64,000 bases of DNA, taken from Alistipes senegalensis. Lineage in GTDB: Bacteria; Pseudomonadota; Gammaproteobacteria; Burkholderiales; Burkholderiaceae_D. The notes beneath the pieces were generated by a model. That model saw nothing but the letters and a program-made list of their open reading frames with translations. It was not told where the DNA came from and did no database searches. Numbering within the stretch: position 1 is the stretch's first letter; each line of letters begins with the position of its first letter. The stretch is taken from positions 1,065,473 to 1,129,472 of the forward strand of contig JAMPER010000001.1 of the NCBI GenBank assembly GCA_023664945.1, given 5' to 3'. Below are positions 1-64,000 of this stretch, piece by piece. The position numbers were made by a program, and so were the translations under genes.

Positions 1-179
1 ACCCTGTCCTCAATGACGGCATCCTTCACATGATGGGATTTCACCTCCTCCAGGAAATCGGAATACGGAATGGATGCAGCGCCCGAGGTATTGTCGCCGT
101 CGGTAAAATGTTTGAAGGTCGTAAGAAGGATAACAATGATAGCGCCCCAAATGGCCGCCCGGACAAACATATTGTTCAC
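1..179 (-). CDS. ftsH: FtsH ATP-dependent zinc metalloprotease, N-terminal part (runs off the window)
   Basis: Only about the first 59 codons lie in the window. They encode one hydrophobic segment (about residues 4-20) and then the start of a periplasmic domain with the pattern IPYSDFLEEV, which resembles the YSTFLQEV stretch of E. coli FtsH. FtsH is a hexameric inner-membrane AAA+ protease that degrades misassembled membrane proteins and regulators. I chose the GTG at 177-179 because GAGGAG (185-190) lies 5 bases upstream; the ATG three codons later would be 14 bases away. rlmE lies just upstream in the same direction, the usual rlmE-ftsH pairing. The AAA+ and protease domains are outside the window, so identity rests on the N-terminus and context. 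Confidence 0.9.
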   Translation of the reverse strand, partial: MNNMFVRAAIWGAIIVILLTTFKHFTDGDNTSGAASIPYSDFLEEVKSHHVKDAVIEDR

Positions 180-277
180 AGTCACTCCTCAGGCGCACGA
201 CGCCTTTTTAATCCATGGTTTCATTTTACCCGTATTTTCTCTGATTCGCATCCGGCAGCATACTGCCTGTACTGTTA

Positions 278-925
278 TCAATCTGCCCGGCCCTTTCTCA
301 GCACACGCCCCAGCAAATAAACCTCGGACGACTGGTTTCTGCTTGCCTTGGGCTTTTTCAATGCAACAGAACAAAACTGCGCGCGAAATTTTGCCAGAAT
401 ATCGTTATACCCCAGGCCATTAAAACATTTGACCAGCAAGGAGCCGTCCGGTTTCAGGCAGGTTTGTGCAAAATCAAGCGCCATATCCAGCAAACCTTCC
501 ATTCTGGCGGCATCCGCAGAGGCAATGCCGGAAAGATTGGGCGCCATATCAGAAAGAATAACATCTGCTTTTCCTCCTCCCAGCATGGCTTCCAGCCGGG
601 AAAGAACAGCCTCTTCCCTGAAATCGCCCTGCAGGAAACGGACACCATGAATAGCCTCCATCGGCAAAATATCAATACCAATCACTTCCCCGCAAAGTTC
701 CCCGTTACGCCGCCCCATTTTTCTTACGGCATACTGTGACCAGCTGCCGGGCGAAGCGCCCAGATCCACAACAACCTGCCCGCTTTTAATCAGTCCAGCC
801 TCTTCATCCATTTCCTTCAGCTTGTAGGCGGCCCTGGAACGATAATCTTCTTTTTGCGCCAGCCTGACATAAGGATCACTTAAATGGCTGTGCATCCAGC
901 TTTTATTGAATTTATTTTTTGCCAT
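278..925 (-). CDS. rlmE: 23S rRNA 2'-O-ribose U2552 methyltransferase RlmE (RrmJ/FtsJ)
   Basis: A 215-residue protein of normal family length. The SAM-binding loop LGASPG is at residues 55-60. The catalytic aspartate is in LSDMAPN (D126) and the catalytic lysine in LLVKCFNG (K166), both shifted by two from E. coli D124 and K164. RlmE methylates U2552 in the A loop of 23S rRNA late in 50S assembly. The gene is divergent from yhbY with a 31-base gap and precedes ftsH. ATG start at 923-925. Confidence 0.97.
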
Positions 926-956
926 TGGCGGTAAAATATCCTTTTGGGGAAATAAT

Positions 957-1418
957 ATGTTGAAACTGACACCAGCACAGCGGCGCAGCCTGCGCGAACA
1001 GGCCCATCACCTTCACCCGGTCGTTATGGTAAGCGAGGCGGGACTGACCGATAACGTTATCAGGGAAATCAGCAACAGCCTGGACGCGCACGGCCTGATC
1101 AAAATCCGCATTTTCGGTGATGACCGCGCCAACCGGATTGAACTTTACCAGCAAATCTGCACCCTGCTGCATGCCGCGCCCATTCAGCACATTGGAAAAC
1201 TGCTCGTCATCTATCGCCCCAAAAAGGAAAAAACAGCCGCTTCTCCTGCAACGGCTTCCTCTCGCGGCATACGGGAAACAACCACCGCCCGGCGGAGCCC
1301 CTCGCGCAGCCGTGTCAAAAAAGTTGCGCTCAAAGGCAATGAACGTCTCACTGCCGGCGGCAAAATCAAGCGGGCAAAAACACGTCAGGTCAGCGCCAAG
1401 AAAAAAAGCTTGGGCTGA
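957..1418 (+). CDS. yhbY: YhbY-type ribosome assembly RNA-binding protein with basic tail
   Basis: A CRS1/YhbY (KH-like) domain covers about residues 1-97, opening [16 protein letters not shown] and containing the GLTDNVI and [11 protein letters not shown] regions typical of the family. YhbY binds pre-50S particles. I chose the ATG at 957 (GGGGA about 7 bases upstream) rather than an earlier in-frame start at 906 that would overlap the divergent rlmE. The protein is 153 residues, against about 97 for E. coli YhbY; the surplus is a low-complexity tail rich in Lys, Arg, Ser and Ala that probably binds RNA. Convergent with greA. Confidence 0.93.
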
Positions 1419-1455
1419 CCTGTCAGGCTGGTCAAACCTTTTATTGCACTATCCC

Positions 1456-1944
1456 TTAGATATAAAGGACTTCCAATACTTCATATTCCCTTATGCCGGA
1501 TGGCGCTTCCACCTCAATAACCTCACCGGCATATTTGCCGATCATGGCACGTGCAATCGGAGAAGTAACAGATACCTTCATTTCCTTGATATCTGCCTCA
1601 TCATTGCCGACAATCTGGTAACGAACCTGCTTGCCGTTATCCAGATCCTCAAGCAGGACAGTCGCCCCGAAAACAATCTTGCCGTCCACATTCAGCGTTG
1701 TCGGATCAATCACCTGGGCCGAACTGAGCTTCGCTTCAAGCTCGGCAATACGTCCTTCAATAAACCCCTGCTTTTCCTTGGCGGCCTCATATTCGGCGTT
1801 TTCAGACAAATCGCCATGCGAACGCGCCTCGGCAATAGCCTGGATAACTTCATACCGGTCTTTTGTTTTCAGCCTGTGCAATTCATCACGCATCTTTTTT
1901 GCGCCGAGAACAGTAACCGGAATGGATCCCATATTGCTTGACAT
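1456..1944 (-). CDS. greA: Transcription elongation factor GreA
   Basis: A 162-residue protein matching GreA throughout. The N-terminal coiled coil carries the acidic tip motif GDLSENAEYEAAKE, which projects into the RNA polymerase secondary channel to stimulate transcript cleavage; the C-terminal FKBP-like domain ends in REYEVLEVLYI. The ATG at 1944 has GGAG 9 bases upstream. A longer reading upstream to 2013 gives an unrelated N-terminus and is rejected. It lies 87 bases downstream of carB in the same direction and may be cotranscribed. Confidence 0.96.
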   Translation of the reverse strand: MSSNMGSIPVTVLGAKKMRDELHRLKTKDRYEVIQAIAEARSHGDLSENAEYEAAKEKQGFIEGRIAELEAKLSSAQVIDPTTLNVDGKIVFGATVLLEDLDNGKQVRYQIVGNDEADIKEMKVSVTSPIARAMIGKYAGEVIEVEAPSGIREYEVLEVLYI

Positions 1945-2031
1945 AAATGACGACTCCAAAAAACCAGCGAGGCCATCAATGGCGCTGCTTCCAGCACCAG
2001 TATGACCTCGCAAAAATTGACAGATTGAATA

Positions 2032-5000
2032 TTAGTGTAAGGTTTTATGCAAACTTTGTAAATCGTACACATGAATATCATCAAGATAAGCCATGCCCTG
2101 CACACTGGCTTCTGCGCCTGCAATAGTGGTAATGGTACTGACCCTTGCGGCAAGCGCTGAAGTACGGATAGTGCGGGAATCCGCAATGGCATTCCTGCGT
2201 TCCTCCACCGTATTGATAACCAGAGCAATCTCGCCGTTTTTCAGCAAATCCCCCACATGCGGACGGCCTTCTGCCACCTTGTTGATAATCTCCGCCTCCA
2301 TCCCGGCCTGCCGGATTCTTTCCGCCGTACCGCGTGTTGCGACAATTAAAAAACCAAGCTGAACCAGTTTTCTGGCCACCTCAACCGCACGCGGCTTATC
2401 GCTGTCCTTGATAGAAAGGAAAACCTTTCCTCCACGTGGCAAAGCCACGCCAGCGCCCATCTGTGATTTGATATAAGCCTCGCCAAATGTTTTGCCGACG
2501 CCCATCACTTCACCTGTCGATTTCATCTCTGGCCCCAGAATGGTATCCACTCCCGGGAACTTGATAAAAGGAAACACCGCTTCTTTTACACTGAAATAAG
2601 GCGGGACAGTCTCGCTGGAAATACCTTGGGCATCAAGCGTCTGGCCTGCCATACAACGTGCGGCAATCTTTGCCAGCGGCAAGCCGGTCGCCTTGGAAAC
2701 AAACGGCACCGTCCGGGAAGCACGCGGATTGACTTCCAGCACAAATACCTTGTCTTTCAGTTTGCCATCCACCTCTTCCTTCTGGATGGCAAACTGGACA
2801 TTCATCAGCCCTACCACATTCAATGCCCTTGCCATCAGACTTGTCTGGCGCTTTAACTCATCAACCGTTTCAGCAGAAAGGGAATAAGGAGGCAGCGAAC
2901 AGGCCGAATCGCCGGAATGGACGCCTGCCTGCTCAATATGCTCCATCACGCCGCCAATAAATGTACGGGTACCGTCAGAAATACAATCCACATCCACTTC
3001 AATCGCATCATTTAAGAAATGGTCAAGCAAAACAGGCGAATCATTGGAAACCTTCACTGCCTCGCGCATATAGCGTTCCAGGCCGCTTTGCTCATGGACA
3101 ATTTCCATGGCCCGCCCGCCCAGCACGTAGGAAGGCCGCACAACCAGCGGATAACCAATCTCCTGCGCCATCACCAGCGCTTCAGCTTCCGTGCGTGCCG
3201 TCCGGTTCGGCGGCTGACGCAAATTGAGCTTCTGGAGCAGCTGCTGGAAACGCTCCCGGTCTTCTGCTGCATCAATCATATCAGGCGAAGTACCAATAAT
3301 CGGCACACCATTCTTTTCCAGATCCAGCGCCAGTTTCAGCGGAGTCTGCCCGCCATACTGGACAATGACCCCTTCCGGTTTTTCCAGGTCAACAATTTCC
3401 AGCACATCTTCCAGAGTAAGCGGCTCAAAATACAAACGATCCGAAATATCGTAATCAGTAGAAACCGTTTCCGGATTGCAGTTGACCATAATGGTCTCAT
3501 AGCCATCCTCACGCATGGCCATAGCGGCATGAACACAGCAATAGTCAAACTCGATACCCTGCCCGATCCGGTTGGGACCGCCGCCCAACACCATGATTTT
3601 TTTGCGATTGGACGGATTGGCTTCACACTCCTCGTCATAGGAAGAATACATATAAGCCGTGCTGGTCGCAAATTCGCCTGCGCAGGTATCCACCCGCTTG
3701 TAAACCGGACGGATATGAAGCTCACGCCGGCGGTTGCGGACTACCGTATCTGTCGTTTTCAAAAGCCAGGCAAGCCTGCGGTCCGAAAATCCCTTTTGCT
3801 TCAGCATAAACAGCGTATCCCTGTCCAGATCCGCCAGCGTCTGCTTGTCCAGCCAAAGCTCAATATCCACAATTTCCTTGATCTGTGAGAGGAACCAGGG
3901 ATCAATATGGGTAAGGTTGAACACCTCCTCTATTGAAAACCCCTTGGCAAACGCATCGCCGATATACCAGATACGCTCAGGCCCCGGTTCTCCCAGTTCT
4001 TCCCTGATCACCTCCAGATCAGTCGTTTTCTCATTCATGCCGTCCACGCCCACTTCCAGCCCGCGCAAAGCCTTCTGGAAAGATTCCTGGAAAGTGCGTC
4101 CAATAGCCATCACCTCGCCTACCGACTTCATCTGGGTCGTGAGATGGGGATCTGCCTGCGGGAATTTTTCAAACGTAAAGCGTGGAACCTTGGTCACCAC
4201 ATAATCAATGGTCGGTTCAAAAGAAGCAGGCGTCGCGCCGCCTGTAATATCATTTTTCAATTCATCCAGTGTAAACCCGACAGCCAGCTTGGCCGCAATT
4301 TTGGCAATCGGGAAACCCGTTGCCTTTGAAGCCAGCGCAGAAGAACGCGAAACCCGCGGGTTCATCTCAATAACAATTATGCGGCCATTTTTCGGGTTAA
4401 TCGCAAACTGCACATTGGAACCGCCCGTATCCACCCCGATTTCGCGCAAAATGGCAATTGAGGCATCGCGCATCAACTGGTATTCCTTGTCGGTGAGCGT
4501 TTGTGCCGGCGCAACCGTAATGGAATCGCCCGTATGGATACCCATCGGATCAAGATTCTCAATCGAGCAAACAATAATGCAGTTATCTGCCTTATCGCGC
4601 ACCACCTCCATCTCAAACTCTTTCCAGCCAATCAGCGATTCCTCAATCAGCAGCTCGTTTGTAGGAGAAGCCTCCAGGCCCCGGCGGCAAATCAGCTCGA
4701 ATTCCTCGGCATTATAGGCAATGCCGCCGCCTGTCCCGCCCAGCGTAAACGAGGGGCGGATAATGACAGGGAAACCCATCTGTTTTTGCACTTCCCATGC
4801 GTCTTCCATAGAATGCGCAATACCGGAACGGGCCGATTCCAGGCCAATCCGTGTCATGGATTCCTTGAACTTGGAACGGTCTTCCGCCTTGTCAATCGCT
4901 TCCGGAGAAGCCCCGATCAGCTCAACCCCGTATTTTTCAAGCACACCGTTATTAAACAGGTCAAGCGCACAATTCAACGCCGTCTGCCCGCCCATCGTCG

Positions 5001-5262
5001 GCAAAATGGCATCCGGGCGCTCCCTTTCGATAATCCGCTCGACAACGCGCCAGTTAACCGGCTCAATAAACGTCACATCCGCCATCTCCGGATCTGTCAT
5101 AATCGTGGCAGGATTACTGTTGACCAGAATAACCCGGTAACCCTCCTCACGCAGCGCCTTGCAGGCCTGCGCACCGGAATAGTCAAATTCACAGGCCTGT
5201 CCAATCACAATCGGGCCGGCGCCGATAATGAGAATACTCTTGATATCAGTACGTTTTGGCAT
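2032..5262 (-). CDS. carB: Carbamoyl-phosphate synthase large subunit
   Basis: 1076 residues, the normal size (E. coli 1073). Two homologous ATP-grasp halves are visible: the first begins [21 protein letters not shown] and the second [20 protein letters not shown] near residue 557. The C-terminal third holds the allosteric MGS-like domain, starting around [11 protein letters not shown]. The enzyme makes carbamoyl phosphate from bicarbonate, glutamine-derived ammonia and two ATP for arginine and pyrimidine synthesis. It follows carA by 11 bases, as in a standard carAB operon. Confidence 0.98.
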
Positions 5263-5273
5263 ATTTTCGCTGT

Positions 5274-6419
5274 CTATTTTTGTTTTGCCTTTTCCATCAG
5301 GCCAATGAAACGGTCAAAAAGGTAATCCACATCGCCGGGACCGGGAGAGGCTTCCGGATGTCCCTGGAAACAGAAAGCAGGCTTGTCCGTGCGTTCAAAT
5401 CCCTGCAAAGTCCCATCGAAAAGAGAACGGTGCGTAATACGGCAGTTGGCAGGAAGCGTTGCGGCATCCACGGCAAAACCATGATTTTGCGAAGTAATCA
5501 TTACCTTGCCGGTATCCAGATCCTGCACAGGGTGGTTGGCGCCATGATGGCCAAACTTCATCTTTCCGGTTTTTGCGCCTGAAGCCAGCGCCATAATCTG
5601 GTGCCCGAGACAAATGCCGAAAACCGGAATCCCCCGTTCAATCAGTTCGCGCGTTGCCTTAATCGCATAATCGCATGGCTGCGGGTCACCCGGCCCGTTT
5701 GAGAGAAAAATACCGTCAGGATGGTAAGACAATGCTTCTTCAGCCGTTGTTTTGGCCGGCACCACCGTCACCCTGCAACGGCGTTCCGTCAGCATACGAA
5801 GAATATTGCGTTTGACACCGTAATCAAAAGCCACTACATGATACAGCGGTTTGTCGAGCTTGCCATAACCCACCCCGAGGCGCCACTGCGTCTCTGTCCA
5901 TTCATAAAGCTGCGCCGTTGTCACCTTCTGCGCCAGATCCAGCCCGGCAAGCGAACGGGCAGAACGCGCCAGCGCCAATGCCGCCGCCTCATCCGTTCCC
6001 GTAACAATAGCGCCGCTCTGGTTTCCCTTTTCCCGCAGCACACGGGTCAGCCTGCGGGTATCAATACCCGCAATCGCCACCACACCGCCTTCTTTCAGAT
6101 AACCCGAAAGCGATTGCGTCGTCCGGAAATTGGAAGTCAGGCGGGGCAAATCCTTGATAATCAGGCCAGCGGCATGAATACGGGTAGATTCAACATCTTC
6201 CGGATTCACCCCGGTATTGCCGATATGGGGATAAGTCAGGGTAACAATCTGGTTACTATAACTGGGATCGGTCAGAATTTCCTGGTAACCCGTCATGGAA
6301 GTATTAAAAACGACCTCTCCGGATGTCTGCCCTTCCGCGCCGATGGAACAGCCGCGGAAAATATTGCCGTCTGCCAGTGCTAAAACGGCCGGTGCTGGTT
6401 GTCCTGATGGAAATGACAA
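5274..6419 (-). CDS. carA: Carbamoyl-phosphate synthase small (glutaminase) subunit
   Basis: 381 residues. The N-terminal domain contains [20 protein letters not shown]; the C-terminal class I glutamine amidotransferase domain has the nucleophile motif GICLGHQ and the GHPEASPGP His/Glu region. It supplies ammonia to CarB through the intersubunit tunnel. The start is TTG at 6417-6419 with AGGAG 6 bases upstream; no ATG lies in a suitable place, and the N-terminus aligns with E. coli CarA from this point. The TTG start and a roughly 130-base leader with a palindrome suggest moderated expression. Confidence 0.96.
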
Positions 6420-6476
6420 AGGTAACTCCTGTCTGGTTACCGCAACAGCACTGCATCGTCAGGCCGCAATAACCTG

Positions 6477-6497
6477 CCGAATAGGCTATCTATTCGG
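6477..6497 (-). promoter_or_regulatory. Palindrome in the carAB leader
   Basis: Perfect inverted repeat: CCGAATAG (6477-6484), 5-base loop, CTATTCGG (6490-6497). In the carA transcript it would form an 8-bp hairpin about 60 bases before the SD of carA. No U tract follows it on the minus strand, so it is not an ordinary terminator. It could be an RNA structure or an operator; the function is inference only. Confidence 0.5.
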
Positions 6498-6558
6498 TAA
6501 AAACGTCTTGACTGGATTCCGGTTATGCAGGCGTTACGGTTGAATTGAATGTAGCGGG

Positions 6559-6587
6559 ATTATAGCTGAAAATCAATACCCCGGCAA
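6559..6587 (-). promoter_or_regulatory. Predicted sigma-70 promoter of carAB
   Basis: On the minus strand TTGCCG (6582-6587) and TATAAT (6559-6564) are separated by exactly 17 bases. The -10 is a perfect consensus. Transcription would start near 6552, about 130 bases before the carA TTG. The -35 lies inside the stem of the preceding trpS terminator hairpin. Confidence 0.7.
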
Positions 6588-6601
6588 ACAGGCCGGGGTA
6601 T
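6576..6601 (-). terminator. Predicted terminator of the htpX-yciO-M50-trpS series
   Basis: Stem ATACCCCGGC (6576-6585) pairs perfectly with GCCGGGGTAT (6592-6601) around a 6-base loop. On the minus strand the stem is followed by TTGATTTTC, a modest U-rich stretch, 37 bases after the trpS stop. It overlaps the carAB -35 element. Confidence 0.6.
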
Positions 6602-6637
6602 CTCCCCTTCCCGTTCCCGCCTTAAAAACATACCGCC

Positions 6638-7849
6638 TTATACCTTGCCGTGATACCCAAGCCCCATCGCCTCACGGACATCTTTCATCGTCTCGCGTGC
6701 CAAAGCCTGCGCCCTGGCGCAGCCTGCCTCAAGCACCTCCCGCACATAGGCCGGATTATCCAGATACTTCTGCGCACGCTCGTGAAAAGGCTCCTGCTCA
6801 CGGATAATCGCATCAATAACCGGCTGCTTGCATTCCAGGCAGCCAATACCGGCAGAACAACACCCCTTTTGTACCCAGGCCCGGGTTGCCTCATCCGAAT
6901 AAACCACATGAAACTGCCAGACCGGACATTTCTCCGGATTACCGGGATCAGTCCGGCGCACCCTCGCAGGATCCGTTTTCATCCCCCGTATTTTCCGGGT
7001 AACATCTTCCGGTTTTTCCCTGAGGGAAATGGCATTGCCATAGCTCTTGGACATCTTTTGCCCATCCAGCCCCGGCAGGCGGGAAGCTTCCGTCAGCATC
7101 ACTTCAGGCTCAATTAAAATTTGCCGGCCGGTACCTTCAAGCCAGGCTGCCAGCCTTTCCCTGTCTGCTTTGGAAAGGCTGCCGGCATTGCCCAAAAGCA
7201 CATGTGCCTCCTGCAAGGCCTGCACATCCCCTTTTTCCTGATAGGCGTTTCGCAAATTCATAAATAATTTGGCAGCTTTCCCGCCCATCTTTTTCACCGC
7301 ATCCTGCGCCTTTTCAACAAACCCCGGCTCCCTGCCATACATATGGTTAAACCGCCGTGCCATTTCCCGCATAATTTCAATATGGGGAATCTGGTCTTCC
7401 CCCACCGGCACCCGGTTGGCGCGATAAATCAGCACATCCGCCGCCATCATGACCGGATACCCCAGAAAACCAAATGTCGTCAAATCCTTGTGGGAAAGCT
7501 TTTCAAGCTGATCCTTGTAGGTCGGTACCCGTTCAAGCCAGCCAAGCGGCGTTGCCATACCAAGAAGCAGCGTCAGTTCCGCATGTTCCACCACCCTGGA
7601 CTGAATAAAAACAGACGCCTTTTCAGGATCAATACCGGCAGCCAGCCAGTCAATCACCATATCCCACGCGCTTTGCTCAATCGTTTCCGCCTCATCATAG
7701 TGCGTCGTCAGCGCATGCCAGTCAGCCACAAAAAAAAGGCTTTCCACCTCATGCTGGATACGAATCCAGTTTTTAAGCGCGCCATGGAAATGGCCCAGAT
7801 GCATGGCGCCTGTCGGGCGCATGCCGGAAACAACTCTAGCAGGATACAT
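6638..7849 (-). CDS. trpS: Tryptophanyl-tRNA synthetase, long form with four-cysteine motif
   Basis: 403 residues, a class I synthetase with the HIGH-type motif GAMHLGHFHGAL near residue 14 and KMSKS in DGQKMSKSYGN. It is longer than the 330-residue B. subtilis/E. coli type because of an insertion before the KMSKS loop. It charges tRNA-Trp. The C-terminal anticodon-binding region contains Cys308, Cys330-Cys331, Cys337 and Cys340 (spacing C-x21-C-x6-C-x2-C, or x22/x5 using the second of the pair), close to the motif that holds a [4Fe-4S] cluster in Thermotoga TrpRS. Start ATG 7849 was chosen because the protein there begins MYPARVVSGMRPTG, as in relatives. It lies 10 bases after the M50 protease gene. 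Confidence 0.97.
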   Translation of the reverse strand: MYPARVVSGMRPTGAMHLGHFHGALKNWIRIQHEVESLFFVADWHALTTHYDEAETIEQSAWDMVIDWLAAGIDPEKASVFIQSRVVEHAELTLLLGMATPLGWLERVPTYKDQLEKLSHKDLTTFGFLGYPVMMAADVLIYRANRVPVGEDQIPHIEIMREMARRFNHMYGREPGFVEKAQDAVKKMGGKAAKLFMNLRNAYQEKGDVQALQEAHVLLGNAGSLSKADRERLAAWLEGTGRQILIEPEVMLTEASRLPGLDGQKMSKSYGNAISLREKPEDVTRKIRGMKTDPARVRRTDPGNPEKCPVWQFHVVYSDEATRAWVQKGCCSAGIGCLECKQPVIDAIIREQEPFHERAQKYLDNPAYVREVLEAGCARAQALARETMKDVREAMGLGYHGKV

Positions 7850-7859
7850 GATAGTCACA

Positions 7860-8516
7860 CTAATGTAAGAAAAAAGTAACGGGATACAGCACAAACTGGA
7901 CAGTCACAATGCCGGCATACAGCAGCGGCCGCATCCAGTAATCCAGCATTTTAAAGTAAACCAGCGCCAGTACGATAAAAAAACCGTAGGGTTCCACCTT
8001 TGCAAACCGCCAGGCCAGCCTGGCAGGCAAAAGACTGGTTAAAATACGGCCGCCATCCAAAGGCGGAACAGGAAAAAGATTAAAGGCAAACAAAACCAGA
8101 TTGCTCAGGATACCGGCATCAGCCATCTGAAGCAGAAAAGGCTGCCGCAAACCGCCTGCCACAACGGCAATCTTCATAACCTGCCACAACAACGCCATCA
8201 GCAAATTGGAAGCCGGGCCAGCCAGCGCAACCAGCGCCGAATCCCGCCTGGGATTGCGCAAGCCGCTGAAATTTACCGGCACCGGTTTGGCATAACCGAA
8301 AACAAAAGGGCTGTTCAATAAAATCAGTGCAGCGGGAATCAGGACAGTTCCCACCAAATCAACATGCCGGAGCGGATTAAGGCTCATCCGGCCACGCGAA
8401 TAAGCCGTATTGTCGCCAAAATACCGGGCCGCATAGGCATGGGAAGCCTCATGCAGCGTCACAGCCAGCAACACCGGCAGCGCCCAGACAGCAACCGTAT
8501 AAAGCGTATGGCTCAT
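7860..8516 (-). CDS. Site-2 protease family (M50) intramembrane metallopeptidase
   Basis: 218 residues with several hydrophobic segments. The zinc motif HEASH (HExxH) sits in the first membrane segment, and the second metal ligand region NLFPVPPLDGGRIL (N-x-x-P-x-P-x-L-D-G) follows in a later one, which defines the short bacterial M50 subfamily. Such proteins cleave within or next to the membrane; the substrate is unknown here. It sits between yciO and trpS, a neighbourhood common in Burkholderiales. Start ATG 8516 is preferred to an upstream TTG at 8534. Confidence 0.92.
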   Translation of the reverse strand: MSHTLYTVAVWALPVLLAVTLHEASHAYAARYFGDNTAYSRGRMSLNPLRHVDLVGTVLIPAALILLNSPFVFGYAKPVPVNFSGLRNPRRDSALVALAGPASNLLMALLWQVMKIAVVAGGLRQPFLLQMADAGILSNLVLFAFNLFPVPPLDGGRILTSLLPARLAWRFAKVEPYGFFIVLALVYFKMLDYWMRPLLYAGIVTVQFVLYPVTFFLH

Positions 8517-8561
8517 CAACCTACATCCAGGCAAATTGCCGCCATACCGGGAAAACGAAAA

Positions 8562-9185
8562 CTACAGGCCGAATACACTGGCATCCCCGCCGCCGCTGCG
8601 AACCAGAACCGGTTCCTTGTCCGTCAAGTCAATTACCGTCGTCGGGATAAAACTGCACGCGCCGCCATCCACAATAGCGTCAATCTCGTTTTTCAGCCTT
8701 TCCTCAATATGCTCCGGGTGTGTCAGCGGATCCGTTTCCCCGGGCAAAATCAGCGTCGTTCCCAAAAGCGGCTCGCCCACCTCCTCCAGGAACATTTGCA
8801 TAATGCGGTTATCCGGCACACGGATACCAATCGTCTTGCGTGAAGGATGGCTCAGGCGGCGCGGCACCTCCCGGGTTGCCTCCAAAATAAAAGTAAACGC
8901 GCCGGGCAAAGCAGCCTTCAACATGCGGAACTGGCTGTTATCCACCTTTGCATAAACACCAATTTCCCTCAAATCCCGGCACATCAACGTCAAATGATGC
9001 TTTTCGCCTACCTGCCGGATATGGCGCAACCGGTCAGAAGCCCCCTTGTCCTCCAGGCGGCAGACAAGAACATAACAGGCATCCGTCGGCACAGCGATAA
9101 CACCGCCTTTCCGCACAATCTCCGCCGCCTGCTTAATCAGGCGATGCTGCGGATTATCCGGATGAATCTGAAAAATCTGGCTCAT
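8562..9185 (-). CDS. yciO: YciO-type protein of the Sua5/YrdC family
   Basis: 207 residues. The start MSQIFQIHPDNPQHRLI closely follows E. coli YciO, and the body keeps GGVIAVPTDACY, HHLTLMCRDL, PGAFTFILEATREVPRRL and KTIGIRVPDN, the YrdC nucleotide-binding fold. Sua5/YrdC proteins make threonylcarbamoyl-adenylate for the tRNA t6A modification; YciO proteins are the paralogous branch, whose exact role is less settled, so I do not call this TsaC. ATG at 9185, with another ATG at 9188. Confidence 0.92.
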   Translation of the reverse strand: MSQIFQIHPDNPQHRLIKQAAEIVRKGGVIAVPTDACYVLVCRLEDKGASDRLRHIRQVGEKHHLTLMCRDLREIGVYAKVDNSQFRMLKAALPGAFTFILEATREVPRRLSHPSRKTIGIRVPDNRIMQMFLEEVGEPLLGTTLILPGETDPLTHPEHIEERLKNEIDAIVDGGACSFIPTTVIDLTDKEPVLVRSGGGDASVFGL

Positions 9186-9207
9186 CATAACTTTTCTTTT
9201 CAGACCA

Positions 9208-10083
9208 TCAGCTAACCTGGGCCTGTAAAGCTTCAATCCGTTTTTCAATAGGCGGATGCGTTCTGAAAAGCGCCGTCAACCTGCCGGAACTGTTAATACC
9301 GGCAGCCGTCAGGTTCTTGGGCAATTCACCCGAAGCCAGGCTGCCCAGCCGTTGCAAGGCATGAATCATCGGCTGGCGGCGGCCCATCAGCTTCGCAGAA
9401 CCGGCGTCAGCCCGATATTCCCGCCTGCGGGAAAACCAGGCAACAATAATCGAAGCCAGCAAACCAAACACAATCTCGCAAACCATGACCGTCACATAAT
9501 ATCCCATGCCAACGCCCCTGTTTTCCGAATCGCGCGAAAGCCCCCTGTCCACAAAAAAACCGACAACCCGCGCCAGGAAAATCACAAAAGTATTCACCAC
9601 TCCCTGCAACAAGGTCATCGTCACCATATCCCCGTTGGCAATATGAGCCACCTCATGGGCCAGCACTGCCTCCACTTCCTCATAGGTCATGTTTTGCAAC
9701 AGGCCGGTTGAAACCGCCACCAGCGCCGAATTCTTAAAAGCGCCCGTTGCAAAAGCATTTGGCTCACCCTCATAAACGGCTACCTCCGGCATACCGATAC
9801 CGGCAGTCCTTGCCAGCCTTTCCACCGTTGCCAGCAGCCACCTTTCCGTCTCATTGGCAGGCGTAACAATCACGCGCGCGCCCGTTCCCTGTTTTGCCAG
9901 AAACTTGCTGAGAAAAAGGGAAATAAAAGAGCCGGTAAAGCCAAACACCAGTGCAAACACAAACAGGGAATAATAATCCAGACCACGCGCCGTCATATAG
10001 CGGCCAACGCCCAGAAAAGAGAGCGTAATGGAAGCCACCAGCATAACGGCAAGATTGGTCAAAATAAAAAGAATAATCCTCAT
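9208..10083 (-). CDS. htpX: HtpX membrane zinc metalloprotease
   Basis: 291 residues. Two N-terminal membrane segments (about residues 3-26 and 36-60), the zinc motif HEVAH at residues 143-147, a further hydrophobic pair, and the third ligand in the [11 protein letters not shown] region. HtpX is an M48B protease of the inner membrane that works with FtsH on misfolded membrane proteins; both occur in this window. The protein ends [14 protein letters not shown], characteristic of the family. Confidence 0.96.
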
Positions 10084-10236
10084 TATCTTCAGTTCCGGTC
10101 AAGGGAGTTAAAGCAGATTCAATTTATATGGAGATTAGGCCGGTCATTTCAAGCAAAATCCGGCAAAACCAGACAAAAGCGTTATTTTAACGGCAAATTA
10201 TGGCAATAACGGGCAAACGGCTTCCTGTATTGCCGC

Positions 10237-11070
10237 CTAAAACCAGTCATGCCAAATCGGCGTCAGCCCTTCGGGCAAATCAGGAATCCTGCCCACATCC
10301 AGATCATTCTCCCCGGGAGCATGAAAATCAGACCCTGCCGAAGCCAAAAAACCATACCGTTTTGCCAGCCCGGCAAAATAAGGATAAAGCTCACGGCTGT
10401 GGCTGCCGGTCACCACCTCAATCCCTGTTCCTCCAAGCTGCTTGAACTCGTCAAACAGCTTAAACAGAGACTGCTCGGATATCTCGTAACGGCCAGGATG
10501 GGCAATCACTGCCACCCCGCCAGCCTCCTTTATCCAGCCAACCGCTTTTTCAAGCGTCGTCCATTCATGAAAAACATAGGCAGGTCGCCCTTTTTTCAGA
10601 TATTGCTCAAACGCTTCCGTCGTATTCGCACAAATCCCGGCATCCACCAGAAAACGGGAAAAATGCTTCCGGGAAATAATAATCGGATCCGCCACCTGCC
10701 GCGCAACACTTTCATAAGCGCCTGCAATCCCCTGCTGGGCCAGCCGCCGCCCGATTTCCATCGCCCGTTCAACACGGCCGGAACGGTTGGCATCCAGATT
10801 GCGCACAAAAGCCTCATTCTTGCCATCCACCTGCAAACCGACAATATGCACAGAGCGCCCATTCCATGTAATGGATATCTCCACACCGGGCACAAAATGC
10901 ATTCCCGCCTGGCGGCACGCCTCCCTCGCCTGGGTAAAACCGCTCACCATATCATGGTCAGTCAGGGCCAGCGCTTTCGCCCCGTTGGATGCTGCGCGGG
11001 CAACCAAATCCGGCGGCGGCAGCAAACCGTCAGAACAGCGGGAATGGGAATGAAGATCAATATTCAGCAT
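10237..11070 (-). CDS. rnm: PHP-domain phosphoesterase, RNase AM / nucleoside 3',5'-bisphosphatase type
   Basis: 277 residues from the ATG at 11070; an earlier ATG at 11097 gives nine extra hydrophobic residues and neither has a clear SD. PHP metal motifs are present: DLHSHSRCSDG at the N-terminus, LTDHD, a central VIAHPGRY and the C-terminal SAGSDFHAPG. This matches the YciV/TrpH branch, which acts as a 5'-3' exoribonuclease that trims rRNA 5' ends (RNase AM) and as a 3',5'-nucleotide bisphosphate phosphatase. The symbol follows E. coli and is by family membership. It probably shares transcription with the hydrolase gene 78 bases upstream. Confidence 0.88.
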   Translation of the reverse strand: MLNIDLHSHSRCSDGLLPPPDLVARAASNGAKALALTDHDMVSGFTQAREACRQAGMHFVPGVEISITWNGRSVHIVGLQVDGKNEAFVRNLDANRSGRVERAMEIGRRLAQQGIAGAYESVARQVADPIIISRKHFSRFLVDAGICANTTEAFEQYLKKGRPAYVFHEWTTLEKAVGWIKEAGGVAVIAHPGRYEISEQSLFKLFDEFKQLGGTGIEVVTGSHSRELYPYFAGLAKRYGFLASAGSDFHAPGENDLDVGRIPDLPEGLTPIWHDWF

Positions 11071-11148
11071 GGAAAAAAACCTGATAAACAAGAACATTAT
11101 TGTATTACGGCAAGGAAAAAATTGCCTGCAAACAAAGACTTTTCCCCG

Positions 11149-12048
11149 TCAGACAAAAAACGCCTCAATCAGTTCCGCCACCCTCTCCGGCTGGTCATGC
11201 TGCACCATATGCGCTGCGTCTTTCACCATAACCACCCTCACATCCGGAATAGCCGCCGCCCGCCGCCGTATCTCTTCCCTTGCCTTCTCATAATTCCCCA
11301 TGCGCATCCCCAAAAGAGAAAACTCGCTGTCCACCATCAAAGTCGGCGCAGTAATCCGCCGCCAGCTCGCCAGCACCTCATCCATGCGAGACAAAATCGG
11401 ATTAATGCGCCGGTGCAAAGGATCAGCCAGAATCTGCCAGGTGCCATCCGGCTTTTCCGCTGCCCAGTTCGCGGCAATAAAAGCCGCTTTTTCCGGATTC
11501 AGCCGGGGATTATTTCGCCTCACCCGGCGGACAACCTCCTCAAAATTCGCAAAAATCCGGGGGGTTTCAGGCTCTGCCAGCGCATCCAGCCACTTCCCGT
11601 AACGAATCGCCGCCTCATCCGGATCCATCCGCATCACACCATACCCCTCAAGACTGACCAGCTGCCGGATACGCGCCGGACGCACACCGGCATAAAGACA
11701 GGCAATATTGCCGCCCATACTGTGCCCGAGAAGCCGAACCGGCTCCCCCGGAGAATAATGCCCCAGCAAAGCCTCCAGATCAGCCAGATATTCCGGATAC
11801 CAATACCCCTCTTTCGCCCAGGATGACTGCCCAAAACCGCGCCAGTCCGGCGCAATCACATGCCAATTCTTCCTGAACGCATCCACCACAAACTGGAAAG
11901 TAATCGAAGAATCCATCCAGCCATGCAGCATGAAAAGCACGGGATCACCCTCCCTCCCCCAATGGCGAACATGAAAACGCATACCTCGCAAAGCAAGAAA
12001 TTCGGATCGGGAACGCTTCATCTGCAACCTGCCAATATCATCAGTCAT
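11149..12048 (-). CDS. Alpha/beta-fold hydrolase
   Basis: 299 residues. Oxyanion-hole motif LHGWMD, then DWRGFGQS, nucleophile elbow GHSMGG (catalytic Ser), a central cap, an Asp-bearing strand LMVDSEFS, and the final His in DAAHMVQHDQPE. All parts of a serine hydrolase are intact. The substrate cannot be told from sequence; related proteins are annotated as esterases or haloalkane-dehalogenase-like hydrolases. Two possible ATGs (12048, 12021); I kept the longer. Divergent from hslO across a 224-base intergenic stretch. Confidence 0.9.
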   Translation of the reverse strand: MTDDIGRLQMKRSRSEFLALRGMRFHVRHWGREGDPVLFMLHGWMDSSITFQFVVDAFRKNWHVIAPDWRGFGQSSWAKEGYWYPEYLADLEALLGHYSPGEPVRLLGHSMGGNIACLYAGVRPARIRQLVSLEGYGVMRMDPDEAAIRYGKWLDALAEPETPRIFANFEEVVRRVRRNNPRLNPEKAAFIAANWAAEKPDGTWQILADPLHRRINPILSRMDEVLASWRRITAPTLMVDSEFSLLGMRMGNYEKAREEIRRRAAAIPDVRVVMVKDAAHMVQHDQPERVAELIEAFFV

Positions 12049-12218
12049 CTTGCCGCCAACCTCTTTTCAGATACCCGGCCATTGTAAAACCAACTGCCCT
12101 GCCGCCAAACAATGCTGCCTGCCATGACACCTGTCTGCTCCGGTATAAACAACACCGTTTTTTCCAACACATCTGCAAAAAAAAATGATACCGTTTCTCC
12201 CTGTTTTCCACGCCCTGT

Positions 12219-12255
12219 CCGGCATCAATCTCCTGCAAAACATGCCGGCTTTTTT
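12219..12255 (+). terminator. Terminator-like hairpin directly upstream of hslO
   Basis: CCGGCAT (12219-12225) pairs with ATGCCGG (12242-12248) across a 16-base loop and is followed at once by CTTTTTT. This is an intrinsic-terminator pattern on the plus strand only 17 bases before the hslO ATG, with the SD AGGA (12261-12264) lying after it. There is no upstream plus-strand gene to terminate, so an attenuator role for hslO is possible; that is inference. Confidence 0.5.
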
Positions 12256-12272
12256 AATACAGGAAAATCATC

Positions 12273-13178
12273 ATGAAAGACCGCCTGCAAAAATTTCTGT
12301 TTGAACACGCAGCCGTCCGCGGCGAATTCGTTGAGATTGCCGCCGCATGGAAACAAATCCAGGAAAACCACGCCTATCCGCCCGCCGTACTTCACCTGCT
12401 GGGAGAAATGACCGCAGCTGCCGTCCTATTGGCAAGCAACATCAAATTCAACGGCTCCCTCATCATGCAAATACAGGGCAACGGCCCGGTTCACCTCCTG
12501 GTCGCGGAATGCGATTCCAGCCTGCACATTCGCGCAACTGCCAAACTGGCAGAAAACGCCGTCATTCCTGATAATGCTACCCTGCGCCAGCTCGTCCACG
12601 CCAATGGCCGCGGACGCTTTGTCATCACGATTGATATGCACGATAAATTGCCCGGCCAGCTCCCCTATCAGGGTATTGTCCCGTTTGAAGGGGAAACTAT
12701 CGCTGAAGTTATCGAAAACTATATGCAGCAATCCGAACAACTCAATACCCGCCTCTGGCTGGCGGCAAACGATACTGTTGCCCGGGGCTTTCTCCTCCAG
12801 AAACTGCCGGGAGAAACCGGAAAAGACGGCCTAAGCCATGATTCGGAAGAAGATGCCAATGCCTGGGATAATCTTGTTGCGCTTTCATCTACCCTTGGAG
12901 AGGATGAAATGCTCAATACGGATATTGATACGCTTCGCCGCCGTCTCTTTCACGAAGAAGATACCCGCCTCTTTGATCCCCGCCATCCCGAATTTTCCTG
13001 CCATTGTTCGCGCAAGAAAATTGCCGACATGTTCCGGATGCTGGGAAAAACCGAAATCCATGACGCACTGGAAAACGAAGGCGGCCAACTGGCTGTCAAC
13101 TGCGACTTTTGCGGCAAAGCCTACCACTTCAACCAGGCCGACATTGCCCAAATCTTTGAAGAGGAAAACCCCGCCTAA
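12273..13178 (+). CDS. hslO: Redox-regulated chaperone Hsp33
   Basis: 301 residues. N-terminal chaperone core from KDRLQKFLFEHAAVRGEFV; C-terminal zinc/redox switch FSCHCSRKK ... NCDFCG, spacing C-x-C-x31-C-x-x-C, as in E. coli Hsp33. Oxidation of the four cysteines releases zinc and activates holdase activity against unfolded proteins in the cytosol. ATG at 12273 with AGGA 8 bases upstream. Divergent from the hydrolase gene. Confidence 0.97.
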   Translation: MKDRLQKFLFEHAAVRGEFVEIAAAWKQIQENHAYPPAVLHLLGEMTAAAVLLASNIKFNGSLIMQIQGNGPVHLLVAECDSSLHIRATAKLAENAVIPDNATLRQLVHANGRGRFVITIDMHDKLPGQLPYQGIVPFEGETIAEVIENYMQQSEQLNTRLWLAANDTVARGFLLQKLPGETGKDGLSHDSEEDANAWDNLVALSSTLGEDEMLNTDIDTLRRRLFHEEDTRLFDPRHPEFSCHCSRKKIADMFRMLGKTEIHDALENEGGQLAVNCDFCGKAYHFNQADIAQIFEEENPA

Positions 13179-13229
13179 ACAGCAAAAAGCAGCTATTTCC
13201 CCGTTCCTGGCTTTTGCGGCCAGAAAAAT

Positions 13230-13249
13230 AAAAGGGCACGCTCCCTTTT
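13230..13249. terminator. Weak bidirectional hairpin between hslO and yjfB-like gene
   Basis: AAAAGGG (13230-13236) and CCCTTTT (13243-13249) with a 6-base loop, between two convergent genes. The A and T flanks form part of the stem, which would serve either direction. The stem is short, so the call is tentative. Confidence 0.35.
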
Positions 13250-13322
13250 GGAACCTGCCCTCCTCTTCTCAGGGATAACCTCGCGCCCTGCAAGGCCATT
13301 CCCCCTTTTCCCGGAAACCGGT

Positions 13323-13517
13323 TCAGGCAGTCGTATTCACATTGCGTCCAATATTCGGGTTGGCCGGCAACGCCGGCATTGCCTCAATCAGCGCCATCGC
13401 CGTATCCGCCTGCAAATCCATACTCTTCTTTAACACCGCCACATCAACCGCCTCCCGGGTTCTTTCCGTTGCCATCTCCGTTGACAGGCTGGCAATACCC
13501 GATACAGACAAATCCAT
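13323..13517 (-). CDS. YjfB-family small protein (putative motility protein)
   Basis: 64 residues, starting MDLSVSGIASLSTEMATERT, with VAVLKKSMDLQADTAMALIEAMP in the middle and ending NIGRNVNTTA. This is the layout of the small YjfB family annotated as putative motility proteins; the molecular role is not known. The ATG at 13517 has GGGAGG 5 bases upstream; a GTG two codons earlier would overlap that SD. It stands alone, convergent with hslO and divergent from tRNA-Arg, with no flagellar genes near it in the window. Confidence 0.8.
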   Translation of the reverse strand: MDLSVSGIASLSTEMATERTREAVDVAVLKKSMDLQADTAMALIEAMPALPANPNIGRNVNTTA

Positions 13518-13723
13518 ACGCACCTCCCATAAGGGTTATCCTTACCTGTTTTACGTCCCCAAAAAGAAATACTTGAGAGTTCCGGGCAAAAATAACACTT
13601 CCCAACACCCTGCCAGGGTCGCCATGCATAGAGAACACCCAATCTGTGGTATGATTGCGTGTGTTTCCTGCATACACATTCCGCAGGAATCCCGCCAATT
13701 CGCTACATTCCGCAAAAGGCAAA

Positions 13724-13800
13724 CTGCCCTTAGCTCAGCTGGATAGAGCAACGGCCTTCTAAGCCGTAGGTCAGTGGTTCGAATCCACTAGGGCAGGCCA
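13724..13800 (+). tRNA. tRNA-Arg(TCT)
   Basis: 77 bases with CCA encoded. Acceptor CTGCCCT pairs with AGGGCAG, discriminator G. D arm GCTCAGCTGGATAGAGC; anticodon stem ACGGC/GCCGT with loop CTTCTAA, so anticodon TCT reading AGA/AGG; T arm AGTGG-TTCGAAT-CCACT. All stems are complete. Confidence 0.97.
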
Positions 13801-13907
13801 TTTCTTTCTAGCACACTTTTTCAATACGTTGGCAATATGAAGTTCCAGTAACGTTCCTGTTTACTGTATTACTGAAATTGATTATCTGCTGAAAAAGCAG
13901 GAGGGTT

Positions 13908-13913
13908 TATAAT
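13908..13913 (+). promoter_or_regulatory. Candidate -10 element upstream of prfB
   Basis: A perfect TATAAT lies 39 bases before the prfB ATG. The -35 region at the right distance is poor (TCTGCT, 13885-13890), so the promoter is only tentative. A small CTGCT/AGCAG hairpin precedes it. Confidence 0.4.
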
Positions 13914-13952
13914 ATTGGATTACCCTGATTAACTCCCACAAAGAGAACCCAC

Positions 13953-15057
13953 ATGGAAGCAGAACGCATCAACGCCATCTCCAGCCTGCTAAACGACCTC
14001 GTCGGGCGCGAAGCCGCCCTGCGGAGGTATCTTTAACTTCCAGGAAAAAGCAGACAAACTGGAACAGGTAAACGCCGAACTGGAAGACCCCAACATCTGG
14101 AACGACCAGAAACGGGCGCAGAACCTCGGCAAGGAAAAAAAATCACTGGAACTGGTTGTCCATACGCTGACCCGCATCCAGACCGAATTAAAAGATACCG
14201 GCGAACTCTTCGCCATGGCGCGGGAAGAAAACGATGAAGATACCCTGGTCGCAGTAGAAGCAGATACCCGCGCCATTGAAAAGGCAGTGGGCGATCTGGA
14301 ATTTTTGCGCATGTTCTCCAACCCCATGGACGCCAGCAACTGCTTTATCGACATCCAGGCAGGTGCCGGCGGCACAGAAGCCCAGGACTGGGCCTCCATG
14401 ATTCTGCGCCAGTATCTGCGCTATTGCGAGCGCAAGGGATTCAAGGCAGAAATCCTTGAAATTTCCGATGGTGAAATAGCCGGCATCAAAACCGCCACCA
14501 TCAAGGTAGAAGGCGAATATGCCTACGGCTTTTTGCGGACAGAAACCGGCGTGCACCGTCTTGTGCGCAAATCGCCCTTTGATTCAAACCACGGCCGCCA
14601 CACCTCCTTCTGCAGCCTGTTTGTATATCCCGAAGTCGATGATTCCATCGAAATTGACATCAACCCGGCCGATGTGCGCGTCGATACCTACCGCGCCTCG
14701 GGAGCAGGCGGCCAGCACATCAACAAGACCGATTCTGCCGTCAGGCTGACCCACATGCCAACCGGCATTGTCGTGCAATGCCAAAACGACAGGAGCCAGC
14801 ACAGGAACCGCGCCGAAGCCTGGGATATGCTCAAATCGCGCCTGTACGAGCTGGAACTGCGCAAGCGCATGAACGAACAGCAGAAACTGGAAGATTCCAA
14901 AACCGATGTCGGCTGGGGACACCAGATCCGCTCCTATGTGCTCGACCAGTCCCGCGTCAAGGACTTGCGCACCCATTTTGAAACCGGCAACACCAAAGCT
15001 GTCCTTGACGGCGACCTGGATGAATTTATTGCCGAATCCCTGAAACAGGGGGTATAA
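13953..15057 (+). CDS. prfB: Peptide chain release factor 2, programmed +1 frameshift with UAA
   Basis: The ATG at 13953 opens a 27-codon frame ending in TAA at 14034-14036; a +1 shift on CTT (14031-14033) continues at 14035 to 15057, giving about 367 residues (E. coli 365). The shifted product reads naturally across the joint (LRRYL then [10 protein letters not shown]). The RF2 anticodon-like SPF is in [10 protein letters not shown] and the catalytic GGQ in SGAGGQH. RF2 releases at UGA and UAA. The frameshift cassette has an internal SD GGAGG (14023-14027), spacer TAT, CTT, then the stop, as in E. coli, except the stop is TAA rather than TGA, which changes the encoded Asp to Asn. prfB-lysS is the usual order. 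Confidence 0.95.
14023..14037 (+). promoter_or_regulatory. RF2 programmed frameshift cassette with TAA stop
   Basis: GGAGG, three-base spacer TAT, slippery CTT and zero-frame TAA followed by C. The position of the SD relative to the slip codon is that known to stimulate +1 shifting. The family norm is TGA, which RF2 alone (not RF1) reads and which underlies autoregulation; TAA can also be read by RF1. Confidence 0.9.
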
Positions 15058-15092
15058 CCCCCTTTATCCCATTTTCAACCAATACCGTAATC

Positions 15093-16643
15093 ATGACACA
15101 GCAAAAAAAACCGTCTGCAACAGAAGCCAACCGGGATACGCTTCAGGCAACCGATGAAAACGCCGTTATGGCCGAACGCCGTGCCAAACTGGCCGCCATC
15201 CGGGAACAAGGCGTTGCCTTCCCGAATGATTTTCGCCCTGCGCACAAAGCGGCAGACCTGCATGAAATCTACGACAACCACGAAGCAGAAGCACTTGAGA
15301 GCGCTGCCATTGAAGTCAGCGTAGCCGGCCGCATGATGCTAAAACGCGTCATGGGCAAAGCCTCCTTCGCCACCCTGATGGATGCCTCCGGCCCCCTCTC
15401 CGAAGGCCGTATTCAGCTTTTCATCACAGACGGCACAACCGGCCACGAAGCACATGAAGCATTCAAACGCTACGATATCGGCGATATTCTTGGCGCAACC
15501 GGCACCCTTTTCAAAACCCGAACAGGCGAGCTTTCCGTTCGCGTCAGCCAGCTCCGCCTGCTGACCAAATCGCTGCGCCCCCTCCCGGACAAATTCCACG
15601 GGCTGGTTGACCAGGAAATCAAATACCGGCGGCGCTACGTTGATCTCATCATGAACGCAGCCACCCGGCAAACCTTCAGGGCGAGGACTGCCGCCATTTC
15701 ATCCATCCGGCATTTCATGGAAGAGCAAGGCTTCCTGGAAGTGGAAACCCCCATGCTGCACCCCATTCCCGGCGGTGCAGCCGCCAAGCCCTTCATCACT
15801 TACCACAATGCGCTGGATATGCAAATGTTCATGCGCATTGCGCCGGAACTTTACCTGAAACGGCTCCTAGTAGGCGGATTCGAGCGGGTCTTTGAAATCA
15901 ACCGCAATTTCCGCAACGAAGGCGTATCGCCCCGCCATAATCCCGAATTCACCATGATGGAGTATTACGCCGCCTATGTGGATTACCAATGGCTGATGAA
16001 CTTTACTGAAGGTATCATTCGTCATGCTGTCATCCATGCGCGTGGAACCGCTGTGCTGCCTTACCAGGGGCGCGACATTGATTTCTCCAAACCATTTGAA
16101 CGGCTGACCATTATTGAAGCAATCAACAAACATGCGCCGCAATATACCAAAGAACAGCTCGAAGACGCAGCCTTCCTTCGCAGCGAACTGGAAAAATTCG
16201 GCGTCAAACCGCTGGCCTCGGCAGGCACCGGCGCGTTGCAACTGGCCCTGTTCGAGGAAACAGCCGAATCCAAACTATGGGATCCCTGCTACATTATTGA
16301 TTATCCGGTAGAAGTTTCTCCCCTTGCACGCGCCTCGGATACCCGGCCCGGCATCACGGAACGTTTTGAACTCTTCATTGCCGGCAGGGAAATTGCCAAC
16401 GGCTTTTCTGAATTAAACGATGCGGAAGACCAGTCGGCACGTTTCATGGCGCAGGTTGAAGCCAAAAATGCCGGCGATGAAGAAGCCATGTACTACGATG
16501 CTGATTTTGTGCGCGCACTGGAATACGGTATGCCCCCGGCCGGCGGATGCGGCATCGGCATTGACCGCCTTGTCATGCTGATCACCGATTCACCCAATAT
16601 CCGCGACGTTATCCTCTTTCCTCACATGCGCAGGGAAGAATAA
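15093..16643 (+). CDS. lysS: Lysyl-tRNA synthetase (class II)
   Basis: 516 residues. N-terminal OB-fold anticodon-binding domain (about 70-180, with [18 protein letters not shown]), then the class II core with motif 1 ([16 protein letters not shown]), motif 2 ([20 protein letters not shown]) and motif 3 near the end ([12 protein letters not shown]). It charges tRNA-Lys in the cytosol. It starts 35 bases after prfB, a conserved pair and probably one transcript. Confidence 0.98.
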
Positions 16644-16702
16644 TGCATTCAGGCAAACTTATATCAAAACCCTGATCCCCGGTAAATTCGATAATCAACG
16701 GA

Positions 16703-16731
16703 TGATACGCCCCTCCCAGTGGATCGTATCA
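16703..16731. repeat. Inverted repeat between lysS and the NlpE-like gene
   Basis: TGATACG (16703-16709) and CGTATCA (16725-16731) with a 15-base spacer, 41 bases before the lipoprotein ATG. It could be an operator or part of a weak lysS terminator; no U tract follows. Confidence 0.35.
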
Positions 16732-16771
16732 CCCGCTGATTGAGCGCAATTTCTCTTGGAAAGGAAACGAT

Positions 16772-17278
16772 ATGAAAAAACTGCTTGTTGCCCTGGCTGT
16801 CCTCGGCATTTTTCTCGCAGGCTGCCATAAAAAAGAAACCGCCTCACCCAAACCGGCAGAACAGGAAACCGCTGCCGCCGCAAAAACCACAACGGCAGCG
16901 CCAGCCGCAACGGAAAACGTCAACATCGTCAAAACCTATGAGGGCGTTCTGCCCTGCGCAGACTGCTCCGGCATCAAAACCCGTGTAAAAATCCGCTCCA
17001 AAGCAGACGACCCCACAGCCAACCTCTTTGAAGTCACCGAAACCTACATGGGCAAAGAGCCGGACAACGTCTTTGTCACCACCGGGAAATACACTGTACA
17101 GCGGGGTATTGGCGACGACAACAACGCCACCGTCTATATCTTTACGCCGGAACAACCGGCAGGCGACACGCTTTACTACGCTGTATACAGCAACGACCCT
17201 GCAACGCTGCATCTGCTGGATCGCGATATGAAAAAAGTGGAATCAGACCTGAACTACGCACTCAAACTGGCTGACTGA
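16772..17278 (+). CDS. NlpE-like outer-membrane lipoprotein (N-terminal NlpE domain only)
   Basis: 168 residues. Lipoprotein signal peptide with lipobox LAGC (Cys18), then an Ala/Thr/Lys/Glu-rich linker (about 20-50), then an NlpE-N type domain beginning YEGVLPCADCSGIK with Cys62 and Cys65 and ending HLLDRDMKKVES. In E. coli NlpE this domain senses lipoprotein trafficking and copper stress through the Cpx system. E. coli NlpE has a second C-terminal domain that is absent here. Cys20 of E. coli-type retention rules: residue +2 is His, not Asp, so outer-membrane sorting is expected. Confidence 0.85.
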   Translation: MKKLLVALAVLGIFLAGCHKKETASPKPAEQETAAAAKTTTAAPAATENVNIVKTYEGVLPCADCSGIKTRVKIRSKADDPTANLFEVTETYMGKEPDNVFVTTGKYTVQRGIGDDNNATVYIFTPEQPAGDTLYYAVYSNDPATLHLLDRDMKKVESDLNYALKLAD

Positions 17279-17291
17279 TCCCTTCTGCCGC

Positions 17292-17319
17292 CTGCAACAG
17301 CCAAACCAGGCTGTTGCAG
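17292..17319. terminator. Hairpin between the NlpE-like gene and thiD
   Basis: CTGCAACAGCC (17292-17302) pairs perfectly with GGCTGTTGCAG (17309-17319), an 11-bp stem with a 6-base loop, 13 bases after the lipoprotein stop and in a convergent gap. The plus-strand flank is pyrimidine-rich (CCTCTCTCCTGCTTTC) rather than a clean U run. Confidence 0.55.
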
Positions 17320-17407
17320 AGCCTCTCTCCTGCTTTCTATCTTCCCATACAGGTTACCCGGCCAGCCCGGTAAAACACTTTCCCCAAGAACCGGCCCGGC
17401 TACCATT

Positions 17408-18202
17408 TCACCACAGTGCATGAAAATGGTGTACCGGCCCTTTCCCTCTTCCCACAGTCAGCTCCCCGGCATGAACAAGCGCCTCATTCAGGTAGGCTCG
17501 GGCGCGCCGGGCACTCTCAGGCATATCAAAGCGGGTCAGCAAGGCGGCAAGCGCGGCAGAAAGCGTGCAGCCCGTCCCGTGAAGACTTTTTGTATCAATC
17601 CTCGGCCCCGTCATCTCTGCCGTTTCCTCCCTGCCATGCAGAATATCCAGAATCACCTCACCGGGAAGATGCCCGCCTTTCAGCAGTACCCACTGTGCCC
17701 CCAAAGCCAGCAAATCCGGCAGCATCTCCCGCATGGCCGCCTGCGAAAGCGGCTTTTCCCTGCCAAGCAATACCCCGGCTTCCGGCAAATTCGGTGTTAT
17801 CACCGTTGCCAGCGGCACCAGGCTATCCCGAATAGCGGCAACCGCATCCGGCTCCAGCAGCAAATCCCCGCTTTTTGCCACCATCACAGGATCCAGCACA
17901 ACACAGGCCGGTTTGTGGCGGGAAAGCCGCCCGGCAATAGCCTTAGCAATCTCCGCTGTTGCTACCATGCCAATCTTGACCACATCCACCCTGACATCAT
18001 CAAACACCGCGTCAATCTGGTCTGCCACAAAACCCGGATCCATCGGCTTGAATGAACGCACCCCGGATGTGTTCTGGGCAACCACCGCCGTAATAGCTGC
18101 CATACCGTAAGTCCCCATGGCAGAAAAAGTCTTGAGATCGGCCTGAATACCGGCACCGCCCGTTGGATCCGTCCCGGCTATACTGAAAACATTTGCAATC
18201 AT
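17408..18202 (-). CDS. thiD: Hydroxymethylpyrimidine/phosphomethylpyrimidine kinase
   Basis: 264 residues, ribokinase-fold ThiD (E. coli 266). It opens NVFSIAGTDPTGGAGIQADL, has the GMVATAEI and VLDPVMVAKSGD blocks, and the anion-hole motif LHGTGCTLSAALAA with its catalytic Asp region (DTKSLHGTGC). It phosphorylates HMP and HMP-P for the pyrimidine half of thiamine. ATG at 18202 matches family starts; a 16-residue upstream extension is rejected. No TPP riboswitch is evident in the 193-base divergent region shared with the flavoprotein gene. Confidence 0.95.
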   Translation of the reverse strand: MIANVFSIAGTDPTGGAGIQADLKTFSAMGTYGMAAITAVVAQNTSGVRSFKPMDPGFVADQIDAVFDDVRVDVVKIGMVATAEIAKAIAGRLSRHKPACVVLDPVMVAKSGDLLLEPDAVAAIRDSLVPLATVITPNLPEAGVLLGREKPLSQAAMREMLPDLLALGAQWVLLKGGHLPGEVILDILHGREETAEMTGPRIDTKSLHGTGCTLSAALAALLTRFDMPESARRARAYLNEALVHAGELTVGRGKGPVHHFHALW

Positions 18203-18395
18203 GGTAAGTGAGCAAGGTACATGAACTCGTTGCATCTTAAACTGGCGCACAACATATTGACAACCTTTCCCCCTCCTTTATCCAAAAGCCGCCGGCCAAC
18301 AGCAGACAAAACAAAAGGAATATGCCATCATAAAAGATTCCTATCATCCTGCTTTCTGCTGCGCCAATTCATACTGGCACAGCGTTGTTTTCTCT

Positions 18396-20009
18396 ATGTT
18401 GCGACTGACAGAAATCCGTCTTCCCCTGGACCACACCGAAAATGCCCTGCGTGCTGCCATTACCGAACGGCTCGGCATTTCGGACAGCGCGCTGAAAGCC
18501 TATACCATTTTTCGCCGCAATCACGATGCCCGGAAAAAACATGCCGTAGTATTCATTTACACCATTGATGCCGAAGTAGAAAACGAAGAGGCCATCCTGG
18601 CACGCCTGGGCAGCAACAGGCAGGTGCAGCCCGCGCCGGATATGCACTACCACTTCGTTGCCCGGCGAAGCAAACCGCCTGCCTCGCGTCCTGTCATTAT
18701 CGGATGCGGCCCATGCGGCCTTTTCGCCGCCCTCATTTTGGCGCAAAGCGGCTTTGCTCCCCTCATCCTGGAACGCGGCAAACCTATCCGGGAAAGAACC
18801 CGCGATACCTTCCGCTTCTGGCGCACCCGCCAGCTGGATCCGGAATCCAATGTCCAGTTTGGCGAAGGCGGCGCAGGCACCTTCTCGGATGGCAAACTGC
18901 ACACCCAGATAAGAGACCCCAAACACTATGGCCGCAAAGTACTGGCCGAACTGGTCAAAGCCGGCGCGCCCGAAGAAATCCTGTATGCGGCAAAACCGCA
19001 TGTCGGCACCTTCCGCCTGGTCAAGATCATCGAAAACATCCACCGCACCATCGAAGAACTGGGCGGCGAATTCCGATTTGGCTGCCGGGTAAATGACCTG
19101 CTTATCGAAAACGGGCGCATACGCGGTGCCATCACTGCCGGTGAAACCTTGATTGAAAGCCGCCACATCATCCTGGCAATCGGCCACAGCGCCCGTGATA
19201 CTTTCCAGATGCTGCATGAACGCGGTATCGGCATCTCGCCCAAGCCCTTTTCCATCGGCTTCAGAATCGAGCATCCGCAATCCCTCATTGACCAGTGCCG
19301 CCTGGGTTCCCTCGCTGGCCATCCGCTTTTGGGCGCTGCCGACTATAAACTGGTTCACCACTGCAAAAACGGACGTTCCGTTTACAGCTTTTGCATGTGC
19401 CCCGGCGGAACAGTTGTTGCAGCTGCATCCGAACCCGGAAGACTGGTCACCAACGGCATGAGCCAGTATTCCCGCAACGAGCGCAATGCCAACGCAGCCA
19501 TCGTTGTCGGCATCTCCCCTGATGATTTCCCGGGGCATCCCCTGGCCGGCATCCATTTGCAGCGGCAGCTGGAAGAAAAAGCATTTGAACTGGGCGGCGG
19601 CAACTATAACGCCCCCTGCCAGCTGGTAGGCGATTTCCTGGCCCAAAAAACCTCATCACAGCTGGGCAAGGTTATCCCCTCCTACCAGCCTGGCGTACAG
19701 CCTTGCAGCCTGAACAACCTGCTTCCGGACTACGCAACAGAAGCGCTTTGCGAAGCCCTGCCCGCTTTCGACCGGAAAATTCCCGGCTTTGCCATGCACG
19801 ATGCCGTCCTGACCGGTGTGGAAACCCGCACCTCGTCCCCTGTCCGGATATGGCGAAACCCGGACAGCCTGGAAAGCGTCAATCTGAAAGGGCTTTATCC
19901 GGCAGGGGAAGGAGCCGGGTATGCAGGCGGCATCCTCTCTTCTGCTGTGGATGGCATCCTGGCTGCGGAAGCCGTAGCACAGTCCATCAACGCAAAGGAA
20001 GAAAAGTAA
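18396..20009 (+). CDS. FAD-dependent oxidoreductase of the COG2509 type, function unknown
   Basis: 537 residues. An N-terminal domain of about 95 residues (MLRLTEIRLPLDHTENAL) precedes the Rossmann FAD-binding motif VIIGCGPCGLFAALILA near residue 99, a conserved FGEGGAGTFSDGKLHTQIRD block, and a C-terminal FAD segment LYPAGEGAGYAGGILSSAVDG. This matches the widespread uncharacterised FAD-dependent dehydrogenase group; the substrate is not known. Its stop codon abuts the stop of the convergent NlpC/P60 gene with no base between. Confidence 0.9.
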   Translation: MLRLTEIRLPLDHTENALRAAITERLGISDSALKAYTIFRRNHDARKKHAVVFIYTIDAEVENEEAILARLGSNRQVQPAPDMHYHFVARRSKPPASRPVIIGCGPCGLFAALILAQSGFAPLILERGKPIRERTRDTFRFWRTRQLDPESNVQFGEGGAGTFSDGKLHTQIRDPKHYGRKVLAELVKAGAPEEILYAAKPHVGTFRLVKIIENIHRTIEELGGEFRFGCRVNDLLIENGRIRGAITAGETLIESRHIILAIGHSARDTFQMLHERGIGISPKPFSIGFRIEHPQSLIDQCRLGSLAGHPLLGAADYKLVHHCKNGRSVYSFCMCPGGTVVAAASEPGRLVTNGMSQYSRNERNANAAIVVGISPDDFPGHPLAGIHLQRQLEEKAFELGGGNYNAPCQLVGDFLAQKTSSQLGKVIPSYQPGVQPCSLNNLLPDYATEALCEALPAFDRKIPGFAMHDAVLTGVETRTSSPVRIWRNPDSLESVNLKGLYPAGEGAGYAGGILSSAVDGILAAEAVAQSINAKEEK

Positions 20010-20600
20010 TCAACGGCTGCGAACCAGCGTTTTCGGTTTGGCATCATTACGGAAAGTCTGGATAATCTGCTCAACTTCCAGCCGTTCCTTTTCAGGATCA
20101 ACCACCCGGCGTGCGCCGTTAAACCGAACCTGCCAATACTTGCTGTCCATATTGTCAACACGCACCTGCTTGCCTTTTGAAGGCGCATGGACAAACTTTC
20201 TGTCACCCAGATAAATGCCAACATGGGAAAACCGGCGTTTTTGCGTATTGTAAAAAACCAGGTCACCAGGCCGAAGCTCATCCAAACCAATACTCCTGCT
20301 GGCCTCGCTGATAGCCGCCGCCGTCCTGGGCAGCTCCGTCCCCCAGGCATTCTTGTAAACGTAGCGCACCAGCCCGCTGCAATCAATACCGGTCTGGGGA
20401 GAATTGCCGCCATAGCGGTATTGCGCATCAACCACGCTCATGGCATGCATGGCAAGCTCGGCTGCCCGCCGTGAAGAATCATAAGAAACGGTCTCCCCTT
20501 CCTCTCCGCCAAAGGCAGAAGAAGTCCATCCCGCAAGGCAAGCGGCCAGGCAAGAGACAACAACAAGAAAACGGGTGAACGGCCGCTTTTTCTGTGTCAT
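20010..20600 (-). CDS. Secreted NlpC/P60 peptidoglycan hydrolase
   Basis: 196 residues. N-terminal signal peptide (FLVVVSCLAACLAGWTSSAFG), then the NlpC/P60 domain: YRYGGNSPQTGIDCSGLVRYVY with catalytic Cys, FSHVGIYLGD with catalytic His, and FVHAPSKGK as the third position. Such enzymes cut D-Glu-diaminopimelate links in stem peptides. Start ATG 20600 was chosen because AAGGG lies about 7 bases upstream; an ATG six codons earlier lacks this. The SCLAAC stretch is hydrophobic core and does not by itself prove a lipobox. Tail to tail with the flavoprotein gene. Confidence 0.9.
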   Translation of the reverse strand: MTQKKRPFTRFLVVVSCLAACLAGWTSSAFGGEEGETVSYDSSRRAAELAMHAMSVVDAQYRYGGNSPQTGIDCSGLVRYVYKNAWGTELPRTAAAISEASRSIGLDELRPGDLVFYNTQKRRFSHVGIYLGDRKFVHAPSKGKQVRVDNMDSKYWQVRFNGARRVVDPEKERLEVEQIIQTFRNDAKPKTLVRSR

Positions 20601-20857
20601 GGCTATCCCTTCTTTCATACTGCCCTGAAATGTAAGCGAATACAGCCATCCTGTCAAAGGTTGAGCGCCTTGTATTTGAAAAAAAGCACAGCCAATGCCA
20701 TACTGTTTTTCACCCAAACGCTTTTATTCCCGCTTAAGTGGCAGCATTGGTATTGCCTGACAAAATAAGGGAAACACCCATCCATTCTTTCAGAAAACAC
20801 CGCCCATCCGGCACTTCACGTTCTTTGAAAAAACAGGAAAAAACCACACCAGAAACC
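20601..20857. other. Intergenic stretch upstream of the NlpC/P60 gene
   Basis: No coding sequence that I trust. An 80-codon plus-strand frame from 20738 has no recognisable features and runs into the aldo/keto reductase remnant in a different frame. The stretch presumably holds the promoter of the hydrolase gene, but I cannot point to clear boxes. Confidence 0.5.
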
Positions 20858-21109
20858 ATGCACACCCCCGCAGACTGCGTCAGCCGTTCGCAACGGCTAC
20901 CCTATTCCCTGCCTGGGGCTTGGCACATGGCAAACACCAGACGGAAATACCGCCGTTGCAGCCGTCAAAACCGCCCTTAAAAAGGTTGCCACCACATTGA
21001 CATCGCTGCCATTTACGGAAACGAAACCAGCGTCGGTCGGGGCATCGTAATTTTCGTTACCAGCCAATGCTGGAATGACAGCCGCGGCTATAAATTAACT
21101 GGCAGCTGA
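20858..21109 (+). pseudogene. Aldo/keto reductase remnant, N-terminal part, frameshifted and truncated
   Basis: In the frame from 20886 the DNA reads VRNGYPIPCLGLGTWQTPDG then NTAVAAVKTALKK, the start of an aldo/keto reductase. One base is missing near 20979-20986 (A/G run), and the next frame continues GCHHIDIAAIYGNETSVGRGI, containing the family Asp/Tyr active-site region (D in HIDIA, Y in AIYGNE). It then jumps to IFVTSQCWNDSRGYK, the next conserved strand with several residues lost, and stops at TGA 21107-21109. The only ATG nearby (20858) is in yet another frame relation. The last two thirds of the gene are gone; ntrC ends 6 bases on. Confidence 0.85.
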
Positions 21110-21114
21110 CAAAA

Positions 21115-22536
21115 TTACTCTTCTCCGGAACCAAGTCCCAATTCCCGGATTTTCCGGGTAATCGTATTGCGGCCGATGCCAAGCAGCCCTGCCGCTTCGT
21201 TTCGCCGCCCGCCGGTATAACGCAAGGCAGCGCTAATCAGGATAGTCTCAAATTGCCGGGAAAAAACCGCCATCAATCCGGTTTCCCCGTTTGCAATCCT
21301 CTCTGACAACGCCGCCTCCAGCAAACTTTCCCACGAATCCTGCCCTGCTGCCCCGGCAGGTACAGCGCTGCCTTGCGGCAGATGCTGCAAAAGCAAATCT
21401 TTGGGTAAATCCCGGGTTTCCACCACCTGCCCCGGCGCCATCACCGTCAGCCAGTAACACAGGTTTTCAAGCTGCCTGACATGCCCGGGAAAATCGCATT
21501 GCCTCAAAAAATCCATCGTTTCCGCCGAAAGGCTCTTGGCCTTGACACCAAGCTGGGCAGCGCTTTTTGCCAGAAAATGGCGCGCCAGATCCGGTATATC
21601 CTCTCTTCTTTCCGACAATCCCGGCAAACGCAGGCGGATCACATTCAGCCGGTGGAAAAGATCTTCCCTGAAACGCCCCTCCTTTACCTGCTGTTCCAAA
21701 TCCTGATGCGTAGCGGCAATGACCCTCACATCCGTCTTAATAGACTGGTTGCCGCCCACCCGGTAAAAATGCCCGTCCGAAAGAACCCGCAACAGACGCG
21801 TTTGCAAATCCAGCGGCATATCGCCAATCTCATCCAGAAAAAGCGTGCCGCCTTCCGCCTGCTCAAACCGGCCGTGCCGCAGACCCTGCGCACCCGTAAA
21901 AGCACCTTTTTCATGGCCGAAAAGCTCGGATTCCAGCAAATCCCGCGCAATAGCCGCCATATTCAGCGCAATAAAAGGCTTGTCACGGCGAACACTGTGC
22001 TTGTGCAAAGCCCTTGCCACCACCTCTTTGCCCGTACCGGATTCCCCGGTAATCAATACCGTCACACTGGAATGGGCAAGCCGGCCAATCGCCCTGAAAA
22101 CTTCCTGCATGGCAGGCGCACGGCCCAAAATTTCCGGCGAACCGGATAAAACCGGCGCAGGCCTATCCTCCGTTTCATTTCCTTTCATTGCCCGGCGGAT
22201 CAGGTCAACCGCCTCGCTTACATCAAAAGGTTTGGTCAGATATTCAAACGCCCCGCCCTCAAAAGCGGAAACTGCCGATTCCAGATCCGAATAAGCCGTC
22301 ATGATAATAATGGGCAGCGCCGGAAAGCGGGCTTTTACTTTCTCAAGAAGATCAAACCCCGAAGTGCCCGGCATACGGATATCCGAAACCAGTGCCTGCG
22401 GCTCGCCTTCCTCAAGCGCCATCAGCACATCCGCTCCTGTGGAAAAACTCCGATATAAAATAGCCTCCCGTTCCAGCGCCTTTTCCAGCACCCATCGTAT
22501 CGAATCGTCATCATCCACAATCCAGACCGGCTTCAT
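21115..22536 (-). CDS. ntrC: Nitrogen regulation response regulator NtrC
   Basis: 473 residues. Receiver domain with acidic pocket D8-D11 and phosphorylation site D52 (VSDIRMPG); sigma-54 AAA+ domain with Walker A GESGTGKE, the sigma-54 contact loop GAFTGA, and Walker B LFLDEIGD; C-terminal Fis-type helix-turn-helix RNEAAGLLGIGRNTITRKIREL. It activates sigma-54 promoters such as glnA under nitrogen limitation. Its ATG overlaps the ntrB stop (ATGA). Confidence 0.97.
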   Translation of the reverse strand: MKPVWIVDDDDSIRWVLEKALEREAILYRSFSTGADVLMALEEGEPQALVSDIRMPGTSGFDLLEKVKARFPALPIIIMTAYSDLESAVSAFEGGAFEYLTKPFDVSEAVDLIRRAMKGNETEDRPAPVLSGSPEILGRAPAMQEVFRAIGRLAHSSVTVLITGESGTGKEVVARALHKHSVRRDKPFIALNMAAIARDLLESELFGHEKGAFTGAQGLRHGRFEQAEGGTLFLDEIGDMPLDLQTRLLRVLSDGHFYRVGGNQSIKTDVRVIAATHQDLEQQVKEGRFREDLFHRLNVIRLRLPGLSERREDIPDLARHFLAKSAAQLGVKAKSLSAETMDFLRQCDFPGHVRQLENLCYWLTVMAPGQVVETRDLPKDLLLQHLPQGSAVPAGAAGQDSWESLLEAALSERIANGETGLMAVFSRQFETILISAALRYTGGRRNEAAGLLGIGRNTITRKIRELGLGSGEE

Positions 22537-23612
22537 CTTTTTTCCCCACCTGCCTTCTGCAAGGGAATCCGGATAAGAAACTCCGTATGCCCCTGCCAGC
22601 TGTCGCATTCAATCACCCCATGATGATGCTGCACATAAGCCTGCGCCAATGTCAGTCCCAGGCCGTTTCCGCCTTCACGGCCGCTGACCAGCGGATAAAA
22701 AATCCGTTCCAGCATATCCTCCGGAATACCCGGGCCATTGTCGATAATATGCAGCGTCAGCGCCAGGCGGTACCGCACCTTGGCAATAGTGATCTGTCTG
22801 GCAACGCGGGTTTTGAACACAATTTCCGCCTCTTTCCCGCGCCTGCGCTCCGCCAGTGCAATAGCCGCATTTTGCGTCACATTCAACACCGCCTGGATCA
22901 GCTGCTCCTTGCTTCCCTGAAATTCCGGAATAGACAAATCGTAGTCCCGCCGGATAGTCAGCCCCTCCGGGAACTCGGCCAGAACCAGGCTGCGCACCCT
23001 CTCGCAAACCTCATGGATATTGATGCTCTCCAAAACAGGAACACGGCGGCCCGGTATCAGCAAACGGTCAACCAGCGCCTGAAGCCGCTCCGATTCGCGG
23101 ATAATCACCTGGGTATATTCCTTGAAGGCTTTCAGGTTACGCTCCGGCAACTCCATCTCCAACAGCTGCGCTGCGCCGCGAATACCGCCTAACGGATTCT
23201 TGATCTCGTGCGCCAGATTCCGTATCAGCTCCCGGGTAACCTGGCTCTGGCCGAAAAGGCGATCCTCCCGCTCCAGGCGCTGCTGAGCATTTTCACGCAG
23301 CTCAACCAGAACAGCCGCATCCGGACCAGCTGCCAAAACCGCAATACAATAAACAGAAAGCGCTGCCCGCCCGGGCCGTACCAATGACAACTCCCAGCGC
23401 TTTTCCGTCATTTCGCCTGCGCCCATCCGGGTGCAAACTGTCTCCAGCTCCTCACCGCCTGCAAAACAATCCGAAAGCCGCTTTTTTTGTAATATCCTGG
23501 CAGAAATATCCAGCATATCTTCCGCTGCCGGATTCATATAACGAACCGAGCCGTCCTGCTCAAGAACCAGCACGGCAGTAGCAAGCAAATCAAGCCCGGC
23601 AAACGCATCCAT
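22533..23612 (-). CDS. ntrB: Nitrogen regulation sensor histidine kinase NtrB (GlnL)
   Basis: 359 residues, without membrane segments. N-terminal PAS domain (about 1-110), H-box with phosphorylated His135 in NLAHEIKNPLGGIRG, and the HATPase domain with N box NVTQNAAIAL, G1 DNGPGIP and G2 GNGLGLTLAQAY. It phosphorylates NtrC unless held in phosphatase mode by PII. I chose ATG 23612 over longer frames from 23672, because those would be translated through the glnA terminator hairpin (an artefactual RRRFYAAV stretch). The SD is weak. Confidence 0.95.
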   Translation of the reverse strand: MDAFAGLDLLATAVLVLEQDGSVRYMNPAAEDMLDISARILQKKRLSDCFAGGEELETVCTRMGAGEMTEKRWELSLVRPGRAALSVYCIAVLAAGPDAAVLVELRENAQQRLEREDRLFGQSQVTRELIRNLAHEIKNPLGGIRGAAQLLEMELPERNLKAFKEYTQVIIRESERLQALVDRLLIPGRRVPVLESINIHEVCERVRSLVLAEFPEGLTIRRDYDLSIPEFQGSKEQLIQAVLNVTQNAAIALAERRRGKEAEIVFKTRVARQITIAKVRYRLALTLHIIDNGPGIPEDMLERIFYPLVSGREGGNGLGLTLAQAYVQHHHGVIECDSWQGHTEFLIRIPLQKAGGEKR

Positions 23613-23632
23613 ACCCAAACAGGATTCCCCTG

Positions 23633-23660
23633 AAAAAACGGCGGCGTAAAAACGCCGCCG
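23633..23660 (-). terminator. Strong intrinsic terminator between glnA and ntrB
   Basis: On the minus strand CGGCGGCG (23653-23660) pairs perfectly with CGCCGCCG (23639-23646) around a 6-base loop and is followed by six T. It begins 8 bases after the glnA stop and ends 20 bases before the ntrB ATG. It should reduce ntrBC readthrough from the strong glnA promoter, as the glnA-glnL terminator does in enteric bacteria. Confidence 0.9.
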
Positions 23661-23668
23661 GTCATTCA

Positions 23669-25084
23669 TCACAAAGAATAATACAAATCAAATTCAACAG
23701 GGTGGGTTGTCATTTGCAAACGCTGCACCTCCTGCATTTTCAGCTCAATATAGGCATCAATCATCCCGTTGCTGAACACGCCTCCCCGCGTCAGGAATTC
23801 CCTGTCCTTATCCAGCGATTCCAGCGCCTGCTCCAGCGAAGAACAAACCGTTGGGATCTTGGTGTCCTCTTCCGGCGGCAAGTGATAAAGATCTTTTGAA
23901 GCCGGCTCGCCCGGATGTATCCTGTTCTGCACACCATCCAGCCCCGCCATCAGGAGCGCCGCAAAACACATATAGGGATTGGCCAGCGGATCAGGAAAAC
24001 GGGCTTCAACCCGGCGTCCCTTGGGATTGGCAACATGCGGAATACGGATGGATGCAGAACGGTTGCGGGCCGAATAAGCCAGTTTGACAGGCGCTTCAAA
24101 CCCCGGCACAAGCCGCTTGTAGGAATTGGTCCCCGGATTGGTAATGGCATTTAAAGCGCGTGCATGGCGGATAATGCCGCCGATATAGTACAGGGCAAAC
24201 TCGGAAAGCCCGGCATAGCCGTCGCCTGCAAACAGGTTTTGCCCGTTTTTCCAGATAGACTGGTGCACATGCATCCCCGAACCGTTATCCCCCACAATCG
24301 GCTTGGGCATGAAAGTCGCTGTCTTGCCATAAGTATGCGCCACATTCCACACCACATACTTGAGGTTTTGTGTCCAGTCAGCCCTTTCCACCAGCGTGGA
24401 AAAGCGGGTGCCGATTTCATTCTGGCCTGCGCCTGCCACCTCATGGTGATGCACTTCAACCGGAATACCCATCCGTTCCAGGATAAGGCACATTTCCGAA
24501 CGCATATCCTGAAAACTGTCCACCGGCGGCACAGGAAAATAACCGCCCTTTACCTTCGGGCGATGCCCCGTATTGCCGCCTTCAATCTCCCGGCTGCTGG
24601 ACCAGAATCCCTCATCCGAATCCACCTTCACAAAACAGCCGGACATATCATCTCCCCAGCGTACGCTGTCAAAAATGAAAAATTCCGGTTCCGGGCCAAA
24701 ATAAGCTGTATCACCCAGCCCGGAAGAACGTAAATGCGCCTCGGCCCGTTTGGCAATGGAACGGGGGTCACGGTCATAGCCTTTTCCATCAGCCGGCTCA
24801 ATCACATCGCACTGCATGAACAGCGTCGCATCCTCCATGAAAGGATCCATATTGGCCGTGGAAGGATCCGGAATCAACAGCATATCCGATGCCTCAATAC
24901 CCTTCCAGCCTGCAATGGAAGAGCCGTCAAAAGCATGTCCCCTTTCAAACGTATCCAGGTCAAAAGCCGATACCGGCACAGTAACATGCTGCTCTTTGCC
25001 TCGGGTATCCGTAAAACGAAAATCCACAAAACGAACTTCGTTTTCCTTGATCATTTCCAGGACCTTTTCCGGTGTCTTGGCCAT
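23669..25084 (-). CDS. glnA: Glutamine synthetase type I
   Basis: 471 residues, GSI-beta type (E. coli 469). Metal and substrate motifs are intact: [48 protein letters not shown], and the NRSASIRIP block. The adenylylation tyrosine is Tyr400 in [10 protein letters not shown], so GlnE control is expected. The enzyme makes glutamine from glutamate, ammonia and ATP. ATG 25084 has GGAGG 8 bases upstream. It is preceded by a sigma-54 promoter and an NtrC site and followed by a terminator and ntrBC. Confidence 0.98.
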
Positions 25085-25170
25085 ATTCATCTCCTCCTTT
25101 GTTGTCAGACAACAGGATGCCGGGCCATGCACGTATCATCCTGTCAGGCACCATGCCTCATTCCTGTATT

Positions 25171-25187
25171 AAGCAAAATCCGTGCCA
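25171..25187 (-). promoter_or_regulatory. Sigma-54 promoter of glnA
   Basis: On the minus strand TGGCACG-GATT-TTGCTT, an exact match to the -24/-12 consensus TGGCACG-N4-TTGC(A/T). Transcription should begin near 25161, about 75 bases before the glnA ATG. Confidence 0.93.
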
Positions 25188-25233
25188 GTTTTATTTATAT
25201 AAACCGGCACTGTTTTCTCGCTACCCGCCCAAG

Positions 25234-25254
25234 TTTGCACCATTTTAGTGCAAA
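25234..25254. promoter_or_regulatory. NtrC binding palindrome upstream of glnA
   Basis: TTTGCAC (25234-25240) and GTGCAAA (25248-25254), a perfect 7+7 palindrome with a 7-base centre, matching the NtrC pattern TGCAC-N7-GTGCA. It is centred about 83 bases upstream of the predicted glnA start and lies 2 bases from the stop codon of the CinA-type gene. I see only one clear site. Confidence 0.85.
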
Positions 25255-25255
25255 T

Positions 25256-26044
25256 TCAGCCATTTATCGTATATTCCGCACCAGTCTGGCGCACCCCTTC
25301 TTCAAGCCGAGCAAAGGCTTCGTCCAGACAAGTGCGGCTGCCCTTGACACCCAGCTCCACATAGCCACGCTGACCGGCGCCGCCAATATGGGGAAGGCTA
25401 AATACCTTCACAGCCGGAAAATCCCGCTCTATTTCTTCCAGAAGCGGCGTCATAACCGCTTCAACAGCACCATACGCTGTCAATGATTTTTCTGCCTCCT
25501 CCAGCAAATGGAAATCTGCACGGTGGTAAGTATCCAGCACCCATTCCATCATGGGATGGGCCATCTCGGGAAAGCCTGGGAAAAAATAATGCGTCCCGAC
25601 AGAAAAACCCGGAATCCGGTTAACCGGATTGGGAATAATCCTTGCCCCTTCGGGGAACTCCCCCATCCTCAGGCGCTGCCGGTTATCCGGCGCTGTTTCG
25701 TCAACAGTGCGGCCATGTCGGGCAGCCACCTCGCGGATACGTTCCAGTATCAACACCTCTGCCTCCGGATGCAGCACAAGCGGCACACCCAGCGCATCAG
25801 CCGCACACCGGCGCGTATAATCATCCGGTGTCGCGCCGATGCCGCCGCAGCAAAAGACAATGCCCGGAGCTGCAAAACTCCGGCGCAAGGCTGCGGTAAT
25901 CCTTTCCGGATCATCCCGCAAATATTCAGCCCAATCAAGCCGCATTCCCCGCACTTTCAGGATATCCACAACGGCGGAAAAATGGCTGTCAGACCGTTTC
26001 CCGGACAGAATTTCATCACCAATAATCATGAGACCAACGCCCAT
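25256..26044 (-). CDS. CinA-type molybdopterin-binding domain protein
   Basis: 262 residues. Opens GVGLMIIGDEILSGKRSDSH, then FCCGGIGATPDDYTR, the MoCF/MoaB-like nucleotide-binding fold, with a family-specific FFPGFPEMAHPM motif. CinA proteins with this domain alone lack the nicotinamide-nucleotide amidase domain, which is also absent here. In related bacteria it is annotated as competence/damage-inducible protein A or molybdopterin-binding protein; the actual reaction is uncertain. ATG 26044 has AGGAGG upstream. Codirectional with glnA, but glnA has its own promoter. Confidence 0.87.
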   Translation of the reverse strand: MGVGLMIIGDEILSGKRSDSHFSAVVDILKVRGMRLDWAEYLRDDPERITAALRRSFAAPGIVFCCGGIGATPDDYTRRCAADALGVPLVLHPEAEVLILERIREVAARHGRTVDETAPDNRQRLRMGEFPEGARIIPNPVNRIPGFSVGTHYFFPGFPEMAHPMMEWVLDTYHRADFHLLEEAEKSLTAYGAVEAVMTPLLEEIERDFPAVKVFSLPHIGGAGQRGYVELGVKGSRTCLDEAFARLEEGVRQTGAEYTING

Positions 26045-26183
26045 AGGTGCTTCCTCCTTTTAAGCCGGCAGACAATATGTGCCAGTCCCAAAACAGCATC
26101 ATGGCATAAATCAGCCCAAAAATAACGCAGCCGTGTATACTTTGCCGGCAATATCCAGTTCTATCCTCATAAAGGAAAAAAAC

Positions 26184-26549
26184 ATGTCTTTCATTTCCAT
26201 GGAAAACGGCCTTCAATACCGGGATGAAGTCATAGGAACCGGCGCAACAGCCGGGGAAAAAGCTACTGCTGTCAAGGTTCACTATACCGGCTGGCTCAAA
26301 AATCCGGACGGTTCTCCCGGCGAAAAAATTGATTGCAGCCGGGAACGCAACGACCCATTGGTTTTTCCATTGGGCGCAGGCTACGTTATCCCGGGATGGG
26401 ACAAAGGCATACAGGGAATGCGTGAAGGCGGCCGGCGCATCCTGCACATCCCGTCCGGCATGGCATACGGGAAAAAAGGCGTAAGCGGCATCATCCCGCC
26501 TGATGCCGATCTGATCTTTGATATTGAATTGCTGGAACTCGTCCCTTGA
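26184..26549 (+). CDS. FKBP-type peptidyl-prolyl isomerase
   Basis: 121 residues, a single FKBP domain: VKVHYTGWL, the PLVFPLGAGYVIPGWDKGI active-site strand, GGRRILHIPSGMAYG and LIFDIELLEL. It catalyses cis-trans isomerisation of prolyl bonds; no signal peptide, so cytosolic. Start ATG 26184 with AAAGGA 8 bases upstream; a 35-residue upstream extension is rejected. Convergent with radC. Confidence 0.95.
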   Translation: MSFISMENGLQYRDEVIGTGATAGEKATAVKVHYTGWLKNPDGSPGEKIDCSRERNDPLVFPLGAGYVIPGWDKGIQGMREGGRRILHIPSGMAYGKKGVSGIIPPDADLIFDIELLELVP

Positions 26550-26582
26550 ACGGCAGCCATCAGGCAGGCCCCTACCTGATAC

Positions 26583-27257
26583 TCACAGCAAACCGGCCTC
26601 GGCAAAAGAATACATAGCCGTTCCTGCCACAATAAAATGATCCAGCAGCCGGACTTCCACCACGTCAAGCGCTTTTTTCAATGACTGTGTCAACGCCTTG
26701 TCCGCCTGGCTGGGTTCCGGCGTGCCGGTAGGATGGTTATGCGCCAGTATGACACTGGCCGCGTTCCTTTCCAGCACTGCCTTGATCAGCTCACGGGGAT
26801 AAACACTGGTATGCGACAGTGTCCCCCGAAACAGTTCCACACTTTCAATCAGCCGGTTTCTGACATCCAGAAACAGCACAACAAAAGCCTCGTAGGCCCG
26901 CCCGCATAACGACAACTGGAGATACTCCCGCACAGACAGGGGCGAGCCCAGCACAATACCCGAAGCCATATCCTCGGATAACAGCCGGCGCGCCAATTCC
27001 AAAATAGCCTGCAACTGGGCATACTTTGCCGGACCAATCCCGCTGACTTTTCCAAAATCTGCCAGGCTTGCTCCCAAAAGCGCCTTGAGCGAACCAAAAT
27101 GCGTCATCATCTCCCGTGCCAGATCCACCGCGCTTTTTCCCTGCGCCCCTGTCCGCAGAAAAATAGCCAGAAGCTCGGCATCGGATAAATGGGCAGGCCC
27201 TTCCTTTATCAGCCTTTCCCTCGGCCTTTCGCCCTCCGGCCAGTCAGTGATTGCCAT
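26583..27257 (-). CDS. radC: RadC family JAMM/MPN+ protein
   Basis: 224 residues. N-terminal helix-hairpin-helix region (LREMM...FGKVSGIGPAKYAQL) and C-terminal JAMM metalloprotease-like motif LAHNHPTGTPEPSQAD preceded by the conserved Glu region. Despite its old name, a role in DNA repair is not established for the family. Family-typical length. Divergent from ispH. Confidence 0.95.
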   Translation of the reverse strand: MAITDWPEGERPRERLIKEGPAHLSDAELLAIFLRTGAQGKSAVDLAREMMTHFGSLKALLGASLADFGKVSGIGPAKYAQLQAILELARRLLSEDMASGIVLGSPLSVREYLQLSLCGRAYEAFVVLFLDVRNRLIESVELFRGTLSHTSVYPRELIKAVLERNAASVILAHNHPTGTPEPSQADKALTQSLKKALDVVEVRLLDHFIVAGTAMYSFAEAGLL

Positions 27258-27294
27258 AACAGTTTTGCTCCTCGTCTGTTTGGGATATGATTGC

Positions 27295-27317
27295 CAGCTG
27301 CCGTTGTACGGCAGCTG
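27295..27317. repeat. Perfect 10-bp palindrome between radC and ispH
   Basis: CAGCTGCCGT (27295-27304) and ACGGCAGCTG (27308-27317) with a 3-base centre, in the divergent gap 78 bases before ispH. A TATGAT (27286-27291) just upstream on the plus strand would place the start of transcription inside it. No U tract follows, so operator or 5'-end RNA hairpin are both possible. Confidence 0.55.
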
Positions 27318-27380
27318 TTCGCCGGTTCCCTGAATTCAGCCGGAAATGTTTATTGTAAATGGCTTTCCCTAAAAATTTTC

Positions 27381-28334
27381 ATGCCTTCCTGCTCGCCCCA
27401 TCCCCCAAAAAAACTGTACCTGGCGCAGCCACGGGGATTCTGCGCAGGCGTTCACCGCGCTATTGCCACCGTTGAACGCGCCATCGCGCTGTTTGGCTCC
27501 CCCATTTATGTACGCCATGAAATCGTCCACAATACCTTTGTTGTCAACAACCTCCGGCAAAAAGGCGCTGTTTTCATTGAAGAACTGGATGAAGTGCCCA
27601 AAGGAGGTATCCTGATCTTTTCCGCGCATGGGGTATCCAAAGCCGTTGAACAGGAAGCTGCCCGGCGCGGTTTAAAAATATTTGATGCCACCTGCCCGCT
27701 TGTTACCAAAGTCCACATGGAAGTGGCCATGATGCGGCAGGAGGGGCGCGAAATTATCGTTATCGGACACAACGGCCACCCGGAAGTAGAAGGCACCATC
27801 GGGCAGGCTGACGCCGGCATACACCTGGTTGAAAATATCAACGATGTTACCCGTCTGCAAACCGGCAACCCGGAAAAACTGGCCTATGTCTCCCAGACAA
27901 CCCTCTCGGTTGATGAAACAAAAGATATTATTGCCGCGCTCAAGGCACGCTTTCCTTCCATCGTGCAACCGCAAAAAGCGGACATCTGTTATGCAACAAC
28001 CAACCGCCAGGAAGCCGTCCGCCAGCTGGCCCGGCAAACTACGCTGGTTATCGTTGTCGGCAGCCCCAGCAGCTCCAATTCCAACCGGCTAAGGGAAACA
28101 GCCGAAAAACAGGGTATTACCGCTTATATGGTTGACTGTGCCGGTGAAATCCGCCCCGGGTGGCTGGAGGGGCACTCGACCATCGGCGTAACAGCAGGCG
28201 CATCCGCTCCGGAAGTGCTGGTACAGGAAGTCATAGACAAACTTCGGGAATATGGCGTCACAGAAGTCACCGAACTGGAAGGCATCAGGGAAAACCTCTC
28301 TTTTCCGCTTCCCCGGGGGCTGGGAAGGCGCTAG
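27381..28334 (+). CDS. ispH: 4-hydroxy-3-methylbut-2-enyl diphosphate reductase
   Basis: 317 residues. The three cluster cysteines are in [17 protein letters not shown] and [10 protein letters not shown], with YVRHEIVHN and SAHGVSK between. IspH makes IPP and DMAPP from HMBPP in the MEP pathway. ATG at 27381 follows a poor SD; upstream in-frame starts would give non-conserved sequence. Its TAG overlaps the TAG of convergent glk through a shared CTAG. Confidence 0.97.
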
Positions 28335-29338
28335 GCCTTTTCTGTTTCAGACAAATGTTGCTCAAGCATGGCTGAAACGCCGGTAAAAGCGGCAAACGTA
28401 TCCAGCACAACATAAACAGGAACCTGGGAAAGATAGGAAGAAAACCGGCCCTTCTCCTCAAAGCGTTGCCTGAACCCCGAAGTAAAAAAAGCTTCTCCCA
28501 GCCGGGGAACAATCCCCCCTCCAATATAAATGCCGCCCCGTGCGCCCAATGTCAGCGCCAGATTGCCGGCAACCGTCCCCAGCATCCGGCAAAACAGCGC
28601 CACCGTTTCCCCGCAAAGCGGGCATTTTCCGGATTTTGCCTGTGCAGTAATATCCGCCGCCTGCAAAGGCAACCTCTCTTTCCCCCGGCTTTCTGCCAGC
28701 AAACCATAAATCAGCTCCAGCCCTGAACCGGAAAGAAACCGCTCGGCAGAAACATGCGAAAATCGCTTCCACGCAAGGCGAAGCAACGCCATTTCCTGCT
28801 CGTCAGAAGGAGAAAACGTCACATGCCCGCCTTCCGTCTGAAGCGGAACCCAGGTGCCATCATGCCAAGTCAGCCCCGAAACACCCAGCCCGGTGCCTGC
28901 TCCCAACAACCCGATGGGCTGCTCCCTGACAGGCTCCTGCCCGCCAATCTGCCTGAAACTGCCCGGTGGCAAAAATGGCAAGGCCATCGCCAGTGCCGTA
29001 AAATCATTGACAAAAAGAAGCGTTCTCAGCCCGAAACGCTGCCGGACAGCCTCAATGGAAAACGCCCACGCCGCATTGGTCATCCTTATCTGGTCTCCCG
29101 TAACAGGATTGGCAATAGCCATGGCCGCATGCCTGATGTGGCGCGCACCGGCGGCATCCGCTTCGGGAGAAGAAAGAAACACCTCCAGCGCCGCCTCAAG
29201 CCCTGGAAAATCGCGGTTGAAATAAACCGTGGCCGCTGCCAGGGAACCCGGCGCTGTCTCAATAGCAAAACGCGCATGCGTGCCGCCGATATCGGCAAGC
29301 AAACGGGGAAAATGCGAGGCGGTACCGATTCTATTCAT
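28331..29338 (-). CDS. glk: Glucokinase
   Basis: 335 residues, Glk family of bacterial ROK-unrelated glucokinases. Phosphate 1 motif [13 protein letters not shown], catalytic region [25 protein letters not shown], and [15 protein letters not shown]-terminal [10 protein letters not shown]. It phosphorylates glucose with ATP. Start ATG 29338 with AGGAG 5 bases upstream. The convergent neighbour ispH overlaps it by 4 bases. Confidence 0.94.
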
Positions 29339-29495
29339 CCCTGCTCCTTTTTTAGCGCAGCCCAGATCTGATAAAAACATGATAACGCATCCGCTTCCCG
29401 ATGTATCAGCCGACCTCCGCCTGGCCGCCGTTTTGGCATGGCAGTATGCTAAAATCTACCTGATCATTGCTAACCATTTCACTGAAAGACAAAAC

Positions 29496-30224
29496 ATGGC
29501 AGGACACAGCAAATGGGCCAACATCAAGCATAAGAAAGCGGCAGCCGATGCCAAGCGCGGCAAGATATGGACCCGCATCATCAAGGAAGTCACTGTTGCA
29601 GCCCGCCTGGGCGGCGGCGATCCGAATGCCAACCCGCGGCTGCGTATGGCAGTAGACAAGGCAACCGATGCCAACATGCCGAAAGAAAATATCAACCGCG
29701 CCATCGCCAGGGGGAGCGGCAACCTGGAAGGCGTCAATTACGAAGAAGTCCGCTATGAAGGATATGGCATCAACGGAGCGGCCATTATTGTCGATTGCAT
29801 GACGGACAACCGCGTCCGCACGGTGGCCGATGTACGCCATGCGTTCAGCAAATTTGGCGGCAACATGGGAACAGAAGGTTCCGTATCCTTCCTCTTCAAG
29901 CACTGCGGGCAGCTGTTCTTTGCGCCGGGGACCGATGAAGACGCCCTCATGGAAGCCGCGCTTGACGCCGGTGCGGAAGATGTCATTACAGACGAGGAAG
30001 GCGGCATTGAAGTCCTTTGCGCCCCGCCGGATTTCCCCAAAGTAAAAGACGCCCTCGAAAGCGCAGGATTCAAGGCCGAAATGGCTGAAATCATCATGCG
30101 CCCCGAGACAGAAACCGAATTTTCCGGGGAAGACGCCATCAAAATGCAAAAACTGCTTGACGCGCTGGAAAACCTGGACGATGTGCAGGAAGTGTACACC
30201 AACGCTGTCATCGACGAGGAGTAA
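29496..30224 (+). CDS. yebC: YebC/PmpR family (TACO1) protein
   Basis: 242 residues, starting [20 protein letters not shown], diagnostic of the family, followed by [18 protein letters not shown] and an acidic C-terminal domain ending [13 protein letters not shown]. Family members have been described as transcription regulators and, more recently, as factors relieving ribosome stalling at proline stretches. Start ATG 29496; an upstream frame from 29229 is a shadow of glk. First gene of the series to rng. Confidence 0.96.
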
Positions 30225-30254
30225 TCCGCCCTTTTTAATTCTGACAGAAAAACG

Positions 30255-31562
30255 ATGAAAATCCTGGTAATCGGCTCAGGCGGCCGCGAGCATGCCCTGG
30301 CCTGGAAACTGGCCCAGTCCGGCCGTACGCAAGTGGTTTACGTCGCGCCGGGCAACGGCGGCACTGCCCATCATCCGCTGATGGTCAATGTCGATATCAC
30401 TGATCCGCAAAAACTGGCCGATTTTGCCCAAAAGGAAAATATCAGCCTGACAGTAGTCGGCCCCGAAGCTCCTTTGGCAGCCGGCATTGTCAACCTCTTC
30501 CGTGCCGAAGGCCTGAAAATTTTTGGCCCTACCAAAGAAGCAGCCCAGCTGGAAAGCTCCAAAGACTTCGCCAAGGCCTTCATGAAACGCCACGGCATCC
30601 CCACAGCAGATTACCAGACCTTCACCGAAGCGGAAAAAGCACACCGCTACATCCGTGAAAAAGGCGCGCCCATTGTCGTCAAGGCAGACGGCCTGGCGGC
30701 TGGCAAGGGCGTCATTGTCGCCATGACAGAAGACGAAGCGCACCAGGCCGTTGACGCCATGCTCTCTGCCAACCAGTTTGGCAAAGCCGGCGCGCGTGTT
30801 GTCATTGAAGAATACCTGGAAGGGGAAGAAGCCAGCTTCATTGTCATGGTGGACGGCCGACACATCCTTCCGCTGGCAACCAGCCAGGACCACAAACGCC
30901 TAAAAGATCACGACGAAGGCCCCAATACCGGGGGCATGGGCGCTTATTCCCCTGCTCCCGTCGTCACCCCTGCGTTGTATGCCCGCATCCTGAGGGAAAT
31001 CATTTCCCCCACAGTCAACGGCATGGCTGAAGACGGCATTACCTATACCGGCTTCCTTTATGCCGGCGTCATGATTGACGCCAAAGGCAACCCCAAAACC
31101 CTGGAATTCAACTGCCGCATGGGCGATCCGGAAACCCAGCCCATCATGTCGCGGTTAAAAAGCGATCTGCTCAATGTCATGGAACATGCCGTCAACGGCA
31201 CGCTTCACCAGGTAGAACTGCAATGGGATCGCCGTACGGCGCTGGGCGTGGTGCTGGCATCGGAAGGCTATCCTGATTCCCCGGTAACCGGCCGGGAAAT
31301 TACCGGAATTCCGGCTGAAAATGAAAACTGCCTGGTATTTCAGGCCGGCACGCAATATACCCGGGATAAACTCCTCACCTCCGGCGGCCGGGTATTATGT
31401 GTCGTAGGCCTGGCCGATACCATGCGAATGGCCCAGAAAATTGCCTATGACACCATCGGCAACATCCATTTCAACGGCATGCAATACCGCAAAGACATCG
31501 GCTGGCGCGCCATGAAAAACCGGCAGCAAACCGGCAAAACCACCCCGGCGGGGGATATTTGA
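30255..31562 (+). CDS. purD: Phosphoribosylamine-glycine ligase
   Basis: 435 residues. GSGGREHALAWKL at the start, the GARS ATP-grasp domain with VKADGLAAGKGVIVA and GEEASFIVMVDG, and the LEFNCRMGDPETQ metal motif. It catalyses the second step of purine synthesis. 30 bases after yebC; its TGA overlaps the TTG start of nadD. Confidence 0.98.
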   Translation: MKILVIGSGGREHALAWKLAQSGRTQVVYVAPGNGGTAHHPLMVNVDITDPQKLADFAQKENISLTVVGPEAPLAAGIVNLFRAEGLKIFGPTKEAAQLESSKDFAKAFMKRHGIPTADYQTFTEAEKAHRYIREKGAPIVVKADGLAAGKGVIVAMTEDEAHQAVDAMLSANQFGKAGARVVIEEYLEGEEASFIVMVDGRHILPLATSQDHKRLKDHDEGPNTGGMGAYSPAPVVTPALYARILREIISPTVNGMAEDGITYTGFLYAGVMIDAKGNPKTLEFNCRMGDPETQPIMSRLKSDLLNVMEHAVNGTLHQVELQWDRRTALGVVLASEGYPDSPVTGREITGIPAENENCLVFQAGTQYTRDKLLTSGGRVLCVVGLADTMRMAQKIAYDTIGNIHFNGMQYRKDIGWRAMKNRQQTGKTTPAGDI

Positions 31563-32212
31563 CCATAGAATGCACCGTTTTGCTCGGCGGCAGTTTTGAC
31601 CCGGTTCATGCCGGACACATTGCGCTGGCTGACCACTTTTGCCGCCTCTTCGCGACAAAACAGCTCCGTCTCATCCCTGCCGGGCAGCCCTGGCAAAAAG
31701 CGCCGCTGATGGCCTCCCCAGCGCAGCGGGTTGATATGCTCAGGCTGGCCTTTGCAGCCTCCTCGCTTTCTATCGTCATTGACGAGCAGGAAATCAGGCG
31801 GAACAGCCCCGGCTATACGGTTGATACCCTCCGTACCATTCGGGAAGAATGCGGAAAACAGGCCTCCCTGGTTCTGGTTATCGGCGCAGACCAGCTGATC
31901 AACCTTTCCACCTGGCATGAATGGCAGGCGCTTTTTCATCTGGCCCATATTGCGGTTGCCCAGCGCCCCGGATTTTCCGTCAGTCCGGAGGCCTGTCCGG
32001 CCAATGTGCGGGGTCAATTCTTCCCCAGGCTTTCTTCTGCGCAGGCAATCCGGGAAACCCCCTGCGGCCTGACCTATCTGGCAAATAACCTTCCCATTGA
32101 CATTTCCGCCACAGAAATCAGAAAAACCGCCTGGCATCCGGCGGACTCCCATCCGCATATCCCCTCCGGGGTGCTAGACTATATCGTAGCCAACCATCTT
32201 TACAAAAACTAA
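31559..32212 (+). CDS. nadD: Nicotinate-nucleotide adenylyltransferase
   Basis: 217 residues, nucleotidyltransferase fold: LLGGSFDPVHAGHIALA with the (H/T)xGH motif and the C-terminal ISATEIRK motif (ISSTxIR). It makes deamido-NAD from nicotinate mononucleotide. The start is TTG at 31559-31561, overlapping the purD stop, with GGGGGA 5-6 bases upstream; no in-frame ATG is available. The next gene begins on the base after its stop. Confidence 0.94.
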   Translation: MTIECTVLLGGSFDPVHAGHIALADHFCRLFATKQLRLIPAGQPWQKAPLMASPAQRVDMLRLAFAASSLSIVIDEQEIRRNSPGYTVDTLRTIREECGKQASLVLVIGADQLINLSTWHEWQALFHLAHIAVAQRPGFSVSPEACPANVRGQFFPRLSSAQAIRETPCGLTYLANNLPIDISATEIRKTAWHPADSHPHIPSGVLDYIVANHLYKN

Positions 32213-32779
32213 ATGGATATCAAAAAACTCCAGGGAATCATCATTGACGCGCTGGAAGACGTCAAAGCCGCCGACATTGCCCTGTTTGACACCAGCAAAA
32301 TGACCGGCATGTTCGACCGCCTCATCATCGCTTCCGGCACCTCAAACCGCCAGACCAAGGCACTGGCTGCCTCGGTGCGAGACAAAGTCCGCCAGGCAGG
32401 CGGCGAAGTCGTGGGCATGGAAGGCGAAGAAACCGGCGAATGGGTGCTGGTTGACGTAGGAGACATTGTTGTCCACATCATGCAGCCGCCTATCCGGGCA
32501 TACTACCAGCTGGAAGAAATCTGGGGAGAAAAACCCATAGACGTGGAAAAAGCCAAGGCAGCGGCCCAAAAACCGGCAACCAGGCGCAAGACAGCTGCCG
32601 CTTCAGAAGCCAAAACCGCCAAACCGGCAAAACAACCTCCTGCTGCAAAGAAAACAGCAGCAAAAACAACTGGGAAAGCGGCATCCACAGCAAAAGCGGC
32701 AACCAAAGCCCGGGCAACCTGTGCCCCGGCAGCAGCTTCAAAAAAAACGCCAGCACAAAAACCTGCCGATAACGCCTGA
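32213..32779 (+). CDS. rsfS: Ribosomal silencing factor RsfS with Lys/Ala-rich tail
   Basis: 188 residues. The RsfS domain (about residues 1-110) includes DALEDVKAADI, ASGTSNRQTKAL, EGEETGEWVLVDVGDIVVHI and YYQLEEIWG; it binds uL14 on the 50S subunit and blocks subunit joining in starvation. E. coli RsfS is 105 residues; the surplus is a tail of about 75 residues rich in Lys, Ala, Thr and Pro, like the tails of histone-H1-like proteins. nadD-rsfS-rlmH-maf-rng is a conserved order. Confidence 0.95.
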   Translation: MDIKKLQGIIIDALEDVKAADIALFDTSKMTGMFDRLIIASGTSNRQTKALAASVRDKVRQAGGEVVGMEGEETGEWVLVDVGDIVVHIMQPPIRAYYQLEEIWGEKPIDVEKAKAAAQKPATRRKTAAASEAKTAKPAKQPPAAKKTAAKTTGKAASTAKAATKARATCAPAAASKKTPAQKPADNA

Positions 32780-32791
32780 TACTTCTCACCC

Positions 32792-33262
32792 ATGCAGCTG
32801 CTTATTATCGCCGTCGGGAAAAAAATGCCCGCATGGATTGAAAACGGATTTGAGGAATACGCCCGGCGTATGCCGCCGGAATGCCGGATCATCCTGAAAG
32901 AAATCCGGCCTGCGGATCGGGCAGCCGGAAAATCGGCACAATCCGTCATGGCAGCGGAACAAACCCGGATTGAAGCAGCGCTGCCAAAAAATAGCCGGGT
33001 TATCGCGCTGGACGAACATGGCAAAGACCTCACCACCATGCAGCTGTCCGGCGAACTGGAAAAATGGCGTCAGGAAGGCCGCGATGTCGCCTTTGTGATA
33101 GGAGGCGCCGATGGCTTAAACAGCGCCTTCAAGAAAAACGCGGATGAACTTGTCCGTCTTTCCAGCCTGACACTGCCGCACGGCATGGTGCGTGTCCTGC
33201 TTGCCGAACAGCTTTACCGTGCCTGGTCACTGACGCAAAACCACCCCTATCACCGAAACTGA
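32792..33262 (+). CDS. rlmH: 23S rRNA pseudouridine-1915 N3-methyltransferase
   Basis: 156 residues, SPOUT family with the knotted C-terminal end: [10 protein letters not shown] (SAM loop) and [16 protein letters not shown] ending NHPYHRN, diagnostic of RlmH. It methylates pseudouridine 1915 of 23S rRNA in whole 70S ribosomes. 12 bases after rsfS and 6 before maf. Confidence 0.98.
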
Positions 33263-33268
33263 TAAAAC

Positions 33269-33892
33269 ATGAATCAGACAGACAAAAAAATCTATCTCGC
33301 CTCCAAAAGCCCCCGCCGCCGGGAGCTTCTCCGTCAAATTGGCGTTGATTTTGAACTGCTGCCCTTTTCTCCGGCAGACGGGGGAAAAGCCGATATGGTG
33401 AATGAAGACGCGCTGCCAGGCGAGCTGCCGCATGATTATGTCAGGCGCATCTCCCGGAAAAAAGCGGATTTTGCCTGGCAGGCACTGGAACAACGCTACC
33501 GGCTGCCACGCCCAATCCTGACAGCAGATACCACCGTTGTATTGGGCAACCGTATCCTCGGAAAACCGCAAGACAAAAAAGAAGCCGCCGCCATGCTGCG
33601 GGAACTGTCCGGCAAAACACACCAGGTGCTGACCTGCATCACCCTCAGAAAAAAAGACCAGCTGCTACAGGAACTGCAAGAATCCGAAGTCACCTTTGCC
33701 GACCTGACAAACGAAGAAATTGACAGCTATTGCAGTACACTTGAGCCATATGACAAGGCTGGCGGCTACGGCATACAGGGCCTTGCAGCCAAATTCATTG
33801 TCCGCATTTCCGGCAGCTACTCCGGCATTGTCGGCCTTCCCCTCTTTGAGACAACCCGGCTGCTTCGAAAAGCCGGCATTGATATCCCATGA
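33269..33892 (+). CDS. Maf family nucleoside triphosphate pyrophosphatase (YhdE type)
   Basis: 207 residues. LASKSPRRRELLRQIG, the catalytic Asp in TADTTVVLG, and the C-terminal YGIQGLAAKFIVRISGSYSG block. Maf proteins hydrolyse dTTP, UTP or modified nucleotides to monophosphates; pairing with rng matches E. coli YhdE (dTTP/UTP type). The stop overlaps the rng ATG (ATGA). Confidence 0.93.
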   Translation: MNQTDKKIYLASKSPRRRELLRQIGVDFELLPFSPADGGKADMVNEDALPGELPHDYVRRISRKKADFAWQALEQRYRLPRPILTADTTVVLGNRILGKPQDKKEAAAMLRELSGKTHQVLTCITLRKKDQLLQELQESEVTFADLTNEEIDSYCSTLEPYDKAGGYGIQGLAAKFIVRISGSYSGIVGLPLFETTRLLRKAGIDIP

Positions 33893-35352
33893 CAGAAGAC
33901 ATCCTGATCAATATTACCCCGCAGGAAACCCGTATTGCCGTCGTAGCGCATGGCGCTACACAGGAACTGCATATCGAAAGAACGCAAACCCGGGGATTGG
34001 CAGGCGATGTTTACCTCGGCAAGGTCGTGCGCGTTTTGCCGGGCATGCAATCTGCCTTTATCGATATTGGCCTGGAACGCGCAGCCTTTCTTCATATTGC
34101 CGATATCTGGGAGGCACACCACAACGATGGCTCGCCGGAAAAACCGATCCCTATCGAGCGGATGCTGACCGACGGCCAGTCCCTGATGGTCCGGGTCATC
34201 AAGGATCCGCTTGGCACCAAAGGCGCCCGGCTTTCCACCCAGATTTCCATTGCCGGACGGATGCTGGTTTACCTTCCCCAGGAAAACCACATCGGCATCT
34301 CCCAGCGCATCCAGGACGAAGCCGAACGCGAGCTTCTCCGCACCCGGGTGCAAACCCTCCTGCCTGCCGATGAAAAAGGCGGCTACATCGTCCGGACCAT
34401 AGCTGAAGTCGCCTCCGAAGACGACCTGAAAAACGATATCGACTTCCTGCGCAAACTCTGGGGCGCCATTAAAGAAACCGCCCGCAAAAGCGCCGCCCCC
34501 TGCCTGTTATACCAGGACCTCAGCCTTGCCCAGCGCGTATTCCGTGATTTCGTCCATGAAAAAACCAGCAGCATCCAGATCGACTCTTACGAAGATTACC
34601 TGCACCTGCGGGAATTTGCCGCCAACTATACGCCGGACATACTGGAACGGCTCAGATACTACGAAGGCGAGCGCTCCCTCTTTGACCTGTACGGCGTGGA
34701 AAACGAAATACAGCTTGCCCTGGCAAAACGGGTCAACCTGAAATCCGGCGGCTATCTCATCATTGACCAGACAGAGGCCATGACAACCATCGACGTCAAT
34801 ACCGGCGGTTTCGTCAGCGGCCGCAACTTCGACGACACCATCTTCAAAACCAACCTGGAAGCGGCGCACGCCATTGCCCGGCAGCTTCGCCTGCGCAACC
34901 TGGGCGGCATCATCATCCTTGATTTTATCGACATGGAAAACCAGGAACACCGGACAGCCGTCTTGGAAGAACTCAAAAAAACCCTGGCAAACGACCGGAC
35001 CAAAGTCTCCGTCAGCGATTTTTCTGCACTGGGCCTGGTAGAAATGACCCGCAAACGCACAAGGGAATCCCTGGCGCACATCCTGTGCGAATCCTGCCCG
35101 GTCTGCCAGGGCCGCGGGCAAGTCAAAACGCCGCGTACCGTCTGCTATGAAATCATGCGGGACATCCAAAGCGAAGCCAGGCGCTTTGGCCAGAGAGAAT
35201 TCCGTATCCTGGCCTCCCAGGTCGTCATCGACATGTTCCTGGAAGAAGAATCCCAATACCTTGCCGCATTGGGCGATATCATCGGCAAACCCATTTCGCT
35301 GCAAGTAGAAAACGCCTTCCAGCAAGATCAGTACGACGTTATCCTGATGTAA
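33889..35352 (+). CDS. rng: Ribonuclease G
   Basis: 487 residues. S1 RNA-binding domain (about 38-120, GDVYLGKVVRVLPGMQSAFIDIG), RNase E/G catalytic core with metal aspartates in TTIDVNTGGFV and IIILDFIDM, and the zinc-link CPVCQGRG. It processes 16S rRNA 5' ends and decays some mRNAs. Short like RNase G, without the RNase E C-terminal scaffold. Its end overlaps the convergent sulfatase-fold gene by 14 bases. Confidence 0.96.
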   Translation: MTEDILINITPQETRIAVVAHGATQELHIERTQTRGLAGDVYLGKVVRVLPGMQSAFIDIGLERAAFLHIADIWEAHHNDGSPEKPIPIERMLTDGQSLMVRVIKDPLGTKGARLSTQISIAGRMLVYLPQENHIGISQRIQDEAERELLRTRVQTLLPADEKGGYIVRTIAEVASEDDLKNDIDFLRKLWGAIKETARKSAAPCLLYQDLSLAQRVFRDFVHEKTSSIQIDSYEDYLHLREFAANYTPDILERLRYYEGERSLFDLYGVENEIQLALAKRVNLKSGGYLIIDQTEAMTTIDVNTGGFVSGRNFDDTIFKTNLEAAHAIARQLRLRNLGGIIILDFIDMENQEHRTAVLEELKKTLANDRTKVSVSDFSALGLVEMTRKRTRESLAHILCESCPVCQGRGQVKTPRTVCYEIMRDIQSEARRFGQREFRILASQVVIDMFLEEESQYLAALGDIIGKPISLQVENAFQQDQYDVILM

Positions 35353-37288
35353 CGCCCTGTTTTCCTCCAGGCGGCTGTTTCTCCGCTGCCGGCAGATACA
35401 AACGCTGCCGCTTCATACTCTCCTGGAAAAACTCCACGGCCGCCCTTCCCCGCAACAAGGTTTCCTGCGGCACCTCTGCCAGCTTGTTAGCCGTTTTACG
35501 AACATAAGCTGTCGGCTTGTCCCCGTTTTTCGCCTCAAATACCGCTGTTTCCCCTTCCATACTGTAAAAACCTGCGCCGGTTCTCACCACCACTGCCCGC
35601 GGACCAGGGCAAAAAACAGAACGGCCAAGTGGGCTCAAACGCTCCGAATCCATCCCCAGGAAATCCATGACCGAAGGCAAAATATCAATCTGCTGGACAG
35701 GCTGCGCCGTATCCACCGCCGGAAGCGAAACAGAAGGATGATAAAAAATAACCGGAATACGCCATGTCCCCAGCGGATCGTTTTTATAGCTCTCCAGATG
35801 CACCTGCGTGCCATGGTCGGCAGTAATCACAAACAGCGTATTCTTGAACCAGGGCTTTTCCCTGGCCGTTTCAAAAAAATGGGCAAGCGCCAGATCAGAA
35901 TAAGCCTGCGATCGCAAAACAGGGATAGGTCCCTCAGGCAAGGCGCCGACATATTTTTCCGGCAAATGGAAAGGAAAATGCGCAGTCAGGGAAAAAACCC
36001 CCACGGCAAAAGGCCTCCCCGTCTGATACATCTCGTCCAGCTTGCCTGCCACATACTGGAAATACGGTTCGTCAAACACCCCCCACGAAGTATCCATATC
36101 TGCCGGCTCAGGATAATCTTCTTTGGAAAAATGTTGCTCAAACCCGGCCCTGACAGCAAACTTGTCAAAAAACATCGTGCCTTTCTTCCCCCCGTGAAAA
36201 AAGGCCGTCGCATATCCGCGCTCTGCCAAAAGCGCTCCCATTCCGCCAAATTCGGCGGTCGCATAAGGAGAAACCAGAAAGGGCTCCCCCCCCCAGGCCG
36301 GAATACCGCCCAGCACAGCCGGCACCCCTTCTATGGAACGGCTTGCATTGGCGTAAGCCTCATGAAAAAAAAGCGACTTTTCGGCCAGGCTGTCAAGAAA
36401 AGGCGTAAAACCCTTCCGGCCATTGACAATCCCCATCTGATCCTGGGAAAGGCTCTCCATCAGGAAAACCACTATATTCTGCGGCTGCTTCGGGCGGCGG
36501 CCTTCCATCAGCGAAACCCGGTTTTCCCCACCATTCAACCAGGGCAGCAGCTTTTGGGTATCACCAAAATATGTCTTTCCGGCATCCGGCACGGAACGCA
36601 ATTCCTTTATAAAAGCAAAAGGCGTATTAAGCGCCCAATTTCCCAGCTGCAAATCCGGATAAGTATCCACTACCCTGAGCGGCTTGGAGTTCGTCACCCC
36701 GCCTCGAATACCCATCACCAGAAAAGCGATGACCAGCAAAACAAAAAGCATCCAGTACAGGGAAAAACGAAGCGGCCAGCCGGCATTTTCAACGGCCGCC
36801 CGGCGGGCAATCCGCCAGCAGACATATCCCCAGGAACACAGGGAAGCCACACCTGCCAGCACGAGAAGCGCATAACTTCCCATCATATCGGCAAAAGAAA
36901 ACTCCCCCTCCCCGAAAAGGAAAAGCGAGCTGAATGTCATTCTCGATTTGACAAAACGCACCAGCTCCATATCCACCCATCCCATAAAAAACAGGGGGCA
37001 GGCCGTCACCAGCAACACTATCGCAGCCAGCTGCCAGCGCCAGCGGTCAACAACTTTGGGAAGCGGCAAAAACGCTAATAACGACGGCGCAGCCATCAGG
37101 TAAGCCAACGCCGAAAAATCAAAACGGAATCCGAGAAAAAAAGCCCTGCCGGTTTCCCGCCACGGATACCCTGCCAGATCAGCCCAATTCCATCCGAAAT
37201 CAAACAGGCGCATTAAAAAAAACATCGCCCAGGTGGCAAACGCCATCTGCAAAAGACGGCACAATCGTAAAACAAGCGGACGCGGCAT
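35339..37288 (-). CDS. LTA synthase-like membrane enzyme (sulfatase/phosphoglycerol transferase fold)
   Basis: 649 residues from ATG 37288 (an upstream TTG at 37303 adds five residues; neither has a clear SD). About five membrane segments within residues 10-210, then an extracytoplasmic alkaline-phosphatase-like domain with NIVVFLMESLSQ (first metal site), NASRSIEGVPAVLGG (nucleophile region) and FVITADHGTQVH (Asp-His metal pair). The family (COG1368) transfers phosphoglycerol or phosphoethanolamine to envelope glycans or lipids; which one here is unknown. Tail-to-tail overlap with rng. Confidence 0.88.
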   Translation of the reverse strand: MPRPLVLRLCRLLQMAFATWAMFFLMRLFDFGWNWADLAGYPWRETGRAFFLGFRFDFSALAYLMAAPSLLAFLPLPKVVDRWRWQLAAIVLLVTACPLFFMGWVDMELVRFVKSRMTFSSLFLFGEGEFSFADMMGSYALLVLAGVASLCSWGYVCWRIARRAAVENAGWPLRFSLYWMLFVLLVIAFLVMGIRGGVTNSKPLRVVDTYPDLQLGNWALNTPFAFIKELRSVPDAGKTYFGDTQKLLPWLNGGENRVSLMEGRRPKQPQNIVVFLMESLSQDQMGIVNGRKGFTPFLDSLAEKSLFFHEAYANASRSIEGVPAVLGGIPAWGGEPFLVSPYATAEFGGMGALLAERGYATAFFHGGKKGTMFFDKFAVRAGFEQHFSKEDYPEPADMDTSWGVFDEPYFQYVAGKLDEMYQTGRPFAVGVFSLTAHFPFHLPEKYVGALPEGPIPVLRSQAYSDLALAHFFETAREKPWFKNTLFVITADHGTQVHLESYKNDPLGTWRIPVIFYHPSVSLPAVDTAQPVQQIDILPSVMDFLGMDSERLSPLGRSVFCPGPRAVVVRTGAGFYSMEGETAVFEAKNGDKPTAYVRKTANKLAEVPQETLLRGRAAVEFFQESMKRQRLYLPAAEKQPPGGKQGVTSG

Positions 37289-37387
37289 GGGAAAAACAGG
37301 CAAAAAAGAAAATTATAATGGCATTCCCCGGCATAAATACAGAACAGGCAGCAACAGGAAAACTGCCTGCCCTGCCTGATTTTTATT

Positions 37388-37393
37388 TATAAT
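37388..37393 (+). promoter_or_regulatory. Candidate -10 element upstream of ugd
   Basis: TATAAT 62 bases before the ugd ATG, preceded by a CAGGCAG/CTGCCTG hairpin (37345-37369). The -35 is not recognisable, so the call is tentative. The 167-base gap also serves the divergent sulfatase-fold gene. Confidence 0.4.
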
Positions 37394-37455
37394 GTCACTT
37401 TTGTAGCCTTGTTCCTTCCCGTGGGAAAGCTGCCTGTTTTCTTACGTTTACTGCC

Positions 37456-38634
37456 ATGCAATCACCCGCCAGAATTACCATTGCCGGCATGGGATTTGTC
37501 GGACTCTCCAACGCCGTCCTGCTTGCCCAGCACAATGATGTTGTCGTACTGGACGTACTGCCCGAAAAAGTGGATATGCTCAACCGGCGTCAGTCCCCAA
37601 CAGCTGATACCGAAATAGAAAACTACCTGAAAAACAAAAAGCTCAACCTCCGGGCCACCCTGGACAAAGAAGACGCCTACCGGGGAGCAGAGTATGTCAT
37701 CATTGCCACCCCGACAGACTACGATCCGGAAACCAACCATTTTGATACCCGTTCCGTTGAGAGCGTCATCCATGACGCCATGCACTTCTGCCCGGATGCG
37801 CTCATTGTCATCAAATCAACCGTCCCTGTCGGCTTTACTGCACGGCTTTCCCGTGAACTGCCATGCCGCAACCTTATTTTCTCGCCGGAATTTTTAAGAG
37901 AAGGAAAAGCACTGTATGACAACCTGCATCCCTCACGCATCGTTGTAGGAGACCGCTCTGCACGGGGCCAGGCCTTTGCCAACCTGCTGAAAGAAGGCGC
38001 AATAGATGAGAACATCCCGGTTATCCTGACTGAACCGACCGAAGCCGAAGCCATCAAGCTTTTTGCAAACACCTACCTGGCTATGCGGGTAGCCTATTTC
38101 AACGAGCTGGACACCTATGCCGCCTCGCTTGGCATTGATTCCCGCCAGATCATCGAAGGCGTTGCGCTGGATCCCCGTATCGGCAACCATTACAACAACC
38201 CTTCCTTCGGTTACGGCGGCTATTGTCTCCCCAAAGACACCAAGCAGCTACTGGCCAACTACAACAAAGTCCCCCAGAACCTTATCCAGGCCATCATTGA
38301 ATCCAACCGCACCCGCAAGGATTTTATTGCCGACAGCATCGTCAAACAGCATCCTAGCGTTGTCGGCATTTACCGCCTCGTCATGAAAGCCGGGTCAGAC
38401 AACTTCCGTTCTTCCAGCATCCAGGGTGTCATGAAACGCGTCAAGGCAAAGGGCATAGAAGTTATTGTCTATGAGCCGGTTCTGCACGAACCGCACTTTT
38501 TCAATTCCCGCGTTGTCAACGACCTTCAGGCATTCAAGGAAAAAGCCGATATCATCGTCGCCAACCGCATCACCGATGAAATACGCGATGTGGCACACAA
38601 AGTTTACAGCCGGGATCTCTTCGGGGATAACTAG
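37456..38634 (+). CDS. ugd: UDP-glucose 6-dehydrogenase (nucleotide-sugar dehydrogenase)
   Basis: 392 residues, the short E. coli-like type (388). NAD motif [28 protein letters not shown], the SPEFLREG block, and the catalytic Cys in [14 protein letters not shown]-terminal [12 protein letters not shown] binds UDP-sugar. It oxidises UDP-glucose to UDP-glucuronate for envelope polysaccharide. GalU, which makes its substrate, is also in the window. No polysaccharide cluster adjoins it. Confidence 0.93.
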
Positions 38635-38655
38635 AACAAAGTGCGCTACGCCAAA

Positions 38656-38679
38656 TGCTTTGCACCTGTCAGCAAAGCA
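38656..38679. repeat. Hairpin between ugd and the unknown membrane protein
   Basis: TGCTTTGC (38656-38663) and GCAAAGCA (38672-38679) around an 8-base loop in a convergent gap, 22 bases after the ugd stop. There is no U tract on either side; a weak bidirectional terminator is possible. Confidence 0.4.
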
Positions 38680-38719
38680 GGCTGCCGCCCGGCATTCTCG
38701 AAAACCTGCCGTTAGCCTG

Positions 38720-39424
38720 TCAATACCGCCTGATCCGGCTGCGGGAAAACTGGATAGCGGCAATCATAATAAGAATCGGAAGATAGGCTTCGGGAATTTC
38801 CTCAAAAGACGAACAGCCTGTATCCCAGAAGAGACTGAGCGATTCCCCGGTAAAGCGCCTGTAATTATCCGGATAGCGGTCGATAAACTTGGTAAAAACC
38901 GTCACAGCACAAGTCGTGGCAATCGTCCAGACAACCGCATTGCCCTGAAAAAATTCCCGTATCATGAAAAGGGCATACCGCCGGACAAGATGAACCGCAA
39001 CCACAACCCATAGCAGAAGAAATAATCCCGCCACAATCTTTTCACTAACCGGATTCGCCGGATTCAGGAAAAAACGGATCTTCAGCGCCGTCGTATCAGT
39101 CCGTGTCAGCCAGTGCTGGATACCCCACTCACGCAAAAGTGCGCTCAGCGTAACCAGTTCAAAAATCCAGAAATTGAAATTTTGCACCCGGTTATTATCT
39201 TTGGGCCGGTAAAACAAGAGAACCGCCATCGCGACAAAATAAAGCGCAATGGTAATGTATTCATCAACAATAACAGTTACGCGAATAGCCGTATCCCGAT
39301 CAAGCAGGAACCAGTTTGCCAACGGCAAAACAAGCAGGACAATGACCAGCGCAGGCGAAAAAAAAGGATGATCCAGCACACCCCTTCCCCCGGCATACCT
39401 GCCGTCGTCACCTCTGAATATCAT
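38720..39424 (-). CDS. Predicted inner-membrane protein of unknown function
   Basis: 234 residues; I do not recognise the family. Five hydrophobic segments are evident (near residues 23-43, 55-71, 130-150, 165-178 and 212-225), with a first short charged N-terminus and a loop rich in Asn/Arg (YRPKDNNRVQNFNFW). A notable conserved-looking stretch is FEEIPEAYLPILIMIAAIQ, where an acidic patch runs straight into the last membrane segment. Good SD (GGGAAAG). It lies 31 bases downstream of tRNA-Ser and could be cotranscribed with it. Confidence 0.8.
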   Translation of the reverse strand: MIFRGDDGRYAGGRGVLDHPFFSPALVIVLLVLPLANWFLLDRDTAIRVTVIVDEYITIALYFVAMAVLLFYRPKDNNRVQNFNFWIFELVTLSALLREWGIQHWLTRTDTTALKIRFFLNPANPVSEKIVAGLFLLLWVVVAVHLVRRYALFMIREFFQGNAVVWTIATTCAVTVFTKFIDRYPDNYRRFTGESLSLFWDTGCSSFEEIPEAYLPILIMIAAIQFSRSRIRRY

Positions 39425-39455
39425 ATTTCTTTCCCGACCAGACCTTATTGATTAT

Positions 39456-39546
39456 TGGCGGAAAGGGTGGGATTTGAACCCACGATACGGAATTACCGTA
39501 TACCGGATTTCGAGTCCGGCGCATTCGACCACTCTGCCACCTTTCC
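39456..39546 (-). tRNA. tRNA-Ser(CGA)
   Basis: 91 bases with CCA encoded. Acceptor GGAAAGG/CCTTTCC, discriminator G, anticodon stem CCGGA/TCCGG with loop CTCGAAA, anticodon CGA reading UCG. A long variable arm (TACGG/CCGTA) confirms the class II serine type. T arm GTGGG-TTCAAAT-CCCAC. Confidence 0.97.
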
Positions 39547-39582
39547 GTTCAGGAAACCTGGGAGGCTTCCGCGAAGTTTTTT

Positions 39583-39588
39583 ATTATA
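39583..39588 (-). promoter_or_regulatory. Candidate -10 element of tRNA-Ser
   Basis: TATAAT on the minus strand, 37 bases upstream of the mature tRNA 5' end. The -35 is not clear. A plus-strand TATAAT at 39654-39659 faces map, so the 145-base gap appears to hold two divergent promoters. Confidence 0.4.
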
Positions 39589-39653
39589 ACAGGGATATGT
39601 ACTCCTCTGCACCGGCTGGCTGCATCATCCGAAGCAGAAAGTTTCCACTCTAT

Positions 39654-39659
39654 TATAAT
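39654..39659 (+). promoter_or_regulatory. Candidate -10 element upstream of map
   Basis: TATAAT 33 bases before the map ATG; the -35 region (GAAGCA at 17 bases) is poor. map itself lacks a good SD. Confidence 0.4.
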
Positions 39660-39691
39660 GAGAGTTTGTTTATCCTTCCGGCCACCATACC

Positions 39692-40501
39692 ATGTCTATC
39701 CGGCAATATACCTCAAAAAAAGATATAGATGGCATCAAAACTGCGTGCAGACTGGCAGCCGAAGTACTTGACTACATCACCCCCTTTGTCCAGCCGGGCA
39801 TCACTACAGGCGAACTTGACCGCCTGTGCCACGAATATATGACCAACGTGCAGGGAACCATACCCGCCCCGCTGAACTATGCCCCCTACGGGCACCCGCC
39901 GTACCCCAAAGCCACCTGCATCTCGCTAAACGATATTGTCTGCCATGGCATACCAGGAGGGAAAATCCTGAAAGACGGCGATTCCCTGAATATAGACATA
40001 ACCGTCATCAAGGACGGCTATTACGGCGACACCAGCCGGATGTTTTTTGCCGGATCGCCAAAAAGCGAAGCAAAACGGCTTGCCGACACCACCTACGCCT
40101 GTATGTGGCGGGGCATTATGCAGGTCAGGCCAGGCGCGCATCTTGGCGATATCGGCCACGCCATACAAACCCATGCCGAAAAAGCCGGCTACAGTGTGGT
40201 TCGTGAAATGTGCGGCCATGGCATTGGCACATCCTTCCATGAAGAACCGCAAGTATTGCATTTTGGCAAACCGGGTACCATGGCAGAAATCAGGCCGGGA
40301 ATGGTGTTTACCATTGAACCCATGATTAACGCCGGCCGCCGGGAAATTCAGGCAATGAGCGACGGATGGACAATCCGGACAAAAGACCGCAGCCTCTCCG
40401 CCCAGTGGGAACATACCATTCTGGTAACGGAAACCGGCTATGAAGTTTTAACCGTATCGCCCGGTATGCCGCCGCCTCCGGCCTTCGTACAGGCTGCCTG
40501 A
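39692..40501 (+). CDS. map: Methionine aminopeptidase type I
   Basis: 269 residues. The five metal ligands are visible: Asp in LNIDITVIKDGYYGDTSRMF (two), His in GHGIGTSFHEEPQV, Glu in VFTIEPMI and Glu in QWEHTILVT. It removes N-terminal Met after deformylation; deformylase is also in the window. glnD follows by 15 bases. Type I by length and lack of an insert. Confidence 0.97.
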   Translation: MSIRQYTSKKDIDGIKTACRLAAEVLDYITPFVQPGITTGELDRLCHEYMTNVQGTIPAPLNYAPYGHPPYPKATCISLNDIVCHGIPGGKILKDGDSLNIDITVIKDGYYGDTSRMFFAGSPKSEAKRLADTTYACMWRGIMQVRPGAHLGDIGHAIQTHAEKAGYSVVREMCGHGIGTSFHEEPQVLHFGKPGTMAEIRPGMVFTIEPMINAGRREIQAMSDGWTIRTKDRSLSAQWEHTILVTETGYEVLTVSPGMPPPPAFVQAA

Positions 40502-40516
40502 ACCAAGGGGAAAAAT

Positions 40517-43087
40517 ATGGAACCTGTCTGCACATTTTCCGCGTTAAAACAGCAGCTGACCGAAACGCGGCATACTGCCATTTGCGCCTACAGGGAAAAT
40601 CCGGAGCCGGAACACCTGCTCAAAACCCTCTCCCGCTGTGTGGATACCGCCCTGATACAGGCATGGCGCGATATTGGCATACCTGCCGGCAACGCGCTGG
40701 TCGGCGTCGGCGGATACGGGAGGGGCGAGCTGTTCCCTTTTTCCGATGTGGATGTGCTGATTCTCCTGTCCAGACCGCCTGATACAGCGCTTAAAAACAA
40801 ACTGGAGCAGCTCATCCAGGCCTTCTGGGATATGGGGCTGCACATAGGGCACAGCGTACGAACCATTGATGAATGCATTGAAGCCGCCGCCAGCGACATC
40901 ACCATACAAACCAGCCTGCTGGAAGCCCGACTGGTAACCGGCAGCCGCGATCTTTTCAGGCAGCTGGTCAAGCGTTACGACATTGCCATGAACGCGCCGG
41001 ATTTTTTCCTGGCCAAAACCCTGGAAACCCGCCAGCGCCACCAGAAAATGGGCGATACCCCCTTCAGCCTGGAACCCAACTGCAAAGAAAGCCCGGGCGG
41101 ATTGCGCGATCTGCAAGTCATTCTCTGGGCAGCAAAAGCAGCCGGGCTGGGCAATTCATGGGAAGAACTTGCCCGGCGCGAACTCATTACGCGAAGAGAA
41201 GCCCTACAGCTGCGCCAGACCGAAAAAACCCTGAAAAATATCCGCATACTTCTGCACATCCATACCCAGCGTGCAGAAGACCGCCTGTTATTTGATATCC
41301 AGATTCCCGTTGCCGAAGCCTTCCTTGCCCAACAAGCAGAAAAGGCCAACGATGCGCGCCATGCCAGCGAACGCCTGATGCAGCATTATTATCTTGCTGC
41401 CAGAACCGTGCGGCAGCTGCATATTATCCTGCTGCAAAACCTCAAAGCCCGGCTCTTTCCGCAAACCGATGCGCCCGAACCCATCAATGAACGGTTCAAC
41501 AAAGTGGGAGATTTTATTGATATCGCCCATGAAGATACCTTCACAGCCCATCCCTCCGCCATGCTGGAAATTTTCCTGTTACTGGCACAACGGACCGACC
41601 TGAAAAACATGACGGCGCGCACCCTGCGGGCGCTATGGCACGCACGCACGCTGATTGACCAAAAATTCTGCCAGGATCCGGCCAACCATGCGCTTTTCCT
41701 CAATATCCTGCAAGCGCCGCGCTTTTCTTCACGTGCCCTGCAACACATGAACGAAATGGATATCCTGGGACGATACCTGCCCAACTTCGGGCAAATCATC
41801 GGCCAGATGCAGCATGACCTCTTTCATCAATATACAGTCGATCAGCATATCCTGATAGTCGTTGCCAACCTGCACCGTTTCACGCTTACGGAATATGCCC
41901 ATGAATGCCCCTTTTGCAGCCGGCTGATCGCCAATTTCTCCCGTCCCTGGCTCCTGTATATCGCCGCCCTTTTCCACGATATTGCCAAAGGCCGCCAGGG
42001 AGACCATTCCCTCCTGGGCATGGCAGATGCAAAACAATTCTGCACAGAACACGGCTTATCAGATGAAGAAACCGAACTGATTGTTTTTCTGGTGCAGCAT
42101 CATCTCACCATGTCGCATATCGCCCAGAAAAAAGACCTCTCCGACCCGGTTGTCGTCCGGGAATTTGCCAGACTGGTCAAAAACGAACGGCGGCTTGCCG
42201 CCCTTTACCTTCTCACCGTGGCAGATATCCGGGGCACCAACCCGCAAATCTGGAACGCCTGGAAAAGCAAACTGCTTGAAGACCTCTACCGCCTGTCGCT
42301 TCGCGTACTTGGCGGAGAAACCCTCTCGGTTGACCACGAACTGGCCAGCCGCCAGCAGGAAGCCCGCGCTTCCTTAAGGCTTTATGGCCTGCCCGATGAA
42401 GCGCACGAAAACTTCTGGAAACACCTGGATATCAGCTACTTCCTGCATCACGACGCACCGGATATTGCCTGGCAAACGCGTATGCTCTGCTACCAGACAG
42501 AAGCGGAACATCCCATCGTCAAATGCCGGCTCTCTCCCATCGGGGAAGGATTGCAGGTTATTGTCTATACCAGGGACGAACCCGACCTCTTCCTGCGGAT
42601 ATGCAGCTATTTTTCCCGCAGGAACTTCAGTATCCTGGATGCCAAAGTCCACACGACCAACCACGGATATGCACTCGATACTTTTCTGGTTACAGAGCAA
42701 ACCTTCTCCCGCAATTACCGCGATATCATCAACCTGGTTGAACATAACCTGACAGAAGCCCTGCAATCAGGCTCCCCCCTTCCGGAACCGGCTGTCGGAC
42801 GCCTGTCAAGAAAATCCCGTACCTTTCCGATCACACCCCACGTAGATCTGCATCCTGATGCCAGCGGAAACCGGTTTGTCCTTTCCCTGACTGCCAACGA
42901 CAGAAAAGGCCTGTTATACTCCATTGCACAGATTCTCAGGCGGCGTAACATCAACCTGCATACAGCCAAGGTCATGACACTGGTTGAAAGAGTAGAAGAT
43001 GTCTTCCTCATCAGCGGCAGCTTCCTGCAAACGCCCAAAAACCAGATACAGCTCGAGACTGACCTGATTAACATTTTAAGCGTCTGA
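40517..43087 (+). CDS. glnD: Bifunctional PII uridylyltransferase/uridylyl-removing enzyme
   Basis: 856 residues. Nucleotidyltransferase motif [19 protein letters not shown] near residue 69; GlnD linker with [16 protein letters not shown] domain with [13 protein letters not shown] near residue 487; two C-terminal ACT domains ([16 protein letters not shown] and [17 protein letters not shown]) that bind glutamine. It senses glutamine and uridylylates PII, which sets NtrB and GlnE activity, so it is upstream of the glnA-ntrBC control in this window. 15 bases after map. Confidence 0.97.
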
Positions 43088-43098
43088 CTTCTTTTGCT

Positions 43099-43845
43099 AT
43101 GACTGATCCTGTCCGTTTATCCAAGCGCATGTCCGAATTGGGCATCTGTTCCCGGCGTGAGGCTGACGAATGGATCGAGCGGGGATGGGTGCGGGTAGAT
43201 GGGAAAATTATTTCCCAACTTGGCACCAAAATCCTGCCAGGCCAGAAAATCACCATTGAAAAAAAAGCCAGGACCGAACAGGCCGGGAAAGTCACCATCC
43301 TGCTGAACAAACCCGTAGGATTCGTCAGCGGCCAGGCTGAAGACGGTTACCGCCCGGCTGTTACGCTTGTCAACGAAAAAACAAGATGGGCTGAAGACCA
43401 TGCGCCGCAGCGCTTTCATCCCCGGCAGCTGAAAAACCTGGTGCCTGCCGGCCGCCTGGATATTGATTCCGTCGGGCTGCTGGTTCTCACACAGGATGGC
43501 CGCGTTGCCAAAAAACTGATTGGAGAAAACAGCGAAATAGAAAAAGAATACCTGGTGCGGGTAAAACACCTGTTCCCAGGCAAACTGCCGGATAATAAAT
43601 TCAGGCTGTTACAGCACGGACTCAAGCTGGATGGCAAGCCGCTTCTGCCTGCCCGCGTCAGCTGGCAAAACGAAGACCAGCTCCGCATCATCCTTCGTGA
43701 GGGCCGGAAACGCCAAATCCGCCGCATGTGCGAGGCAGTCGGCTTAAAAGTAGTAGGCCTGAAACGGATTCGCATCGGTAAAATCCGGCTTGGCCCGATC
43801 CCCCAGGGGCAATGGCGCTATCTCCTCCCCGGTGAAACCTTCTAG
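43099..43845 (+). CDS. 23S rRNA pseudouridine synthase, RluF/RluB-like
   Basis: 248 residues. N-terminal S4 RNA-binding domain ([20 protein letters not shown]), then the RsuA-type catalytic domain with the catalytic Asp in [15 protein letters not shown] and [15 protein letters not shown]. It is most like the RluF branch (U2604 of 23S rRNA) from the short N-terminus and the central HPRQLKNL stretch, but I cannot separate RluF from RluB with certainty. 11 bases after glnD. Confidence 0.88.
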
Positions 43846-43903
43846 CACCCCGTTGCAATACTCGCCAAAAACACCTCAGGATGTTTCCTTGCCCGGTATT
43901 GGC

Positions 43904-44431
43904 CTATTCTTCCGGCAACACCTCATCCATTGCATCAATGAACCCGAAAAGGGAAAGGTCTTCCATCCGCATCGGGTAAATAATCCCCTGGAGATGGTCG
44001 CATTCATGCTGCGCCACCCTGGCATGAAATCCCGTTGCTTCCCGGCTGATTTTCCGGCCGTTCTGGTCAAATCCCTCATAATGCACCCTGGCCCATCTTG
44101 GCACCACACCGCGCATACCTGGCACAGAAAGACAACCTTCCCAGGCCTCTTCCACCTCATCCCCCACCGGGCGAATCACCGGATTAATCAGGATAGTTTC
44201 AGGTACGGCAAACTCCTCCGGCGCACCCGAATTATCCTCAAAACCAAAAATCACCACCTGTAGCGAAACGCCAATCTGCGGCGCTGCCAGGCCAGCCCCG
44301 TTTGCTGCATGCATGGTCTCAAACATATCGTCAATCAATGCCTGCAATTTTTGCGTACCAAACTCCTTTACCGGCTCAGCCTGGCGCAACAGACGGGGAT
44401 CGCCCATCTTCAAAATCGGCCTGACACTCAT
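43904..44431 (-). CDS. def: Peptide deformylase
   Basis: 175 residues. Motif 1 [10 protein letters not shown], motif 2 EGCLSVPG (metal Cys) and motif 3 QHECDHLQG (HExxH). It removes the formyl group from nascent chains. It ends the smc-zipA-ligA-galU series, 15 bases after galU; in many bacteria def pairs with fmt, which is not here, so this may be a second deformylase. Confidence 0.96.
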
Positions 44432-44446
44432 AATATCCTCTTTCCT

Positions 44447-47369
<2,923 letters not shown>

Positions 47370-48677
47370 TCAGTTAAATAACCTCATGGCGCGAGCCGAT
47401 CCGGCAGGAATGGAAACAGAACGCATTTCTTCATAAAAAACATGAACCTGGCTGGCAATATCTTCCAGCATGGGATCAGACAACATCCGGTCATCGTCAT
47501 CCACCAAAATCCCGTTTAACCGCTCGCACAATGACCTGGCACACCGGATCATCCTGCCCAGGCCATCTTTTTCCTGGGCTACGCACGGCACATCCAAAAG
47601 CAGCGTCAACCGGCTTGCCGTATCAGACGCCGGTGTCGTATCAAGGACAAGAGAAAACAGCATACTGCCGTCAGTATCATGCACGACAAAAACGCCATCC
47701 GGACGCAAGTCAAAATTTTGCCGTTCCAGCACCGCCATCAGGGTTTTTACCAGCCATGGCGCACCTCCTGTCCGCACATTGATAACCAGCCTGGCGTCAT
47801 GCGCTGAAACAAACTGGTATAAACTGCGGGCCACTTTCAGTACCTCAGCCATATCCGGCACATCCGGTTCCGCCTCAATCTGGTCTGCCATCTGCCGAAG
47901 ACGCATAATCAGCTCGGAATACTCGATTTCATTCAAAGCGCTTGCCCGGTTGGCCAACTGCACCCCGGCTTTCAAACGGGAGTAAACCCCGCCATGTGTC
48001 ACAGGCTGCCATAATTCCTTCCCGGACGGGACATCTTTTACCAATCCAATAAAATGAACCGGCTTATTGCCCGTGTACCTCAAAGACTGGATCAACGGCA
48101 GGATTTTTTCTCCCCTGACAGGGCTGTCCAGATTCAGTGAAACCGCATAATCAATCAACTCGTCAACCGGAAGCCCCTCTGAAACAGGGAAAGAAAAAAC
48201 CGGTTCCTGCACAGATTCAACTGCGTCTTCCTGCACTAAAGCCGCTGTATCCTGATCAGCCTTTCCCAGGTCAATATACGGCTCCTCATTCTTGGCCTGG
48301 TCCTTGCCCTCCTCATCTGGCCAGACTTCTTCCGGCTCTGCCGCTTTGCCTGAATCAGACAGAACCATTTCTTCCCGCCTGTCCCCATCCGATTCCTTAC
48401 CCTCAAACGACTGATCCAGGCCGGTAACCGAGATAGAAGAATCACGTGCCGGATCTTCCAGACTGACGCCCTCCACCGTATTCTGGAAAAAAACCGGCTC
48501 CCTGCGAAGATCATTATCCTCTGCCGGCGGGGGCTGCATCAGCACATCTTCAGGCGCATCGGCAAAAGCCCGCTCCATTTTTCTGTGCGCCCGGTATTCC
48601 TGCCATTTGTTATAGGCAATAACACCAATAATAATGACCGCGCCGATAACAATCAGACTGATCTGCAATTCTGTCAT
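47370..48677 (-). CDS. zipA: ZipA-like cell-division protein
   Basis: 435 residues. One N-terminal membrane segment (ISLIVIGAVIIIGVIAY), a charged acidic and Pro-rich linker (about 40-150), and a C-terminal domain resembling the ZipA FtsZ-binding fold (GGAPWLVKTLMAVLERQNFDL ... DPMLEDIASQVHVFYEEM). ZipA tethers FtsZ to the membrane. Family is inferred from layout and gene context (smc upstream with an ATGA overlap, ligA downstream), as is usual in betaproteobacteria. Confidence 0.85.
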   Translation of the reverse strand: MTELQISLIVIGAVIIIGVIAYNKWQEYRAHRKMERAFADAPEDVLMQPPPAEDNDLRREPVFFQNTVEGVSLEDPARDSSISVTGLDQSFEGKESDGDRREEMVLSDSGKAAEPEEVWPDEEGKDQAKNEEPYIDLGKADQDTAALVQEDAVESVQEPVFSFPVSEGLPVDELIDYAVSLNLDSPVRGEKILPLIQSLRYTGNKPVHFIGLVKDVPSGKELWQPVTHGGVYSRLKAGVQLANRASALNEIEYSELIMRLRQMADQIEAEPDVPDMAEVLKVARSLYQFVSAHDARLVINVRTGGAPWLVKTLMAVLERQNFDLRPDGVFVVHDTDGSMLFSLVLDTTPASDTASRLTLLLDVPCVAQEKDGLGRMIRCARSLCERLNGILVDDDDRMLSDPMLEDIASQVHVFYEEMRSVSIPAGSARAMRLFN

Positions 48678-51600
48678 GCTACTTGAACCTCGCTGGAAAA
48701 TGCTGTTGCTTTTTCAATATCCACGGACACAATACGCGATACGCCCTGCTCCTGCATGGTAACGCCAATCAGCTGTTGCGCCATCTCCATGGCAATTCTG
48801 CTATGGGAAATAAACAGAAACTGTGTTTTTGCCGACATGCGCTTGACCATCTGGCAAAAACGCTCTGTATTGGCATCATCCAAAGGCGCATCCACCTCGT
48901 CAAGCAGACAAAACGGCGCCGGATTCAGCTGAAAGAGCGAAAAAACCAGCGCAATCGCCGACAGCGCCTTTTCTCCCCCTGAAAGCAGGTGAATTGTGAC
49001 ATGTTTTTTGCCAGGCGGCTGCACCATAATCTGGACACCGGCATCAAGAATTTCTTCCCCTGTCATCATCAGGCTGGCAATACCGCCTCCGAAAAGCATC
49101 GGGAAAATAGCTGAAAGATGGCGGTTAACCTGATCAAACGTATCCTGGAGCAACATACGGGTTTCACTGTCAATCCGGCGAATGGCATCTTCCAGCGTTC
49201 CAATGGCCGCAACCAAGTCGGCATACTGCTCTTTCAGAAAATCACGCCGTTTTCCGGCCTCTGCCAATTCCCCCTCTGCCGCCAGATTGACCGGTCCCAG
49301 ACTGGCAATGGCCTGGGCAAGCCGCGTAATATCGCCCTGCAGGGAAAGAGGCCGCAACCCGGGATGCAGCAAACCGGACAAAGCCGCCTCATCCGCACCG
49401 GACGCTTCCAGCTTTTGCGCATATTGCTCAACACTGATTCGGGCAGCCTGTTCCTTAAGCTGTATGCTGACAATCCGATCCCGTTGCGGCTGAAGGCATT
49501 TTTCCGCTTCCAACCGCTGTTCCTGCCCCTTTCGAAGCTCAAGTGTCACAGCATCCAGACGCTGTCTCAACGCCGCCAGCGCCTTTTCCTGATGAAGCCG
49601 CTCTTCAAGCAACGCCTGAAGATTATCCTGCGCAACCTTGTCATCCAGTTCCTGCAAGGCAAGCTGGCCCTGTTGCATACTGGATAACATATTGGCAACC
49701 TGTTCCCTGGCTGTGCCTATATGCCGGTTCAACTCGGCAATCCGGCTAGTCAGGGATTTTTCGGCAAAAGCCGCCTCCTGTTCCGCCCGCTCGCTTTCAC
49801 GGATACGCAAACGGAAATCAGCCAGTTCCCGTTCCTTTTCCTGCAACCTCTCCTTCTCTGCCTCTTCACGGGACTGCATATCGGACAGCAAGCTATCCAG
49901 CTCTTCCATTCGCATTTCCTCAACAGCCAGCGCCTGACGTTGCTCCTCCTCCTGCACGCCGATTTCTTCCAGAAGAGAAGTAATCTGGCCCTGACGCTGC
50001 CGGTAACGCTCCCGCCATTCAGACTGCCTGACCCATTCCAGCTCAAGAGCGTGCAGTTCTCCCGTCAATACCGTAACCTGCTTCTGTATTTCCTGCATGT
50101 CATGTGTAAACTGCGCCGCTTTTTCTTCCTGCCTCAACAATTCTGCACGATCATCCTGCCATTTCTCCCTGCCATCCTTCAAGAAAGCAGAAAGACTGCC
50201 TATCTCCTGCTGGCGGGTAAATACCCCCTCCTTTTCAGATTCCGGTGCATAAAAACGAACACTTTGCCGGTCAACAAGATGCCCCTGTTTCAGCACAAAG
50301 CAGGCGCCATCCGGCAAAAGCGAGCGCCGTGCCAACGCCTCATTCATACTGCCGGCAATAAAAACATGGCTCAACCAGCCGGACAACACCTGCACCAATG
50401 CCTGATCATGCTGCCATTTCAATAACGTAAAAAACGGGACCAAACCAGGCTTTCCCCCCGCCGCCGCCTGCTTTTTATCTGGAAGCGAAACAGTAAAAAA
50501 GCTGATCCGTGCTGCCGGCGGATCATTCATAAATGAATCCACCCACTCCAGGCGGGACAATTCGCGTGCAAACAACCTGTCCCCCAGCACTGACTCCAGC
50601 GCAATTTCCCAGCCGGATTCAATTTGCAATTGCCTCCAGACCGACGGCAAACCGGCAAGCTCATACTTTTTCAGCCAGGATTCAGCTTTCCCCTGCACCT
50701 GGGAACGTTCCTGCACCTGTTTCAAAGCCAAAAGACGGGCATCAGCCTGCGCCAGCTCGGTAGAACGCTTTTCTACCTGCTCCTGCGCCAAACGACGGCT
50801 TTCCTCCTGTTCAGGATAATGCTCCTGCAACCATAAAAGCCGTTCCTTGAGTAACGCCAGCTGTTCTTTCTTTTCCGCCTGTTCTTCCTGCAACGCATCA
50901 AAAGCCGCCTCACTGGGCACATCCATCCCGTTCTTTTCCCGGTTGAGCTTCTCGCGGCGGGAAGCCAGTTCTGTCAATGCAACAGTGATATTCCTGTGAC
51001 CAGCCGAAGCCAGCGCCATTTGCTGGCTAACCTGCAAAGCCTGGTCATGCAAACGGCTGCACGCTTCCTGCCCCGCACGCCATGCCGCTTCCATTTCCGG
51101 CAAACTCTCCAGGAGCTGCAACGTAACCTGCCTGGTTCTTTCACAATCCGCTGCCGTTTCAGCCAGCTGCGCACAAGCAGCGTCATACTCCCGTTGATAC
51201 GTCTCTTCCTGGGCCTGCCACTGTTCCCGCTTCCTGGTATCAGCAGCAACCTGTGCCTGAAGACGGTCGCGTGATTCAACAACATACCTGATTTCCGCTT
51301 CAAGGCTGCCTATGCGTGCATTTGTCTCATACAACGCTCCCTGGGCGGCATGCAGCGCATCATTTACCTCCGTATGCTGCTGCCGGAGGGTTTCCAGCAA
51401 GGCATCGCACCGTACAACCTCTGCGCTCATGGCCTCCAGCGCTGTTTTTGCCTGCTCTGCCTCCATAACAAGACGGGCCTGTTCTTCTGCTGCCAATCGC
51501 TTTTCCAGCAGCCAAAGCAGCTTCTGCTTTTCATCCTGCTCCTTTAAAAAAGCATGATACCTGGCTGCCACCGCCGCCTGCTCCTCCAGTTTTTCAAGCG

Positions 51601-52210
51601 TCTGGCCGATTTCCTGCAAAATATCGGCAACACGCACCAGATTTTCCCGCGTATCCTCCAGACGGTTTTCCGTTTCCCGGCGCCGTTCCCTATATTTGGA
51701 AACACCGGCCGCCTCCTCCAGAAAAACCCGCAGCTCATCCGGACGCGCCTCAATAATGCGCGCAATCATCCCCTGGCCGATAATGGCATAGGCACGCGGC
51801 CCAAGGCCGGTACCCATAAAAATCTCCTGAATATCCCGGCGTCGGACATTCATATTATTAATATGGTAAGAGGAGGCCCCTTCCCGCGTCAGCACCCGCC
51901 TGACAGCCAGCTCGTCATAACGCCCCCATTGCCCGGAAACCCGCCCCCCCTCATTATCAAACGCCAGCTCGACAGAAGCCCGGCCGGAAGGCTTGCGCTC
52001 CATCGTACCGTTAAAAATCACATCCCGCATGGATTCACCGCGCAGTTCGGAAGCACGGGATTCGCCAAGCACCCAGCGCACCGCATCAATAATATTGGAC
52101 TTGCCGCAGCCATTCGGCCCGACAACGCCAATTAGCTGCCCCTGTATATGGACAGTCGTCGGATCGACAAATGACTTGAACCCCGATAATTTGATTGAAG
52201 TAAGACGCAC
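48674..52210 (-). CDS. smc: Chromosome segregation protein SMC
   Basis: 1178 residues. Walker A GPNGCGKSNI (31-40), two long coiled-coil arms, a hinge near residues 500-640, then the ABC signature LLSGGEKALSAIALV and Walker B CLLDEVDAPLDDANT. It organises and compacts the chromosome with ScpA/ScpB, which are not in the window. I chose GTG 52210 (GGGAA upstream), giving VRLTSIKLSGFKSF, the family start; an ATG 14 codons earlier gives unrelated residues. Confidence 0.97.
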   Translation of the reverse strand: MRLTSIKLSGFKSFVDPTTVHIQGQLIGVVGPNGCGKSNIIDAVRWVLGESRASELRGESMRDVIFNGTMERKPSGRASVELAFDNEGGRVSGQWGRYDELAVRRVLTREGASSYHINNMNVRRRDIQEIFMGTGLGPRAYAIIGQGMIARIIEARPDELRVFLEEAAGVSKYRERRRETENRLEDTRENLVRVADILQEIGQTLEKLEEQAAVAARYHAFLKEQDEKQKLLWLLEKRLAAEEQARLVMEAEQAKTALEAMSAEVVRCDALLETLRQQHTEVNDALHAAQGALYETNARIGSLEAEIRYVVESRDRLQAQVAADTRKREQWQAQEETYQREYDAACAQLAETAADCERTRQVTLQLLESLPEMEAAWRAGQEACSRLHDQALQVSQQMALASAGHRNITVALTELASRREKLNREKNGMDVPSEAAFDALQEEQAEKKEQLALLKERLLWLQEHYPEQEESRRLAQEQVEKRSTELAQADARLLALKQVQERSQVQGKAESWLKKYELAGLPSVWRQLQIESGWEIALESVLGDRLFARELSRLEWVDSFMNDPPAARISFFTVSLPDKKQAAAGGKPGLVPFFTLLKWQHDQALVQVLSGWLSHVFIAGSMNEALARRSLLPDGACFVLKQGHLVDRQSVRFYAPESEKEGVFTRQQEIGSLSAFLKDGREKWQDDRAELLRQEEKAAQFTHDMQEIQKQVTVLTGELHALELEWVRQSEWRERYRQRQGQITSLLEEIGVQEEEQRQALAVEEMRMEELDSLLSDMQSREEAEKERLQEKERELADFRLRIRESERAEQEAAFAEKSLTSRIAELNRHIGTAREQVANMLSSMQQGQLALQELDDKVAQDNLQALLEERLHQEKALAALRQRLDAVTLELRKGQEQRLEAEKCLQPQRDRIVSIQLKEQAARISVEQYAQKLEASGADEAALSGLLHPGLRPLSLQGDITRLAQAIASLGPVNLAAEGELAEAGKRRDFLKEQYADLVAAIGTLEDAIRRIDSETRMLLQDTFDQVNRHLSAIFPMLFGGGIASLMMTGEEILDAGVQIMVQPPGKKHVTIHLLSGGEKALSAIALVFSLFQLNPAPFCLLDEVDAPLDDANTERFCQMVKRMSAKTQFLFISHSRIAMEMAQQLIGVTMQEQGVSRIVSVDIEKATAFSSEVQVA

Positions 52211-52420
52211 AGTTCCCGGCAAAAAGATGGATAAACAGCCAGCGCATATCATACCATTGCGCTGTTTCAGCTTTCATAAAAACAATCAGGCATCCCTTCA
52301 TGAAAAACAAGATAAAATTCATGCTTTGAAAGAACCATTTTCTATTATCTTTCATAAGGAAGGCTTTGCTTTTTGCCATAATCTCTTAAATTCATAGCCA
52401 GGAATGGCAGGCAAGTACGC

Positions 52421-52426
52421 TATAAT
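52421..52426 (+). promoter_or_regulatory. Candidate -10 element of the PBP7-like gene
   Basis: TATAAT 31 bases before the ATG in an AT-rich 246-base gap divergent from smc; -35 unclear. Confidence 0.45.
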
Positions 52427-52456
52427 GGGAAAAAATTTTTTACCGGTGAAAAAGGC

Positions 52457-53575
52457 ATGGGCAAACTAAAGCATGGACTCATTGCTTTCCTGATGTTGTG
52501 GATACTGGGAGGCCTGTCTGTTTACGCTGCTCCCAAAAAAGCAGCCAATACCAAAAAAGCTGTTGTCGCGCTAAACAAGAAAAAAGCGAAAAAAACAGGC
52601 AAGCGGGTATATGCTACCCGCAGCGCCTCAGGGAAAATCCGGGTAGACCGCAGGGTGACCGCCACGCGCAGGCTGCTTGCACAGGATCAGGGTCATGCCC
52701 TGGCTTACCGGCGAGGTTCAATCCGGTTGGCACCCATTATGTTTCCCGAGTTTGCCTCGCCTTCAAACAGACACTCTTCCTCCGTTGCCCAGCAGGCCGG
52801 CCTTGACAAGACAACCGATCCGCTTGCCTTGAGTTCCTGCGCTGCCTATGTGCTGGATCAGTCTACACTGGATGTCCTCTTCCAGAAAAATGCCGCTATC
52901 GCCTTGCCCATGGCATCCATTACCAAACTCATGACAGGGCTGGTTGTCGTGGAATCCATGCAGGACATGAGCGAAATCATTGAAATCACCCGGGAAGACG
53001 CCAGCCGCGCCCTTAGTTCCCGGCTTAAAGTCGGCACAAAAACAACACGGGGCAACCTGCTTCACCTGGCCCTGATGAGTTCGGAAAACCGGGCGGCCGC
53101 AGCGCTGGGACGCAACTACCCCGGTGGCTATGCCGCTTTTATCGCCGCCATGAACATCAAGGCACAAGTCCTCGGCATGGCACATACCCACTATGTCGAT
53201 ACCACCGGGCTTTCCAGCCAGAACGTAGCCAGCGCACAAGACCTGGCAAAACTGGTCATGGCGGCAGCGCAGCATCCGATCCTCAGGCAATTTTCAACCG
53301 ATACAGGCTATATCATGAACGACGGCATCCGGCCCGTTCATTATGCCAACACCAACAGGCTGGTTCACAACCCCGGTATGAATATTGAATTGCAAAAAAC
53401 CGGATTTACTTCTGCCGCAGGCAACTGCCTTGTTATGCAGGTTATTATCGGAGAACGTCCCATTGTCATGGTTTTCCTCGACGCCAAAGGGAAAGAATCC
53501 CGTATTGCCGATGTCATGAAAATCCGCAACTGGGTTCAGCGAACCTATAGCGAAACAGAAAAACCGCAAGCCTGA
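52457..53575 (+). CDS. pbpG: D-alanyl-D-alanine endopeptidase, PBP7-like (S11)
   Basis: 372 residues. Signal peptide (about 1-24, ending VYA), then a Lys/Arg/Ala-rich stretch to residue 75, then the S11 penicillin-binding fold: Ser154-x-x-Lys157 in MASITKLM, SEN in MSSENRAAAAL, and KTG in LQKTGFTSAAG. Such enzymes cut peptidoglycan cross-links. The very basic N-terminal stretch may bind the wall or nucleic acid after export. It is convergent with purA. Confidence 0.92.
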   Translation: MGKLKHGLIAFLMLWILGGLSVYAAPKKAANTKKAVVALNKKKAKKTGKRVYATRSASGKIRVDRRVTATRRLLAQDQGHALAYRRGSIRLAPIMFPEFASPSNRHSSSVAQQAGLDKTTDPLALSSCAAYVLDQSTLDVLFQKNAAIALPMASITKLMTGLVVVESMQDMSEIIEITREDASRALSSRLKVGTKTTRGNLLHLALMSSENRAAAALGRNYPGGYAAFIAAMNIKAQVLGMAHTHYVDTTGLSSQNVASAQDLAKLVMAAAQHPILRQFSTDTGYIMNDGIRPVHYANTNRLVHNPGMNIELQKTGFTSAAGNCLVMQVIIGERPIVMVFLDAKGKESRIADVMKIRNWVQRTYSETEKPQA

Positions 53576-53588
53576 TAATACTGATAAT

Positions 53589-53623
53589 AAAAAGGAAGAA
53601 GCATCCTTTGCTTCTTCCTTTTT
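53589..53623. terminator. Bidirectional intrinsic terminator between pbpG and purA
   Basis: A 15-bp perfect stem, AAAAAGGAAGAAGCA (53589-53603) with its complement at 53609-53623, and a 5-base loop. Poly-A on one side and poly-T on the other serve both convergent genes. Confidence 0.9.
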
Positions 53624-53645
53624 GCACAGGAAATCTTCGGTTCTC

Positions 53646-56118
<2,473 letters not shown>

Positions 56119-56192
56119 GGTGTTGATATACCGTCATCATAAAATAACAGGAACAGGCTGCCGGCAAACATACGCTCGCCGCATCATTTTTC

Positions 56193-57056
56193 TTATTTCG
56201 GGCTTTTCATATACCGGAAAAATTCGGAAGAAGGGTCAACCACTATAACATCTTTTTTACTGTTAAAACTGGCTCTGTAAGCTTCCAGACTCCGGTAAAA
56301 ACGGTAAAACTCCGGGTTCTGCCCAAAAGCCTGCGCATAAATCCGCGATGCTTTGGCATCGCCCTGTCCCCGGATCTTTTCTGCCTCACGATAAGCTTCT
56401 GCCAAAATAACCGTTCGCTGCCTGTCGGCATCGGCCTGGATTTTTTCGGATTCAGCTGCCCCCGTCGAACGCAATTCATTGGCAACCCGGGTCCGTTCGG
56501 ATTTCATCCTCTCATAAACCGAATTGTTTACCTGTTCCACATAATCCAGGCGCTTGATCCGGATATCCACAATCTGGATGCCAATCTGCCTGGCTTCATC
56601 AGACATTTTCTTTTTGATAGCTGCCATGAGACTGTCCCTGTCCCCGGCAATTACCTGGCGCAACGTCCGTTTGGTAATCTCATCATTTAACGAAGCCTTG
56701 ACAATTTGCGCCAGCCTGTCCTGTGTGCGCTGCTCATCGGCCCCAAAGCTGACGTAATACAGCTTGGGATCCACAATACGCCATTTCACATACCAGTCCA
56801 CCAGAATATTCATCTTCTCCGCTGTAATAATGCGGTCCGGCTCATGGGTCTCGCTCGACAAAATCCGTTTGTCCAGAAAAACCACATTCTGCAAAGGCGC
56901 AGGCAGCTTGATATGGAATCCGGGGTCTTCAATAACGTTTTTTACCTCTCCCAAGGCAAACACAATGGCATACTGTCTTTGGTCAACGACAAAAATCCCG
57001 CTTAAAAAGATAACGATAGCTGCCAAAGCGCCCGCCAGGTAAACAACACGCCGCAT
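56193..57056 (-). CDS. hflC: FtsH-modulator protease subunit HflC
   Basis: 287 residues. One N-terminal membrane segment, then an SPFH/Band 7 domain (VVDQRQYAIVFALGEVKNV) and a C-terminal coiled coil with YAQAFGQNPEFYRFYRSLEAY. With HflK it forms a cage around FtsH in the inner membrane. Its ATG shares one base with the hflK stop (TAATG). Confidence 0.97.
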   Translation of the reverse strand: MRRVVYLAGALAAIVIFLSGIFVVDQRQYAIVFALGEVKNVIEDPGFHIKLPAPLQNVVFLDKRILSSETHEPDRIITAEKMNILVDWYVKWRIVDPKLYYVSFGADEQRTQDRLAQIVKASLNDEITKRTLRQVIAGDRDSLMAAIKKKMSDEARQIGIQIVDIRIKRLDYVEQVNNSVYERMKSERTRVANELRSTGAAESEKIQADADRQRTVILAEAYREAEKIRGQGDAKASRIYAQAFGQNPEFYRFYRSLEAYRASFNSKKDVIVVDPSSEFFRYMKSPK

Positions 57057-58339
57057 TACCGTCCTCCCCTGTTCCTTGATTCCCTCAGACGGTCAGACCC
57101 ATCTCCTGCCGCAGGCATCTGCTGCCGAACCGGAGCCTGCACACGGGCAGTCCCCTCGGATTCTCCCTCTGACTCTGCCGGCGGCTGCTGGGGAGCGGCT
57201 GTCTGGGAAACCAGCTTGTCAAATGGCAAATACAGCAAATTACTGCCGCTTCTTACATCCATCATCAACTTGGTTGTCTTGGAGAAAATATCCTGCATAG
57301 TCTCAATATACATCCTGTCCCTTGTCACTCCGGATGCCTTTTGATACTCCGCCACAATCATCCTGAACCGTTCCGCATCGCCTTCCGCATTGGCTACCAC
57401 CCGGTCACGATACCCTTCTGCCTCCTGTATCAGGCGGGCAGCCGTACCTTTGGCACGGGGAATAACTGCATTGGCATAAGCCTCGCCCTCATTCTTCTGG
57501 CGTTCCCTGTCCTGTCCTGCCTTGACAGCATCGTCAAATGCCGCCTGCACCTGCTCAGGCGGCTGGACACCCTGCATCGTGACATTGGTAATCTGTATGC
57601 CGGCCTGATACTGGTCAAAAATCTGCTGCATCAGCGCCTGCGTATCTGCCGCAATCTGGTCTCGCCCCTCATAAAGGACAAAATCCATCTTGTTTTTGCC
57701 CACAATTTCACGAATGGACGCTTCAGCAACCTGGCGCACCATTTCTTCCTGATCACGGTTATTGAACACCCAGTCCGCCGCATTTTTTAAGCGGTACTGA
57801 ACGGCAAACTGAATATCGACAATATTCTCGTCATTGGTCAGCATCAGCGCTTCCTTGGGCTGCTTGTTCTTTAAGGAAGAGCGATAGCCGACCTCCACCG
57901 TCCTCACCTGGGAAACATTGACAACCTCATGGGACTGAAAAGGACTGGGATAACGCCAGTTGACCCCCGAAGGCGTCATTTTGCTGTACCGCCCAAACGT
58001 CATCACCACACCCGTCTCGCCTTCCTGGACGATAAAAAAGCCTGTGCCAATCCAGAAAAGCAACGCCACGGCCGCCAGAATAATCAAACCGGCATGCAAT
58101 CCCCGGCGCCTGTTTGCCTCATCGTCATAATTGGCGTTATCAGGCCCCTGCCCATTTCCCGGCGCATCACCGCCATTGTCTCTTTTCCCGAACAGCCGGT
58201 TTAAGCGCTCATTGAAACTGCTCCACATCCTGTCTATTTCAGGCGGTGCTTTATGGTCATCATTCCCGGGTCCCCGACCGAAAAGATCCTGAAACAGAGG
58301 TAAAAACCTGCGTAAACCGTCTAATAAAAACCGAGCCAT
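57056..58339 (-). CDS. hflK: FtsH-modulator protease subunit HflK
   Basis: 427 residues. An N-terminal Asn/Gly/Asp-rich cytosolic stretch (about 20-75), a membrane segment near 90-107, the SPFH domain (VQEGETGVVMTFGRYS), coiled coil and a Pro/Glu/Gln-rich tail. Partner of HflC; together they restrain FtsH. Confidence 0.97.
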   Translation of the reverse strand: MARFLLDGLRRFLPLFQDLFGRGPGNDDHKAPPEIDRMWSSFNERLNRLFGKRDNGGDAPGNGQGPDNANYDDEANRRRGLHAGLIILAAVALLFWIGTGFFIVQEGETGVVMTFGRYSKMTPSGVNWRYPSPFQSHEVVNVSQVRTVEVGYRSSLKNKQPKEALMLTNDENIVDIQFAVQYRLKNAADWVFNNRDQEEMVRQVAEASIREIVGKNKMDFVLYEGRDQIAADTQALMQQIFDQYQAGIQITNVTMQGVQPPEQVQAAFDDAVKAGQDRERQKNEGEAYANAVIPRAKGTAARLIQEAEGYRDRVVANAEGDAERFRMIVAEYQKASGVTRDRMYIETMQDIFSKTTKLMMDVRSGSNLLYLPFDKLVSQTAAPQQPPAESEGESEGTARVQAPVRQQMPAAGDGSDRLRESRNRGGR

Positions 58340-58369
58340 TCGTCTTAACTGATATTAAAATAAGCCTGC

Positions 58370-59539
58370 CTAAAGCTGTCCGTCCTGATCCGGCATTTCA
58401 GAACGCGTACGCAACCGCTTCGCCTCCATGGCATACTCTGTTACAGCCTGCCTTAACAGCGGCAGCCCATCACCCGTGCGCGCACTGACCAAAACGCGTT
58501 GAATTTTACCATACTCATCCCGTTCCAGACCCGGCTCCAGGCCAGCCAGGTCAATCTTGTTCAACACAACCAGTTGCGGCACCATATCTGCGCCAATTTC
58601 TTTCAACACCAGATTAACCTGCTCAACCTGATCCCTGCGGGTCGGGCTGGCCGCATCTACAACATGCAACAACAAATCTGCATGAACCGTTTCTTCCAGC
58701 GTTGCCCTGAAAGCCGCCACAAGCTGGTGGGGCAGCTCACGCACAAAACCGACCGTATCGGAAACCACCGCATTGCCCGCCTCTTCCAGATAAACCCGGC
58801 GCGAAGTCGTATCCAGCGTGGCAAACAACTGGTCTGCCACATACGTGCCCGCCTTGGTCAGCGCATTGAAAAGGGTTGATTTTCCCGCATTGGTATATCC
58901 AACCAGCGAAAAAGAAAAAGTATGGCTCCGGTTGCGGGAACGCCGCTGGGTTTCATGCTGTTTTTGCAGCTTTTCCAGACGGGAGCGCAGCATTTTTACC
59001 CGTTCGCCAATCAGGCGGCGGTCAGTCTCAAGCTGGGTCTCGCCGGGGCCACGCAAACCAATCCCCCCTTTCTGCCGCTCAAGGTGCGTCCATCCCCTGA
59101 CCAGACGGGTGGAAAGATGCTGCAACTGCGCCAGCTCAACCTGCAATTTTCCCTCATGGCTTTTTGCCCGCTGGGCAAAAATATCCAGAATCAGACTCGT
59201 TCTGTCCACTACGCCAATATCCAGTCGGCGCTCCAGGTTACGCTGCTGCGCAGGCGACAGCGCATGATTGAAAATAACCAGGCCGCACTGATATTGCGAG
59301 ATAGCCTCCGCCACCTCGTCAGCCTTGCCGCTGCCGATAAAAAGCGCCGCATCCGGACTGGCGCGCTTCATCGTCACGCTGGATACAGGCTCTGCCCCTG
59401 CCGACTGGGCGAGCAAAGCCAGTTCCTCCATGCTGGAAGAAAAATCGCTTTTCCCAAAATCCACACCGACAAGAAGCGCACGTAAACCGTCTTCTTTTCC
59501 GGCTTTCTTTTCTTTTGAAATATCAGGTATGCTGCGCAT
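58370..59539 (-). CDS. hflX: GTPase HflX
   Basis: 389 residues. N-terminal ND1 domain ([31 protein letters not shown]), linker [21 protein letters not shown], and the G domain with G1 [13 protein letters not shown]3 DTVGF and G4 NKID. It splits stalled or heat-damaged 70S ribosomes. It ends soon after the G domain and so lacks the short C-terminal domain of E. coli HflX (426 residues). The ATG at 59539 overlaps hfq by 17 bases; a longer N-terminus is rejected. Confidence 0.95.
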
Positions 59540-59762
59540 CAGGATGCATATTGACCGGACGGGAAGGAACAACAGTGGAAATGGCGTGTTTATACACCAT
59601 CTGGGTAACACTGTTACGCAGCAAAACAACATACTGGTCAAACGATTCAATCTGTCCCTGGAGTTTAATCCCGTTAATCAGATAGATCGAAACCGGAACA
59701 TGCTCCTTTCTCAGGATATTGAGAAAGGGATCCTGCAACATTTGTCCTTTACCAGTGTTCAT
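59523..59762 (-). CDS. hfq: RNA chaperone Hfq
   Basis: 79 residues from ATG 59762. [15 protein letters not shown], the Sm1 motif [20 protein letters not shown], and the Sm2 motif [14 protein letters not shown]. Hfq hexamers pair small RNAs with mRNAs. An upstream ATG (59777) adds five residues. It precedes hflX with overlap and follows der by 124 bases, where its own promoter may lie (a minus-strand TATAGT is present). Confidence 0.97.
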
Positions 59763-59886
59763 ACAGACTCCATTCATTAATTGTTATTTGAGGTTGGAGA
59801 TAAATCGGTTGCTCAGGCAAAGCATAGTGATTCAATCAGCAAGCAATCTACTATACCGCATTTACAGCAGGCGCACCTGACTCCAT

Positions 59887-61233
59887 TCACTTTCCTTTAT
59901 CAGGCGCAAATGGATTCTTTCCGGTCCTGAATTCAATGCGCAAAGGCGTTCCGGTCAAGGAAAATGCATCCCTGAAATGCCTTTCCAGATAGCGGCAGTA
60001 ATCCTGGCCAATATGCTCCAGCCCGTTGCCATGTATCACAATTACCGGAGGATTTTTCCCTCCCTGGTGCGCATACCGCAACTTTGGACGAATAGCGCCT
60101 TTTGCCCTGGGTGGCTGCTGGTGTTCTACAGCATCCTTGAGCACACGGGTTAACCGCGGCGTGGAAAGATCAGCCACCGCTGCCGCATATGCCGCATCAA
60201 TAGAACGCATCAGCGAAGAAAGGCCGGTATGCTTTAACGCAGAAATATAATGAAACTGGGCAAAAGAAAGGAAATGAAGCTTGCGTTCCGCCTCACTTTT
60301 CACATTGCCCCGTGTATCTTCCGGCAAACCATCCCACTTATTAATGCCCACCACCAGCGCTTTGCCGCTTTCCAGAATAAAACCGGCAATATGCGCATCC
60401 TGCTCTGCAATATCCTGCCTTGCATCCAGCAAAAGCAAAACGACATGCGCATCGGAAATCGCCTGCAAGGTTTTAACTACCGAAAACTTTTCTACCGCAT
60501 GAAACACTTTTCCCCGGCGGCGCAATCCTGCCGTATCAATCAGGGTATAACGTTTTTGGCCGCGCTCAAAAGGAATCTCAATCGCATCGCGCGTTGTACC
60601 AGGCAAATCAAAGGCAATAACCCGCTCCTCACCGACAAGCGCATTGATCAGGGTAGATTTCCCTACATTCGGCCGCCCTACAATAGCCAGGCGAACAGGC
60701 AAATCCTCTGTTTCAGGCTCACCCTCCCCTGATTCCCCGGCCGGAACCGCTGCCAGCGCAGCTTCCAGCATGGCATAAACACCATCGCCATGGGCAGAAG
60801 AAATGACCAGCGGCGCTCCCAGTCCCAATTCATAAAAATCGGCGGCAACAGCCGTATATTTCATCCCCTCAGCCTTATTGACAACCAGAACAACCGGCCG
60901 CCCGGAACGGCGAAGATACTCCGTGATAGACTTGTCATGAGGCGTTATTCCCTGCCGGCCATCCACCATCAGAACAACCACATCCGCCTCGGCAACTGCC
61001 TGCCTGGTTTGTCCGGCCATCTCGCGCAGTATGCCATCCTTGGCAACCGGTTCAAACCCGCCGGTATCAATAACCAGGAAAGGACGGTTTCCTATCCTTC
61101 CCTCGCCATAGTGCCTGTCCCTTGTCAATCCCGGAAAATCAGCCACCAGCGCATCCCGCGAGCGTGTAAGACGATTAAAAAGCGTGGATTTGCCCACATT
61201 GGGCCGGCCCACCAGGGCAATAACCGGTTTCAT
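59887..61233 (-). CDS. der: Ribosome biogenesis GTPase Der (EngA)
   Basis: 448 residues with two tandem G domains, each with G1 [10 protein letters not shown](F/I)N and its own G3 (DTGGF, DTAGL) and G4 (NKAE, NKWD), then a KH-like domain ([22 protein letters not shown]). It acts in late 50S assembly. One base separates it from bamB upstream. Confidence 0.98.
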
Positions 61234-61234
61234 G

Positions 61235-62389
61235 TCAATTTATCATCAAAGCCTGAAGACGGCCGTCCGTTGTCTGGATAATCAGCTTGTCGCCAACAAC
61301 CAGCGGCATCGCCCTTATAGCTGAACCGTCAGTCGCCATACGCGAAACAAAAGCGCCGTCATCCTTGGACAAAAAGTGCACATATCCCTGCAAATCGCCA
61401 ACCGCCACCGTCCCCTCAAAAGAAACCGGCGCAGTCAGCGCACGATAGGCAAGCCGGTCATTGCGCCACACACTTTGCCCTCTGAGATTGGAAAAAGCAT
61501 ACACAGCCCCTGCCTCATCCGCAGCATAAACAAAATCATTGTCAACGCTTACGCCTACATCGCTGGACAGCTCCTTGGCCCATACCCCGCCACCGCTGAC
61601 AACGTCATAGCAGGCAACCCGTCCCTGAAACGAAGCGGCGCACACCAGCCTGCCCAGCACAGCAGGCATACCCGATGTATCGGCAATCCTTTCCAGATCA
61701 GTTGTTCCCCGCGCATTGCCTACAACCACATCCCAGTTCGTCCCACCGTTGGCCAGCATCAGGGAAATCATCCTCCCTCCCGGCAGAGCCACCACTGCCG
61801 TCGGGCCAACAACCGCAATACCGGGAGCAGAACGCAACATCAAGGGGGGAGAACGCCGCGTCACCATCCACTTCCGCTCCCCGGAATCCGCATCAAAACC
61901 TGAAATATGGTTATCCAGCGTACGCACCACAACCATATTGCCGCCAACCGCCGGCGCAGACAATGCTTCACTTGACAACGGCGCCTGCCATTTTTCCTTG
62001 CCATCAGCATCAAAAGCCAGCAACACCCCGTCCTTCCCTGCCACAACGACCGTATTGCCATCTGTCCCCACACCTGCCGTCAAAGGCATACCGGCGTCAA
62101 TCCGCCATATTTCGCTGCCGTTTTCCGGGTCAACACGCACAACCGTGCCTTTCGCTGAAGCGGCATAAACACTGTCATAAGTCGCTGCCGGCGTAAAAAT
62201 AAAATTATCCGATGAACCGATACCCAGCGACCACGATACGGCAACAGACCGCGTCTGATCAAACGCTGCCAGCTCTGCCGGCTGGTTCCGGGGTTTCCCG
62301 CCGGAAAAAGGATTCATCGAATCCATCCACGAACATCCCGGCAACAGAAAAAGCAATGCCAGCGCCAAAACAGCAGAAAAATAACGCAT
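61235..62389 (-). CDS. bamB: Outer-membrane assembly lipoprotein BamB
   Basis: 384 residues. Lipoprotein signal with lipobox LLPGC (Cys19), then an eight-bladed PQQ-type beta-propeller with repeats such as [35 protein letters not shown] and [18 protein letters not shown]. It supports BamA in outer-membrane protein insertion. ATG 62389 has GGGAAGG upstream. Confidence 0.95.
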
Positions 62390-62405
62390 ACGCCTTCCCG
62401 AAATT

Positions 62406-63047
62406 TTATCCTGCCGCATTGCCGCCCAAATCATCCAGTTTCAACTGGATCAACGCTTTGCCGGGATCATCCGGCGCGGCCGCTGAAAGCGCAGCCTGAT
62501 AAGATTTTCTTGCTTCCTCCAGCTTCCCCTGGGCATAGTACACATCTCCTACCCTGTCTTTTGCCATACTGGAAAATGCCTCCGGGAAATCTGCTGTCAG
62601 TACCGCATAAGCCTCGTCATACTGCTTTTCATCCAGCAGAACTTCAGCCAGGCGGATACGGGCTATCGCCTTGTAACCGTCTTCCGTCCCATGATCCGCC
62701 ACCCATTTCAGGCGTTCTTTTGCCATACCGGTCTCTTTGAAATCCACCGCCAGACGGGCAGCAATCAGGTTGGTCATGGCTGCATAAGCCGTCGAGCCAA
62801 ATTTTTCCTGCATATCGGCAGCAATCCGCTGTGCCCGCTCATTATCATTGGACTGAACCGCGTTCTGCATCTCATAATACAGCTGGGAAGCCTGCTCTGC
62901 CTGCTTGCGCTGATAATTTCCCCATACTGTCCATGCCGTATAGGCAGCCAGCACAACAATAACCAGCCACACCAGAAAATTGCCGTATTGCTTCCACCAC
63001 GCCTTAAGCGCCGCCAGCTTTTCCTGCTCTTCAAGATCGTATGCCAT
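62406..63047 (-). CDS. YfgM-like membrane protein with tetratricopeptide region
   Basis: 213 residues. One membrane segment (FLVWLVIVVLAAYTAWTVW) after a short cytosolic start, then a periplasmic TPR-like helical domain (LAEVLLDEKQYDEAYAVL, GDVYYAQGKLEEARKSYQAAL). YfgM is an ancillary SecYEG component that links to periplasmic chaperones. I chose ATG 63047; a TTG at 63071 would overlap the hisS stop. Order hisS-yfgM-bamB-der is conserved. Confidence 0.9.
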   Translation of the reverse strand: MAYDLEEQEKLAALKAWWKQYGNFLVWLVIVVLAAYTAWTVWGNYQRKQAEQASQLYYEMQNAVQSNDNERAQRIAADMQEKFGSTAYAAMTNLIAARLAVDFKETGMAKERLKWVADHGTEDGYKAIARIRLAEVLLDEKQYDEAYAVLTADFPEAFSSMAKDRVGDVYYAQGKLEEARKSYQAALSAAAPDDPGKALIQLKLDDLGGNAAG

Positions 63048-63067
63048 TTCAGTACTGATCCTTTTGT

Positions 63068-64000
63068 TCAATGAACATCATGCGGCCGTACGGCATGCCA
63101 TTCGCCGCAACCGCATCTCCCATCCCCGTCTTCCGTTCCGTTGATAATCTGGTCAACCAGGTAATCGGCTACCTGTGACAGTGGAACCCGGCTCTGGTTG
63201 TTTTCCATATCCGAAGAACGCAACGCCTTGATACTGGCATGGTTCCCCCTGACTTCATCTTCGCCAAGAATAACGGCAAAAGCGGCGCCACTGTCATCCG
63301 CACGCTTCATCTGCGCCCTAAAACTGCTGCCGGCCGCAGCAGGAGAGCAGTGCAGTATTACATCAAGTCCGGTATTGCGCAAGACTTCTGCCAGAGAAAA
63401 CGCCTCCAGCATAGCCTCCTCACCCTGGTGAACCACATAAACATCAGCATGCTCACCCCCGGCAGCGCCGTCCTGCTCTTTCATCAATTCAATGAGCCGT
63501 TCTACTCCCAGTGCAAAACCGCAGGAAGGTGTCGGCCGGCCGCCAAGCATTTCAATCAGCGGATCATACCTGCCGCCGCCGCAAATCGTTCCCTGTGCGC
63601 CCAGTTCGTTGCTGATCCACTCAAAAACGGTCCGGTTGTAATAATCCATTCCCCTGACAAGCCGGGGATTAATAGTAAACGGAACATGATTATGCTGCAA
63701 AATACGTTGCAATCCTTCAAAATGCTGCAACGAATCCTGATCCAGATAATCAAGCAGCCGCGGTGCCGCATTCACCATTTCCTGCATAGCCGGATTTTTG
63801 GTATCCAGAATACGCAGGGGATTGGCATAAAGCCGCCTTTTTGCATCGCTGTCCAGCTTGTCTTCATGCTTTTCAAAATAAGCAATCAAATCAGCACGAT
63901 GGCGGTTTCTTTCTTCCGCATTGCCAATAGAATTGATTTCCAGCCGGATATTTTTCAGTCCCAGATCATCCCAAAGACGCTGGCACAACATAATTAACTC
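63068..64000 (-). CDS. hisS: Histidyl-tRNA synthetase, C-terminal part (runs off the window)
   Basis: About 310 residues are present; the N-terminus is outside. Motif 2 is beyond the edge, but HisA-type [13 protein letters not shown] and motif 3 [14 protein letters not shown] plus [13 protein letters not shown] are visible, then the anticodon-binding domain ([12 protein letters not shown]). The end runs on past the usual end of the enzyme as a roughly 20-residue tail with CGCG and two His. It charges tRNA-His. Confidence 0.95.

Follow-up and report, generated by a model that had tools for sequence, protein, structure and literature searches.

A UAA stop codon at the prfB frameshift site of two Oxalobacter species and its predicted effect on RF2 autoregulation

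The programmed frameshift in prfB serves as the textbook example of autoregulation at the level of translation; its logic depends on having a stop codon read solely by release factor 2 (RF2). UAA is read by both RF1 and RF2. We found TAA at this position in the prfB gene of a genome of the genus Oxalobacter (G000), in a 64,000-nucleotide stretch of contig JAMPER010000001.1 that is referred to below as the window. Can a site with such a stop codon still serve RF2 autoregulation, and how did it arise?

The stretch at 14023-14037 of the window reads GGAGG-TAT-CTT-TAA-C and lies within a genuine prfB gene, all features of which are on the forward strand. A TATAAT at 13908..13913, the probable -10 element of the prfB promoter, precedes the start codon, as it does in all 17 upstream regions compared (13 from the genus and 4 from the family). 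ORF1 (13953..14036) starts with the ATG at 13953 and consists of 27 codons and the zero-frame TAA. Its 3′ part holds a Shine-Dalgarno (SD)-like element, GGAGG (14023..14027; CGGAGG with the preceding base), the spacer codon TAT (14028..14030) and the slip site CTT-T (14031..14034, with CTT at 14031-14033), for which the mechanism is taken from E. coli work as given in part of PMC13245932. The zero-frame stop TAA (14034..14036) stands in place of TGA and is followed by C as the fourth base (14037). ORF2 (14035..15057), in the +1 frame, begins with the Asn codon AAC at 14035, in contrast to Asp (GAC) in the relatives with TGA, and encodes an RF2 of 340 residues ending at the stop codon 15055-15057. 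This frame scores 499.3 bits against the prfB family TIGR00020 (496.6 bits in a second run; the curated cut-off is 370), possesses the SPF and GGQ motifs expected of RF2, and its residues 2-339 align to residues 27-364 of E. coli RF2 (1gqe).

The site contains every sequence element of the prfB frameshift motif as defined by Prince et al., in which the stop may be TGA or TAA: the SD-like GGAGG three bases ahead of the slip codon, CTT-T abutting the stop, C after it, a premature stop predicted to be readable by the encoded RF2 with its SPF and GGQ motifs, and an RF2 encoded by the +1 frame past that stop. It is not a strict UGA-type (RF2-only) cassette, its stop being TAA. With E. coli prfB (AGGGGG UAU CUU UGA C) it shares the SD-like element three bases before CUU, the UAU, the CUU-U, the C after the stop and RF2 in the +1 frame. 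It differs in the UAA stop, which is predicted to be readable by both RF1 and RF2, in Asn rather than Asp at the joint, and in the core GGAGG instead of GGGGG. Compared with the TAA-type motifs of Prince et al. (PMC12421855), the position, stop and cassette are the same and we know of no difference.

We then compared this cassette with those of related genomes. A prfB locus was read in 30 of the 60 genomes searched (13 from the genus and 17 from the family), and the cassette is found at the same place in all 30, with TGA in 28 and TAA in two; judged by this conservation, it is not a chance arrangement. The preliminary description of the locus, which reported an RF2 cassette intact except for its TAA stop and encoding Asn at the joint, is correct in this respect, as confirmed by the sequence and the 30 compared loci. 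Within Oxalobacter, all 13 genomes have the cassette; TAA is found in G000 and in its sister genome G007, and TGA in the other 11. A gene tree built with FastTree from 17 sequences (13 from the genus and 4 from the family) places the TAA pair in a clade with a support of 1.0, and the other 15 sequences have TGA, indicating that TGA-to-TAA is the derived change. This change is placed on the stem of the two-species pair.

A single base is at issue, and several of the genomes compared exist as drafts or were assembled from metagenomes, so we considered whether the TAA could be a sequencing or assembly error, which the preliminary description had named as able to overturn it, or a sign of a decaying gene. 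However, the same TAA occurs in the separately assembled G007, which makes a sequencing error very unlikely. The +1 frames of the two genomes differ at 49 of 1,023 bases (4.8%), with 43 of the changed codons synonymous and 6 nonsynonymous; the ORF1 sequences have two base differences and an identical string of 27 residues; and the RF2 frame is intact. We therefore accord error or decay next to no probability. It is likewise very improbable that the frameshift is unneeded and that RF2 is made from a start codon within ORF2. The first ATG, GTG or TTG after the last stop in the +1 frame is the ATG at 14215, which would give a product of 280 residues, but the 60 residues preceding it align with E. 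coli RF2 from residue 27 onward, and a dispensable cassette is hard to square with its conservation at every locus read.

The surroundings of prfB differ between the two TAA genomes. In G000, a single CRISPR-type repeat lies at 13842-13877 of the window, just ahead of the prfB promoter; by chance, 0 would be expected. In G007, 11 such repeats lie between prfB and the counterpart of the gene at 12273-13178 of the window (L215, G007:C22:28276-46000), together with genes matching Cas9 of type II-B (438.9 bits), Cas1 and Cas4. The lone repeat in G000, set beside the array and cas genes of its sister, points to the probable loss of a type II-B CRISPR-Cas locus from G000. G007 (L004/L215) also has a short second prfB 5′ end beside the CRISPR array, consisting of a promoter-like stretch, an ATG and about 15 codons; the real prfB begins about 0.9 kb downstream, and a 193-residue ORF separates the two. 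A tRNA-Arg (tct) gene is found directly upstream of prfB in G000 (13724-13800), and an ARAGORN scan of seven comparable loci elsewhere detected no tRNA-Arg (tct).

How common are TAA sites? The preliminary description stated that nearly all prfB shift sites use UGA, and this agrees with the survey by Prince et al. (2025; PMC12421855), in which 8,164 prfB motifs are reported as 98.6% TGA and 1.4% TAA, with no TAG, and whose Discussion puts TGA above 99%. UAA is thus not common at this site. The authors of the survey describe TAA in several phyla and its retention among strains of one species, and judge that TAA is poorly tolerated, without broad fixation in clades, and that RF2 is expected still to regulate. 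The TAA-type prfB site is therefore rare but of a kind described before, from several bacterial phyla, and the surprise is smaller than first claimed. Our own counts agree in size with the survey. A TGA-or-TAA pattern has a match in 291 of 399 Burkholderiales genomes (not every match was checked as prfB); the TAA pattern occurs in three, of which two are prfB, while the third (G119) is not. Here TAA is not fixed in a large clade: it is present in 2 of the 13 members of the genus and in 2 of the 399 genomes of the order sample.

A narrow TAA pattern was also searched for in a collection of 84,980 species; it was run without a parallel TGA count and so gives no frequency. It retrieved 66 stretches; 27 of them, including that of G007, precede an RF2 frame as judged by blastp at E 1e-3. 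The other 39 have no RF2 following at this threshold and are chance hits, except for L092, from a Parabeggiatoa metagenome-assembled genome (MAG). At L092 the TAA cassette is followed by a +1 frame that ends after 36 residues, and prfB-type matches lie further along the contig (C363); this locus may be a broken or split prfB copy. In the small genome of a Bordetella sp. MAG (L047; CP063810.1, G434:C1), the prfB with a TAA site was matched as two overlapping pieces in different frames, so another break or a slip in assembly is presumed there. TAA sites also recur within narrower groups. The genus of Guyparkeria hydrothermalis has four TAA and four TGA sites among the eight readable ones (11 genomes), the genus of an Ottowia MAG has TAA in 2 of the 27 genomes with a match (29 searched), and the family of Thiocapsa imhoffii has TAA in 4 of the 112 genomes with a match (136 searched), three of the four having been checked as prfB. 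Three TGA species in the genus of G. hydrothermalis (L203, L205 and L206) have the spacer TAC rather than TAT; its four TAA species keep TAT.

We then investigated why TGA became TAA. Mutation pressure towards A+T is not supported, because the TAA pair is richer in G+C (0.538 and 0.537, against 0.513 and 0.496 in two TGA species) and TGA stops are about equally frequent (42.4% and 43.9% of stops in the TAA species, 42.0% and 45.4% in the TGA species). The share of TAG stops is slightly higher in the TAA pair (16.1% and 15.2%, against 13.8% and 10.9%; no significance test was applied). For these values, 20 segments of 20 kb were sampled from each genome (in G007, 367 kb were readable), and crude ORF calling gave 223-238 long ORFs in each. 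The 27 TAA loci of the large scan range in G+C from 0.27 to 0.68; some are from insect symbionts, so drift may be a factor in TAA cases elsewhere. We saw no change within the cassette that could compensate, the SD-like core GGAGG being present in the nearest TGA species as well. A second RF2 gene as compensation was also considered, since GGGGGTATCTTTGACT occurs once more, outside prfB, in exactly the two TAA genomes (at G000:C5:4569-4584, L106, and on G007:C11, L100). This candidate was rejected: the +1 frame of the second copy stops after 43 codons, and no match to the prfB region extends beyond 15 bases. The gene that follows the extra copy is one we take to be hslV, and the opposite strand of the copy contains CCCCAT, presumably resembling the -10 element of a heat-shock promoter. 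The extra prfB-like shift sequence is a coincidence of the kind that pattern searches meet. A single G-to-A transition that has since been tolerated is the most likely origin of the TAA, and nothing was seen that calls for selection.

Loss of a release factor does not account for the TAA either. G000 has one RF2-type and one RF1-type match, and its RF1 is above the cut-off and contains the PVT and GGQ motifs. This bears out the earlier suggestion that RF1 could terminate at the site, an intact RF1 gene being present. We searched for prfA in 29 genomes (G000, G007, the L092 genome and 26 others whose prfB has a TAA site) and found a match in all of them; 28 are above the cut-off and the remaining one (G446) is a partial match covering residues 2-222. 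RF1 loss was rejected as a cause on these grounds. RF3 is above the cut-off in both TAA genomes, as in 10 of the 13 genomes of the genus, and its loss was rejected for both TAA species. The RF2 of G000 has Ala two positions before the G of SGAGGQ, which we take to be position 246 in E. coli RF2 numbering. Ala is present at this position in 22 of the 27 TAA prfB loci, and SPF in 25. The five without a readable Ala include three cut or short frames and two full-length proteins with another motif (L038 and L048). Thr, Ala and Ser variants occur at position 246, and the Ala variant is described as active at UAA.

Published experiments, drawn on here from parts of the papers cited, indicate what a UAA at this site could do. 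In E. coli RF2 reporters of the UAG type (PMC2680264, after Poole 1995), RF1 competes with the shift; the UAG version of the cassette reports RF1 activity, and RF1 mutants cut termination about tenfold. These reporters resemble the present site in having an RF1-readable stop; they are artificial and their stop is read by RF1 only, whereas the site here is natural and its stop is predicted to be read by both factors. In B. subtilis, no ribosome queues were reported at UAA on depletion of either factor, and once the UGA stop of rsbV was replaced by UAA, the sigma-B response to knockdown of RF2 was lost, leaving it insensitive to knockdown of RF2 or RF1 (PMC8073009). These data speak for cover by RF1 and against a fully working RF2 feedback. 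In E. coli, RF2 synthesis exceeds that of RF1 6-9-fold (736.7 versus 82.8 and 526.2 versus 87.1 RPKM; PMC5373646). When frameshifting at prfB is weakened in Pseudomonas fluorescens, fitness suffers and the loop can eventually be lost (PMC13245932). PMC5009743 and PMC5289835 were also drawn on, in part, as background.

We combined such values in a toy model of steady-state competition, with frameshift efficiencies of 28% and 21%, E. coli RF1:RF2 ratios, equal efficiency of RF1 and RF2 at UAA, and UAA as a stop 0.5-10 times as strong as UGA. With these E. coli values, RF1 would account for 8-38% of termination at the site, and a doubling of RF1 would lower RF2 by 3-20%. The range over which the shift could rise without RF2 would be 2.4-3.3-fold at UAA, versus 3.6-4.8-fold at UGA. 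Were UAA a 5-10 times stronger stop, the RF2 level would be reduced to 0.27-0.44 of what it was, unless offset by a 4-9-fold rise in synthesis.

We favour, with moderate confidence, the reading that the site is still an RF2-autoregulating frameshift, in which RF1 would provide an additional, weaker input and limit how far rescue can go, and which arose by the tolerated transition. Full-length RF2 would be made only after a +1 shift at CUU-U, with which RF2 and RF1 are both predicted to compete. Plentiful RF2 would terminate at UAA and restrain its own production. With RF2 in short supply, shifting would increase, yet RF1 would keep terminating some ribosomes, so that the ceiling would be lower than with UGA and the outcome an RF2 feedback to which RF1 makes a minor contribution. 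Given the rsbV swap and the absence of reported UAA queues in B. subtilis, the feedback might be blunted more strongly than the toy model says.

It is rather unlikely, though the best placed of the alternatives, that UAA is in effect read by RF2, with the loop working as at UGA and RF1 taking no measurable part. The Discussion of PMC12421855 argues that UAA is mostly RF2-read in most taxa, and on that argument the part of RF1 may be negligible; the described activity of Ala246 RF2 at UAA and the RF2 excess in E. coli agree with it. However, RF1 is intact in G000, and in B. subtilis the responses of UAA to RF2 loss vanish because RF1 covers. The preliminary description proposed instead that the feedback would respond to total RF1+RF2 activity. 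This is plausible, and of its forms the weak one, in which RF1 supplies a secondary input, is the likeliest. The rsbV swap in B. subtilis favours the proposal, and the RF1 share given by the toy model counts against a strong form, in which the loop would sense total RF activity. We consider it distinctly unlikely that one base change turned the loop into such a sensor of RF1+RF2 capacity and that selection keeps it, the switch having arisen repeatedly across bacteria and being held by small clades. Similarly unlikely is the reading that RF1 dominates, so that feedback is largely lost and a low, fixed yield of RF2 marks a step towards loss of the frameshift. UAA is described as RF-agnostic in B. 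subtilis (PMC8073009), loss of prfB autoregulation is described as frequent, in Pseudomonas through compensation after weakened frameshifting (PMC13245932), and TAA is confined to small groups in the genomes examined. Against this, both TAA species retain the other cassette elements, and with E. coli values the toy model gives RF2 the larger share of termination.

Natural UAA sites are ready-made experiments on the logic of a stop reserved for RF2. TAA and TGA species coexist in single genera, with TAA in 2 of 13 Oxalobacter genomes and at four of the eight sites read in the genus of G. hydrothermalis. As stop codon usage is alike in the four sampled Oxalobacter genomes, a comparison of TAA and TGA species in this genus would be clean.
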